Shown here: in pieces, positions 1 through 53,077 of the stretch | Numbering within the stretch: the first letter of the stretch is position 1 | Layout of the letters: every line of letters begins with the position of its first letter | Source: Candidatus Zipacnadia bacterium | GTDB taxonomy: Bacteria > Armatimonadota > Zipacnadia > Zipacnadales > JABUFB01 | Length of the DNA: 53,077 nucleotides | Direction of reading: 5' to 3' | NCBI GenBank assembly: GCA_029821745.1 | Contig: JALGSS010000002.1 | Location: 1-53,077, forward strand | Notes under the pieces: model-generated | Databases searched by the model: none | What the model was told of the DNA's origin: nothing | The model's input: only the letters and a program-made list of their open reading frames with translations | Made by a program: the position numbers and the translations under genes

Positions 1-2
1 GC

Positions 3-143
3 TTCACCTCAACCAAACAGGTGCGAAAGGCCATAGACGACTACATCAAAGTGCACAACGCAAATGCCCAACCGTTCGAATGGACCAAGCAAGATGTGCG
101 ACAAACCAAACCCAGAGAACAACTCAAGGACTTGATCAAGTAG
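3..143 (+). mobile_element. C-terminal fragment of IS630-family transposase, running off the window edge
   Basis: Frame 3 reads FTSTKQVRKAIDDYIKVHNANAQPFEWTKQDVRQTKPREQLKDLIK*, matching the typical IS630 tail (I..Y...HN..P.PF.W). Confidence 0.75.
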
Positions 144-501
144 GTACTAGGCTGGTGCCGGCAGCATCAAATGCGACGGCTTCGACAAGCCTATTGGTGC
201 CCGAGGGCACGTCCAGATCGATTCGACCCACGCCGTTAACGACTTGGGCTTTGGTGATCTCACCTGTGATCGGTGAGCTGATATCCGACGCAGTGACGGT
301 CACCCGGATCCGCTCCGTCTCTGAGGGGATCACCTTAGCCGCGTCGCCGCTCGCCTCGGGCCAGTGAACCGCGAGGCTGAGCGTGCCCATGCCCGAGTTC
401 TCTCGCGCCTGACGGCCACCATTCCCACCACAGCCACCGAGGCCAGCAAAGGCCAAGACAAGCAGGAACACCATCGGGAATCGCACGTTGTGCTGTCGCA
501 T
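136..501 (-). CDS. Small secreted lipoprotein, probably 3'-truncated
   Basis: MRQHNVRFPMVFLLVLAFAGLGGCGG signal/lipobox with GGTGAGAGAG upstream of ATG; ORF ends inside the IS630 fragment. Confidence 0.6.
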   Translation of the reverse strand: MRQHNVRFPMVFLLVLAFAGLGGCGGNGGRQARENSGMGTLSLAVHWPEASGDAAKVIPSETERIRVTVTASDISSPITGEITKAQVVNGVGRIDLDVPSGTNRLVEAVAFDAAGTSLVPT

Positions 502-532
502 CTCTCTCACCTCTGGGCCGGAGGTTAGCATA

Positions 533-2437
533 CTACTCAATGACGATATCTGTTGTCGTGACCGTGATGTCGACACTCCCGCTGTCCTTCAATCCAGCCG
601 GGTCGCTGACTGTGCAGGTGACCGTATAGGCCCCGACTGATGCGGGCGCCGTCCACGTGACCTCGGATCCGCTGCCGGAGATCCCGCCAGCAGTCTTGAA
701 CCAACTGTAAGTGAGCGGGTCACCGTCCGGATCGGATGCGGTGCAGGTGACGGTGACTGGTGTGCCAGGAGGCACATCGTGTGGAGAGGCAAACACCTCA
801 GTGATCGTCGGGGCGCGATTGGGCGGCTGACTTTCGTACTCCGCAGTCACGATCAGCCGCCCCTCCACGGCACTTGTGGGCACGTATGCCGCCACGACGC
901 TGAATTCGTCGATGCCGGGGTACAGACGCGCAATGTCTACTGTATAGGCGCCCTGATCCAACTCGACTGCGACGACAAGACGCTTGTGATCGAATAGGTG
1001 GATGCGCCATCCGTTGCCCTTCTCGGTTGCGAGCCCTGTCCCCTCGAAACGGAGTCTCTCAAGCCCGCTCCCCTCGCAGGCCAAGTACCGGGCGGAGAAT
1101 GGGAGGACACCGTCCATGGTAACCGAGGGTGAAGCCGGTCCGATCGTGGCGTCCAGACTGGTCATGGCGCCGGGTTGCGGGCCATACGTTGGGCATTGGC
1201 CAAACACGGCAAAGTCGCGGCAAAACTGCGAGAACCGGGTTCCGGGCTGACTGGTGAGTGAGCGCAGGAATTCCATGTAGGGTGGAGGCATAGGCCATGG
1301 GAAGGAGCGCTTCAGAGACTCATACGAGTCGCGCACAAGCTTGAGGGTCGCGTAAGGCTCTTTGGGCCGCTCCCTGAACGCCAAGAAAGAGTATAGGTGG
1401 TATTTGTAGTAGTCTCTCGACGCACTGTGGGAGTTCTGCGTGAAGGAGTCACGCAGGATGTTGCCGACGCCGCTCCAGTAGTATGGACTCAGAGCCAGCT
1501 GTCCCCCGTTGGAGTATTCCGCGGCTACCGCGACAGCCGTAGCCTCCGTGAACCAAGGTTGCGGGACCAAATACCTGATGTTGTACGTTGCCTGCGACAC
1601 GTGCACTAGCTCGTGGGCGCATGCTTCGGTCATCCCCATGCCGGACGGTAGCACCACGGGGAATTCGACATCGCCAAAGTAATTCGTCCGGGGCTCGCCT
1701 ATGGATGGATTCACCGTGATGCGGACCTTCGGCCCCAACCCCAAGCCGTGTTGGGCGTAGACGGCGTAAGCTGATTCAGTCTCCGCCCGGATCTCCTCAG
1801 CGTAGGAGCAGCCAGCTTGGCTCTTGTAGTGGCAGACCGTCACATGGGTGCTGCGATGGTTGTCAGAGAGCGCTTCCGAGGAACGGCCGATCATCACCTC
1901 GATGCCTGCCGCGATGGCCGGGGGCGCGTCGCCCGCGGTCGGCTGTGATCTGGGTTTCCACGGTTGGGTGTGGCATGGCACTTCAAGTGTACGGCCATCT
2001 GCGAGGACGCGTGGCTTCACGAATTGGTGATGTCTGCCGCTATGGAGAACGGCAACCAACAACTCGGGCTCGCCGACTGGTTGCTCTGCCACCCAACGCA
2101 CATGCAAGGCACCAGGCGCGACCGCCTTCGAGGTGAGCACTTGGAGAGCCCAGGAGGGGGGGACACGACTGTATTCAGGCACGCCGGCGCCGTAGAATCT
2201 GCTTGAGTACTGCATGGTGAAGTAGACATCCTCACCCAGCGTTCCGGCAGGTATTCTCAGCTCGTAACCATGGCTTCCTGCAATGGTGCCGCCAGCCGTG
2301 CCGATGGTACCGCTCTGCGTCAGCCCTCCTCCTCCGCTGGCGCCGCCGCCACCGCCGCCACCTCCTCCCCCACAACCGGCCAACAGCAATACAAGAACAA
2401 GGACAGCAGTCATCGTCGGAAATGCCCAGTGTTTCAT
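533..2437 (-). CDS. Lipoprotein with HExxH zinc-metallopeptidase-like core and C-terminal Ig/PKD-like domain
   Basis: MKHWAFPTMTAVLVLVLLLAGCGGGGGGGGGG lipobox; EACAHELVHVSQ...PWFTEATAVAVAAEY; C-terminal PTITEVFASPHDVPPGTPVTVTCTASDPDGDPLTYSWF. Confidence 0.7.
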   Translation of the reverse strand: MKHWAFPTMTAVLVLVLLLAGCGGGGGGGGGGASGGGGLTQSGTIGTAGGTIAGSHGYELRIPAGTLGEDVYFTMQYSSRFYGAGVPEYSRVPPSWALQVLTSKAVAPGALHVRWVAEQPVGEPELLVAVLHSGRHHQFVKPRVLADGRTLEVPCHTQPWKPRSQPTAGDAPPAIAAGIEVMIGRSSEALSDNHRSTHVTVCHYKSQAGCSYAEEIRAETESAYAVYAQHGLGLGPKVRITVNPSIGEPRTNYFGDVEFPVVLPSGMGMTEACAHELVHVSQATYNIRYLVPQPWFTEATAVAVAAEYSNGGQLALSPYYWSGVGNILRDSFTQNSHSASRDYYKYHLYSFLAFRERPKEPYATLKLVRDSYESLKRSFPWPMPPPYMEFLRSLTSQPGTRFSQFCRDFAVFGQCPTYGPQPGAMTSLDATIGPASPSVTMDGVLPFSARYLACEGSGLERLRFEGTGLATEKGNGWRIHLFDHKRLVVAVELDQGAYTVDIARLYPGIDEFSVVAAYVPTSAVEGRLIVTAEYESQPPNRAPTITEVFASPHDVPPGTPVTVTCTASDPDGDPLTYSWFKTAGGISGSGSEVTWTAPASVGAYTVTCTVSDPAGLKDSGSVDITVTTTDIVIE

Positions 2438-2775
2438 GTCAAGCCTCCGGACACAACCTGTCGCCCCTCTGATATACTTTGCCTTGGGTCTTGTGACTGC
2501 AACCAACTACTCAACCTATACGCGACCTCGCGGTGTGGTCTGCTCTGTCCGGTGTGAGATCATCGATACAGATACGGTACTTCTCGGAAATTGCCTGTGG
2601 TGAAGGGAATGTGCCGCAGTGAGTGGAAAAGAAGATGGTTTTATCGGTCAATATTTACGCGATCCTCAACCGATCGCGTAGATAATTTGACTTGGCAGAG
2701 AGAGCACCTCTTTGCCCCAGCTATTCATTGCCTCACGTTTTGTTGACAATAGTCGGGCGTAGATACTCCACTTGA

Positions 2776-3501
2776 ATGACAGGGTTTGGTGCATTGCCCG
2801 GACAGACCTTGCCAGTCCAGGTGTGGTCTGAATTCCGTTTCTTGGTCCACCTGCAGCAGACGGGCCGCGATTTCAAGGTCCTCGCGGAGGATGGTGGCTG
2901 GGCGCTGTATGAGGCGGCCTACGAGGCCCCGCGAAGCGTCAATGCACTCGATGGGACCAACAACGTCTCGGACGAGCCATGTGCCCAGGGCGTCGAGATC
3001 GTGCGCGGTGCGAGAGAGGTGGCGGTAGGCGGGTACCATGACCAGGGCGCTCGGACCATCGAGGATTTCACCGACCCCGATCTGTACCGGCTCAGCGAGA
3101 GCAACCAGTATGAGAAGTGCGTGAAGGGTGGCAAATCGCAGATCACGGACGGGATGGTGGCGATGGAGGACGTGACCCAGAGCCTGGCGCTTTCGTATGA
3201 CACGAACACTGGCGAGCAGTGCTTGCTCTACTCGGAGACGAACTCGACGCACGGCAACACGTGGACGGGCATCGGGCGACTCGGTGATCTGCGACGGGCC
3301 GGACGGCGCAGGGTTCTGGCGGCCCGCCATGGAACTTGGGCAAGCACTCAATGTCTCCGGGCCGATGCTGTAGCCGGGCGAGAACACGGCTGCCCTCGAT
3401 GTACGCGATCCCGCGTAGTTTCCGGGCAACGTCAGCGTGATCCTCTACCGCTGGTGCCTCGCCGAGGAGTGAAGCAAGGCCGGGAAGCTGAGAATGAGTG
3501 A
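2776..3501 (+). pseudogene. Degraded ORF beginning inside an IS3-like terminus
   Basis: 5' part contains TGGTCTGAATTCCGTTTCTTGGTCCACCTGCAG, like other IS ends here; internal protein-like segment ...DPDLYRLSESNQYEKCVKGGK... loses character after ~3260. Confidence 0.25.
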
Positions 3502-3605
3502 CGAAGGCCTTCGAACATGTGGCGCCGGACCGGACGCCGTTGGTCGAGATCTTCTGCCAGTACCACCCGATCTACTGGGACGTCTACGGCCCCCCTCGGG
3601 CCTCG
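3498..3605 (+). pseudogene. N-terminal fragment of a uroporphyrinogen-decarboxylase / methyltransferase-like protein
   Basis: GTG-start frame VTKAFEHVAPDRTPLVEIFCQYHPIYWDVYG resembles the URO-D family N-terminus (A..H..PDR.P..E); similarity then stops. Confidence 0.4.
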
Positions 3606-3846
3606 CCATGCTCGGTCCACCACCCAAAGCTGCGTAAGAGGCCAAAGCAATGCACAGAAACTGGTGTCACTTGTGAGGGTAGGTCCGGATCGGACCGCCC
3701 CGCGTCGAGCGGTCCCTGCCGATGTCAACAGACAACGCCCATTGCCGGCCTGCTTTCTCCCGGGAACCCAGTGCTGAGGGATATGCCGGGTCCGCGTGGA
3801 GCAAAGCCCCATTCGGGGAGAGTAGACTCCTGAGTTCCGGGTTACT

Positions 3847-4203
3847 TCACCTTTTCGGTGACGGGACACCGCCCAGCTTCCTGCGACCCTGGGCCAGGCG
3901 CTCCCGAATCTCATCCTGCTCAGCGGGTGTCCGAGCCTCGAACCGGGCCTTCGCCTTCTCGCTCTTCTGATCGCGCTGCCACTCCTTCTTCGTGAGGCCA
4001 CCATACTTGAGCGCCGCAACGGTCGCCACGCCCTCCTCCGTCGCCTGCGCCACGATCTTGAGACGGGTAGACCTCCGCGCGCTGCACCTCTCCTCTTCCG
4101 GGAACACACGGCCTCTCTCGAGGTAGAGTGGGTCCAGGGGGCATTCGGGGGCATTGCACTTCGGCTGCTGCGGACAGCGTTTGATCAGGGTACTGTCTTC
4201 CAT
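3847..4203 (-). CDS. Hypothetical protein, 118 aa, basic, Cys-containing N-terminus
   Basis: ORF from ATG MEDSTLIKRCPQQPKCNAPECPLDP... to ...RRKLGGVPSPKR*. Confidence 0.5.
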   Translation of the reverse strand: MEDSTLIKRCPQQPKCNAPECPLDPLYLERGRVFPEEERCSARRSTRLKIVAQATEEGVATVAALKYGGLTKKEWQRDQKSEKAKARFEARTPAEQDEIRERLAQGRRKLGGVPSPKR

Positions 4204-4307
4204 GGCTGTCGGCTCCTTCTTGCGAAAGTTGCTGCGGCGCAGCGCCAGTCTTTGTTGGGGCAACCGGGTGTGGACGAGATGCTCTCGATCTGTTTCTGCG
4301 GTGCCAA

Positions 4308-4460
4308 CTATCCACTCCGACCACCTGCTGCCATCTGCCTCTGGATGATGGGCAGGAGTTCGGCCCATGTCTCGGGGCGAAGTGTCAGTCCCTTGCGCGT
4401 GGGCCACGTGATGCACAGCGCCTCCTCGAGGCCCTCGTTGATCACAGTTGCTTCACTCAT
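4308..4460 (-). CDS. Hypothetical small protein, 50 aa
   Basis: MSEATVINEGLEEALCITWPTRKGLTLRPETWAELLPIIQRQMAAGGRSG*, preceded by GGGGAGGGATGGGAACGC ribosome-binding-like sequence. Confidence 0.4.
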   Translation of the reverse strand: MSEATVINEGLEEALCITWPTRKGLTLRPETWAELLPIIQRQMAAGGRSG

Positions 4461-4582
4461 GCGTTCCCATCCCTCCCCACGCACGGTCGTCGGGCCGTGC
4501 GATGCAAAGGGTGCAGCTGTGGTGCTGTGGTTCATCAAGCTAGGGGAGTTGTTCGATCTGGGGGTGTCGGGAGAGGACGGCT

Positions 4583-4990
4583 CTACATGGCAGCCGCTAG
4601 TTCCCGACATTCCTCACTGCCCATCCAGTTGCGTAGTTCGTCCAACTGGGGGAGCCAACGGAATCCCGATCCGTAGTATCCTCTGTGGTCTCGATACATC
4701 CCTCAGATGGTGGTTCTGCACGACCCGGTAGCGGTGACTTGCGACCCCCGGTCGTCCCGGGCTGCTCCTCATCTGAGGGATCAGAAGTCTGCCTGTGTAG
4801 TCTCCTCTGCAGCCCAAGCTCCTCTGAAACCACGCCTCTTCCCGGAGTCAGAGTGTCAACGCCACGAGAGCAACCACCCAACGACGACAGCAGGAAGTTC
4901 GCCTCACAGGCTGAACTCTCTCACTGCAGATGGTATCAAGACGGGGGCAAGAGCAAGCGCATCCGATGCCAACATAACACAAGGACCGAC
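4583..4990. repeat. Dispersed intergenic repeat copy: micro-ORF block, VVQNHH block and IS3-like right end
   Basis: CCATCCAGTTGCGTAGTTCGTCCAACTGGGGGAGCC ... GATGGTGGTTCTGCACGACC ... AGCAGGAAGTTCGCCTCACAGGCTGAACTCTCTCACTGCAGATGGTATCAAGACGGGGGCAAGAG shared with other sites. Confidence 0.8.
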
Positions 4991-5122
4991 TCTGGGTGGC
5001 CAGTACAACGTGGCGTGGACTGCCGACGGCCTCAATCCTCAAGCGGTTTGCGTCGAGTCCGGATTGTCGCCGACGTCTGGGACGCGACCCGGGGCGTTTG
5101 GCTGGCTGAAGGGGATTGCCCG

Positions 5123-8100
5123 ATGAGTTGCAGGCATATGGCGTGTTTGAATGCGCTCGCCTTCCTTGCCGTGATCGCGAGGTCCGGCGTGGAACCTGCG
5201 GTGGCGCAGGCCGTGCCGCTGGAGATTCTCGAGCCGGCGGAGCGGGTGGGGACGGTGAAGGACTTCCCCGTCTCGCTGGGCCTTATCTTCCTCGAAGGTG
5301 AGTTGAGTTCAGCTCCCGGCGGGGCAGTGGTGGACGACCAAGGCAAAAGCGTCCCCTTCGACTGCGAGGTCACCGGCTGGTGGTCCCCGGAAAAGCTAAG
5401 CGTCAAATGGCTGCTGCTGCACTTCAAAGCGAGCAGCGACCGGAAGTATTTCTTCGTCCTCGGCGCCACGCCGCCTAAGCCGCAGGGAAGGCTCTTGGCC
5501 GTCGAGTCGGGAGGGAGCATCGCCGTCGACTCGGGCGCGCTCCAAGCGCGCCTTGCGCCCGGGAACGCGCCAGTCTTCGACTCCGTCGCGCTGAACGCCC
5601 ACCCCATCCTCGCGCCCGGGGCGTCGTTCTTCGAGATGGTGGACGACGAAGGGCGGGCGCTGATCTGTGACGACTGGACCTTGACGCTGGAGGAGAACAC
5701 GCCGCTGCGCGCAGTCATCAAGGCCGAGGGGATGATGCACCTTCCGGACGAGCCGCCGCTGGCCAAGCTCTTGGTCCGGTACCAGTTCTTCGCCGGTGAG
5801 GCCTTCGTCCGCATCTACCATACGTTCATCTGGATGGAGAAGAGCCTTGATCCCGGCGCGAACCGGATCGGCATCCGGCTTCGGCCAGCAGTGGGCACGC
5901 AGGGCGTCGTTCGCGTGGGCCTCTCTGACTACACCGATGAAGCCGAGCAGGCGCCCCTCAACTCTCAGGGCGACGTGGTCGCCTACCAGGACGATGTTGA
6001 GCATTATGCGATTGAGCAGGACGGGCGCGAGATCACGACCGGCGAGCGGTTGGGCGGTTGGATCTCTGTCGAGGACGCAGACGGCCGTGGCGTAGGCGTG
6101 TGCCTGAAGAACGCCTGGCAGACCTATCCGACGGCCCTGGCGGTGCGGAAAGGCGACATTGAGGTCGGCCTGTGGCCGGAGGAGGCGGGCAGGTTCTCGT
6201 TTGAGGAGCGGGACATCATGCCCGACCGCCTGTATTACTCGCGTTACTGGGAATACCAGACGTCCTGGGCACGCGAGGGCGGGCCGTCGTGGTTCAACAC
6301 CAGGGATCTTGTCGCCGACCACGTCGCGGACCTGTTCGCCGAGCTCAAGGCGCAGGCGGCCGCGCCGGGCGATTCGCCAGGCAAGCGGATCGTTTCATTT
6401 CTACGCCCCGAATTGCAGGAGCGCCTGCGCGGTTACGAGGCCGGCGCGCCGGTCACCGATGGCTTTCGGGCGCGCGTCGCCCATGGGATGAATGCATTCC
6501 TGAAGAAGCCCGACTTCTACGACGCCGCCTCCTGGCAGAACGTGGCGCTCAAGCCCAAGGCGAAAGAACTACTCGACAAAGGCATCGACGACCTCGGCGA
6601 GCCCGAACTGTTCTGGCTCAACCGCCTGCTGATCGAGTCGGCCTTCCCGCAGGCGATCTCGCCCACGGACGTGCCGCACCACATCCACGAAAACGCGCCG
6701 TTCGCGCGAGGTGGCGGCTACGTGCCCCACGGCCAGGGCGCGGCGCGCACGCACGAGATGACCGTGCTGTTTTACGACCGCTCGTCGGCGCGCTCATCGG
6801 AGCAGATCAACTCGCTTACGCAGCATCCCTTCGTCATGCGTCAGTCGCCGCAGCATGCCCTGCGCTCGCCCGTCTTCGGCTTCAAGCTCTCACCGGTGAA
6901 CAAGCGGAAGTATCCCGACATCGAACGCGCGCTGGAGATGTACGGCCGCGCGAGCTTCGCGCGCTACACCGAGACGTGCGACTACGGCTTCCACCGCTTC
7001 GGCATGCAGCACATGAACTATCCGGGCGAGGGCCTCTATCGCTGGTTCGCCGGCATGCAGTACGACCAGCAACTGATTCCATGGCTGCTGTTTCTCCGCG
7101 GCGGCGATCGGCGCTACTACGAAGAGGCGATGAACACCGCCACGTACGCCATGGACATGCAGACCAATCATTACAACACACTCGGCGCGCCCACCGGCTA
7201 CATGAGCTTCGTCGCGTCCATGCCCGTGCCCGAAGGGCCGACCTTCTCGGCCTACAACATGAAGATCCATTTCCTGTCGCTCTGCCATCATCTCACCGGC
7301 TACAAGCGCGCTGGCGAGGTGATGGACATGGCCATCGAAGGCGTCAAGACCATCTACCCGGGCACGCTGGAACGTTCGATCCCCATCGCCCGCCAGCTAT
7401 ACGGCATGAATCTGTTCTGCGCTCACGCGTACAACGAGACCTTCGGCCCGGCGATGAAGACAATTGCGCGGGCGAGCATCGACCATACGTTCGACACCCA
7501 TTACGACCCCGATGCCAACGTTTTCGCGGGCAACACGCAATACCTCTACAGGGGACTGCTCAGCCAGTACGGCATCTTCCCCGACCAGCGGTTCCGCGAT
7601 ATCATGCTGAAACACCTCTCCGGTTGTGGGATCCCGGGACTCGAACTGGGCGGCCCGACGGACAATCGCTCGGCCATCATGGTCGTCGCCTGCGGTTGGG
7701 CCTATGAGCAGACGGGTGATGAGCGCTACGCCCGCATCCTCTGGGACACCGCGCGGACGATCGCGGACATCGCACCCGACCACGACTGGTCCTCTCCCGT
7801 CCCCGTCGAGTACCCCCTGGGTCACTTCGCCAACTACTGCCATCGCATCCTGCCCATGCTGGTCGGCCTCGGCGTTGTCGACCGGAACCAGTTCGAATTC
7901 CCAGAGACCTCCTGCATCCATGACATGTTCGTGACCATCAACCGGCCCGGCAGCACGGGCACGGCATATGTCCGGGCGCTGAGGGACGGAGAACTGGACC
8001 TGAGACTCGAGGGCATTCCGACGAGCAGTGAGGCGGAAATCGCCGTCGCCGCCTTCCGCGCCGGCACTGATGAGAAGGTCGCCGATACCGTCCTCAGGAG

Positions 8101-8593
8101 CCGAAGTAAGACCGTTCTCACCAACCTGCGCCGGGATACAACCATCTCTGCATTTGAGGGAAGGCTTTCCGTCCCCAACGCGAAGACAGGAGACGTCTTC
8201 CGCCTGTCATACGAGGGCGGCGACGAGACGACCGGCCTCATGGCGCTGTCCGACGACGCGCAGATCGTCCACAAGATCGCGCCTGACACCATCCAGTTCT
8301 TCAGCCACTCCTACCAGTACTACATGGGCACGCGCGTCTTCATGAGAACGAAGGACGACACGCTGCGCATCACCCGCAACCGCGCGCGCGCTGCCTTCAC
8401 CGTCCGCGACGCGAAGACGCAAGAGGTCCTCGCCCGCGTCAAGATCCTTGATCCGCTGACCACGGAGTGTCGCGTCGGCGAGGGCCGTATGATCGAGCTG
8501 GTCCTCGGCGCCGGACGCTACACCATCTGGACGCTGGAGGGCATCGAGCCTTACGTCAGCGCCCGCCTGGAGGATTGGTTCTCACCCGAGTAA
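5123..8593 (+). CDS. Secreted PcRGLX/YetA-like protein (putative exo-rhamnogalacturonan lyase, PL26-like)
   Basis: MSCRHMACLNALAFLAVIARSGVEPAVAQA signal; LEILEPAERVGTVKDFPVSLGLIFLEGEL...; LLVRYQFFAGEAFVRIYHTFIWM; paralogous to 48632..51751. Confidence 0.6.
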   Translation: MSCRHMACLNALAFLAVIARSGVEPAVAQAVPLEILEPAERVGTVKDFPVSLGLIFLEGELSSAPGGAVVDDQGKSVPFDCEVTGWWSPEKLSVKWLLLHFKASSDRKYFFVLGATPPKPQGRLLAVESGGSIAVDSGALQARLAPGNAPVFDSVALNAHPILAPGASFFEMVDDEGRALICDDWTLTLEENTPLRAVIKAEGMMHLPDEPPLAKLLVRYQFFAGEAFVRIYHTFIWMEKSLDPGANRIGIRLRPAVGTQGVVRVGLSDYTDEAEQAPLNSQGDVVAYQDDVEHYAIEQDGREITTGERLGGWISVEDADGRGVGVCLKNAWQTYPTALAVRKGDIEVGLWPEEAGRFSFEERDIMPDRLYYSRYWEYQTSWAREGGPSWFNTRDLVADHVADLFAELKAQAAAPGDSPGKRIVSFLRPELQERLRGYEAGAPVTDGFRARVAHGMNAFLKKPDFYDAASWQNVALKPKAKELLDKGIDDLGEPELFWLNRLLIESAFPQAISPTDVPHHIHENAPFARGGGYVPHGQGAARTHEMTVLFYDRSSARSSEQINSLTQHPFVMRQSPQHALRSPVFGFKLSPVNKRKYPDIERALEMYGRASFARYTETCDYGFHRFGMQHMNYPGEGLYRWFAGMQYDQQLIPWLLFLRGGDRRYYEEAMNTATYAMDMQTNHYNTLGAPTGYMSFVASMPVPEGPTFSAYNMKIHFLSLCHHLTGYKRAGEVMDMAIEGVKTIYPGTLERSIPIARQLYGMNLFCAHAYNETFGPAMKTIARASIDHTFDTHYDPDANVFAGNTQYLYRGLLSQYGIFPDQRFRDIMLKHLSGCGIPGLELGGPTDNRSAIMVVACGWAYEQTGDERYARILWDTARTIADIAPDHDWSSPVPVEYPLGHFANYCHRILPMLVGLGVVDRNQFEFPETSCIHDMFVTINRPGSTGTAYVRALRDGELDLRLEGIPTSSEAEIAVAAFRAGTDEKVADTVLRSRSKTVLTNLRRDTTISAFEGRLSVPNAKTGDVFRLSYEGGDETTGLMALSDDAQIVHKIAPDTIQFFSHSYQYYMGTRVFMRTKDDTLRITRNRARAAFTVRDAKTQEVLARVKILDPLTTECRVGEGRMIELVLGAGRYTIWTLEGIEPYVSARLEDWFSPE

Positions 8594-8626
8594 CTGTGGA
8601 TAGCGGACGCCTGCGAAAGGAAGTCC

Positions 8627-10003
8627 ATGATCAAGCGACTCGAACACCTCGGCAAGCTCATTAACGACTGCACGATTCCCGGCGAGAGGCGCGCGGACCA
8701 GGTGGCGCCGGCCCACGGCAACGGGACACAACTGGCCGCCAACCGGTTCATGGCCCTGATCGCGACTCGTGGCTTCCGTGGCTGCGACGACGACCGCTCG
8801 ATCATCTGGCAACTGCGCCGCGACGGCTATGACGGCCCGATCATCAGGGAGGGCATGTTCGCTCAAAGCATCGACGATTGGTGGCCCCTCGGCGACAAGT
8901 ACCGGTGCGTCAAGCAGCACGGCCATCCGGTTGCCTTCGGCGTCCCCAAGGGCGCATTCATCAACGGCCAGCCGGCGCCGAACGCTAACGTCTTCGTCGT
9001 CAAGTGGCGCAAGCTCGCACGCGTTTTCGTGCCCGAGGGCGGTTACCTCATGTTCCAGAACCAGCCCGAGGAAGTGAGGGCACGGACCCAGCGCGTGGAA
9101 TGGTGTCAGTTCCGCCTGAACGACGCCGAGGACGACATCGAGATGCTCCAGCCCGTGCGGCAACTGCGGCAACTTGGTTACGAGGACGGCGAGGCCGTCG
9201 CGGACCACGGCCTGGCGCGGATGAACCAGACATTCGTCCAGGCGGTTCCCCTGAACGCAGACGCCAGCGAGTGGGTGGATATCAACCACTTCTATGACGG
9301 CGGCGGCGACATCGGCGCGCAGTCTATCCCGCTTAGGCCAGGCGACGGCGCTCGGGTGGCGGCGTTGCGCTACCGATACAGTGTCGACCGTGGCGTCTAC
9401 GAGTGGGTCGAGACGAGTCCGCCATTTGGCGAAGGGTTCTTCGAAGCCAGCATTGCGCCCGCGGGCAACGATTGGGTGATCGCCGCGCGGCGGATCGGAC
9501 GAGACATCGGCATCGGCTGGGTAAGAGTCAGCGACCCGTTTTCGGCCACGCCACCGGCATTGACGATCTCGGACGAGCCGCGCGCACAGGGATGTCCACT
9601 GACCGTCTATCGTTGCCCGGACGGCGTCATCCGGTTGCTGACGGGGGATCGGACGCGCTCACCCCACGGCGAAGGCCGCAATCCGCTTTACATGTGGGAC
9701 ATCAACGTGGACACCGGCTTCATGGCCGGGGAGCCGCAGGAGGTATTCGACTCGTACAAGGCCGGTGTCCCGATCATCAAGGACCACGGTCCGATGGTCG
9801 ACATGGCCAAGCTTCTGCCACACACAGGCGGCAACGCCCAGACCCTCATCCACCGCGTCCGCACCTGCGCCATGGCCGTCAAAGAAGCCGACTATCCCTA
9901 CCGCATCCGCCCGCTCACAGAGGGCGATTTCACTGGCACGGCGATCTACCGGGCCCGCCTTACGTACACCGAGAGCTATCCGGGAATGTGGAACTTCGGG
10001 TAG
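8627..10003 (+). CDS. Putative BNR/sialidase-fold protein (glycoside-hydrolase-like), 458 aa, no signal peptide
   Basis: Complete ORF with AAAGGAAG RBS; repeated propeller-like segments and ...DHGPMVDMAKLLPHTGGNAQTL...; family is an inference. Confidence 0.45.
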   Translation: MIKRLEHLGKLINDCTIPGERRADQVAPAHGNGTQLAANRFMALIATRGFRGCDDDRSIIWQLRRDGYDGPIIREGMFAQSIDDWWPLGDKYRCVKQHGHPVAFGVPKGAFINGQPAPNANVFVVKWRKLARVFVPEGGYLMFQNQPEEVRARTQRVEWCQFRLNDAEDDIEMLQPVRQLRQLGYEDGEAVADHGLARMNQTFVQAVPLNADASEWVDINHFYDGGGDIGAQSIPLRPGDGARVAALRYRYSVDRGVYEWVETSPPFGEGFFEASIAPAGNDWVIAARRIGRDIGIGWVRVSDPFSATPPALTISDEPRAQGCPLTVYRCPDGVIRLLTGDRTRSPHGEGRNPLYMWDINVDTGFMAGEPQEVFDSYKAGVPIIKDHGPMVDMAKLLPHTGGNAQTLIHRVRTCAMAVKEADYPYRIRPLTEGDFTGTAIYRARLTYTESYPGMWNFG

Positions 10004-10099
10004 AACAAGAAAGACCCATGCCAGACGGTGAGCGTCCGGCATCCACCGAAGAACCAGGAAGCGATTCATGACGCCGACACATTCAGTCTGGAGAGAGAT

Positions 10100-11659
10100 A
10101 TGATGCAGCAGCAATCCCCTGACGGTCGAAGATACCCAGCGCCGCGCCGCATGATCATGGGCTACTGCGGCGCTTCGCTGCAGGCCGCCGACATGGAGGC
10201 CCCCATCGGCGTTGAGGGGCTCGTGCGCAAGGCGATCGATCCGCTACGCGAAACGATGGTCGACACCCTGTACTGGCAGATGAACACCGACCCTTACTTC
10301 GGCTCGTCCACCAGCCATCTGACGGACTGGTTCTCGCATCCCACCCAGGTCGGGCCGATCTGGGGGCAGGGGCGACAGAGCTTCAAGACTGCGGGAGAAT
10401 GGCGCATCTACGAGAACGCCCGAGAACTGATCGACGGCGGGACTGATCCGCCGAGGGTGATCATCGAGTACGGACATGCTGCCGGCATGGACGTGTTTCT
10501 GGGATTCCGCTTCAACGACGGGCACGACCACGCTCTGCCCGGCGGTCTGGACGACCCCAACATGAGTCCGATCAAGAAGGAGCATCCGGACTGGCTGCTC
10601 GGGCCGAGCGTGGGCGACTACAGCCTGTTCGCCTACAACTTCGCCGTGCCGGAGGTGCGACGCTACCGGATGGCGGTGGTCGCGGAGACCATAGCCAACT
10701 ACGACCTCGACGGCGTCGACTTCGACTTCTGCCGCTGGCCGGTCTTGTTTCGTCCCGGCGAGGGGGAGGAGGGAGCCCGTCACATAACCGAGATGTTGCA
10801 CGAGACCAAAGCGCTTCTGGAGAAGAAGGGCGGGGAGGCAGGCAGGCGGCTGTTCCTTTCCGTTCGCGTGCCGTACGACTTGGACGAAACGCGGCGCGAA
10901 GGGATGGACGTGCGCACGTGGATCCAGGAGCGCATCGTGGATATCGTGGTGGTGGCGGGAACGGGCGGCGGATGGAACTATCGGCTGCCCGTTGAGGAGT
11001 ACAGGGGCCTCGCCGCCGGCATGGACTGCAAGATAGTGGCGCAGAATCTGGACGGCTTCAAGGAGCACCGCCCGCGCTCGGCCCACGTGCTGTTCGGCGA
11101 GGGCGACTACTATTCGACCGAGATGCATCGTGCGGTGGCGGCGCGGCACTGGCAGGCAGGGGCTGACGGCATCTACATCTGGAACCAAGATTGGGTCAAA
11201 TTCGCCAAAGACGACCGGTTCAACCCGCAGTCGTGGAGGGAGATCGGGGACCCCGACGGTCTCGCGGAACTCGACAAGCACTACTTGGTCGGGCCGTCCG
11301 GTAGGGGAGGGGACCTGCCGGTGGAAGTCGCCGGGGATGGCGACAAGGTCCGAATCCGGATCGACATCGCCGACGACCTTCCGGCTGCGCGGCGGCACCT
11401 GGAAGCCGTCCTGCGCGTGATGGTGGAACAGTTGACGTCGCTGGACCGTGTGCGGTTCGAACTCAACGGCGCGCGCCTCGATGCGGCGTCGGCGACGGTG
11501 CGTTACAACTACAACGACTGCTGGCTCGACTTCACCGTTGCCGACGTGCTGAAGAGAGGGTGGAATGACCTGTGCCTCACGGTGGAGGCGCGGACCCCGC
11601 ACGTGGAAGCGCCGCTGGCGATTCGCAGCGTCGAGGTTCTGATCCGGTCCCGGTCCTGA
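10100..11659 (+). CDS. GH10-like TIM-barrel glycosyl hydrolase-family protein
   Basis: MMQQQSPDGRRYPAPRRMIMGYCGASLQ...NYDLDGVDFDFCRWPVLF... barrel motif; GAGAGAG RBS. Confidence 0.55.
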   Translation: MMQQQSPDGRRYPAPRRMIMGYCGASLQAADMEAPIGVEGLVRKAIDPLRETMVDTLYWQMNTDPYFGSSTSHLTDWFSHPTQVGPIWGQGRQSFKTAGEWRIYENARELIDGGTDPPRVIIEYGHAAGMDVFLGFRFNDGHDHALPGGLDDPNMSPIKKEHPDWLLGPSVGDYSLFAYNFAVPEVRRYRMAVVAETIANYDLDGVDFDFCRWPVLFRPGEGEEGARHITEMLHETKALLEKKGGEAGRRLFLSVRVPYDLDETRREGMDVRTWIQERIVDIVVVAGTGGGWNYRLPVEEYRGLAAGMDCKIVAQNLDGFKEHRPRSAHVLFGEGDYYSTEMHRAVAARHWQAGADGIYIWNQDWVKFAKDDRFNPQSWREIGDPDGLAELDKHYLVGPSGRGGDLPVEVAGDGDKVRIRIDIADDLPAARRHLEAVLRVMVEQLTSLDRVRFELNGARLDAASATVRYNYNDCWLDFTVADVLKRGWNDLCLTVEARTPHVEAPLAIRSVEVLIRSRS

Positions 11660-11961
11660 TGGGTGTACACACTGTCCGGACCGAGAATCTGTACCGCTTG
11701 GGGCGGCGGGGCCTTGCCAGACGAGGCCTGACTGGGCAACCACAGTCGGGGCCAAAGCGCCAGTGACGGGGCCCGCTACAGGGGTTCTACTGCATGCCGA
11801 GCTACGTTCTCGGTAGCCTGCGCCCTGCGCACATGAGCTCTGACGCATGGCCACAACCCTTCCGGTGCCGATGCTCCGCTATTCGGTCCCGCCCCGCCTG
11901 GACGGTGTAGTCAGCAGGACTGATCGATTCAGTTCGGGGTGCCTCCTCTGCCTCTGCGAAT

Positions 11962-12285
11962 TCAGGCCCCGCCACCCCCACCATACGGGCTGATTGGTCG
12001 CACAGCCTTCGCCAACTCCCGGCACTCCTCACTGCTCATCCAGTTGCGTAGTTCGTGCAATAGGGGGAGCCATCGATTTTGCGAATACCACAGGCCGTCC
12101 CTCACCGAGGGGCGGCCTGTTTGGTGTACGGTCAGGCGACAGAAGCGCCCTGAAATGGCCAGCAGGCTTCCACCATGTGCGTGGTGAACTCCCCCCTGCG
12201 GGTGGCATCAAGACGGGGGCAACAGCAAACCCACCGAACTGCCGCGTAGAGTGTGGTATCGCTTGTGGTGGCAGGTCAGGCGGGA
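11962..12285. repeat. Dispersed intergenic repeat copy: micro-ORF block, hairpin and degenerate IS3-like end
   Basis: GGCACTCCTCACTGCTCATCCAGTTGCGTAGTTCGTGCAATAGGGGGAGCCATCGATTTT; GGTGGCATCAAGACGGGGGCAACAG; GGTATCGCTTGTGGTGGCAGGTCAGG. Confidence 0.75.
12090..12120 (+). terminator. Hairpin with short T run, intrinsic-terminator-like
   Basis: ACAGGCCGTCCCTC-ACC-GAGGGGCGGCCTGT followed by TT; 14-bp stem with one G-T wobble. Confidence 0.65.
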
Positions 12286-12355
12286 TGCCACGTGACGGCG
12301 ACGGTATGGCGGGACGGGGCCCGGTCTCATTCAGCGTACTTCAGGAGGCGCAGTC

Positions 12356-15300
12356 ATGCTCAGATATGCGTTCACAGTGGCGAACGCGGTACTGATGGCC
12401 CTCAGCGGCACACAGGTTGACGCGATCAACATCGATGGGAACATGAACGACTGGACGGGCGGGGTAGCGTACGAGATGCCGCAGGAGGCGCTGGAGGCGA
12501 TCGAGACGCCCTTCGCGGCCGTGGAGCAACTGTGGGTGGCGCACGATGACACCTTCCTCTACTTCCGGATCCGCTGGGAGCGGCCACGCCCGTTCGTGGA
12601 CGAGACGCAAGCGGAGTTCGTGACGGACTACTGGGCCAACCGGCGCTACATAGTGTTGGATGTCAACGGCGACGCGCGGGGCGACTACATGACCACCCAG
12701 ATCGCTCTGAAGGACACGGGTCTCAACCGCACTTACGTGGTCGCTCTCTCCGGCGAGAAGCCGCAGACCTACCTGTGGTACGAGGGGCACGCAGACTGGG
12801 ACGCGGAAACGGGGCCAATGGGGCACTACTCGCCGGATGGGCGGGAGATCGAGATCCGGGTGCCGCGGGAGCCGCTGAGCGTTCAGGGCACGACGATCGG
12901 CGTGCAGGTGAAGATGAGCATCCGCGACGCGCTGGAGGGGACGAACGCGTGGACCAACGACATGTACCCGTCCGCGGACACGTGGTTCCTCTACGACCTC
13001 GCGTCCGCGGCAGCGGTGCAGCCGGTGGAGGCCGGCGGGCCGCCGGCCTTCGAGATGGTGCGGGCGGAACGGGCGCCGGAGCTTGACGGGGTGCTCGATG
13101 ACGCGGCGTGGCAGGGCGCGCCGGTGCTGGCGAGCTTCCTGCTCAACCGCGGAAGTGCTGCCGCGCAGGCGCAGACGCGCGCGCAGATCACTTGGGACGA
13201 CCGCGCGCTCTACCTCGCGGTCCTCGCTGAGGAGCCGCGGATGGACCTGCTCAAGACTGACGCGGTCGAGGCTGAGGCCAAGCGGGTGTGGGGGGATGAC
13301 CTGATCGAGCTGTTCGTGGACTTCCACAACGACAAGAAGACCTTCACGCACCTGGGGATCACGGCGGCGGGGGCGACGGTCGGGCAGTTCAACGTGGTGC
13401 GCGGTTCGACGAAGACCGCGATCGACATCGAGCCGGAGATCGACGTGGCATGGCAGCGCGGGGAAGACCACTGGACCGCGGAGGCGGCGATCGGGTGGAG
13501 TACGTTCGGAGTGAAGCCGCGCGCGGGCGAGGTGTGGGGACTGAACGTGAACCGCGGTCGGCCGCACGCTGGTGAGTACTCCTCGTGGGCGGGCGTGCAG
13601 GGCGGATTCCTGCAGCCGGAGGCGTTCGGGACGATGTACTTCCCGCACGAGAGTGGGCTGCGCGTGACCAGCCGCGGGATGGCCGCTCGAGCGGGCAACG
13701 CGAGCCAGGCGAACCTGTTCACCGCGGAGATGGCGGACGGGCCGCTGGCGGCGACGGTGTCAGTGAGCGCGGGGGGCGACGAGAGCTTCTCCGACAGCGC
13801 GACCGCGGCGGCCGGGGAGACGCTGGAGTTGCCCTACGTGGTCGGTGGCGATGCGGGGGAGACGGTCGCATTCAGCGTGACCAGTGGAGGCGAGGCGCTC
13901 TACGAGGCGACGGTGCCGGTGGTGCAGACGGAGTTCCCGAAGGTGTGGATCACCCAGAACCCGGTGTACCAGGAGTTGCTGGGAGAGGGCGGGCCGGGCA
14001 CGGGCGGCGGGGGCGCGATGTACTGGGCGCACGACCTCAATGGCGGGAAGATCGCGCCGGTGGCGCTCAAGCACGCGCAGCCGTGGACGCTGCGAGGGTC
14101 GTACGAGCAGGCGGTGCAGTACGGGCTGCACTACTTCGACGGCGGGACGCTGATGGGGAGAAACCCGTTTCAGACGCGAGAGTTCGCCGACGAGCTTGGT
14201 GTGAAGGTGATCTACTCGGTCGGCCACCGCGCGGGGACGGAGGACGCTCCGCGCGAGGCCAACGGCTACGCATACGTGCTGGACTACGACAACCAGGAGG
14301 TCTTCTTCGAGCGCGTGCGCGACTACCTCGGCGAGTGGGGTGAGCACGTGTGGGGGGTGACTTGCGGCGATGAGTTCCAGGACCACCAGATCACGCTGGG
14401 GCTAAAGCTCCACTACGACGATGACCCCTACCCGTTCATGGAGCAGGTGGATCGCGAGGTGCGCGACGAGTTCGGCTACGGGCAGTTCGGCATCCCCGAG
14501 ACGCTCGACGACCGCAACCCCTTCCGCTGGCTCGCGTACCGGCGGTGGTACAACGACCGCTTCGCGGACTTCCAGCGGCGGATCTACGAGGAAGTGAAGT
14601 CGATCGACGAGGATATCCTGGTCATCGGGCCCGACCCGGTCTCGCAGATCCAGCCCTTCGACTACTCCGGCTACGGGCGCTGGTGTGACGTGGTGACGCA
14701 CCAGACCTACCCGCGCGGTTCGCAGGAACAGGATGTGGCGTGGATCACGAAGACGCTGCGGGACCTGTCGGGGGCGGCGACGATGCCGTGCACGCACGTG
14801 GAGAACTACGCCAACAGCTTCCGTCCGGACGAGGTGCGGGAGCTGATGAGCCAGGTCTACCGCGGCGGCGGCGAGGGCTTCCACCTCTACATGCCGGACA
14901 CCGCCGGGCGGCGGACGCCGCACAACATGGAGCTGGACCGCTTCGGCTCGTGGCCGCGGAACCGGACGGTGCTGGGGATCTTGGAGACCACGCGGGTGAT
15001 GGATCTGCCGGTGCTGCCCGAGAGCGGTGCGGCGATGCTGTTCTCGAATGACGCCTACATGGCCGAGTTCCTCGGCGGGCGGCAGGGCAACGACCCCTAC
15101 CGGTGGATGTTCCAGCTCATCGGCCCCTACGCCGGCGGGTGGTTCACGGTCATCAGCGATAACCAGATCGCGCGCGATGAGATCGACCTGTCGGAGTACC
15201 ACACGATCTACCTGCCGGAGGCGGAGTATCAGCGGCGGGAGGTCGCGGGGGCGCTGGTGGCGTGGGTCGAGGCGGGCGGGCGGCTGATCGTGACGGATCC

Positions 15301-16249
15301 GGAGGCGTTCACGTGGCACCTGGACGGGTCGCGCATGGATGACCTGCGGGGGCGGCTGTTCCCCAAAGCGGGCGAGGCCATCACCGCCGGCTCGGTCAGC
15401 GCCGCCGCCGACTGTCCGGTGGCGATCGACGCGCAGCTGCCGGTCTTCTCTGAGGCGCTGCCGCTGCAGCTTGCGCAGGGAGACCGCGCGCTGCTGGCCT
15501 ATAACGACGGCTCCGTTGCTGCCGCAGCGCGGCCGGTGGGCGAGGGCGAGGTGTGGTACTTCGGTTTCGAACCGATGAGCCAGCGGGCACTGGGGTCGGA
15601 GTGGGTGGACTGGTGGGTGGGGGCGCATACGCTGATCGGGGAGGAGACGGACCTGCCCATCTGGCGCTTCACGCTGCCGCAGGTACCGGGTGTGGTGGTC
15701 GAGCCGCCGGAGGGACGGTGCGTGACCGGCAACTACCTGGCGTGGGACACTAACGAGGCGGTGCCGCTGGCGAACCTGAAGGTCGAGGGGAGCTACTCCT
15801 ACTCGGTGGCGCCGGACTGGGCGGCCGACGAGGGGGGTGTGGAGGGTGTGGCGTTCGCCGACGGAGACCTGGTGGACCGGTGGAGCGCGCTGAAGCATGA
15901 GGATGAGGACTACGGGGCGCACCTGCGCACATTCGCGGCGGCGTGGCAGAGCACGGAGCCGGTCACGATCGAGTTCGACCTCGGCAAGGTGTACGCGCTG
16001 GACCGAGTGTGGCTGCTGACGGGGCGGTCGCACCCCGCGATCGAGGTGACGGGGCTGGTAAACGGAGAGTGGGTACCGCTGGGCTCGGTGGCGGGCTTCG
16101 CGATGGAGAACGTGCACGACTTCCCGGAGCGGATGATCCCGCTCGTGGCAGATGCGCCCGCGGTGCAGCAGGTCAGGCTCGAGATCACCGCCCGCGAGGA
16201 AGGTCAGCGCCTCATCATCCCGGAGGTAGAGATCTGGGCGCGGGAGTAG
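12356..16249 (+). CDS. Large multidomain carbohydrate-active protein: two CBM9-like domains, TIM-barrel-like core, GATase-like and discoidin-like C-terminus
   Basis: INIDGNMNDWTGGV... and ELDGVLDDAAWQGAPVLASF... are CBM9-like openings; VWGVTCGDEFQDHQI core; EIDLSEYHTIYLPEAEYQRREVAGALVAWVEAGGRLIVTDPEAF GATase-like; 1297 aa. Confidence 0.6.
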   Translation: MLRYAFTVANAVLMALSGTQVDAINIDGNMNDWTGGVAYEMPQEALEAIETPFAAVEQLWVAHDDTFLYFRIRWERPRPFVDETQAEFVTDYWANRRYIVLDVNGDARGDYMTTQIALKDTGLNRTYVVALSGEKPQTYLWYEGHADWDAETGPMGHYSPDGREIEIRVPREPLSVQGTTIGVQVKMSIRDALEGTNAWTNDMYPSADTWFLYDLASAAAVQPVEAGGPPAFEMVRAERAPELDGVLDDAAWQGAPVLASFLLNRGSAAAQAQTRAQITWDDRALYLAVLAEEPRMDLLKTDAVEAEAKRVWGDDLIELFVDFHNDKKTFTHLGITAAGATVGQFNVVRGSTKTAIDIEPEIDVAWQRGEDHWTAEAAIGWSTFGVKPRAGEVWGLNVNRGRPHAGEYSSWAGVQGGFLQPEAFGTMYFPHESGLRVTSRGMAARAGNASQANLFTAEMADGPLAATVSVSAGGDESFSDSATAAAGETLELPYVVGGDAGETVAFSVTSGGEALYEATVPVVQTEFPKVWITQNPVYQELLGEGGPGTGGGGAMYWAHDLNGGKIAPVALKHAQPWTLRGSYEQAVQYGLHYFDGGTLMGRNPFQTREFADELGVKVIYSVGHRAGTEDAPREANGYAYVLDYDNQEVFFERVRDYLGEWGEHVWGVTCGDEFQDHQITLGLKLHYDDDPYPFMEQVDREVRDEFGYGQFGIPETLDDRNPFRWLAYRRWYNDRFADFQRRIYEEVKSIDEDILVIGPDPVSQIQPFDYSGYGRWCDVVTHQTYPRGSQEQDVAWITKTLRDLSGAATMPCTHVENYANSFRPDEVRELMSQVYRGGGEGFHLYMPDTAGRRTPHNMELDRFGSWPRNRTVLGILETTRVMDLPVLPESGAAMLFSNDAYMAEFLGGRQGNDPYRWMFQLIGPYAGGWFTVISDNQIARDEIDLSEYHTIYLPEAEYQRREVAGALVAWVEAGGRLIVTDPEAFTWHLDGSRMDDLRGRLFPKAGEAITAGSVSAAADCPVAIDAQLPVFSEALPLQLAQGDRALLAYNDGSVAAAARPVGEGEVWYFGFEPMSQRALGSEWVDWWVGAHTLIGEETDLPIWRFTLPQVPGVVVEPPEGRCVTGNYLAWDTNEAVPLANLKVEGSYSYSVAPDWAADEGGVEGVAFADGDLVDRWSALKHEDEDYGAHLRTFAAAWQSTEPVTIEFDLGKVYALDRVWLLTGRSHPAIEVTGLVNGEWVPLGSVAGFAMENVHDFPERMIPLVADAPAVQQVRLEITAREEGQRLIIPEVEIWARE

Positions 16250-16429
16250 GCGGCGGACGGCGCCCCTCTTCTTTGGACCGCAAACGGCGCAGTCCACGGC
16301 GGGCGAGGGGGAGCAAGGCATACTGCTCAGCAGGCTGGTCAATCGGGAACCAGAGGAAATCCACTTCTGGCTTGACCTTTCGGGCCATGGCAGCTTTGGC
16401 CATGCACCAGCCCCCATCCCCGCTCGAAT

Positions 16430-16620
16430 AGTGGTTCTGCACGACCTTGCGGTGGGGAGCCTTCAGATCAGCGAGTACCGCAGGCCGCCTCCCGGTTGAG
16501 GGGCGGCCTGTCTGCATCCCCGTCGTGCTCAGATGTCCCCGCAGGCAGGATATCTGCCTCACAGGCTGAACTCTCTCACCGCAGGTGGTATCAATACGGG
16601 GGCAAGAGCACAAGCGTTGT
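16430..16620. repeat. Dispersed intergenic repeat copy: VVQNHY block, hairpin, IS3-like right end
   Basis: TAGTGGTTCTGCACGACC ... GGCAGGATATCTGCCTCACAGGCTGAACTCTCTCACCGCAGGTGGTATCAATACGGGGGCAAGAG. Confidence 0.75.
16480..16511 (+). terminator. Hairpin related to the 12090 element
   Basis: GCAGGCCGCCTC-CCGGTT-GAGGGGCGGCCTGTC. Confidence 0.5.
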
Positions 16621-16666
16621 GGATCGGCTGCCGTTGAGTCAGCTGCAAACAGGAGGAGCCATCGCC

Positions 16667-19273
16667 ATGACCTGTTCTGCCGCTTTGCGGGTGTTCCGGC
16701 TTGTCGTCAGTCCCGGGTTTCTGAGTGCCGTTCTCACGGTCCTGTGCGGCTGTGCATGGCTGTCCCCGGCTTCCGCCCGCACCGTGCTGCTCTCGAGTGA
16801 CGGGGCGACCCGAGCGCGCATCGTCGTGCCGGACGAACCGTCCGAACGCGTTCAGCATGCGGCGACCGAGCTGGCCGACTTCCTCGAACGCAGCACGGAC
16901 GCGGGCTTCGAGGTCGTCGAGGAGGCCGCCGCCGGGGAAGCGGGCCCGGCTGACATCCACGTTGGCCCGACGAACGTTGTGCGAAGCCTCGACCTAGGAG
17001 TGGATGCGCTTGATGCGGACGGGTTCGTGCTGAGTTTTCCCCAGGATGGCGCGGCTGCCGTGGTGATCTGCGGGGCGAGTGACTACGGCACACAGTTCGG
17101 CGTCTACGAGTTCCTCGAGCGCTACGTTGGCATCCGGTGGCTGTTTCCCGGCGAGCTCGGCGAGCACGTACCGTCGCACGCAACACTGGACGTGCCGGCC
17201 ATGGAAGTGCGGGACGCGCCATCGTTCTTCTCCAGGCAGATGAGCGGCTTTCGGGGAAGGGAACAGGCAATCTGGGCTCAGCGCAACCGGATGCATGGAC
17301 GCATCAAGTTCCATCACAACTTGATCCGGCTGTTCCCCCCGGAAACCTACACTGAGACGCATCCTGAGTTCTTCCCGATTCAGAACGGGACGCGGTTCCT
17401 GCCGGAGACGAATAGCACGCATCACTGGCAGCCGTGCTACACGGCGCCCGGGATCGTCGAAGAGGCCGTCACGAACATCAACGCGTTTTTCGATACGCAC
17501 CCGGATGCGCCCTCGTATTCGTTGGGTGCCAACGACAGTAGCGGGTACTGCCAGTGCGATGCGTGCATGGCGCAGATACCGGGAACCGACAACTTCTTGG
17601 GCCGGGTCGACTACTCCGACCTGTACTACGACTGGGCCAACAAGGTGATCGAGCGCGTGCTCGAGGAGCATCCCGACAAATACTTCGGTTGCCTGGCCTA
17701 CAGCGAAGTCGCCGCGCCGCCAGAGGCTGTCAGTGTCCATCCCCGCATGATCCCCTACATGACCTACGACCGCATGAAGTGGCTGGGCGAGGAGATCGAG
17801 AGCGAAGGCCACGAGATGACCCGTGATTGGGCTGCGGCCAGCCCGACTCTTGGCTGGTACGACTACATCTATGGGAGGTCGTACTGCGTTCCTCGCGTCT
17901 GGTTCCACAAGATGGGAGAGTACTACCGTTTCGGCTTCGCCAACAACGTCCGCTGTTCGTACGCCGAGGCCTATCCGAGCGAGGACTGGCGCGAGGGTCC
18001 GAAGCTGTACATCTCGCTCAAACTGCTCTGGGACCCGTCCCGTGACGTCGACGAACTCCTCGACGACTGGTACCGCTGCGCGGTTGGGCCCGAGGCCGCG
18101 CCGGCACTGGCGGCCTACTACCGGTTCTGGGAAGAGTTCTGGGCGGGACCGGTCCTGGAAACCGAGTGGTTCAAGAATGCGCGGAAGCGGCAGTATCTGA
18201 ACTTCCATGCGACGGGCTACCTCGACGCGCTGAGCGATGGTGATCTGAGCCGCTGTGATGAATTGCTGACTGAGGTCCTCGAGAAGTCCCGGACCGAACT
18301 GCAGAAGACCCGGGCGCGGAAGTTCCTTGATGACTTCCACGCGTTCATCGAGCCGGTAACCGGCGAGATCGAGACTCGTTTGCGTGAGCAGGCCACCCGA
18401 GAGTTGACGGTCGAGGCCGTGCAGCGGATGGCGGAGGTGCGGTCGTTGACCGGCCCAGCCGCAGCGCAGGCGCTCGATGCCTACCGAACATGGCTTTCCG
18501 AGCAGCAGGAAACCCCGATGACCGGCGCCCTGACCCTCACGGCAGGACTTCTCGCCGAACGTGGCGGTCGCGCCGGCGCATGGACGGAGGCGCTTGCCTC
18601 CAGTCCGTGGGGCGCCACATCGTCGGCCTGGCTGCTGAAGTCTCTCGAAAAGCTTGACCCGACCGCCGTCCTGGCGAGCGAGGAACTCCCGGTTGTACGC
18701 GCGTCGGAAGTACCGGTCATCGACGGGGAGCTCGACGAGGCCTGTTGGCGCGATGCCCAGAAGATCGGGGATTTCGTGGACTATATTCAGAACACGATGG
18801 TCGAACAGCCGACGTTCGTGGCGGCTGCGTATGACAGCGCGAATCTGTATCTCGGTTACGTGTGCCTGCAAAGCGACATGCAGACGCTGGTGGCGTCGTG
18901 CCGTGAGCACGATGGGGCGGTCTGGCGCGACGACTGCGTCGAATTCTTCGTCAGTCCCTCGGCTGAACCCGATAAGTTCTACCAAATGATCGTGAATACC
19001 ATCGGGACAACTTTCGATGCCGGCGGCAAGAGCTGGGTGAAATGGGATCCATCCTGGCAAGCCAAGGTGGTGAAGGGGGATCTGTTCTGGACGGTCGAGA
19101 TGGCTGTTCCTTTTGCGGCCCTCTCAGGCCCAGTTCCAGAGGCCGGCGATGTCTGGGGGGCCAACTTCACGCGTTCGCGCGGTCGCGTCGGTCAGCAGTT
19201 CATCGGCGTATGGCGCTTTGCCGACGGCAAGAACAACGACATCGCGCAATACGGCCGACTCGTGTTCAGGTAG
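16667..19273 (+). CDS. Secreted DUF4838-type protein with C-terminal CBM9-like domain
   Basis: N-terminal signal; alpha-glucuronidase-like N-domain ...GTQFGVYEFLERYVGIRWLFPGELGEHVP; YSLGANDSSGYCQCDAC; C-term VPVIDGELDEACWRDAQKIGDFVDY; AGGAGG RBS. Confidence 0.65.
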   Translation: MTCSAALRVFRLVVSPGFLSAVLTVLCGCAWLSPASARTVLLSSDGATRARIVVPDEPSERVQHAATELADFLERSTDAGFEVVEEAAAGEAGPADIHVGPTNVVRSLDLGVDALDADGFVLSFPQDGAAAVVICGASDYGTQFGVYEFLERYVGIRWLFPGELGEHVPSHATLDVPAMEVRDAPSFFSRQMSGFRGREQAIWAQRNRMHGRIKFHHNLIRLFPPETYTETHPEFFPIQNGTRFLPETNSTHHWQPCYTAPGIVEEAVTNINAFFDTHPDAPSYSLGANDSSGYCQCDACMAQIPGTDNFLGRVDYSDLYYDWANKVIERVLEEHPDKYFGCLAYSEVAAPPEAVSVHPRMIPYMTYDRMKWLGEEIESEGHEMTRDWAAASPTLGWYDYIYGRSYCVPRVWFHKMGEYYRFGFANNVRCSYAEAYPSEDWREGPKLYISLKLLWDPSRDVDELLDDWYRCAVGPEAAPALAAYYRFWEEFWAGPVLETEWFKNARKRQYLNFHATGYLDALSDGDLSRCDELLTEVLEKSRTELQKTRARKFLDDFHAFIEPVTGEIETRLREQATRELTVEAVQRMAEVRSLTGPAAAQALDAYRTWLSEQQETPMTGALTLTAGLLAERGGRAGAWTEALASSPWGATSSAWLLKSLEKLDPTAVLASEELPVVRASEVPVIDGELDEACWRDAQKIGDFVDYIQNTMVEQPTFVAAAYDSANLYLGYVCLQSDMQTLVASCREHDGAVWRDDCVEFFVSPSAEPDKFYQMIVNTIGTTFDAGGKSWVKWDPSWQAKVVKGDLFWTVEMAVPFAALSGPVPEAGDVWGANFTRSRGRVGQQFIGVWRFADGKNNDIAQYGRLVFR

Positions 19274-19527
19274 TCTACCCGAACGGTTCCGTATGTCCGA
19301 ACCTCGATCCGGTGCGGGGCTACCAGACGCGCCGCTCCCGCCGCAAGCGCGGGGACTCGGATGCCCCCCGCGGGACCTTCGTCACCAGTGTTGCCTCTGT
19401 GGTCACTCGGGGGGGGGCTCACTGCACTTGAGCAGTCACAGGAAACGAAAGTGCCCGACGCACGCAGGTGACATGCGCATGCCCACAGCGATGTGCCGCA
19501 GGCAGTTCATCGCGACGGTGGGGTAGG

Positions 19528-20874
19528 TCAACACACCGGCCTCCCCGCCTTGCTTCTGCCTCCCGCCCACACGTCGTACTCAGGGGCCGCGTGTCTGGCG
19601 AAGAAGTCCATCAGTCGTGCATCGAGATCAGCCTGCACGTCGGCGCAGTCCGGCCGATCGACAAGGTTCACGCGCTCTCCCGGGTCGTGAACCATGTCGT
19701 ACAGCTCGTCCGGTCCGTCGGGATGCCGCCGGATCAGTTTCCACGCCGGCGTCTGCACTGCTCGCGTCTCCTCGTACTCGTGGAAGGTGATCTCATCATC
19801 CCGGACCAGCTTCTCGGCGCGTAGCGCCGCCGCGTAGCTCTTCCCCGGCACTTGGCCCTGCTGCGGCAGTCCCAGGTAATCGAGCATCGACGGGAAGAAG
19901 TCGTAGTTACAGCTCATCTCCTCCACGACGCCTCCAGCGGTGATCACTTCCGGATGGCGGAAGATGAGCGGAATACGCAGGTTCTGCTGGAACATGTGCC
20001 GGGGCCGGGAATGGTCGCCCATGCCCCACATGCCGTTGTGCCCGGCGCACAGGCCATGGTCCGCGGTGTAGATGACAAGCGTGTTGTCGGCGACGCCCAG
20101 GTCGTCGAGTGTCGCCAGGATCGCTCCCACCCCGTCATCGCAACCGCTCACGGCCGAGGCGTAGCTGCGCATGGTCGTGTCGTTGTTCATGCAGTCGCGG
20201 TTCTGCACGAGCCACGGGTGTGTCTCCCCACGCGGGAAGCACGTCAGGGGCTTGTGTGCGTAGTACTCCGCGTGGCGGTTGCGGTGGCCGTCGCGCATGT
20301 CCTGATCGAGCCCGTAAGGACCGTTGAAGCCCAGATGCAGGAAGAACGGTTGCTCGGCGTGGTGCCTGATGAAGTCCACCGCATGATCAGTTATTGCGTC
20401 GAGATAGTAGCGCGGTTCTCGGTAGATCTCGCCCTGCCAGATCGCCTCGGAATCGTAGAAGGTCCGCGTGTGCCCGCGCGGCTTGGCGAACCAATACCCA
20501 AACCCAAGTTGCGGGTTGAGGCTGTCGCCAAGGTGCCACTTGCCGGTCATCCCACATGAGTAGCCCTCGTCTGCCAGTATCTGGGGAAGCGTGTCGAATT
20601 CCGCGATCGTACAATATGCCTCAGGGCCGACTTGGGCGTCGGGTTTCTCGCCGCCGAGCCAGTTGTGCACGCCATGCCTTGAGGGAATCCGCCCTGTCAT
20701 GTATGTCGCGCGGTTCGGTGAGCAGACGGGATTCACGCAGAACGCATTAGTGAATCGCACGCCCTGATCCGCCAGGCGGTCGCAGTTGGGCGTGCGGATT
20801 TCATCGTTGCCGTAGCAGCCCATCGTCCACGGGCTCTGGTTGTCGCTGATGATGAAGACGATGTTCGGGCGCAT
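19528..20874 (-). CDS. Sulfatase (formylglycine-dependent arylsulfatase family)
   Basis: MRPNIVFIISDNQSPWTMGCYGNDEIRTPNCDRLADQG; CxPxR motif in NPVCSPNRATYMTGRIPSRHG; GMTGKWHLGD. Confidence 0.9.
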   Translation of the reverse strand: MRPNIVFIISDNQSPWTMGCYGNDEIRTPNCDRLADQGVRFTNAFCVNPVCSPNRATYMTGRIPSRHGVHNWLGGEKPDAQVGPEAYCTIAEFDTLPQILADEGYSCGMTGKWHLGDSLNPQLGFGYWFAKPRGHTRTFYDSEAIWQGEIYREPRYYLDAITDHAVDFIRHHAEQPFFLHLGFNGPYGLDQDMRDGHRNRHAEYYAHKPLTCFPRGETHPWLVQNRDCMNNDTTMRSYASAVSGCDDGVGAILATLDDLGVADNTLVIYTADHGLCAGHNGMWGMGDHSRPRHMFQQNLRIPLIFRHPEVITAGGVVEEMSCNYDFFPSMLDYLGLPQQGQVPGKSYAAALRAEKLVRDDEITFHEYEETRAVQTPAWKLIRRHPDGPDELYDMVHDPGERVNLVDRPDCADVQADLDARLMDFFARHAAPEYDVWAGGRSKAGRPVC

Positions 20875-21061
20875 GAAGGCCTCCTGCGGGCTCCATCCCG
20901 GGTTCCCAGCACAGAACTGGGTGGCTCGGCGTTGACTGAGCGGTCAGTCTCGTTCACTGGTGTACTTCGTTTGGCGGGCCGCCGGAACCTGCACAACCGG
21001 CCGTGGAAGCCGTGATGTGATTCTGGGTGACACAGCACGGTACGGCCGTGTCAGGAGAGAT

Positions 21062-21531
21062 TGGTCTGAACCCCGGATCTTGGTCCACCTGGAATGAGAG
21101 TGGATGAAGGCGTATGGTGGTTGAGGGCGGACCGATAGCGCTGAAGCGGCAGCGCTGAACCGGGCACCTGCTCAGATAGCAGCCGCCAGTTCCCGGCACT
21201 CCTCACTGCCCATCCAGTTGCGTAGTTCGTCCAATAGGGGGAGCCATCGATTTCACGAATGCGTCGGGTTGCCCCTCCTTCGAGGGGCGGCCCGTTTGCT
21301 TGTCCACTACTGCGTTCGCGGACAAGTACCTCCGCCGTGGCCCCCCTCTTCTCCGACCGCGCCACTTCAGTGAGTCAGGGCGCCAATGGCATGTGGAGAG
21401 CGACTCGTCGCCAGTAGCAGGATACCTGCCTCACAGGCGGAGATCTCTCGCTGCAGGTGGTATCAAGACGGGGGCAATACCAGAGGCCCAAAGTACCACA
21501 TAGGAACTGGTATCACTCACGAGGGCAGGTC
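21062..21531. repeat. Near-complete copy of the dispersed repeat (MITE-like, ~420 bp core) plus outer block
   Basis: Left TTGGTCTGAACCCCGGATCTTGGTCCACCTGGAATGAGAGTGG; right end (reverse complement) TGGTATTGCCCCCGTCTTGATACCACCTGCAGCGAGAG; micro-ORF and hairpin inside; outer GGAACTGGTATCACTCACGAGGGCAGGTCA. Confidence 0.75.
21265..21294 (+). terminator. Hairpin related to the 12090 element
   Basis: CGGGTTGCCCCTC-CTTC-GAGGGGCGGCCCG followed by TTT. Confidence 0.6.
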
Positions 21532-21532
21532 A

Positions 21533-23842
21533 TCACCGCCCCAGGCTCTCGACACCTCCGGGCGCGTCCACGAAGACCGAGTTGTCGCCTCCGAACTCGG
21601 TATTGTCATTGGCGCGCGAGGGGTACACATCCGCGCCTCCCCCGAGGTCAGCGAAGAAGCTCAGGGACTTCCCGCCGTGGTAGTCATTACCGCCCGCCCG
21701 GCCCTGGTTGGTATACAGGTAAGTGTCGTCACCAGCCATCTCCAGGAAGATCGTGAAGCCGTTCTGTGCCGCGGCCCCCTGGCTGAACGAGCCGCCCTCA
21801 TAGCGATCGTTCCCGGCCCGTTCGATGAACAGGCAGTCCGCCTCGTCCCACGCGATGCCCTGGACGACGGCGTAGCGGGTGCAGTAGCGATCATCGCCGC
21901 CCTCCTCGATCATGCACCCGGATGCCTGGTGGCAGCCGAACCCCTGTGCCCAACGAGAGCCGATGTAGTGGTCATCGCCGTCCCCGCCGCTGTACAGGAT
22001 CCCGAAGCCGTAGAAGTACCCTCCGCCCTGTGAGAAGTTGCCGGCTTCCATGACGTCCGCGCCACCCTCGTCCAGCGCGATGCCGACGCCGCCAGAGGCG
22101 TACGGGCGGTAGCCGAAGCCAACGCCCTGCCCCCAACCCTCGAACACTCCTGCGGTGCCGTACCCGCTCGCCTGGTCGCCCTTGCAGTAGTAACTGTCGG
22201 CGCCGTCGCCCATGTCCCGGATGATCCCCACACCGCCCGCCAGGCCCACGCCTTGCGAGCAGCAGTGGGCCTCGTAGCGGTCATTACCGCTCTCATCCAC
22301 CAGCGCGCCCGCCCCCCAGTGGCCCACGCCCTGATGCATCTGCAGGCCACGGTAGGTGTCGTTGCCGGCGCGGTCGATGAGCAGCCCCACGCCGCAGAAC
22401 CCTGCGCCCTGGGTGTACTTCAGGCCGATGTAGCTGTCGTCCCCGGCCAGGTCCGCGAGAATGCCCACTCCCATGTCCCCGCAGCCCTGGCGGAAAGGCG
22501 CGTGGGTCTCGTAGGCGTCATCGCCGGAGAAATCGACGATCACCGCCGACGGGATTGAGCCCCAGATGGAGGTGGCCTGGGCGTTCGCGTACACGTCGTC
22601 GCCGCCAAGCTCGAACAGCACCGCGAACTCTCTGCCCTGGTAGCGGGAGCGACCTCGCCCGGCGACGACGATGTCCCCGAAGTCCGTCTTACGCTCAGCA
22701 ATGACCGCGGCGTTGAGGTCCTTGCCAGACGCTTCCGCAGCCCGGAGAAGCGAATTCGTGAAGGCCGGCGAGGCAATCCGGGCCACAACTCGCGCCTGGC
22801 CCAGCAGCTCGTCGATGTCCACCTTCCCGGCCAGGTCCAGCACCGGCAGGTAGCGTCCCTGGGCCTCACGGTCCTGATCGTAGCTAAGCATCTTCACGTC
22901 AATGAAGGCGTCCAGCAGTTCCATGCGGTGGGCGCGGATGTACTCAGCTTCATCCTGCGTCAGCGCCGCGAAGGCCCGCTGGTGGCAATCCGCAGCGACC
23001 CGCAACACCTGCTCGACGTACTCCAGGTGCCCGGCCAGGTCCTCGTCGACGAAGGTTGCCTCAATCGTCGGCCGTTCGTCCGCGCGTAGCTCGCGCCGAT
23101 CGAAGGTCACCAGCACGTGACGCGCCGTCTCCAGCACTGCCGTTTCCGGCGTGTCGGGTTGGCCCTGTCTGAGGGCGGCGATGGTCTCGCCGGTGACGGC
23201 TTCGAGCTTGAAGGGATCGCGGAGGACATATCGCAGGATGGGCAGGCGGTCAGGGTCGGGGAAGTGGTCGCAGCGATCGATGCGCCCGAGGATGTCCTCG
23301 GTGGCCTCGCGGTAGCCCGCCTGGTCGATCAGCCGCCAGCAGGCGTCCTGGTAGTCCGGGCGCACGTCAGCCAGGTCGGGGCGCAGCTCATCGTTCGTGG
23401 GCGGGCGGGGATCGTCGAGCTCGGTACGCGGGTAGCGGGTGAGAGTCACCTCGATCGTCTCCAGGCTGGGGGGCGCGTCGGGGTTGTCGGGGTCCTTGCG
23501 CAGGACGAGGCAACTGGCCACATCCCCCGGACGAGCCTTGTCACCGGCCTTACCGAAGGATCGGCTGAGACGTATCTGCTCGCTCTTCCAGACCGCCCCA
23601 TCGATGCTGACGATGATGTCCCCCACGCGCAGGCCGGCGGTCTCAGCGGCGGACATGGCGGGGATGCGCTCGATCTGCAAGCCCCAGGTGGACTCGTATC
23701 GCGTATCCTCAGGGACTGGGACCTCCGTGCCGCCAATGCCCAGGAAGACCTTGCCCATGTACGGTGGCTCGGCGGCGTGGGTGGGTATGGTGAAGCAACA
23801 TGCCACAAGGGCGAGAGTCGCAAGTCGGATCTGGTGGGGCAT
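21533..23842 (-). CDS. Secreted PDZ-domain protein with ~11-12 tandem ~25-aa GDDxY/QGxG repeats
   Basis: MPHQIRLATLALVACCFTIPTHA signal; PDZ-like GLQIERIPAMSAAETAGLRVGDIIVSIDGAVWKS; C-terminal array such as DLAGDDSYIGLKYTQGAGFCGVGLLI / DRAGNDTYRGLQMHQGVGHWGAGALV. Confidence 0.8.
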   Translation of the reverse strand: MPHQIRLATLALVACCFTIPTHAAEPPYMGKVFLGIGGTEVPVPEDTRYESTWGLQIERIPAMSAAETAGLRVGDIIVSIDGAVWKSEQIRLSRSFGKAGDKARPGDVASCLVLRKDPDNPDAPPSLETIEVTLTRYPRTELDDPRPPTNDELRPDLADVRPDYQDACWRLIDQAGYREATEDILGRIDRCDHFPDPDRLPILRYVLRDPFKLEAVTGETIAALRQGQPDTPETAVLETARHVLVTFDRRELRADERPTIEATFVDEDLAGHLEYVEQVLRVAADCHQRAFAALTQDEAEYIRAHRMELLDAFIDVKMLSYDQDREAQGRYLPVLDLAGKVDIDELLGQARVVARIASPAFTNSLLRAAEASGKDLNAAVIAERKTDFGDIVVAGRGRSRYQGREFAVLFELGGDDVYANAQATSIWGSIPSAVIVDFSGDDAYETHAPFRQGCGDMGVGILADLAGDDSYIGLKYTQGAGFCGVGLLIDRAGNDTYRGLQMHQGVGHWGAGALVDESGNDRYEAHCCSQGVGLAGGVGIIRDMGDGADSYYCKGDQASGYGTAGVFEGWGQGVGFGYRPYASGGVGIALDEGGADVMEAGNFSQGGGYFYGFGILYSGGDGDDHYIGSRWAQGFGCHQASGCMIEEGGDDRYCTRYAVVQGIAWDEADCLFIERAGNDRYEGGSFSQGAAAQNGFTIFLEMAGDDTYLYTNQGRAGGNDYHGGKSLSFFADLGGGADVYPSRANDNTEFGGDNSVFVDAPGGVESLGR

Positions 23843-23949
23843 CGGGCACCTCCGACGGGCGTGCTGGTGCCTTGTCTCGGCTTCCAGGCACATTCGGTCC
23901 GAGGATGACGAAGTCCTCCGTCACTCGGCTCTCGACCGGGCACAGGAGC

Positions 23950-24095
23950 TTCATAGGGGGAGCCATTGATCTGGCGAACGCGACGGGCTGCGTCGGGGGC
24001 ATCGAGGACTCTCTCTGCAGAGGAGCCTGCTCCCAGGCCACGCCAACCGCGAGATGCCTCACTGCAGGTAGCACGAGCACGCGGGCAAGACCAGG
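23950..24095. repeat. Degenerate copy of the dispersed repeat
   Basis: CATAGGGGGAGCCATTGATCTGGCGAACGCGACGGGCT ... CTCACTGCAGGTAGCACGAGCACGCGGGCAAGACC. Confidence 0.45.
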
Positions 24096-24128
24096 ATGCC
24101 TCGCAGTAACAGCTCTCCTCGGGGGGGG

Positions 24129-24654
24129 CTATTCCTCAAAGTATGGTTTGAGCATGATGTAGTTGAGTGCGATCTCCGTTCCCGGCTCGGCCTCGGCGTC
24201 GGCGTCGGTGACCGTGACCGTGACCGTGACCGTGACTGACGGGGCAGCGGCACGGAACCGGATGTGGTGGAGGTTGACCCGGGCCAGTCCGTCATCCTTC
24301 TTCCGGCCGGAGTTGCGCCTGTTGACATAGACATAGGACTTCTCCGGAATGACCTCCGCGCCGGCGTCGAGGACAGCGTTGAGCCCGAACTGCTTAGGGG
24401 CGATTGCGCCCGCGACCACATCGTTGTAGTCGGCGGTGACGAACTGGAGCGTGTAGATACTGCCCGGGCTGAGGCCGGTGGCTGTCCTTCCCGAAAACCC
24501 CGCCCGAATCCCAGCCCATTCTGGAGTCAGTGTAGGTTGCCCGGTCAGTGTGGGGCAATGCGTCCATTTCGGTATGCGGCTGGGGTACAGGCGAGTGTTG
24601 GTGGGCAGTGCAGGGGAACGCTACGGGGGGAGAAACCAGCATGCTCAGGACCAT
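24129..24654 (-). pseudogene. Remnant of a secreted/structural protein C-terminus with apparent frameshift
   Basis: GRTATGLSPGSIYTLQFVTADYNDVVAGAIAPKQFGLNAVLDAGAEVIPEKSYVYVNRRNSGRKKDDGLARVNLHHIRFRAAAPSVTVTVTVTVTDADAEAEPGTEIALNYIMLKPYFEE*, open only from mid-protein. Confidence 0.45.
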
Positions 24655-24689
24655 GAGTGCGCCGAGTTCCTTCTGGCCAGTCTCATCAC

Positions 24690-24850
24690 CCCCATAGCTC
24701 CATATCCACGCTCGCCAATATAGTGGTTCTGTATGACCTTGGGGTGGGGGAGCCCGATACTCCGATCCACAGTGCCCCTGTACTCCCGCCGCGCCTCCTA
24801 TGGTAGTTCTGCGTTACCCCGCAGGGGCATAGCCCACGGTTGCGGACATT
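24690..24850. repeat. Partial copy of the dispersed repeat (VIQNHY/VTQNYH block)
   Basis: CCCCATAGCTCCATATCCACGCTCGCCAATATAGTGGTTCTGTATGACCTTGGGGTGGGGGAG, matching 38259..38320. Confidence 0.6.
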
Positions 24851-25127
24851 CCAGACTGTCCGCCATTTCAGGCGCGGCCCGTCGGCCCATACGCCATGTG
24901 GTGCGCGTGTGCAAGCCGTGATCGGAGCGAAAAGCAGACGAGCAGTTACCGCCAAGGAGGAAAGCGCCAAGCGAATGGTCAACAGGTCGCGTTGAGTGGC
25001 TGACATCCCGGGGCACGCGAACGCAGCCCTGCAAAGCGGCGGACGCCCACGGCCCCGGGCGATACGGGCTTCCGATGGGGACACGTCAGTGGTGTGTGTG
25101 ATTTCTCAGTGGAGCGATGATCTCATC

Positions 25128-25925
25128 ATGTTGATGATCGGCAACATGCTTTGGCGGATCGGCCGAACGCTCGACATCGAGCGCCAGATCGCTTGGACGC
25201 AGCAGGCCGGCTTTGATGGCGTCGGTCTGCATGCCGCCCCCGGCACGCCGGGACGCTGGCGTGGAGTGGAACCCGCCGACTGTGGGGGAGAGGCGCGGGC
25301 GCGCTTGCGCCAGTCGCTCGCAGCCTTCGCCTTCATCGAGATCCACGCCCCTTTCGCTATCAACCTGCAAAACGGGAATCTCGCTGACAGTCTCGCCGCC
25401 CTCGAACCCGTGATGCAGTTCGCGCACGATCTCGGCGCGGCTGTAGTCACGATCCATGCGGTTCTGACGGATGCCGACGAGGCAGGCTGGCGCGCCGCAA
25501 TGCACGAACTCAACGACCTCGCCGCCCGCGCGCAGACCGTCGCGGCGCTGGAGATCATTGAGGGCTTCGGGGCCGTCGCCGGGTGGGACTTGCCGCACGT
25601 CGGCGTCAACCTCGATGTCGGCCACATGATCCTGCCGGCCTACGAGGTCCCGCTGAAGCATTACGGCGGCTTCCGCCCGCTCATCCGCTCGCTCGGCCCG
25701 ACACTCCGCCATCTCCACCTGCATGACGTGGTGGGCGAGCTGGATCATGTCGAGATCGGGACGGGCGAGGTCGCCTTCGAGGATATCGTCGGCGGTTTGG
25801 CGGACATCCACTACGCCCACAACGGGACCCTCGAGATGAACCCCGATCGCGTTAAGCCCACCGGCATACAGCGCAGTCTGGGAACGTTCCGGGAGCTTCT
25901 GACCACCGGGGGGGCCGCACGATGA
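25128..25925 (+). CDS. Sugar phosphate isomerase/epimerase-like TIM barrel protein
   Basis: LWRIGRTLDIERQIAWTQQAGFDGVGLHA...VGVNLDVGHMIL...LRHLHLHDVVGELDHVEIGTGEVAFEDI. Confidence 0.75.
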   Translation: MLMIGNMLWRIGRTLDIERQIAWTQQAGFDGVGLHAAPGTPGRWRGVEPADCGGEARARLRQSLAAFAFIEIHAPFAINLQNGNLADSLAALEPVMQFAHDLGAAVVTIHAVLTDADEAGWRAAMHELNDLAARAQTVAALEIIEGFGAVAGWDLPHVGVNLDVGHMILPAYEVPLKHYGGFRPLIRSLGPTLRHLHLHDVVGELDHVEIGTGEVAFEDIVGGLADIHYAHNGTLEMNPDRVKPTGIQRSLGTFRELLTTGGAAR

Positions 25926-26647
25926 CGCGCCTGTGGCTCGCCGATGTGCACGCCAACTTGCCGGCCTTCGAGGCGGTGCTGGCGGACGCGGGTGAAGTGG
26001 ACGAGGTCGTGTTCCTGGGCGATATTGTGGGCTACGGGCCTCATCCGGCGGCCTGCGTGGAGCTTCTGATGTCGCTGGGTGCGCGGGCGGTGTTGGGGAA
26101 CCACGACGTAGCGGTGCTGGCGTGGCGCGAACGTGCGGCCGCACCGGACGCGCCGCTCAACTGGGACCAGTGGACGCTGGGGCAACTCGACCTGTCGCAC
26201 CTCGCGCATCTCGCGGCGCTGCCCGAAACGCTCTGCCTGTCCGCGTGCGGCCTGTCCACCGTGGTGCGTCATCAACTCCCGGGCGCGCCGTATCTGCATC
26301 CAGCCATGCCGGACGGCGTGCTCGCGACTCATATGGCGGGTCTGTCCTCGCCGCTGACGCTTTGCGGCCATTCCCACTGGGCGCTGGATCGCACCGTCTC
26401 CGGACGCCGGCTAATCTGCCTGCCCGCGGTCGGCCAGCCGCGCAACGGCGATCCGCGCGCCGGCTATGCGCTGGAGCACGGCGGTGGCCTCACCTTCCAT
26501 GTCTGTGCCTACGATGTCGCGCGCGTGCTTGCCGACCTCGAGCGGATCGGGCTGCCCGAGGTCTTCCTGCAGCGCTGGACCAACTTCGTTCGTACGGGTT
26601 TCGATGTGGAATGGTCGCGCGAATACCGGCCGGAAGACTCCCCGTAA
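25922..26647 (+). CDS. Calcineurin-like metallophosphoesterase
   Basis: WLADVHANLPAFEAVL...VVFLGDIVGYGPHPAACVELL...AVLGNHDVAVL; ATGA overlap with the preceding gene. Confidence 0.85.
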   Translation: MTRLWLADVHANLPAFEAVLADAGEVDEVVFLGDIVGYGPHPAACVELLMSLGARAVLGNHDVAVLAWRERAAAPDAPLNWDQWTLGQLDLSHLAHLAALPETLCLSACGLSTVVRHQLPGAPYLHPAMPDGVLATHMAGLSSPLTLCGHSHWALDRTVSGRRLICLPAVGQPRNGDPRAGYALEHGGGLTFHVCAYDVARVLADLERIGLPEVFLQRWTNFVRTGFDVEWSREYRPEDSP

Positions 26648-26938
26648 GCGAGGCCGATCATGTGCTCCCCCCATCCGCTTTGGGCTGGAGATCTGCCTGG
26701 CCATCTCGGAAACTCCGTCCGGACGCCGGACGATCCTGGAGTCGGCGCAGGCAGTCCGGTCAGCGCGGGTCAACGCGGCGTTTGTCTCAGGGCGCGGATT
26801 GGGTATCTGTGAGTGCTGGTCTCTGGTACGTCGAGTTCTTCGTGGCTAATCTCAGCGCCGCCATCGCCCCGATCACCCCACAACAGCTCTCCACGACCCT
26901 TCGTTCCATAACGCCCATGCAAGCTCCTCACGACTCTG

Positions 26939-27100
26939 GTCTGAATCCCGTCTTCTCATCCACCGGGAGTGATAGATGAAGGCACATGCTGGTTCTGGGA
27001 GGCCCAATGGCGACGCGGCGGAAGCGCTGAGACGAGCATCTGGTCAGATAGCAGCCGCCAGTTCCCGACACTCCTCACTGGACATCCAGTTGCGGAGTTG
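26939..27100. repeat. Left end and micro-ORF block of the dispersed repeat
   Basis: CTGGTCTGAATCCCGTCTTCTCATCCACCGGGAGTGATAGATGAAGGCAC...GCAGCCGCCAGTTCCCGACACTCCTCACTGGACATCCAGTTGCGGAGTTGG. Confidence 0.65.
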
Positions 27101-27148
27101 GTCCAACTCGGGGAGCGCAATCAGGATGACCTTGCCCGAGTTGCTCAT
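27044..27148 (-). CDS. Small ORF, 34 aa: MSNSGKVILIALPELDQLRNWMSSEECRELAAAI*
   Basis: ATG preceded by CGGAGGGAACGCAG; starts ~20 nt after the preceding minus-strand gene; C-terminal 24 residues recur at four other intergenic sites. Confidence 0.55.
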   Translation of the reverse strand: MSNSGKVILIALPELDQLRNWMSSEECRELAAAI

Positions 27149-27167
27149 CTGCGTTCCCTCCGTCCGG

Positions 27168-27787
27168 CTACTGACTGACCGGGAGCCTCAGGTTGAGTTG
27201 CATGACGCCGGTGGTGTCGGGGTACATGGGCACGGACCGCCCCGTGCCGGGTATCTTCACGATGACCGCGACCCGGCCGCCGCCCCAGAACTGCGCGGTT
27301 ACATCCTCGTTCTCGTCGAACCAGAACATGATCGGTCCGCCTTGGGCGTCAATGGTCAGCGACCGCACCGCGCCGCGGACGTTGTCGATCCTGCCGGTGC
27401 CCGCGGCGACATCCAGGACGCCGCCGGTCAGGCGGTCCGTGTAGTCGGCGCAGTAGCGGGCGCGGTCTACCGCGTCGCCGGCCAGCGCCAGGTAGAGGCT
27501 GGCGCTGCGAAAGACGAACAGGCGCGTCCAGTCGAAGCGGTAGTGGAGCTTGATCCATCCGCCGGGTGAACCTGCACGTTCTGAGTGACGCGGTACAGGG
27601 GCGCGCCGCCGTAGAGTTCCTCGCGGGCCGCCTCGTAGGAGATGGTGACCTCGCAATAGTCGCCGCGCTGGACGGGCTCGGGCATGGGCGGCGCGACACC
27701 CAGGCCGCCCTCGGCCTGCAACTGCGCGCAGGCGACACCGGCACCTACCATCGCGAACACTGCCAGGGCCAGACGCACGGGCCACAC
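27168..27787 (-). pseudogene. Secreted protein gene interrupted by an apparent frameshift (~27565)
   Basis: N-part MWPVRLALAVFAMVGAGVACAQLQAEGGLGVAPPMPEPVQRGDYCEVTISYEAAREELYGGAPLYRVTQNVQVH in one frame; C-part GSPGGWIKLHYRFDWTRLFVFRSASLYLALAGDAVDRARYCADYTD...MQLNLRLPVSQ* in another. Confidence 0.6.
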
Positions 27788-27919
27788 CTCCGGGCTGCAC
27801 CTGTGCCGTGCGGATGAGGGCTTCGACGCGACCCGCCGCGCGCCCTTTCGCGGGCAGGAGAGAGGCGACGCGACAGTGAACTGTGCTCGCGGAAGCGATC
27901 AGAACGAGAGGCGGATGAG

Positions 27920-30877
27920 TTGAGTCGATCTGGCGTCGTCGTGATGTTCGTCGCACTCGCATGCACCTGCGCCGCTGCCGCGCCGGAGGGTTGGTGGGAC
28001 GCGCGCTGGCACTACCGCGCAGCGGTGGTGCCAGCGCCCATCGGCCCGCAGATCGAGATCGAGGGCAACTTCACCACGCTGCTGGCCGGCGTGGGTGAGT
28101 TCGCGCCCGAGTCGGTGCGCGTGGTCAGCGTGGGTGACCGAGGCCTGGTGCTGGCGCCCGCGCGCTGGGAGGCGCTGCCGGGCTATGACGCGCAGTCGGC
28201 GGCGGTGGGCAGGATCATCGCGCGGCTCAGTACCGAGGGACCGCTGTACGTCTACTTCGACACCACCGACGCGGGTCCGGTCGGCCCCGGGCCGATGCTG
28301 GCGCCCGGCGCGCGAGGCAACGAGTTGCTGGCAGACGGCGGCTTTGAGACGCTGGGCGCCGACGACACGCCGTGGAGCGAGTGGGCCAGCATGTTCAGCG
28401 CCGATACCGTCGCCCGCGGCGGCGAGAAGTCGGCCCTGTGCGTGAACGAGACCGACGAGGGCATCAACGGCGTGATGCAGCAGGTCCACCTGAACCGCCC
28501 GCTCCCCTTCGACCTCATTCTTACCGGCTGGAGCCGCTGCGAGGACGTGGCAGGCGAGCCGGACCAGCACTACTCGCTCTGGGCCGACCTGCAGTACATG
28601 GACGAGACCTTCCTCTATGGGCAGGCCACGCGCTTCGACACCGGCACCCATGATTGGCAGCAGCGCGAGGTCACCATCCGACCCGCCCGGCCCGTGAAGT
28701 CGATCAAGGCGCTGGGGCTGTTCCGCAGGCACTCGGGGCGGGTGTGGTTCGACGACCTGTCGCTGCGCGAGATCGAGAGCTACGCGGTGCGCGCCGCCGA
28801 GCGCCTCATGCCCGACGGCACGATGGTCGCCACCAACACGCGCCCGAAGGAGTTGGTGCGGGTCGAGAGCGGCGACGGACTAAGCGTCGGCCTCGACCCG
28901 GCGACTGGCGCGGTCGCGTCGATGAAGCTGAGCGAGGCCGACTGGACCGACCGGCCGGCCTGGCCGGAGAGCGGGCTGCGTCTGCGCGATGCGGCGGTTG
29001 ATTCGCTGCTGCTACCTGTCGGTGGTGAGGTGACGCAGACAGACCGGGGCATGCTGCAGAGCGGCGAGCTGGCAGGCCTGGGGCTGGGGGCTGAGGTGGA
29101 GTTCATCCGGCACGAGGGCTGCATCGAGGTCGTCGGCGAGGTGTGGGACCTGACGGGCGAGGACCGCTGCGTGGACGTGGTCTTCGGGCTGCCGGTGCTC
29201 ACCGATGGCCGCCGGTGGGGGAGGGCGCTGCACGAGGATGAGGACGCCGCCACGCTCGGCCGCCACGCCACCACCACCCGCACACGTAGTGGCGAGCTGA
29301 ACCAGCACCCGTTCTGCTCGCTGGCGGACGAGAGCGATGGGCTGTCGCTGGCGGTGCGCATGGACGAGCCGGCGCTGGTGGTCACGTCGCTTGAGAGCAG
29401 CGATGGCGGCGGCACGATGGAGGTCAAGTTCAGCTTCGGCCTCAGCGCCGCCGCGAGCAAGCACCCGTCGCGGGCGCCCTTTCGCTTCTACATCTACCGC
29501 CACGACGGGGAGTGGGGGATGCGGGCGGCGGCGCAGCGCTACTACGACCTCTTCCCCGAGTTCTTCGAGGTGCGCGCCGAGCGCCAGGGCTGCTGGTTCT
29601 TCGGGACCATGGCACCCAAAGAGATCAACGAGCCGGATGACTTCATGCTGGTCTACGACGAGGGCCCGCATGACATCGCCTGGGACCGCGAGCATGGCGC
29701 CTACGCCTTCCCCATGACCAACGCGCAGGAGCAGTGGATCGTTCTTGGTGACTACGATGACCCCAACCCACCGGTGCCCTCGTACGACGAGTGCGTGGCG
29801 GCCATGACCGGCTGGGGCAAGGAGATCGTCGAGAACTGTGCGGCCCATGACGAGAACGGTCTGATCCAGTGGACGGGCTGGCACAGCCAGCAGTGGGGCG
29901 GTGTGAAGGGCAACGCTCACCGCTGGATGCGCTGCACCATGGTTGACGCCGACCCCGAGATGCCCGGGCTCAACTCCTGGACCAAGCGGCGCGAGTGGTA
30001 CGACAGGGCGGTCGCCAAGTGGCGCGGGAAGGGCTTCGAGTTGGACGGGATCTACATCGACCAAGTCATCCTGGTCAGCGTGGAGAACTACCGGCGCGAT
30101 CACTTTGCCTTCGCCGACCGGCCGCTCACCTACAGCGCGCGCACGCTCCAGCCCGTGCTGCCCATCTGGATGACCAGCGCGGAGTACTACCAGGCGTGGT
30201 TCGACGACCAGCGCGGGATGGGGCGGCTGATGCAGGCCAACATCCCGGCCAACGCTCACCTGTTCTTCGCCCGCTTCTTCGACGTCATCGGCTCCGAGGT
30301 GTCGCTCAAGACCGAGCGCGCCGAGCATAGCTATCTGCGCCGGGCCATGGGATACCAGAAGCCCATCAGCCACCTCATGGAGTGGCACTGGCAGAAGGAA
30401 GGCATCATCACCGCCGAGCACATGGACACCTACATCAACCGCTGCATGTTCTGGGCGATCTTCCCGGGCATCTCCGACGCGGGCCCCGAGGGCGGGTACA
30501 ACTACTGGGTGCATCCCGAACTCTACGAGCGCGACCGCGAGACCTTCCGCACCTACCTGCCCGCTATTCACGCGCTCGCCACCGCAGGCTGGGAGCCGAT
30601 CACCTACGCGCGCTGCGACGCCGAAGGCCTGTGGGTCGAGCGCTACGGACCGAGCGAGGGCAAGGTCTACTTCGCCCTGCGCAGCGAGGGCGAGGCGCGC
30701 GCAGGGACGCTGACCGTGGACCTGGCGGCGCTGGGGATCACGGGCGCGGTGACCGGCGCCCAGGACCTGGTCACCGGCGAGACGATCCAGGCGCAGGCGG
30801 CGGGCGGGACGCTCACGCTGCCGGTGTCGGTCGAGGCCGACCGGAGCGAGGCCGTAGTCGTGACCTACGAGCAGTAG
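27920..30877 (+). CDS. Large secreted protein, putative carbohydrate-active enzyme, 985 aa
   Basis: TTG or downstream ATG start, signal VVMFVALACTCAAAA; lectin-like N-region; barrel-like KGFELDGIYIDQVI...; complete ORF. Confidence 0.6.
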   Translation: MSRSGVVVMFVALACTCAAAAPEGWWDARWHYRAAVVPAPIGPQIEIEGNFTTLLAGVGEFAPESVRVVSVGDRGLVLAPARWEALPGYDAQSAAVGRIIARLSTEGPLYVYFDTTDAGPVGPGPMLAPGARGNELLADGGFETLGADDTPWSEWASMFSADTVARGGEKSALCVNETDEGINGVMQQVHLNRPLPFDLILTGWSRCEDVAGEPDQHYSLWADLQYMDETFLYGQATRFDTGTHDWQQREVTIRPARPVKSIKALGLFRRHSGRVWFDDLSLREIESYAVRAAERLMPDGTMVATNTRPKELVRVESGDGLSVGLDPATGAVASMKLSEADWTDRPAWPESGLRLRDAAVDSLLLPVGGEVTQTDRGMLQSGELAGLGLGAEVEFIRHEGCIEVVGEVWDLTGEDRCVDVVFGLPVLTDGRRWGRALHEDEDAATLGRHATTTRTRSGELNQHPFCSLADESDGLSLAVRMDEPALVVTSLESSDGGGTMEVKFSFGLSAAASKHPSRAPFRFYIYRHDGEWGMRAAAQRYYDLFPEFFEVRAERQGCWFFGTMAPKEINEPDDFMLVYDEGPHDIAWDREHGAYAFPMTNAQEQWIVLGDYDDPNPPVPSYDECVAAMTGWGKEIVENCAAHDENGLIQWTGWHSQQWGGVKGNAHRWMRCTMVDADPEMPGLNSWTKRREWYDRAVAKWRGKGFELDGIYIDQVILVSVENYRRDHFAFADRPLTYSARTLQPVLPIWMTSAEYYQAWFDDQRGMGRLMQANIPANAHLFFARFFDVIGSEVSLKTERAEHSYLRRAMGYQKPISHLMEWHWQKEGIITAEHMDTYINRCMFWAIFPGISDAGPEGGYNYWVHPELYERDRETFRTYLPAIHALATAGWEPITYARCDAEGLWVERYGPSEGKVYFALRSEGEARAGTLTVDLAALGITGAVTGAQDLVTGETIQAQAAGGTLTLPVSVEADRSEAVVVTYEQ

Positions 30878-30957
30878 CCGACGTCCTCGGAGTGATCGCG
30901 AATGAGATTCGCGGCGGCAGTGCTGAGCATGATGCTGACGGTCGGGGCGGGCTGGTT

Positions 30958-31437
30958 GTGGTCTGCCCCCCGGATCTTGGTCCACTGCAGTGAGAGAGTT
31001 CAGCCTGTAAGGCAGACTTCCTGCCGTCGTCGTTGGGTCGTTGATGCCGCGCCGTTGGTACCGTGCTCACCCCCATGGGGGTGAGCTTCAAGCGCCTGCT
31101 GGACGAACTCCTCAGGCGTCATGTTCCCGAGCGAACTGTGCGGGCGCACGCGGTTGTAGTCCTCCCGCCAGGTGTCCACCAACTCCTGGGCATCTGCCAC
31201 CGACAGGAACCAATGTTCGTTCAGGCATTCCTGCCGCAAACGGGCGTTGAACGCCTCGATCACGGCGTTGTCCGTCGGCGTCCCCGGCCTGATGACGTCC
31301 AGCGTCACACCGTTACACCAGGCCCAGTGGTCGAGCAGCCGCGACGTGAACTCAGGGCCGTTGTCGAGCCGGATACTTCCGGGTATCCCACGCTCTGCGA
31401 TCAGCCGGTTGAGCGCCTGCACCACGTCATTCTGTTC
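30958..31437 (-). mobile_element. IS3-family element remnant: OrfB (integrase core) C-terminus plus terminal inverted repeat
   Basis: LNRLIAERGIPGSIRLDNGPEFTSRLLDHWAWCNGVTLDVIRPGTPTDNAVIEAFNARLRQECLNEHWFLSVADAQELVDTWREDYNRVRPHSSLGNMTPEEF...QRRRQEVCLTG*; terminus TGTGGTCTGCCCCCCGGATCTTGGTCCACTGCAGTGAGAGAG. Confidence 0.9.
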
Positions 31438-31575
31438 GGGAACGCGAAGGCACTCGCCGCCATGGGTGAGCCGGTACGCCGAGCGAATGTCACGTGCATC
31501 GCCCCAAATCTGCCAAGTGTTGCTGCAGGCGTCAGTACGCCTGCCGTTGAAGGCCTTCCTCAGGAGCTGGCCTCA

Positions 31576-31818
31576 ATGGACCGCAAGGGTTGGGTAGACG
31601 TGGCGCTCGGCACACTGACCCTCACAGGCCTTGAGTTGGTCTGGTTGTTCGCCTTGCGAAGACCATGGGCTTTGGCATCGGGTGCTGCCGCGCGGGGTCT
31701 CGATTCCATCCTGCCGCTCGCCGCAGTCATCTGGCTGCTCATATCCTACCATTCTCTGGCGCTCTTCCTCGCAGCGGTGTTGGCCACACGCAGTCTGCGT
31801 GAAGTCAATCAGGTCTGA
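31576..31818 (+). CDS. Small membrane protein, 80 aa
   Basis: MDRKGWVDVALGTLTLTGLELVWLFALRRPWALASGAAARGLDSILPLAAVIWLLISYHSLALFLAAVLATRSL, hydrophobic helices. Confidence 0.5.
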   Translation: MDRKGWVDVALGTLTLTGLELVWLFALRRPWALASGAAARGLDSILPLAAVIWLLISYHSLALFLAAVLATRSLREVNQV

Positions 31819-31842
31819 TGCAGGCTGTTCCCGACAATAGGC

Positions 31843-32115
31843 GTGGCCTCCACCGTTATGTACTATATCTTCCTCTGGCAGCGACAGTGGTCCCCGGGCG
31901 AATTCGCGTTCATTGTGGACGACTGGGGCGGCTCCCTGATTGTCATGGACGTGGCCTACGTCTTCATGTGGTGTGCGGTCCTCGCCTGGCGGCGTGCTTG
32001 GCACCGCGATCAACCTGCGGATGCTGAGTCTGTCCCGCCAGTCTGGCAGCGCAGAGGTGTGCAGGTGTGGACCGCCGTGCTGGTCGTCGGCATCGTGCTG
32101 AAGCTGGTGTTTTGA
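31843..32115 (+). CDS. Small membrane protein, 90 aa
   Basis: Hydrophobic segments MDVAYVFMWCAVLAW and VWTAVLVVGIVLKLVF; just after the previous small membrane ORF. Confidence 0.45.
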   Translation: MASTVMYYIFLWQRQWSPGEFAFIVDDWGGSLIVMDVAYVFMWCAVLAWRRAWHRDQPADAESVPPVWQRRGVQVWTAVLVVGIVLKLVF

Positions 32116-32206
32116 GCAGCAATCGCGGGCGTTGGCCCAAATCCGTCAGATCCGTTACGGCCGTTCTCTTGCATCTCTGCTCGCCAAGACGTAAGGAGGT
32201 CTGATC

Positions 32207-32293
32207 ATGGTTCGCATCGGCTTTCTCGGTAGTGGTTTCGTGGCGACCTTTTATCAGCAGGGGCTGCGCGACGTGCCCATCAATTGGGAGTGA
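32207..32293 (+). pseudogene. N-terminal fragment of a Gfo/Idh/MocA-family oxidoreductase
   Basis: AAGGAGGT RBS then MVRIGFLGSGFVATFYQQGLRDVPINWE*; Rossmann GxGxxx start, then stop. Confidence 0.6.
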
Positions 32294-32413
32294 GGGGTCG
32301 AACATGATTCCTGACGATGCGAGAGAACTGGGCTGGTCGGAAGCATGTCGGTATGTGCGAGCGACGGCACGTCCCACGGTGTGAATGTGCTGCACACAGA
32401 GGAACTTCTGTTC

Positions 32414-33766
32414 CTAGATGATCACCGATCCTCCGACGGCGAGTGTCTCGCGCAGGTGAGCAGGATCAACCTGCTGCACCGGGATGGAGCCGTTCAGCGC
32501 CAGCCATGCCGCCACGCCAGCCGCCTCGCCCGTTTGGTTTGTGTTAACCATCACACGCACCGCGCTGAACGCCGTCTTGTCGGCGTCGAGCATTCTGCCC
32601 GCGAGCATCAGGTTTGGCACACGCTCCTGCAGCAGGCTCCGGAAGGGCACCTGGTAGAAGGTGGGATCGTTGGCAATTGGATCGCGCCAGCGCCCTGTGA
32701 TTGGGGGCTGCCCGCGCTCGGGCACGACCCTCTGCGTACCATCCAGATAGCGGAAGGTGATGCCCGCACCATCAGCGTGATGAGTGTCCACCGGATACGA
32801 ACCATTCGCGATCGCATCATCGAAGCGTCTGCCGCTGAGAACATCATCACCGGTCACGCGGTAGCTCCCGCAGACACGGCGGGTTTCTCGAACCCCGATG
32901 GTGGCCGCAAGTGCGGCGAGATGCACGGACGAACCCTTCGGTCCATACTCGCGGATGACATCGAGCATCGCACGGACTTTGCGGCGCCCCTCCATTTCGG
33001 CGCGCGTCAGATCATCCCCGCATGCAGTGTCAAGCCCGAAGACATGCGAGTCGGCGCGAAACGCAAGCTCGGGCATGCCCGGAACAGGGCCGCCCCAGCC
33101 CCAGTCCGCCTCCAGTCCGAATTCCTCGCCGTGCTCCCGTATCGCTGCCTGCCAATCAAAATCGCCCATGCTCTGCATCCCGTAGAGTTTGGCGCAGGTG
33201 GTCGGCGGCTGGCAGGCTTCCGGCTCGTGTGAAGGCAGCCCCAGGTCCAGCGCCAGGTCAGCATCACCGGTGGCATCAATGAATTGTGCAGCGCGAATCG
33301 CCTGGCGCCCGCTCTTGTTCTCCACGATCACCGCGTCGATATGGTCACCCTCCATCACAGGGGCGCAGTAGAACGTATGAAGAAACGGAGTGACGCCGTG
33401 CTCGTCGACAAGCTCATCCAACTCGATCTTAAGCTCCTCAGTATTGAGCCGGAAGAAGACGTTCGGCTTCTCGGACCGTGTCACCGCATCTCGCCCGCTG
33501 AGACGCTCGATGACTTCAGAGGTGAGGCCACCAATGATCTGTAGCTCACCCGCGGTATCGCACAGGCTGTGCCAGAGATAGACCAGACCCGCGGTGGCCA
33601 TCCCGCCGAAGCAGTTCTGCTTCTCGATAAGGGCAACTCGCGCCCCCAGACGTGCCGCGCGAACGGCAGCAAACAGACCCGTGCAACTGCCGCCGATCAC
33701 ACAGATATCGCATTCATGGACCACCGGCACATCCCTCGTCAGTTCCCGTATGGGTGCTTTCGTCAT
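32414..33766 (-). CDS. FAD-dependent oxidoreductase
   Basis: VHECDICVIGGSCTGLFAAVRAARLGARVALIEKQNCFGGMATAGLV dinucleotide-binding motif; FIDATGDADLALDLGLP. Confidence 0.85.
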   Translation of the reverse strand: MTKAPIRELTRDVPVVHECDICVIGGSCTGLFAAVRAARLGARVALIEKQNCFGGMATAGLVYLWHSLCDTAGELQIIGGLTSEVIERLSGRDAVTRSEKPNVFFRLNTEELKIELDELVDEHGVTPFLHTFYCAPVMEGDHIDAVIVENKSGRQAIRAAQFIDATGDADLALDLGLPSHEPEACQPPTTCAKLYGMQSMGDFDWQAAIREHGEEFGLEADWGWGGPVPGMPELAFRADSHVFGLDTACGDDLTRAEMEGRRKVRAMLDVIREYGPKGSSVHLAALAATIGVRETRRVCGSYRVTGDDVLSGRRFDDAIANGSYPVDTHHADGAGITFRYLDGTQRVVPERGQPPITGRWRDPIANDPTFYQVPFRSLLQERVPNLMLAGRMLDADKTAFSAVRVMVNTNQTGEAAGVAAWLALNGSIPVQQVDPAHLRETLAVGGSVII

Positions 33767-34134
33767 CAGTTGCCTCCACACGTCTGATGGACGTCAGGGG
33801 GCAGGGATAAAGGCCCCCCGTAACTGCCGCTCCTGAAGTGACCGCACTGTTCGTCGCTTCCCTCATTGGCGGCGTATTCCTCCCCGCCGGCGGCAGGTCA
33901 CCCGTCAGATCACGCCCACCCCGGATTGCTCATGAGGTAAGGCGACATCAACTTACCGCAGGTGCTTTCTAGTGACTGCCTCCTTATTATCCTCCCCTCG
34001 CAGCCCCACGGAAGCTCGTTTTTGCACCGCTTGATGGAAGAAATGAGCCGGTTTTCTGGCTGTTCTGGTTGTGATATCTGGTTACCGAGCGAGGAATAGG
34101 GTTATCTTGGGTGATTGGCTCTCCTGTCACGAGA

Positions 34135-34161
34135 AAAGAGTGCGCATTGTGCGCACTCTTT
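34135..34161. terminator. Perfect 12-bp hairpin
   Basis: AAAGAGTGCGCA-TTG-TGCGCACTCTTT; bidirectional A/T flanks. Confidence 0.65.
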
Positions 34162-34317
34162 GCTGCTAGAAGCACTGCTTGGTAACAGGCAGAGGGAAGC
34201 AGCATGGGGGTGTGGAACTGGCAGGCACCCGAACGGACCAGTAAGAGGTCCGGGGACATTCGTGGGACCAAGTGCGTATGTGCTGCCTCCGGATAGTCTC
34301 ATTAGGGAGTGGTGGCT

Positions 34318-34587
34318 ATGCACAATGGTGAGTGGGAGCGGGGGCGCGCGAAGATCAAGAGGATGCGGGACGAGGGGTTCACTGATCAGCGCATCCGGAA
34401 GATGGCGCTTGAACGAGGCTGGACGAGGGAGCATGTAGAGCAACTGCTTACGGGGGAGGACCCTCAGATACCCCCGCCAGCCCAGTCTCCCGAGGACACC
34501 TCACCGCGAATCTCACAGGGCCTATTGGCTCAGCGGTCGCGATCAACTGCCTATCTCGAAGTGCTCGTCGGAAGTATCCGTGAATGA
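34318..34587 (+). CDS. Small hypothetical protein, 89 aa
   Basis: MHNGEWERGRAKIKRMRDEGFTDQRIRKMALERGWTREHVEQLLTGEDPQ..., helix-turn-helix-like N-part. Confidence 0.4.
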   Translation: MHNGEWERGRAKIKRMRDEGFTDQRIRKMALERGWTREHVEQLLTGEDPQIPPPAQSPEDTSPRISQGLLAQRSRSTAYLEVLVGSIRE

Positions 34588-36336
34588 CGGGTACTGAACA
34601 GAGGTGATGCGTATCCTGTAGGAATTCAGAATGATCTTGGGCTTCTGCGCCTGCCACACAAACATGCCATCGTTGGCTGTGCCAGGCGACAGGACCTCCA
34701 CGGGCACGCCGAAGTCCAGCAGCTCGATCTTCACGGTAGTCCCGCGGAAGTTCGTCCACTTTATCTGGTAGTTCTGACCCTCGATCATGTAGGTCTCTTC
34801 GTTCGGGAACGTGACCTTCGGAGGGCCTGCTATTGTGAATGGGTTGTCGGAGCTGTCCTCCGCCATGGGGATCTTGGGCAGTGCTTTCGATGGCGTCCCT
34901 ACAAGGATCCTGTAGTTGTTGCCAGTGGGGACGTCCATGGGCACGCTCCAGACGAAGCGGCCGTCGTTGGGCGTGCTGGCGGTGATTTGCCTGTAAGGTA
35001 CCCCACTGTTGAGGAGCGTGATCTTCACATCTGACTCCACGAAACCAGACCACTTGATTGTGTATGCCTGTCCCTTCACCCACCAAGTGCCGCCTGCATT
35101 CGGGTCGATCACCCGCGCCACTGGGCTGACCGTGAAATTGTTGTTCGAGTGATCCCTCTGAGTCGGGTCGTTGACCGAGATCACCCGAACGCGGTAGTCC
35201 ATTCCCCACGCCACGGTCCAAGGCATTTTCCACACGAAGCTCCCGTCGTTGGGCGTGACGGCAGCGATCACCTTGGCGAGCGACCAGTTCCTCAGCAACT
35301 CAATGCGCACGTACTGACCCACATACCCCTGCCACTTGATAGTGTTCGTCCATCCCTGGGGCCAGTACATTCCCGAGATAGTCGGCCACGTCACGGTTTG
35401 CTCGCCCGCTATGACAAAGTTCTTATCCGAGAAGTCGTACACCACCGCTTTGCTCTGCCCGGTGATCTTGATCTTGAAGGTCGTGCCCGTCGCCTGGGTG
35501 GCCGGCACTTTCCACCAGAATGCCCCGTCGTTGGGTGTTGACCACGAGATCAACCGGTTCAGTGATCCCGCCCGGTAGAGCTGGATCTTCACGTGACCGC
35601 CACCGAAGCTCTGCCACTGAATCTTGTATGGCTGCCCTCGCCGCCAACTCACTCCCGCATTGTTCGGGTACGTCACCAATGGTACTGCCGCTATACTGAA
35701 TTCGGCAGAGAAGTTGTCGCCATACTCGCCGCTGATGTGGATTCGGTAATCGTCCCTCGCGGGAATGCTGGCCGGCACCTTCCACGAGAAGCTGCCGTCA
35801 TTGGCCGTACTCATGGCGATCAACACCCCTGGGCCGCCAGGCCTCTCAATGCTCAGCGTCACAGGATCCGTTGCCGCCCCGCTCCACTCAATCTTGTAGG
35901 CACTCCCCTGCTGCCACGTCTCGCCTCCGGCGGGTACCGTTATGTCAGGCGGCGGCGGAGACTTATAGGTGGCTCCCGAGGGGGGCGAGTTCCATATGAT
36001 ACCCCCGCCCGCCGCCTGGGCCCTGAAGTCCACGATCTCATCCCCAGAGTCCATCGTCACCGTCCGGCTCGCGGGGGAGAAGCTCATCCCGGCTTGGGCA
36101 GGCACGATCGTGTAGGTCTCGCCCGCCTTGGCACCGGCCACATGGTAGGCGCCGTTCTGATCGGTCGTGTGCGAGGGGAGTTCACCGTCGAAACTGAGGG
36201 TCACACCAGAGATCGGCGCACCATCCTGACCGGTGACCGTCCCGAAGATCGAGCAGGCTTCGTCGCTACTGGTCTGCCCCACGACCAGCAGCAGTGCGAC
36301 TGACGCCATTGCCGCGCCTGACCGCGTTACCATCAT
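34543..36336 (-). CDS. Secreted protein: carboxypeptidase-regulatory-like domain plus tandem KRE9/KNH (Ser-Thr-rich GPI)-like domains
   Basis: IFGTVTGQDGAPISGVTLSFDGELPSHTTDQNGAYHVAGAKAGETYTIVPAQAGMSFSPASRTVTM; repeated WQ.G..YKI.W.G...VKI.L...G.....I..STPNDG.F.WKVP. Confidence 0.75.
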   Translation of the reverse strand: MMVTRSGAAMASVALLLVVGQTSSDEACSIFGTVTGQDGAPISGVTLSFDGELPSHTTDQNGAYHVAGAKAGETYTIVPAQAGMSFSPASRTVTMDSGDEIVDFRAQAAGGGIIWNSPPSGATYKSPPPPDITVPAGGETWQQGSAYKIEWSGAATDPVTLSIERPGGPGVLIAMSTANDGSFSWKVPASIPARDDYRIHISGEYGDNFSAEFSIAAVPLVTYPNNAGVSWRRGQPYKIQWQSFGGGHVKIQLYRAGSLNRLISWSTPNDGAFWWKVPATQATGTTFKIKITGQSKAVVYDFSDKNFVIAGEQTVTWPTISGMYWPQGWTNTIKWQGYVGQYVRIELLRNWSLAKVIAAVTPNDGSFVWKMPWTVAWGMDYRVRVISVNDPTQRDHSNNNFTVSPVARVIDPNAGGTWWVKGQAYTIKWSGFVESDVKITLLNSGVPYRQITASTPNDGRFVWSVPMDVPTGNNYRILVGTPSKALPKIPMAEDSSDNPFTIAGPPKVTFPNEETYMIEGQNYQIKWTNFRGTTVKIELLDFGVPVEVLSPGTANDGMFVWQAQKPKIILNSYRIRITSVQYPSFTDTSDEHFEIGS

Positions 36337-36479
36337 CCTACAGATGGCCTCCTCGGGTCGGCTGTCCTCACCAAGCAACAGTCGACCGCCCCGTCACCGT
36401 TTGGGTGCTTCCCCATAGAAACAATTAGTTGTGGAAGAGCCAGTTCCTGCACCGATTCCATCCCAAACCATATTGCGGC

Positions 36480-36515
36480 GTGGTGCCCACACGCCCGGAC
36501 AGATCATCAACGCGT
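36480..36515 (+). mobile_element. Short relic of the IS3-family orfA start
   Basis: CACACGCCCGGACAGATCATCAAC matches CACACGCCCGAGCAGATCATCAAC of the orfA at 37826 at 22/24. Confidence 0.45.
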
Positions 36516-36681
36516 TCGCGCTGCACGTCCGCTTGATGGTGATGACCGTGTCTCTATCATTGTCGGCAGCCCCATACCCACCCGGTCTCCTGCATCATCC
36601 AGTACGCAGGAGCAAGCCATTCCATTCGCGAACACTCCCTCGCCCATATCAGCCCATATCGCCCCAAAGCGAGAATAGCCC

Positions 36682-37482
36682 ATGACTGCCCTCTCGCCCC
36701 AGCAACTCACCTGCCTGCTTGAATCAGATTGGCAGGATCGGGATGGTGCGTTGTGTCTGAATGAAAACCTGACTCTTGATGATATCGAGTCTGCCCCGTT
36801 TCTCACCAATGCCCGTGTCCTGTTGATTGGCATGAATGGGTCAGGGGGAGTCAGAGCCACCAAAGCAGGGAATCTCAACAGGGCATTTGTGGGCGAGGTG
36901 TTGGATGCTCTCTCATTGCCTCCCGAATACAGAGCCACCATCAAAGCGGTCAATAAGGTGATTGATGAAGAGGATGTCTGGCTTCTTCATCTTGTGCGTG
37001 TGGTGTCGGAGTTGGCGGGATTGATCAGTCTGGTGAAGAGCAAGTTCCTGGTCACGAAGCAGGGGAGCGATTTGACAGCGGACGATCAGGTTGGGGTTCT
37101 GTATGCTCTTCTCTTTCGCACCTACTTCCGCGAACTGAATCTCGCCTACGTTGATCGCTTCCCCGAGTTGCCGCATATGCAGACGACGGTCGCCTATTCC
37201 CTCTTCATGACTTCTGAGCTCATGGGCGAATGGGCGAGATTGGTGGATGTTGCAGAGAGTTTGTTCCTGCCTGAAGTGCTCGGAGGAATTGAGGGCGAAA
37301 TTGGTGGAGAACGTATCCCGCAGTTGGCTTACCACCGATTGTTGAGACCACTGATGAACTTCGGGTTGGTGCAGGAGAGAGGGAACACGGGATATGGCTT
37401 GGATTTGGTTGAGGCGAAGAAGACGGAGTTGTTCGACAGGTTCATTCGGTTCGAGTTGGGGTCAGGTCTGAGGCTTGTGTAG
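36682..37482 (+). CDS. Hypothetical protein, 266 aa
   Basis: Complete ORF from MTALSPQQLTCLLESDWQDRDGALCLNENLTLDDIESAPFLTNARVLL. Confidence 0.6.
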   Translation: MTALSPQQLTCLLESDWQDRDGALCLNENLTLDDIESAPFLTNARVLLIGMNGSGGVRATKAGNLNRAFVGEVLDALSLPPEYRATIKAVNKVIDEEDVWLLHLVRVVSELAGLISLVKSKFLVTKQGSDLTADDQVGVLYALLFRTYFRELNLAYVDRFPELPHMQTTVAYSLFMTSELMGEWARLVDVAESLFLPEVLGGIEGEIGGERIPQLAYHRLLRPLMNFGLVQERGNTGYGLDLVEAKKTELFDRFIRFELGSGLRLV

Positions 37483-37636
37483 GAGTTTGCAGGAGATGCG
37501 GATATGGGTGATCCGGCATGCTTCCTCTTGCGGGGGAAGAAGAGGCAAAGACCGGACCACCCATAGTCTGAACCGTACCACAGTGAGAGAATGTAGTCAA
37601 CGGGGGAATGGCCCAAAGTCATCCTCTGGACCGGGA

Positions 37637-37807
37637 ATGGGAGGCGAATTGACCGCAAACCGGACACTCACAGCAATCCCCCTGATCGCACTGGTGGCGA
37701 TGACTACGCCCGGCTTCGCCGAGGCCCCCTATCCCGTCCTGCCCCCCAAAAGTCAGTCCAGGTGCTATGTTAGTATTGGGCACCTGGACGGGATAGGGAG
37801 GCAGTGA
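37637..37807 (+). pseudogene. Truncated secreted protein: signal peptide only, cut by an IS3 left end
   Basis: TANRTLTAIPLIALVAMTTPGFAEAPYPVL then IS terminus CTGCCCCCCAAAAGTCAGTCC. Confidence 0.5.
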
Positions 37808-38069
37808 AATGAGCAGCAAGAAGCACACGCCCGAGCAGATCATCAACAAGCTCAGGCAGGCAGAAGTCGAGATCGCCGGCGGCGCAACCATCAGCCAGGC
37901 GGCGAGGAAGACCGGTATCACCGATCAGACCTACTACCGCTGGCGCACCGAATATGGCGGCATGAGGGTGGATCAGGCCAAGCGCCTCAAGGAGCTTGAG
38001 AGTGAGAACGCTCAGCTCAGATGCGCGATTCTTCATGCGATGACCTTCACTGCACGGCAAGAGGTCTGA
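37739..38069 (+). mobile_element. IS3-family left end and OrfA (HTH), with OrfB missing
   Basis: MSSKKHTPEQIINKLRQAEVEIAGGATISQAARKTGITDQTYYRWRTEYGGMRVDQAKRLKELESENAQLRCAI. Confidence 0.85.
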
Positions 38070-38254
38070 GAAGGCGATCCACCAAGTCGCGCCTTCTGGG
38101 ATCTTGTCCCTCCCGTCCCCCCGTATTGCTGCTTCACGCGACGTGCAGCATGACTTGCCTTCGTGCCGATCTCACTACCACGATCGCGCAGCTCAGCCCC
38201 ACAAGCGCCCTTCGCCCCGCTTCCTCCCAGAACGCCCAGACAAGCTCCTCAAAA

Positions 38255-38400
38255 CCCCATACCTCCATATCCACACCCGCCAATATGGTGGTTCTGTATG
38301 ACCTGGGAGTGGGGAGTCAGCAAGATCCCGACCCACAGCATCCTCTGCGGCCTTGAGCGGACCGACAGGTGATACGAGTTCCTATGTGGTACTTTGGCCG
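38255..38400. repeat. Partial copy of the dispersed repeat (VIQNHH block and inverted outer block)
   Basis: CCATACCTCCATATCCACACCCGCCAATATGGTGGTTCTGTATGACC; GATACGAGTTCCTATGTGGTACTTTGG is the inverse of 21495..21520. Confidence 0.65.
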
Positions 38401-38453
38401 GTCCACGCAGCCCAGGGCTGTTGCGCCGGCGGGGCCAGGGGCGATCACGAGGC

Positions 38454-39752
38454 CTATTCGGTGAACTTGACGGTCACCATGTGCGTGGAGCAGGAGATAC
38501 AGGGATCATAGGCGCGCACAAGCATCTCCAACCCATGCCGGATGCGGTCCTCGCTCTGATCGATTATTTGCGGAACGAACTCACGCATGTCGGCTTCGAG
38601 GTTCGCCATGTTCTGGGCGGTGGGTATGACGTGATTGGCGAACAGGCACTTGCCCTCGTCGTCATACTCGTACTCGTGTATGAGCAGACCGCGCGGGGCC
38701 TCCACGACCGAAGCGGCGCGCCCCGCTCGGGGTTCCACCTCAGCCTTCTCGTCCTCGTGGCTGATGCCAGCCGCGAGCAGATCGTCGATCAGCTCGATGG
38801 CGTCCTCCACGCAGTGCACGCACTCGACGAGTTGCGCCACGGTCATCATGAAAGTGTTGTGGCACGGGGCCTTGAGGCCGAGGGTCTCAGCGGCGTCCCG
38901 CGCCAGGGGGTGAAGCTGCGTGTGGTTGTTGTTGAAGCGCGCCAGCGCGCCCACCATGTATTCGGGGCGGTTCCAGCGCGCGTGCTTGGCGGTCGAGTGC
39001 GGCACGATGAATTCCTCGAGTGCCTCCATGTACTGTGAGGGCGGGATGACATCGCCCTCACTGGAGCAGATGTCGCCCTCATACAGTGCGTAGCGATCGG
39101 GGTGTGTGAGGGAAACGAACTCGGTCTCCCGCTCGAACTCGGGGATCGCCAGTGTGCCGAACAGTTCGACACTCGCCTCCAGGTCGGCCCGGATGTCCAC
39201 CAGCCGCTCGCGCATGGCGAGCATGTCGACCGGGTCGTGTGTGAAGCTGAAGCCGCCCACACACATCGCTACCGGGTGGGTGTGGCGCCCCCCCACCAGC
39301 GCGGCCAAGTCATAGCCAATCTGTTTCAGGCGCATGGCCCGGCGCACCAGATCGGGGTGGGTGTGGATCAGCGGCATCACGCTGGGCAAGCCCAGGAAGT
39401 CCGGTGCAGCCAGGAAGTAGATGTGCAGCAGATGGCTGCTCAGGACCTCGCCGTGGAAGGCCAGCCTGCGCAACATGTTGGTCTGCTCGGAGACCGTGAC
39501 GCCCAGGGCCGCCTCGGTGGCTTTGAGGGCCGCTCCCTTGTGACTGCATGCGCAGATGCCGCAGATGCGAGAGGCGACGTGAACTACCTCCGGGTACTTC
39601 AGTCCCCGCAGGAGTCCCTCGAAGAACCGGGGGGCCTCGACCACGGCGAAGCGCACTTCGCGAAGCTGACCGCCGCTGATCTCGGCGATAATGTCGCCGT
39701 GTCCCTCAACGCGCGTGACGTGGTGGACGTAGATGTTGGCGTCAGTCGTCAT
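38454..39752 (-). CDS. hydA: [NiFe] hydrogenase large subunit (group 3, sulfhydrogenase alpha-like)
   Basis: HVTRVEGHGDI; RICGICACSHKGAA; C-terminal DPCISCSTHMVTVKFTE. Confidence 0.9.
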   Translation of the reverse strand: MTTDANIYVHHVTRVEGHGDIIAEISGGQLREVRFAVVEAPRFFEGLLRGLKYPEVVHVASRICGICACSHKGAALKATEAALGVTVSEQTNMLRRLAFHGEVLSSHLLHIYFLAAPDFLGLPSVMPLIHTHPDLVRRAMRLKQIGYDLAALVGGRHTHPVAMCVGGFSFTHDPVDMLAMRERLVDIRADLEASVELFGTLAIPEFERETEFVSLTHPDRYALYEGDICSSEGDVIPPSQYMEALEEFIVPHSTAKHARWNRPEYMVGALARFNNNHTQLHPLARDAAETLGLKAPCHNTFMMTVAQLVECVHCVEDAIELIDDLLAAGISHEDEKAEVEPRAGRAASVVEAPRGLLIHEYEYDDEGKCLFANHVIPTAQNMANLEADMREFVPQIIDQSEDRIRHGLEMLVRAYDPCISCSTHMVTVKFTE

Positions 39753-40545
39753 TGACGGGCAACTCCTCGAAGTCCAACTGCGGCCAGTTGTTATAGACCC
39801 GTATCTTCTCGAATATCTCCTGTTCGGTGAGCCCGTGGGCCTCGATGACCTTGCGCATGATCGGGTTGGCGTCCCCGCGCGTCAGGGCGCGAAGGGCGGC
39901 GCGGGGGTTTGCCGAGGCCATCATCCCACGACAGCCCTGGCAGGCCTCACCGTAGGTGGTGCAGATGGCGCCGCACCCGCAGCGCGTGATCGGGCCCAGG
40001 CAGACCTCGCCCTTCTCATACACGCACTGGTTATCCGCGAGCTTGCACTCCACGCACACGGGCTGGTTCGGTGGGTCATACTGCTGACCGGTGAGGATGT
40101 GCTTGACCACCTCGACGAACTCGCCGATGCTCACCGGACAGCCGTAGGTCTGGTAGTCCACATCCACCACCGCAGAGATCGGGCGGGCGGGAACGGTGTC
40201 GAAATGCTTGCCCTCCTCGCCGTAGACCAGGTCCAGCATCTCCTCCATCTCCCACTTGTTTTTGAGCGCGTTGTGGCACCCGATACTGGCGCACGAACCC
40301 AGTGTGACCAGCACCTTGGCCTGATCGCGGATGCGTTCGATACGCCCGATGTCCTCATTGCGGGCGATGCTGCCCTCGCAGAAGGCAATGTCGTAGTCGC
40401 TGCTCTCCTCGGTCATGGCCTCGCGCCAGGTGACGACGTCCACGTGCTCGAGAACATCAAGGAGTTGCTCCTCGAGCTGCAGCACGGTAAGCTGGCACCC
40501 CTCGCAACAGGCGAAGTCGAAGAAGGCGATCTGTGGCTTGCGCAT
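39742..40545 (-). CDS. hydD: [NiFe] hydrogenase small subunit (sulfhydrogenase delta-like)
   Basis: KPQIAFFDFACCEGCQLTVLQLEE; LVTLGSCASIGCHNALKN; YGCPVSIGEFVEVVKHIL; CGAICTTYGEACQGCRGM. Confidence 0.9.
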   Translation of the reverse strand: MRKPQIAFFDFACCEGCQLTVLQLEEQLLDVLEHVDVVTWREAMTEESSDYDIAFCEGSIARNEDIGRIERIRDQAKVLVTLGSCASIGCHNALKNKWEMEEMLDLVYGEEGKHFDTVPARPISAVVDVDYQTYGCPVSIGEFVEVVKHILTGQQYDPPNQPVCVECKLADNQCVYEKGEVCLGPITRCGCGAICTTYGEACQGCRGMMASANPRAALRALTRGDANPIMRKVIEAHGLTEQEIFEKIRVYNNWPQLDFEELPVNDD

Positions 40546-40573
40546 CGCACGTTACCTCCAGCTTGCTGCTCAG

Positions 40574-41455
40574 CTAGTCCTCATCCTCGGGGGCCCAGAC
40601 CTCCATGGCTTCCGACCGCCCGACCAGATCAGTGTAGCGGAACACGGGCCCGTCCTGGCACACGTAGAGGTCATTGAGCTGGCAGTGACCGCACTTGCCC
40701 ATGCCGCACTTGAACCGGCGCTCGAGCGAGAAGAAGATGTTCTCATGTGGGATCTGCTTCTCAAAAAGCTCGAAAGCGACGAAGCGGTACATGGCCGGCG
40801 GCCCCACCACCGCAGCCACGGTGTTGGCTGGCTCTATCGCCAGCGCACGTAGCGGCACCGTCGCGACGCCCGTCAGCCCGTCCCAATCTCCGGTGGGCGA
40901 GTCGATGGTGATGAAGGTCTCCACGTTGGTCATCGCCTGCCACCGGTCAAGCTCGTCACGGAAGAGCAGATCGCTGGGCGTACGAGCGCCGTAGATGATG
41001 ATAACGCGCTCAAACTCGCCACGTCGGTGCAGAATGTAGTCGATCAGCGACTTGAGCGGGGCAATGCCTATGCCGCCGGCCACCAGCAGCACATCGTGCC
41101 CCTGCATGTCGGCCACCGGGAAGCCGTTACCATAGGGCCCGCGCACGCCCATGAAGTCGCCCGGGCGCAGATCGTGCACCGCCATGCTCAGATTCCCCAC
41201 CGCCTGCACGCACAGCTCGAAGCTGTCTAGCTGCGTCGGCGACGAACACAGCGAGATGGGCGCCTCACCGTAGCCGGGCAGTGAAACTTGCAGGAACTGT
41301 CCCGGCTCGTGGCCCAGCGGCTGGCGGTCCTCACGCTGTATGCCCAGGAGGACCATGCTCTCGGTCATCCGCACCTTCTTGACAATGCGCGCCAGATCCG
41401 GCTGGTAGAAGGATGTGACATCAAGTCCAGCCTGTGCGTCGATCCCCTCAGACAT
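40574..41455 (-). CDS. hydG: Hydrogenase FAD/NAD(P)-binding subunit (sulfhydrogenase gamma-like)
   Basis: HEPGQFLQVSLPGYGEAPISLCSSP; VLLVAGGIGIAPLKSLIDYI; C-terminal RRFKCGMGKCGHCQLNDLYVCQDGPVF 2Fe-2S motif. Confidence 0.9.
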   Translation of the reverse strand: MSEGIDAQAGLDVTSFYQPDLARIVKKVRMTESMVLLGIQREDRQPLGHEPGQFLQVSLPGYGEAPISLCSSPTQLDSFELCVQAVGNLSMAVHDLRPGDFMGVRGPYGNGFPVADMQGHDVLLVAGGIGIAPLKSLIDYILHRRGEFERVIIIYGARTPSDLLFRDELDRWQAMTNVETFITIDSPTGDWDGLTGVATVPLRALAIEPANTVAAVVGPPAMYRFVAFELFEKQIPHENIFFSLERRFKCGMGKCGHCQLNDLYVCQDGPVFRYTDLVGRSEAMEVWAPEDED

Positions 41456-41456
41456 C

Positions 41457-42497
41457 TTAGCCCTTCCGCGCCGCGTGATTTATGAGCTGATTGCTCACGT
41501 CCACCATGTTTATGTCGGCCGTGCACGCACGGGAGCAGCGCCCGCAGCCGGTGCAGTAAGGAGTGCCGAACTTGCGGTACAGATACAGAAACTTGCGCTG
41601 CCAGCGGTGCCGCACTCGCTCCCAGCGCAGTCGGCGGAAGTTGTGCCCGCCGGCCACGATGGCAAAGTCGCGCAGCTGACAGGAGTCCCATGTGCGCACA
41701 CGGGTGCCGCTCCCAAGTCCTATCGCGAACTCGTCCTTGACGTCGAAGCAGAAGCAGTTGGGGCAGGTCGTGTTGCAGGACCCGCAGGAGTAGCAGCGTT
41801 CCGCGATCTCGTGCCACACCTCGCCCAGACCGTCGGCCTCGAGGATGTCCGCCAACTGGTCGACGGGGGCGTCGAGCGACGCGGTCACTCGCTCAGCCTT
41901 CTCCTCGCGCCAGCGCTTGGCGTCCTCAACGTCGTCGGCGCTGGGGTCCTCACTCGCGCAGTCAGCCAGCATCTCCTGGCCCGTTGCGGTGCGCACCTCC
42001 ACCAGATAGCCGCGCTCTATGCTGGTCAGGAACAGGTCGCAGCTTCCACGGGCCTCGTTCGTGGCCAGACTGGTGCAAAAGCAGTAGTGGTCCGGCATGC
42101 AGTCCACCCCGATGACCCGCGCACGCGCGCGGTTCGCGGACCAGCAGGCTTCGGCGGGCTCGGCACCGTACGCCGCGTCAAGCTGATCGAGCGCTTGCAG
42201 ATCGCACGGGTGCGCCCCCACCAGCGTGAAGGGCGCGGTGTCGAACTTGCTCTCGAACTCGGGGGGATCGGTCAGCGTGAACTCAAACAGCATCTGCCGG
42301 GGCGGGAAGAAGGCTTTCTTGGGGGGCAGCGTGGTGGAAGTGTAGTCGAGCACCAGTTCCTCGGGGCCCTGCAGCCAGCCGAAATGATAGGAGCCCTGCT
42401 GGCGGTGTCGCTCATGCGGCCCCATGACCGGCCCGTAGTCGAACAGCCGTCGGAAGAACCCGGCCGCCTCATCAAAGGTCAGGGTGCGCTGGGTCAT
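41457..42497 (-). CDS. hydB: Hydrogenase 4Fe-4S subunit (sulfhydrogenase beta-like)
   Basis: MTQRTLTFDEAAGFFRRLFDYGPVMGP; CYSCGSCNTTCPNCFCFDVKDEF; YCTGCGRCSRACTADINMVDVSNQL. Confidence 0.9.
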   Translation of the reverse strand: MTQRTLTFDEAAGFFRRLFDYGPVMGPHERHRQQGSYHFGWLQGPEELVLDYTSTTLPPKKAFFPPRQMLFEFTLTDPPEFESKFDTAPFTLVGAHPCDLQALDQLDAAYGAEPAEACWSANRARARVIGVDCMPDHYCFCTSLATNEARGSCDLFLTSIERGYLVEVRTATGQEMLADCASEDPSADDVEDAKRWREEKAERVTASLDAPVDQLADILEADGLGEVWHEIAERCYSCGSCNTTCPNCFCFDVKDEFAIGLGSGTRVRTWDSCQLRDFAIVAGGHNFRRLRWERVRHRWQRKFLYLYRKFGTPYCTGCGRCSRACTADINMVDVSNQLINHAARKG

Positions 42498-42525
42498 AAT
42501 CCCGATCAGTGCCTCCAATGCAGCG

Positions 42526-43050
42526 TCACTCGTCCTGTGAGCCGCCCAGGCTGCGGCGTAGTGACAGCAACCTGCGGATGTGCTCGCGCTCCTCCTCAAT
42601 GATCCTATCCATCACTTCCTGCTCCGAGCGCCGCACTAGACTCCTGATGCCGGAGTAGAGCAGGATGGACTGCTTCTCCATGTCAAGGGCTATCTCGATG
42701 GCCTCCATCTCATCAGTGATCTGTGTGGCAGCGGCCACCTGACCCATGCGCGCGGTGAGCGTGGCGCCAGCGCCGTCGCGGGGAAAGACCCGGTCGCTCA
42801 CAAGGCTGGCTATGTAGGCATCGGTTTCACCGGAGTAGCTCTCCGGCAAGGTGTGCTCGGCCAGACCCTCCTTCATGTCCGTGAAAACCTTCACATGCAG
42901 CTTCTCCTGCTCGGCCAGGTCGGCGAACAGGTCGGCGGCGGCCTTGGTCTCGCGCACGGCCGCGCACCCGGAGTAGAAGGCCAAGCCGTCCTTCTCAACC
43001 TGGATAGCCATGTTCAGAACCTCTGCGGCCTGATAGAGAGGTTGCGTCAA
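42526..43050 (-). CDS. Ferritin-like/rubrerythrin-like protein, likely TTG start
   Basis: AAEVLNMAIQVEKDGLAFYSGCAAVRETKAAADLFADLAEQEKLHVKVF...EIALDMEKQSILLYSGIRSL...IIEEEREHIRRL; GGGAGAGGA before the TTG. Confidence 0.75.
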   Translation of the reverse strand: MTQPLYQAAEVLNMAIQVEKDGLAFYSGCAAVRETKAAADLFADLAEQEKLHVKVFTDMKEGLAEHTLPESYSGETDAYIASLVSDRVFPRDGAGATLTARMGQVAAATQITDEMEAIEIALDMEKQSILLYSGIRSLVRRSEQEVMDRIIEEEREHIRRLLSLRRSLGGSQDE

Positions 43051-43370
43051 CTTGATCCTCTCCCATCCTCGTCGGGAATGGACATCAGGGAGGTCGCGGC
43101 GCCGTACACCGCAACGCGGGGACAACGACCAACGGGACACAGCGGACGCGGGGGAAAGCCCAATGCGAACACGCAGTGGCGAGGAACGCTCACAGGTCGC
43201 ACCTCGTTGCTCGGCGGACGAGTGTTGCAATCACACGAGGCTCCCGCCCCGCATTTGGACTGCCAGTGCATTCAATATTCAGTATTCTACGTTCTTAGGG
43301 CGACTCCTGCAGACCTCATTCCCGAAATTGCGAACTATTTTTTCTCCGCGCGTAGCGTTTGACTTGTCTT

Positions 43371-43500
43371 GCCCCCAAGAAGTCGGCCCGGGTGCTATGT
43401 CACTATTGGGGGCGCCTGGACGCAACAGGGAGGCGGTGAAATGAGCAGCACGAAGCACACGCCCGAACAGATCATCAACAAGCTCAGGCAGGCGGAGGTG
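43371..43500 (+). mobile_element. IS3-family left end and truncated OrfA start, direct copy of 37739
   Basis: CTTGCCCCCAAGAAGTCGGCCCGGGTGCTATGTCACTATTGGGGGCGCCTGGACG...MSSTKHTPEQIINKLRQAEV then break. Confidence 0.85.
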
Positions 43501-43525
43501 GGGGCCGTCGTTTCCGCCCTCCGGT

Positions 43526-43681
43526 CTACTGGATCGTCCACATCGTGACTGTCTCCTGGTTCTCGATGAAAACCCGGTTGCCGGACAGCACGGGGTAGCC
43601 ATCGGCGGCAGGGACTGGCGTCGCTGCCAGGGCAACGATGGCAGCGCACGCGACCAACATTGACATGGTGGCTTTTGGCAT
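43526..43681 (-). pseudogene. Truncated secreted protein, 51 aa
   Basis: MPKATMSMLVACAAIVALAATPVPAADGYPVLSGNRVFIENQETVTMWTIQ*; signal peptide plus YPVL as in 37637..37807; ends next to the IS3 fragment. Confidence 0.45.
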
Positions 43682-43728
43682 CTGTGCTCACCCTCCACAT
43701 TCTGGTGTGCGCGCCTGGCGGCTGCGAT

Positions 43729-45498
43729 TCAGTCGATACTGAAGTTGTGGTCTGACACATCCTTCTCGGTCGGCGCCGATACGGACGTGATTCTTATTCT
43801 GTAGTCCGAGGCGATCGGGGTCGTGGCCGGCGGAGTCCACGAGGCCTTTCCGGTGTTGCTTGCCGACGCATCGATCATAGTCTCCAAGGCCCCACCGCGC
43901 AGAAGCTCGATCTTCACGTACTGGCCGGTAAAACCAGAATACCAAATAAACATTTTGCTGCCGCGACTGTAAGTCACCCCTTTGTCGTTGGGAGAGAGCA
44001 CGATGGGGACCGAGGTCACGGTGAAGTTGCTGTCTGAATGGTCATGCACCGTCAGGTGTGGCACCGAAGTAACTCGCATCTTGAAGCCGTTGCCCGTTAG
44101 GTCTTCGTAGGCCAGCACCTTCCACGCGAAAACGCCGTCGTTGGCAGTTGAGGTCGCGATTTCATCATGCAAGTAGCCCCAACGCATCAGCGATATCCTG
44201 ACATTCCCGGGCGGGAAGTCCTGCCAATGGATCCACATCAACGACCCGTGGTCCACTGCGATGCCGGGGGCATTCGGGTAGGTCACCAATGGCGCAACGG
44301 CGATCTTGAACGCGTTGTTTGACCAGTCCCTATCGGCCGCCGTCGTGCTGTCGATGCATATCTTGTAGTCGGTGCCTGGCGCTTGGCTCGCCGGCACTTT
44401 CCACACGAAAGATCCGTCGTTAGGTGTGCTGGCGCTAATCGTGCGCGATAGTGAGCGACCCTTGTACAGACGGATGCGCACCTTTGCGCCTGCGAAATCC
44501 GCCCAGGTAATCGTGTTGATCGATCCGCGTTTCCACGTCATGCCCCACATGCTGGGATTTAGCACCCTTGGATTGGCGACAACCGCGAAATCATTGTTCG
44601 ACCAGTCGCTATCGGCGGGAGTCATCAGCGACGTGACGCGCAACCGGTAGTCATCGCGGATCTGGGCGTCGGCGGGCACCATCACTGTGTAGGACCCGTC
44701 GTTGGGCGTACTTGCGGTCACTGTGCCATCATAGACCCCGCTGTAGAAGTTCTCGATCTTCACGTGTGTTCCGTTGAAGTTCTGCCAGGTGATGGTGACA
44801 GGCACACCACGTGGGAATTCCAGGCCTGGATCGCTTGGGAAGAGGAGCTTCGCACGAGGTCTCACGCTGAACACGTTGTTCGACAGATCGATCTCCGAGG
44901 CGTCCGACGTGCTACTCACGCGCACACGGTAATCGTCTCGATAGGTCAGACCCGACGGTACTGCCCAGCAGAACTGTCCGTCATTGGGTGTGCTCGCAGA
45001 GATCAGTCGCTGGAAGAACCAGTTGCGGCGCAACTCAATGCGCACGTGGGTGCCGTGGAACCCACTCCATGTGATCTTGTAGCTCTGGTTCCGATGCCAG
45101 ACGATGCCGGGATCGCTGGGGTAGTTGACTCGCGGGTCCAGACGCCCCTTCGTGGCCTCGTCGGTCTGTCTCGCGACGAAGTCGACCTGCTCGTCGCCAG
45201 AGCCGACGGTTACCGTCCTGCTCTCGGGCGAGAAACTCATACCTGACTTCGCGGGCACGACCGTGTAGCTTTCACCTGGCTCGGCACCTGACACCCGGTA
45301 ATTACCATCGTCGTCCGTCGTCTGTGAAGGAAGTGCTTCGTGGAAGCTGAGGGCTACGCCAGGAACTGGCACGCCATCCTGATCCGTGACCGTTCCGAAG
45401 ATCGTGTGGGTCTCATCGCCACACGCGAAACCTGCGGCTAACGCGAGTGCGACCAACACCATCGCGCAAGATACTGTGGCGGACCGTGCTATCGTCAT
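43729..45498 (-). CDS. Secreted carboxypeptidase-regulatory-like plus tandem KRE9/KNH-like repeat protein, paralog of 34543..36336
   Basis: IFGTVTDQDGVPVPGVALSFHEALPSQTTDDDGNYRVSGAEPGESYTVVPAKSGMSFSPESRTVTV; repeated VRIEL...STPNDG.F.W.VP...DYR.RV.S. Confidence 0.8.
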   Translation of the reverse strand: MTIARSATVSCAMVLVALALAAGFACGDETHTIFGTVTDQDGVPVPGVALSFHEALPSQTTDDDGNYRVSGAEPGESYTVVPAKSGMSFSPESRTVTVGSGDEQVDFVARQTDEATKGRLDPRVNYPSDPGIVWHRNQSYKITWSGFHGTHVRIELRRNWFFQRLISASTPNDGQFCWAVPSGLTYRDDYRVRVSSTSDASEIDLSNNVFSVRPRAKLLFPSDPGLEFPRGVPVTITWQNFNGTHVKIENFYSGVYDGTVTASTPNDGSYTVMVPADAQIRDDYRLRVTSLMTPADSDWSNNDFAVVANPRVLNPSMWGMTWKRGSINTITWADFAGAKVRIRLYKGRSLSRTISASTPNDGSFVWKVPASQAPGTDYKICIDSTTAADRDWSNNAFKIAVAPLVTYPNAPGIAVDHGSLMWIHWQDFPPGNVRISLMRWGYLHDEIATSTANDGVFAWKVLAYEDLTGNGFKMRVTSVPHLTVHDHSDSNFTVTSVPIVLSPNDKGVTYSRGSKMFIWYSGFTGQYVKIELLRGGALETMIDASASNTGKASWTPPATTPIASDYRIRITSVSAPTEKDVSDHNFSID

Positions 45499-45654
45499 CC
45501 CATTAACGCCTCCTCTGGTCGGCTGTCCTGCACAAGCAACCGTCGGCCTCCCCGCCGCCCGCTTGGGCGGTGCCATTGGGAGAATTAGCCATGAAGAGCG
45601 CCCGTTCCTGCCCCAATTCTCTCCCGATCTGTCTTGAGGCAGTGGCGCACGCAT

Positions 45655-45805
45655 GCGCGAGGAGTCGTCAACAATGACGCACCGACGACGGCAGGAAGTC
45701 TGCCTCACAGGCTGGACTCTCTCACTGCAGGTGGTATCAAAACGGGGGCAAGACCAGCCGGCCAGAGTACCACATGGAGACTGGTATCGTTGGTGGGGGC
45801 AGTAC
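45655..45805. repeat. Dispersed repeat copy: IS3-like right end and outer block
   Basis: CGACGACGGCAGGAAGTCTGCCTCACAGGCTGGACTCTCTCACTGCAGGTGGTATCAAAACGGGGGCAAGACC...AGAGTACCACATGGAGACTGGTATCGTTGGTGGGGGCAG. Confidence 0.75.
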
Positions 45806-45899
45806 AGGTGAAGCTCAAAGCGCCGTGAGGCGAACTGAGCCGGGGCTTCAGACTGCGGCGCCCATGCCCCCGTCGTGGCGGACAGCAGCGCTGGAGCAG

Positions 45900-46865
45900 C
45901 TACTTCTCATCGATGGTCTCGTCGACCTTGACCCCGAAGTGCCGCCCAGAATCCTCGAGCATGACCAGCACTTCGCTGCCCGTCTCGAGGTCCACAACGC
46001 TGAGCGGCTGGCCCTGCGGCGTCACCAGCCGGATCGTCTCGGCGTTCTGCAGGATGACAGCGGCGACGGTGCCCTCCACCTCCGCCTCGATCAGCAGGAG
46101 CGGCCTCCGCTCCACCTTCGAGCGACCCACGATGGTGGTGCGGGTTGCGCCCCCGTGGCTCACGATAAGCGCCTCGTCGCCAGAGCGTATCTCCGACAAA
46201 TACCTGGTTCTCTCGCCAGGCACCCGGACGTACGCATGAACAGGCCCGGCATTGACCCGGAACGGTCGCTGCTCGACGTAAGGATTATCCACACATTCGG
46301 CGTGGACCAAGAACATGCCCGCACTGGAGTTGCCCACCAGCATGCCTTCACCCACGCGCATGTTGCTGCACGTGTCCACGCAGACCCGATCACCCATGCC
46401 CAGGACGCGCGGGATGTCCTCCGCCTCGCTCTTGAGGGCGTCCACGGTGCGCTTGATCTGCGAGAGATCATCGGTGACCAGCAGCACGCCGGCGGTGCCC
46501 CTTTCGAGAGTGGTCGCCGCCACGAGCGCCTCGTCCGCGTTCGCGACCTCGGCGATGACAGTCGCGCCGTCAGCGATAAGGTTCTCGAGTGGGATGATGG
46601 TCCAATCGCTTGCGCGGATGATCACGATCTTGGCCTGGCCCAGGGCGGCCGCCTGGCGCTCGCTCTCCTTGTCGGAGATCTCGACCTCGACCACGTCCTC
46701 CCCGAGGCGCAGGTCGCCATCGGGCGCGATGGTCTGCATGATGCCCAAACCACGCACCTCCTCGCTCCTGCCCTCGGGGACGAGCACGGCGTCCGCGCCC
46801 GCCTCCAGGGCCTCGGTCACCAGTTCCTTCCGCCACGGGTCAGCCTTGACCCACACCAGCTTCAT
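45900..46865 (-). CDS. 3-dehydroquinate synthase II-like (archaeal-type)
   Basis: MKLVWVKADPWRKELVTEALEAGADAVLVPEG...GDRVCVDTCSNMRVGEGMLVGNSSAGMFLVHAECVDNPYVEQRPFRVNAGPVHAYVRVPGERTRYLSEIRSGDEALIV. Confidence 0.9.
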   Translation of the reverse strand: MKLVWVKADPWRKELVTEALEAGADAVLVPEGRSEEVRGLGIMQTIAPDGDLRLGEDVVEVEISDKESERQAAALGQAKIVIIRASDWTIIPLENLIADGATVIAEVANADEALVAATTLERGTAGVLLVTDDLSQIKRTVDALKSEAEDIPRVLGMGDRVCVDTCSNMRVGEGMLVGNSSAGMFLVHAECVDNPYVEQRPFRVNAGPVHAYVRVPGERTRYLSEIRSGDEALIVSHGGATRTTIVGRSKVERRPLLLIEAEVEGTVAAVILQNAETIRLVTPQGQPLSVVDLETGSEVLVMLEDSGRHFGVKVDETIDEK

Positions 46866-46920
46866 GACAAGTCAACTCCCCGGACCGTTACGCGATTGGC
46901 CACCGAACGTGGCGGGTCAA

Positions 46921-47647
46921 CTACGCGCTCATGCTTGCGAGAGCTTCATCCACCGTCTTGCCACCATGCACCATGCTCACGATGGCGGCAACGATCTTCT
47001 CGGGCGCGTGGTGCTGGAAGGCATTTCTGCCGATCGACACCCCTGAGGCGCCGGCTCTCATAGCGCCGTCCACCATGTCCAGAGTCTCCAGATCGCTACC
47101 GGTCTTCTCGCCGCCGGCGATGACCACCTTGATCCCGCCTGGTCTGTGGCCTCCGCAGCCCTCGACCACCTCACGGAAGCTCTCTTCGCTGCCGGTGTAG
47201 TTGACCTTCACGATGTCCGCGCCCAGTTCGGCGGCAACCCGCGCGGCGTGCTTGACAACACTGACATCATACTCGCTCGTGACCTTCTCTCCTCGCGTGT
47301 ACACCATGGCCACCAGCGGCATCTGCCATTCCTCGCATGCCATGGAGACCTCACCCAGGTCGCGCAGCATCATGCCCTCGTCCATAGCCCGCTCAACGCT
47401 GCTCACCAGCACCTTGTGGTTGGGGTCCGGGCCCAGAGTGGTGCTGGCCGACAGATGCAGGATCAGCCCAACGTCGTGACCGTACCCTCTGTGTCCCATC
47501 AGCGGCAGACCAACGTGCCCGAGGACGGCATCGGCGCCGCCTCCCGTCAATGGGCCCAAGCGTCATCCCGTGGTCCATCGGCACGATGACCGTGCGCCCG
47601 TCCGAGCGTTCACTGATTCGCTCCATCCGAATGGCTTTCCCGGTCAT
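46921..47647 (-). pseudogene. 2-amino-3,7-dideoxy-D-threo-hept-6-ulosonate synthase / class I aldolase-like gene with internal deletion and frameshift
   Basis: [35 protein letters not shown] in one frame, then [58 protein letters not shown]...[19 protein letters not shown]...[14 protein letters not shown] in another. Confidence 0.7.
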
Positions 47648-48179
47648 GGCGGTCTCAGCTCCTTGGGTGGATCACTAGTGCTCGATTTGATGGCGTCTGG
47701 CCCTTGCTCCCACCCTCACTGCGTCGCGTACTCAAGGGCCGCCACCGTTTCGGCTGCCACAATGTGACCGTGGGGGCCAGTGGGGCATGGGTTCGCCGTT
47801 ACCGGGAGCCTTCCCTCCCCGGCCTCACCAGGGACTGACAGTGAGGCGGTGGCGTGCCGCTGCGGCCGGGGGAATCTTGCTGGTCAGGTTGTCAGCGGCA
47901 GTTGAGATGGTCCACGACAGGTCGTCTCCGGAACCCAATGCTCGGGAGTACGGCCACCGGCCGCAGGCATCAACCCCATCCCTGCGCCCGGGCGGGTGTG
48001 GTGCATGTAAGTGAGCTGCTGGGCGAGGAGGTGGCGTCGGAGCGACGCGTCTGCAAAGTGTTGGGGCAGCTACGTGCTGGTCGGGGGACCCGAGCGTGAA
48101 AACACGTGGAGTTGTCGAACAACTCCCGAACAGCCGCCACAGAGGCTGTCGCTCATTGAGCCAAACAGTCCGTGAGAGA

Positions 48180-48375
48180 ATGGGCACATCGAGTCACTCG
48201 GCAGGGACGTCTTCGACACGCTGGCGGAAGCGCAGGTGTTCGTGGAGCGCTGGCGAAGGCATCACAACACTGAGGAAGCACTGCTTCCTCCTGGGAGAAG
48301 CCATGGGCTTCTCAGGTGAGGCCACACAGTTCACTGGACCGCCTCTCGCAACGGAGGCGCGCCAGCCCAGAATTG
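48180..48375 (+). mobile_element. IS3-family OrfB 3' fragment, distinct lineage, internally interrupted
   Basis: ENGHIESLGRDVFDTLAEAQVFVERWRRHHN | VRPHSSLDRLSQRRRASPEL. Confidence 0.75.
48272..48313. repeat. Two tandem small hairpins inserted in the transposase fragment
   Basis: GAGGAAGC-ACT-GCTTCCTC and GAGAAGCC-ATG-GGCTTCTC, both perfect 8-bp stems with 3-nt loops. Confidence 0.7.
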
Positions 48376-48397
48376 CGTGACAGGCCCCAAGTTCCAC

Positions 48398-48562
48398 ATT
48401 ACCGATGGCATCACGAACGGGGGCGGGTCAATCGAGAGCGTGGCCACCGACACGCCGCCGCCCTTCGACGAGGCGCGGTCCATGGACTTATGTCTGCCCG
48501 GCGTGATGGCCCACGAGTCGGCCCGCCAGGGCGGCGTCCGCTTGGAGATACCGCTGTTCTGA
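48398..48562 (+). pseudogene. C-terminal fragment of a Gfo/Idh/MocA-family oxidoreductase-like protein
   Basis: SIESVATDTPPPFDEARSMDLCLPGVMAHESARQGGVRLEIPLF*, resembling the family tail (D..L.G..AHESA..GG..VEIP). Confidence 0.5.
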
Positions 48563-48631
48563 GGCCTGTGCTGCTGCATATGCACCGCCCTCCCGCAGTT
48601 CAGTGCGAGGCATTGCCGCCGGAGAGGGATC

Positions 48632-51600
48632 ATGATGAGACGCAGAAGCGTACTCAGGAGTATGCTGGCGGCGGGCGGCGTAGCGCTCGTGCTCGCAATG
48701 CTGCAGGGGGTGTCGCTGATGCAGCCGGCGCAGGCCCAACCCGCAAGGCGCATGGCGCTGCAGGTGCTGGAGCCCGACGAACGCCAGGCCGTCGTCCGCA
48801 ATGTGCCCGTCAGCATGGGCCTCGTCTTCCCCGAGGGTGAGCTGAGCGACGTGCCGGGGGGGCGACTGTTCGACGACCTCGGCGACCCCATCCCGTTCGA
48901 GGCGGAAGCCACGGGCTGGTGGAACCCCGAGCGCACGCAGGTCAAGTGGTTACTGCTGCACTTTCGCGCGAGCGGCGACCGGCAGTATTCCTTCGAGGTC
49001 GGCCCCACCGGCACCGCCCCGTCACGTGAGCCGATGGCTGTTCGCGATGGTGACGCGATCATCGTGACCACCGGTCCGCTTGAGGCGCGGCTGGCGCCCC
49101 GTCCCCGCCTCTTCGACCAGGTCATCCTCAACGGCATCCCCGTGCCGCAGGGAGCGGGCCCGGACTTCGCGCTGGTGGCCGATGATGGCAGGTCCCAGAC
49201 CCCGGGCGTACTCCGTGACTGGACGCTCGAGTTGGAGGAGACCACGTCTTCACGCGCCTCGGTGAAGGCCACCGGGCAGTACCTCCTGCCGGACGGCAGC
49301 CCTCTGGCTCGCCTGGAGCTGCGCTACCAGTTCTTCCGGGGCGAGAGTTTCGTGCGCATCTACCACACGCTGACCTGGATGGTCCAGGACACCTCGATCG
49401 GCGCGAGCGAGGTCAGCCTGCGCCTCGCGCCGGACCTGAGCTTGACCCGCACCCTCATCGGCCTCTCAGACTGGGGCGACGAGACCCTCGATCTGGAGGC
49501 GCCGGATGGGGGCGTCTACGCGCATCAGGATGACGTCGAGCACTTCACCGTCACGGCGGGCGAGGCACAGGCTCACGAGGGCCGTCACCTCGGCGGCTGG
49601 GTGGCGTCCGAGGGCGAGGATGGTCGCGGGGTGGCGCTGGTTGTACGCGAGCCGTGGCAGATGTTCCCGCTGGCCTTCGATGTGACCGCCGACGGGCTTA
49701 CGGTCGAGATGTGGCCCTCGCGCGGCAAGCGCATGGGCTTCGACTACCGTGACATCATGCCCGACGACTTCTATTCCGGCGAACACTGGAACCGCTTCAA
49801 GTGGATCGATGACGAGGGCCACTTCGTCCACGAGTACACGTCAAACCCGACCTTCATGCACACGGCCGAGGGGGCGGCGCGCACCCACGAACTGCTGGTG
49901 CACTTCTACGACAGCGCCTCCGAGCGGAAGCCGTGGCAGCTCAACTCGCTGACGCAGCATCCACTGGCGGTAAGGCAGGACCCCGCGGATGCCATGCGCG
50001 TGCCTTTCCTGGGGCTCGACATGGGTCCGGCTGACCCCGACGGTTACCCCGAGTTTGAGCGCGCCATCGAGCAGATCGGGCGTATGGCGACGGGGCGTTG
50101 GCCGGCTATGCACGACTACGGGCTGTGGCGCTACGGCATGATGCGCTGGGGGGCGACGGGCGTCTCCTACCGGTGGTTCGACGGCCACCAGTACAACCTG
50201 CAGGTGATCCCGTGGTTGCTCTACATGCGCGGCGGCGGGCGGCACTGGCTGGAGGAAGGTGAGGCGACCGCGCGCTTCGCCATGGACGTAGCGACCAACC
50301 ACTACAATACCCGCGGCCACCCGACGGGCTATCAGGCTGCGGCGGCCGCTATGCCCTTCCCGTGGAGCGCCCACCACCTGGGCAAGCACACCAAGGTGCA
50401 CTTCCTGGCCTACTATTACCACCTCACCGGTTACCGGCGGGCGAAGGACGTCATGGATGAGGTGATCGCCGGGGCGAAGGCTGAGGCGATGGCGGCCGAC
50501 GCAACCCAAGCCGACCCGCGCACCTTCCGCAGTTGGGGGCGCGAGCTGTACAACGTCAGCCAGTTCTGGGCCAACGCGTATGAGGAGACGTGGGATCCGG
50601 AGATCGCGGACCTGGCGCGCGAGTGGGCAGACTTGAGCGTGGCGCGGGAGTACAGCGCGGGGCTGCGTGTCTTCCGGGCTCCGGCCCTCTACGTGTACGA
50701 TGGTCTCATCCCGCAGCAGCTCCTGTGGCGCGATGAGGCCATGAAGGCCACGATGCTCCAGCACCTGGCTGCCGAGGGCTACCCGGGCCTGCGAGACGGC
50801 GGGGTGTGCCGCACCGAGGACGCCATCGCCTGCGCGTGGGCCCGCGAGCAGACGGGCGACGAGCGGTTCGTGCAGGTGGGCTGGGACATCGCCCGTACGC
50901 TGGCCGATCTCATTCCCAATCATGACTGGAGCTCTCCCGATGTGCCCGTCTACCCATACAACGGCAACCAGCTCTACCGCCAGTTGCTGATGCCGATACT
51001 GGTGGGGTATTCGCTGGGCGCGCGCGAGGGCATGCAGGAGACCGACCCCTACGCCATGCGCGACACCTTCGTCTCGCTCCCCCCGGCGGGCGCGGGCCTG
51101 ACGCAAGGGAACGTCGCGCTCCGCCCCTGGCAGGACGGTGACCTGAGGGTCCAGATCCTGATGACCGGGAGATGGGAGAGTCAGTGCGGGGCTGTGCAGG
51201 CGGTGGTGCTGGATGCGGCTGGGCAGGAGGTGGCCCGGGTCACGATGCCGGAGACCGCGCGGCCGGAGATCGTTGACAGGTTCTATCCGAGCGACTTCTT
51301 CCTCACCCAACAGGGCGAGGTCGTCATCCCCGGCGCCGAGCAGGGGGCGACATACACGCTGCGCTTGCACTGCGCGGAAACCGAGGGCCCCATGGCCCTG
51401 GTGCTCGCCGACGCGGACATCGTGCATCATATCCCGGAGAGCACATACGTGGAGTTCTACAACCGGGCTGGGCAGTACCATGTCGGTGCCCGGGTATTCA
51501 CCCGCACGACCGCTGCTGACGTGACCATCGGTAACCAGCACGGACGCCCCTACTGCATCCGGGACGCCAACACTGGCGAGGTGCTCTTCCGTTCGCGGAT

Positions 51601-51751
51601 GGGCGAGCCGACCGAAATCACGCATGACTTGGGCCGGGACCGCATGGTCCTGATCACCATGCGCGGGCGAGTGGACGGCAAGCGATTCACCGGCCTGTCG
51701 CCCTGGCTGTCACCAACGCGCGAGGGATGGTTCGAGCCGGACGGCGAGTGA
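48632..51751 (+). CDS. Secreted PcRGLX/YetA-like protein (PL26-like), paralog of 5123..8593
   Basis: LQVLEPDERQAVVRNVPVSMGLVFPEGELSDVPGGRLFDDLGDPIPFEAEATGWWNPERTQVKWLLLHFRASGDRQYSFEVG; LELRYQFFRGESFVRIYHTLTWM; GGAGAGGG RBS. Confidence 0.65.
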   Translation: MMRRRSVLRSMLAAGGVALVLAMLQGVSLMQPAQAQPARRMALQVLEPDERQAVVRNVPVSMGLVFPEGELSDVPGGRLFDDLGDPIPFEAEATGWWNPERTQVKWLLLHFRASGDRQYSFEVGPTGTAPSREPMAVRDGDAIIVTTGPLEARLAPRPRLFDQVILNGIPVPQGAGPDFALVADDGRSQTPGVLRDWTLELEETTSSRASVKATGQYLLPDGSPLARLELRYQFFRGESFVRIYHTLTWMVQDTSIGASEVSLRLAPDLSLTRTLIGLSDWGDETLDLEAPDGGVYAHQDDVEHFTVTAGEAQAHEGRHLGGWVASEGEDGRGVALVVREPWQMFPLAFDVTADGLTVEMWPSRGKRMGFDYRDIMPDDFYSGEHWNRFKWIDDEGHFVHEYTSNPTFMHTAEGAARTHELLVHFYDSASERKPWQLNSLTQHPLAVRQDPADAMRVPFLGLDMGPADPDGYPEFERAIEQIGRMATGRWPAMHDYGLWRYGMMRWGATGVSYRWFDGHQYNLQVIPWLLYMRGGGRHWLEEGEATARFAMDVATNHYNTRGHPTGYQAAAAAMPFPWSAHHLGKHTKVHFLAYYYHLTGYRRAKDVMDEVIAGAKAEAMAADATQADPRTFRSWGRELYNVSQFWANAYEETWDPEIADLAREWADLSVAREYSAGLRVFRAPALYVYDGLIPQQLLWRDEAMKATMLQHLAAEGYPGLRDGGVCRTEDAIACAWAREQTGDERFVQVGWDIARTLADLIPNHDWSSPDVPVYPYNGNQLYRQLLMPILVGYSLGAREGMQETDPYAMRDTFVSLPPAGAGLTQGNVALRPWQDGDLRVQILMTGRWESQCGAVQAVVLDAAGQEVARVTMPETARPEIVDRFYPSDFFLTQQGEVVIPGAEQGATYTLRLHCAETEGPMALVLADADIVHHIPESTYVEFYNRAGQYHVGARVFTRTTAADVTIGNQHGRPYCIRDANTGEVLFRSRMGEPTEITHDLGRDRMVLITMRGRVDGKRFTGLSPWLSPTREGWFEPDGE

Positions 51752-51890
51752 CAGAAGAACTCCAGAGAGATCCGCCGCGCGCTTCCACGCGCTAAGTGAT
51801 ACGGGCTCGAGGTCTCGGGCTTGGTGCACCAGTCCATCGCGGCGTCCTCTATCTCGCCGCTCGCCTTGCAGGCGTCATACCGCCCGAAGA

Positions 51891-52440
51891 TTGGTCTGAA
51901 CCCCGCACATTGGTCCACTTGGGGTGAGAGTGGATGAAGGCGTGCGGTGCTTCCAGGAGGGCGGATGACGATGCCGCGAAAGCGTTGGCCCGATCGGTAA
52001 GTCAGATCAGCGCCGCCAACTCCCGCACTCTTCGCCCGCCATCCAGTTGCGGAGTTCTTTCAGCAGGGGGAGCCAGCAAGATCCCGATCCATAGCTCCCC
52101 TTGGGGCTTTGGCGTACCCCTCCTGTGGTGGTTCCGCACGACCCAGTAGTGGTGGCCTGCAGTTTCCGGTCGTCCCGAGCTGTTCCTCATCTGAGGGACC
52201 GGCAGTCTGCCTTTGCAGTCTCCTCTGCAGCCCAAGCTCCTCGCCAATCACGCCTCCTACCGGAGTCAGAGCGCCAACGCCACGACAGCAACCACGCGAC
52301 GGCATGGGCAGGTAGCCTGCTCTTCAGGCCGAACACTCTCACTGCCGGTGGCACCAAGACGGGGGCAAGACCAAAGCGGCCAGGTTAGCGCGCAGGCCCA
52401 CGGCCTCACGCGGTACGAGTTTTCGATAGGGACAGGTCAC
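51891..52440. repeat. Near-complete copy of the dispersed repeat (MITE-like) plus outer block
   Basis: Left ATTGGTCTGAACCCCGCACATTGGTCCACTTGGGGTGAGAGTGG; right end reverse complement TGGTCTTGCCCCCGTCTTGGTGCCACCGGCAGTGAGAGTG; frameshifted micro-ORF block inside. Confidence 0.75.
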
Positions 52441-52467
52441 CGCCAGGCGCGGCCCTCGGCCATGCGC

Positions 52468-52862
52468 TCACCGCCAATTGCCCAGATAGTCCCGGAACGG
52501 GGTGGTGGTCACCTGACGTACGGCTCCCCCTGCCACCTCGACGGCGTAGATGTGGCCTGTGTTCTCGATCAGGCCAAGCCTCGTGAAAGCGATCTCGCGT
52601 CCGTCTGGCGACCAGTCCACCATTGGGGTGATGCGCAGGTCAGGTACCAGCCGGCGCTTGGCGCTCCCGTCCGCCATCATCACCCAGAGCTCCCGCGTCC
52701 CGTCGCCCTGCCTGGTGAACGCAATCCTGGTGCCGTCGGGAGACCACCTGGGGTGCCAGTCATCGGTGGGGCTGTGGCTTACGACCCTCAGCCCGGTACC
52801 GTCGACGTTCTGGACCCAGATATCAAGCTGCCGGTCGCCGGGCCCCTTGTATGATAGCAGTC
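52468..52862 (-). pseudogene. C-terminal fragment of a TolB/WD40-like beta-propeller protein
   Basis: LLSYKGPGDRQLDIWVQNVDGTGLRVVSHSPTDDWHPRWSPDGTRIAFTRQGDGTRELWVMMADGSAKRRLVPDLRITPMVDWSPDGREIAFTR...; no start, stop codon just upstream. Confidence 0.7.
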
Positions 52863-52916
52863 GTTAGTAGAGAGGTATCTGTGGTGGTTAGGCGCACTGT
52901 CTGCCACAGAGGGCAG

Positions 52917-52946
52917 TGGCCCCCAGCCCCTGCAGGGGCTGGGGGC
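52917..52946. repeat. Perfect 30-bp palindrome
   Basis: GGCCCCCAGCCCC-TGCA-GGGGCTGGGGGCC. Confidence 0.8.
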
Positions 52947-53077
52947 CCGGGGAGGCGACAGGCCGTCGGCCCCTTGGTCCGTAGAGACCGCCTTGGAGCA
53001 TGGGCCGTCGCCTCCTCAACATCCCGCCGAGCCCGAACGGTTGCCAGGCCTACAAGGCCGGATAGCACAAGGCTGGG

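Follow-up and report, generated by a model that had tools for sequence, protein, structure and literature searches.

An orphan small ORF with clear codon-level selection is normally annotated as a new micro-protein, and the initial annotation of this locus took it in that way, as a dispersed micro-protein gene on a mobile element. The question is whether this ORF is a gene of its own or a part of something larger. The window (the whole stretch of DNA analysed, 53,077 nt) comes from an MAG of the Armatimonadota (Candidatus Zipacnadia lineage; 7.0 Mb, 1168 contigs, 88% complete, 6.6% contamination). The ORF at 27148–27044 on the minus strand is present, with 34 codons and the translation given at first. 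A tblastn search within the window confirms its four further sites (E 1e-5 to 1e-11), and the 1-nt frameshift in the copy at 52075–52002 is real as well. The positions of these sites hold but their direction does not: three had been written in ascending order, yet all five copies lie on the minus strand. The features of the window are the following:

4583–4657, minus strand: tail B copy a, WLPQLDELRNWMGSEECRELAAAM and a stop codon, starting with the att-like core TGGCTCCCC
11998–12072, minus strand: tail B copy b, WLPLLHELRNWMSSEECRELAKAV, with the stop codon changed to CGA
16413–16462, minus strand: right half N, a second kind of junction arm, not codon-conserved
21062–21483, unstranded: complete composite repeat of 420 bp, in which inverted-repeat-like ends (TGGTCT..AGACCA) enclose U1, junction, tail B and D1
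21172–21246, minus strand: tail B copy c, WLPLLDELRNWMGSEECRELAAAI and a stop codon, from protein and DNA searches
21238–21246, minus strand: 9-bp junction TGGCTCCCC, identical to the tRNA-Asn 3′ end in antisense; recurs at 4657, 12072 and 52075, with near-matches before N tails
21247–21300, minus strand: left half U1, a terminator-like hairpin (antisense direction) adjoining the junction
24690–24755, minus strand: right half N
27044–27148, minus strand: the ORF first annotated, a putative integrase tail (27044–27115) with 11 unrelated codons before it, with ATG and GGAGGG
38252–38319, minus strand: right half N, adjoining left half U2
51892–52374, unstranded: second complete composite repeat, with U2, junction and tail B
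52002–52075, minus strand: tail B copy e, with a 1-nt deletion after the Cys codon

What the copies share is a block of 75 bp with exact borders, running from TGG (typically TGGCTCCCC) to the stop codon. The sequences flanking it differ between copies, and several repeat modules are shuffled on both sides. All five B tails and three N arms of the window are on the minus strand, and the gene groups between the junctions (sulfatase, glycosidase-like, PDZ-containing and others) are on both strands. No LSR (large serine recombinase) was found at the window junctions and no anchoring tRNA in the window array. The window also holds a small ORF, MSEATVINEGLEEALCITWPTRKGLTLRPETWAELLPIIQRQMAAGGRSG, at about 4285–4440 on the minus strand, with GGAGGGATGGGAACGC preceding its ATG.

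Codon-level selection on a recurrent tail

Searches of the whole genome gave exactly 22 copies, followed by a clean gap in E-value (2e-11 to 0.13). Since protein and DNA searches return the same 22, the set carries no bias in favour of open frames. The selection on the peptide that had been suggested for the window is borne out at this scale: pN/pS is 0.27 in the annotated frame over 21 copies, versus 0.51 to 2.6 in the other five frames. A minimum-spanning tree gives a synonymous share of 0.51, compared with 0.25 ± 0.03 under neutrality (simulated maximum 0.33), and it is 0.42 versus 0.24 when copies from other genomes are included; nearest-neighbour comparison of copies gives about 0.29. Codons 5–24 are open in 21/21 unshifted copies versus 13.6 expected under neutral change, the maximum among 500 neutral simulation runs being likewise 21. 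TGA or TAG, both of which occur, is kept at codon 25 in 18 of the 21.

The N arm ("N tail"), a control repeat at the same junction, has no frame signal (0.67–1.28); therefore, the coding signal of the tail is not generic to these repeats, and the idea of the N arm as a further micro-gene (MAPHPKVVQNHYIGGCGYGGMGF) was rejected. The reading frame of the tail is under purifying selection. Other candidates were also set aside: a structured RNA, as there is no Rfam match and no conserved fold on either strand (alifold), and a +1 frameshift from ATGGCTCCCC into the tail, as relatives do not conserve the upstream base.

The peptide occurs in 14 of 61 related genomes, the source genome counted. A pattern scan of 85k species returned six matches, which are MAGs named Armatimonadota/Armatimonadetes or Candidatus Zipacnadia, two being labelled only "bacterium"; the named ones belong to the Armatimonadota, several being MAGs of Candidatus Zipacnadia. 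Neither the peptide nor the G005 LSR C-terminus plus tail had a relevant match in Pfam, phage, plasmid or viral-contig searches, and an incomplete literature search found no published description of this tail.

Recombinase joins and tRNA gene ends

At six places, the frame runs on upstream into the C-terminus of an LSR, and the peptide is thus essentially the tail of a known full-length protein, the outcome that the initial annotation had itself set against its micro-gene. The joins lie twice in the source genome (contigs C30 and C252) and in four other genomes (G005 C59, G010 C73, G015 C11 and G016 C95), in frame in 6/6 cases. The longer piece, on C30, has a recombinase zinc ribbon, and that on C252 is also a serine recombinase C-terminus. 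In profile searches, LSRs of the source genome and of G020 match XisF/Ccr recombinase models and the Pfam recombinase zinc ribbon, with a weak match to the A118 integrase (E 0.03). The joins in G005, G010, G015 and G016 involve LSRs of another subgroup than that of C30, in G016 with the last few residues only; the G005 fragment has no profile match by itself and aligns at 83–89% to LSR ORFs of 524 aa and others. All LSR–tail joins are 5′-truncated, and no intact LSR with both catalytic domain and tail was found.

The other LSRs and the tyrosine recombinases of the source genome were rejected as sources of the tail, being different families without it; the exception is a set of broken tyrosine recombinase pieces surrounding one tail copy on C241. 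As separate observations, locus L222 on C241 contains a CRISPR array (14464–18949, repeat GTCGCCCCCCGCACGGGGGCGTGGATTGAAAC) together with a Cas3-like ORF, close to which lie a tail copy and broken tyrosine recombinase genes, and tandem repeats of about 28, 58 and 85 bp (ACCCCATGACGGTTAACC..) at 4327–4747 beside tyrosine recombinase fragments. At L020 and L025, the tail is preceded, within about 500 bp, by an inverted-repeat module of ~100 nt (GAGATTATCCTGTG..CACAGGATAATTGAG), with a tyrosine recombinase on the other side of the module; this module is common to two families, with 81% identity over the region.

Full-length LSRs of the G005/G010/G015/G016 subgroup (512–524 aa, with N-terminal resolvase-like sequence) have 3′ ends that lie within tRNA genes. 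The final codons correspond to the antisense strand of the 3′ end of tRNA-Asn (TGGCTCCCCGGG..) or tRNA-Asp (TGGCGGGGCT..), and these are the start sequences of the two tail types. The proteins end in NWLPGADSNHQPTG or NWLPGPDSNQQPSG in tRNA-Asn and in VWRG in tRNA-Asp, and the G020 LSR, nearer to the C30 type, terminates with DWLPGPDSNQQPNG in tRNA-Asn. ARAGORN reported tRNA-Asn, -Asp, -Ala, -Glu or -Gln in nearly all LSR-end loci scanned. In the source genome, the tRNA-Asn 3′ end, read in antisense, equals the first nine bases of the peptide module, TGGCTCCCC. Tails of the second type (G016, G035) start with TGGCGGGGCT or TGGCGGGCC and resemble the tRNA-Asp end. Two tRNA-Asn genes were found in the fragmented source assembly, neither at an island or array.

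The LSR motif KPFCWLAEG is encoded by a hairpin, CCCTTCTGCTGGNTNGCAGAAGGG (LSR 3′ ends L248, L251, L253, L256 and L279). Its opposite strand is terminator-like, with a T-run about 15–20 nt past the tRNA CCA, and the integrase end may provide the terminator of the tRNA (dual coding).

Proposed island junctions and competing origins of the repeats

Given the in-frame joins, the LSR ends within tRNA genes and the identity of TGGCTCCCC with the tRNA-Asn end, the peptide is best read as an LSR tail lying beyond the att crossover. We consider it quite probable that it is the detached C-terminal tail (last 24 codons) of an LSR family that inserts islands at tRNA 3′ ends, at tRNA-Asn for this type. 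We hypothesize that, in a circular island, the integrase gene would span the crossover TGGCTCCCC and end in ...WLPLLDELRNWMSSEECRELAAAI. Integration would cut the gene at the crossover; the integrase half would remain beside the tRNA, whose antisense strand would supply the gene's final codons (...WLPGPDSNQQPNG and a stop), and the 24-codon tail would come to lie at the island's opposite end and resemble an orphan micro-gene. Repeated insertion would yield tandem islands with one tail per junction and the same orientation throughout. Such islands would also be expected to excise and the arrays to be mobile, the tail would have a function, and most of the copies found here would be island ends.

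Three of the four att configurations were seen directly (LSR plus tRNA, LSR plus tail and intact tRNA); a free circle was not among the forms observed. Flank plus tail, the commonest form here, fits the fourth recombination product, the flank presumably being of tRNA origin. On contig C95 of G016, a tRNA-Asp-type tail lies at 31.7 kb and an LSR ending in tRNA-Asp lies 24.5 kb downstream in the same orientation, with DNA methylase and restriction-type helicase (restriction–methylation), D5-type primase and resolvase genes between them. G023 (C722) has the same tail/LSR order for the tRNA-Asn type as far as the contig end, which comes before the tRNA. The order in these two genomes supports the tail as the end of the integrase gene past the att core, separated from it by integration; G035 is discordant, with tail and LSR on one contig in opposite orientations. 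Orientation is uniform per contig in 28/28 junctions on seven contigs (random expectation about 2^-21), which fits tandem accretion, and the window looks like a tandem array of island junctions in one orientation. C627, which has N arms only, shows mixed orientation (2 to 1).

A detached tail explains codon-level selection without translation of the orphan copies. Carriage by mobile DNA, as initially proposed, is supported. Several observations count against this reading, among them the discordant G035, the lack of any intact LSR with a tail and the two tRNA-Asn genes of the source assembly, neither of which bears an island. LSR remnants, all 5′-truncated, are present at only about 3 of roughly 36 junctions in the source genome. 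Likeness to tRNA past the 9–10-bp core is not significant; on the same ground (tRNA-Asn and tRNA-Asp, beyond the last 10 nt), we rejected the tail as a tRNA pseudogene. Tails without an LSR still look constrained in the nearest-neighbour comparison. Finally, there are many copies of the left halves U1, U2 and U4, often within the 420-bp composite with its inverted-repeat ends, and this pattern points to a second amplification process. LSR integration alone does not explain these repeated left halves together with the inverted-repeat-like ends (TGGTCTTGCCCCCGTCTTGATACCACC / GGTGGACCAAGATCCGGGGTTCAGACCA) of the composites, which measure 420–480 bp. The N arm has 14 copies genome-wide, joined at the same TGGCTCCCC-type junction and conserved chiefly over its initial ~35 nt; on C30, an LSR 3′ end precedes it (L275).

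Alternatively, the tail repeats would be a pre-existing genomic target (secondary attB) for LSR insertion and not a part of the integrase gene. The lack of an LSR at most copies speaks for such a target, as does the joining of the same tail by LSRs with differing C-terminal sequences; however, the B/A joins are all in frame (6/6), and a mere target would give no reason for selection at the codon level, which makes this origin improbable. We judge it very improbable that the repeats are MITE-like element DNA (420 bp, with inverted-repeat-like ends) that holds an old transposase or integrase tail by chance and is amplified by a transposase in trans. Composite copies with inverted-repeat-like ends and mosaic flanks are what such an element would offer, but orientation is uniform within contigs, unlike in DDE transposition, the tail is found across the order beside other flanks, and the nearest copies still show selection. 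Least credible is the dispersed stand-alone micro-protein gene on a mobile element: strong codon-level constraint, a conserved stop and one copy with ATG and GGAGGG favour it, but the start codon and Shine–Dalgarno-like motif that made the ORF seem a complete gene belong to that copy alone (a second copy flagged for a start is an artefact of a slice at the edge of the examined region), no conserved start or upstream base was found across the order, several copies (e.g., L002 and L009) have an in-frame stop 0–2 codons upstream, and the frame extends into an LSR at six places.

Related systems and meaning of the tail

The closest precedent for such a detached integrase tail is that of the ssrA islands of Dehalococcoides and their integrase DsiB. 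There, the dsiB 3′ end always overlaps the att site, running into the RNA gene or the next island, and DsiB, found in 2011 to be divergent at that end, may be complete only on the circle or beside an island with the requisite 3′ fragment (McMurdie et al. 2011, PMC3146451). The two systems have in common a CcrB-like serine recombinase, insertion at an RNA gene 3′ end and tandem islands with direct repeats, some without integrase (PMC3146451). Unlike in Dehalococcoides, where the target is tmRNA, the target here is tRNA-Asn or tRNA-Asp, and the 3′ fragment can be named: a conserved tail of 24 codons on which purifying selection acts. This tail, with the selection on it, resembles the 3′ fragment proposed to be missing from dsiB.

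Tyrosine-integrase islands in Islander likewise have the tRNA 3′ end as att site, displaced fragments and tandem arrays, and some tyrosine integrases (Mx8, SSV) reach across attP (PMC4383910). The recombinase here is instead of the serine family; according to this tRNA-island resource, targeting of tDNAs is not known for serine integrases (PMC4383910), and the LSRs described here do use tRNA genes as targets. In mycobacteriophage BPs, integration can switch the C-terminus of the repressor (PMC4557955). As in BPs, an attP within a gene would give different C-termini in free and integrated forms, but the gene here is the integrase and not a repressor, whose longer form in BPs carries an ssrA-like tag.

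Chromosomal integron arrays hold many recombination sites in one orientation with cargo genes between them. The arrays described here are alike in both respects and differ in their tRNA 3′ end core and serine recombinase; no integron integrase or attC fold was identified here.

We tentatively propose, as a possibility that we hold to be rather unlikely, that integration exchanges the integrase C-terminus, from a selected 24-residue tail in the free circle to tRNA-encoded residues in the integrated form, so that the enzyme would report its integration state, favouring integration or stability in one form, and that arrays of cargo genes, integron-like and chromosome-scale, arose in Zipacnadia through the same system at tRNA-type att cores.

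If the detached-tail reading is right, the tail marks the ends of mobile islands, which would caution small-protein surveys and help to locate island ends. It would also provide sequence evidence for the 2011 suggestion from Dehalococcoides that a serine integrase is complete only once the 3′ piece across the att site is joined, and a defined target for asking whether the C-terminus sets the direction or the stability of the integrase.
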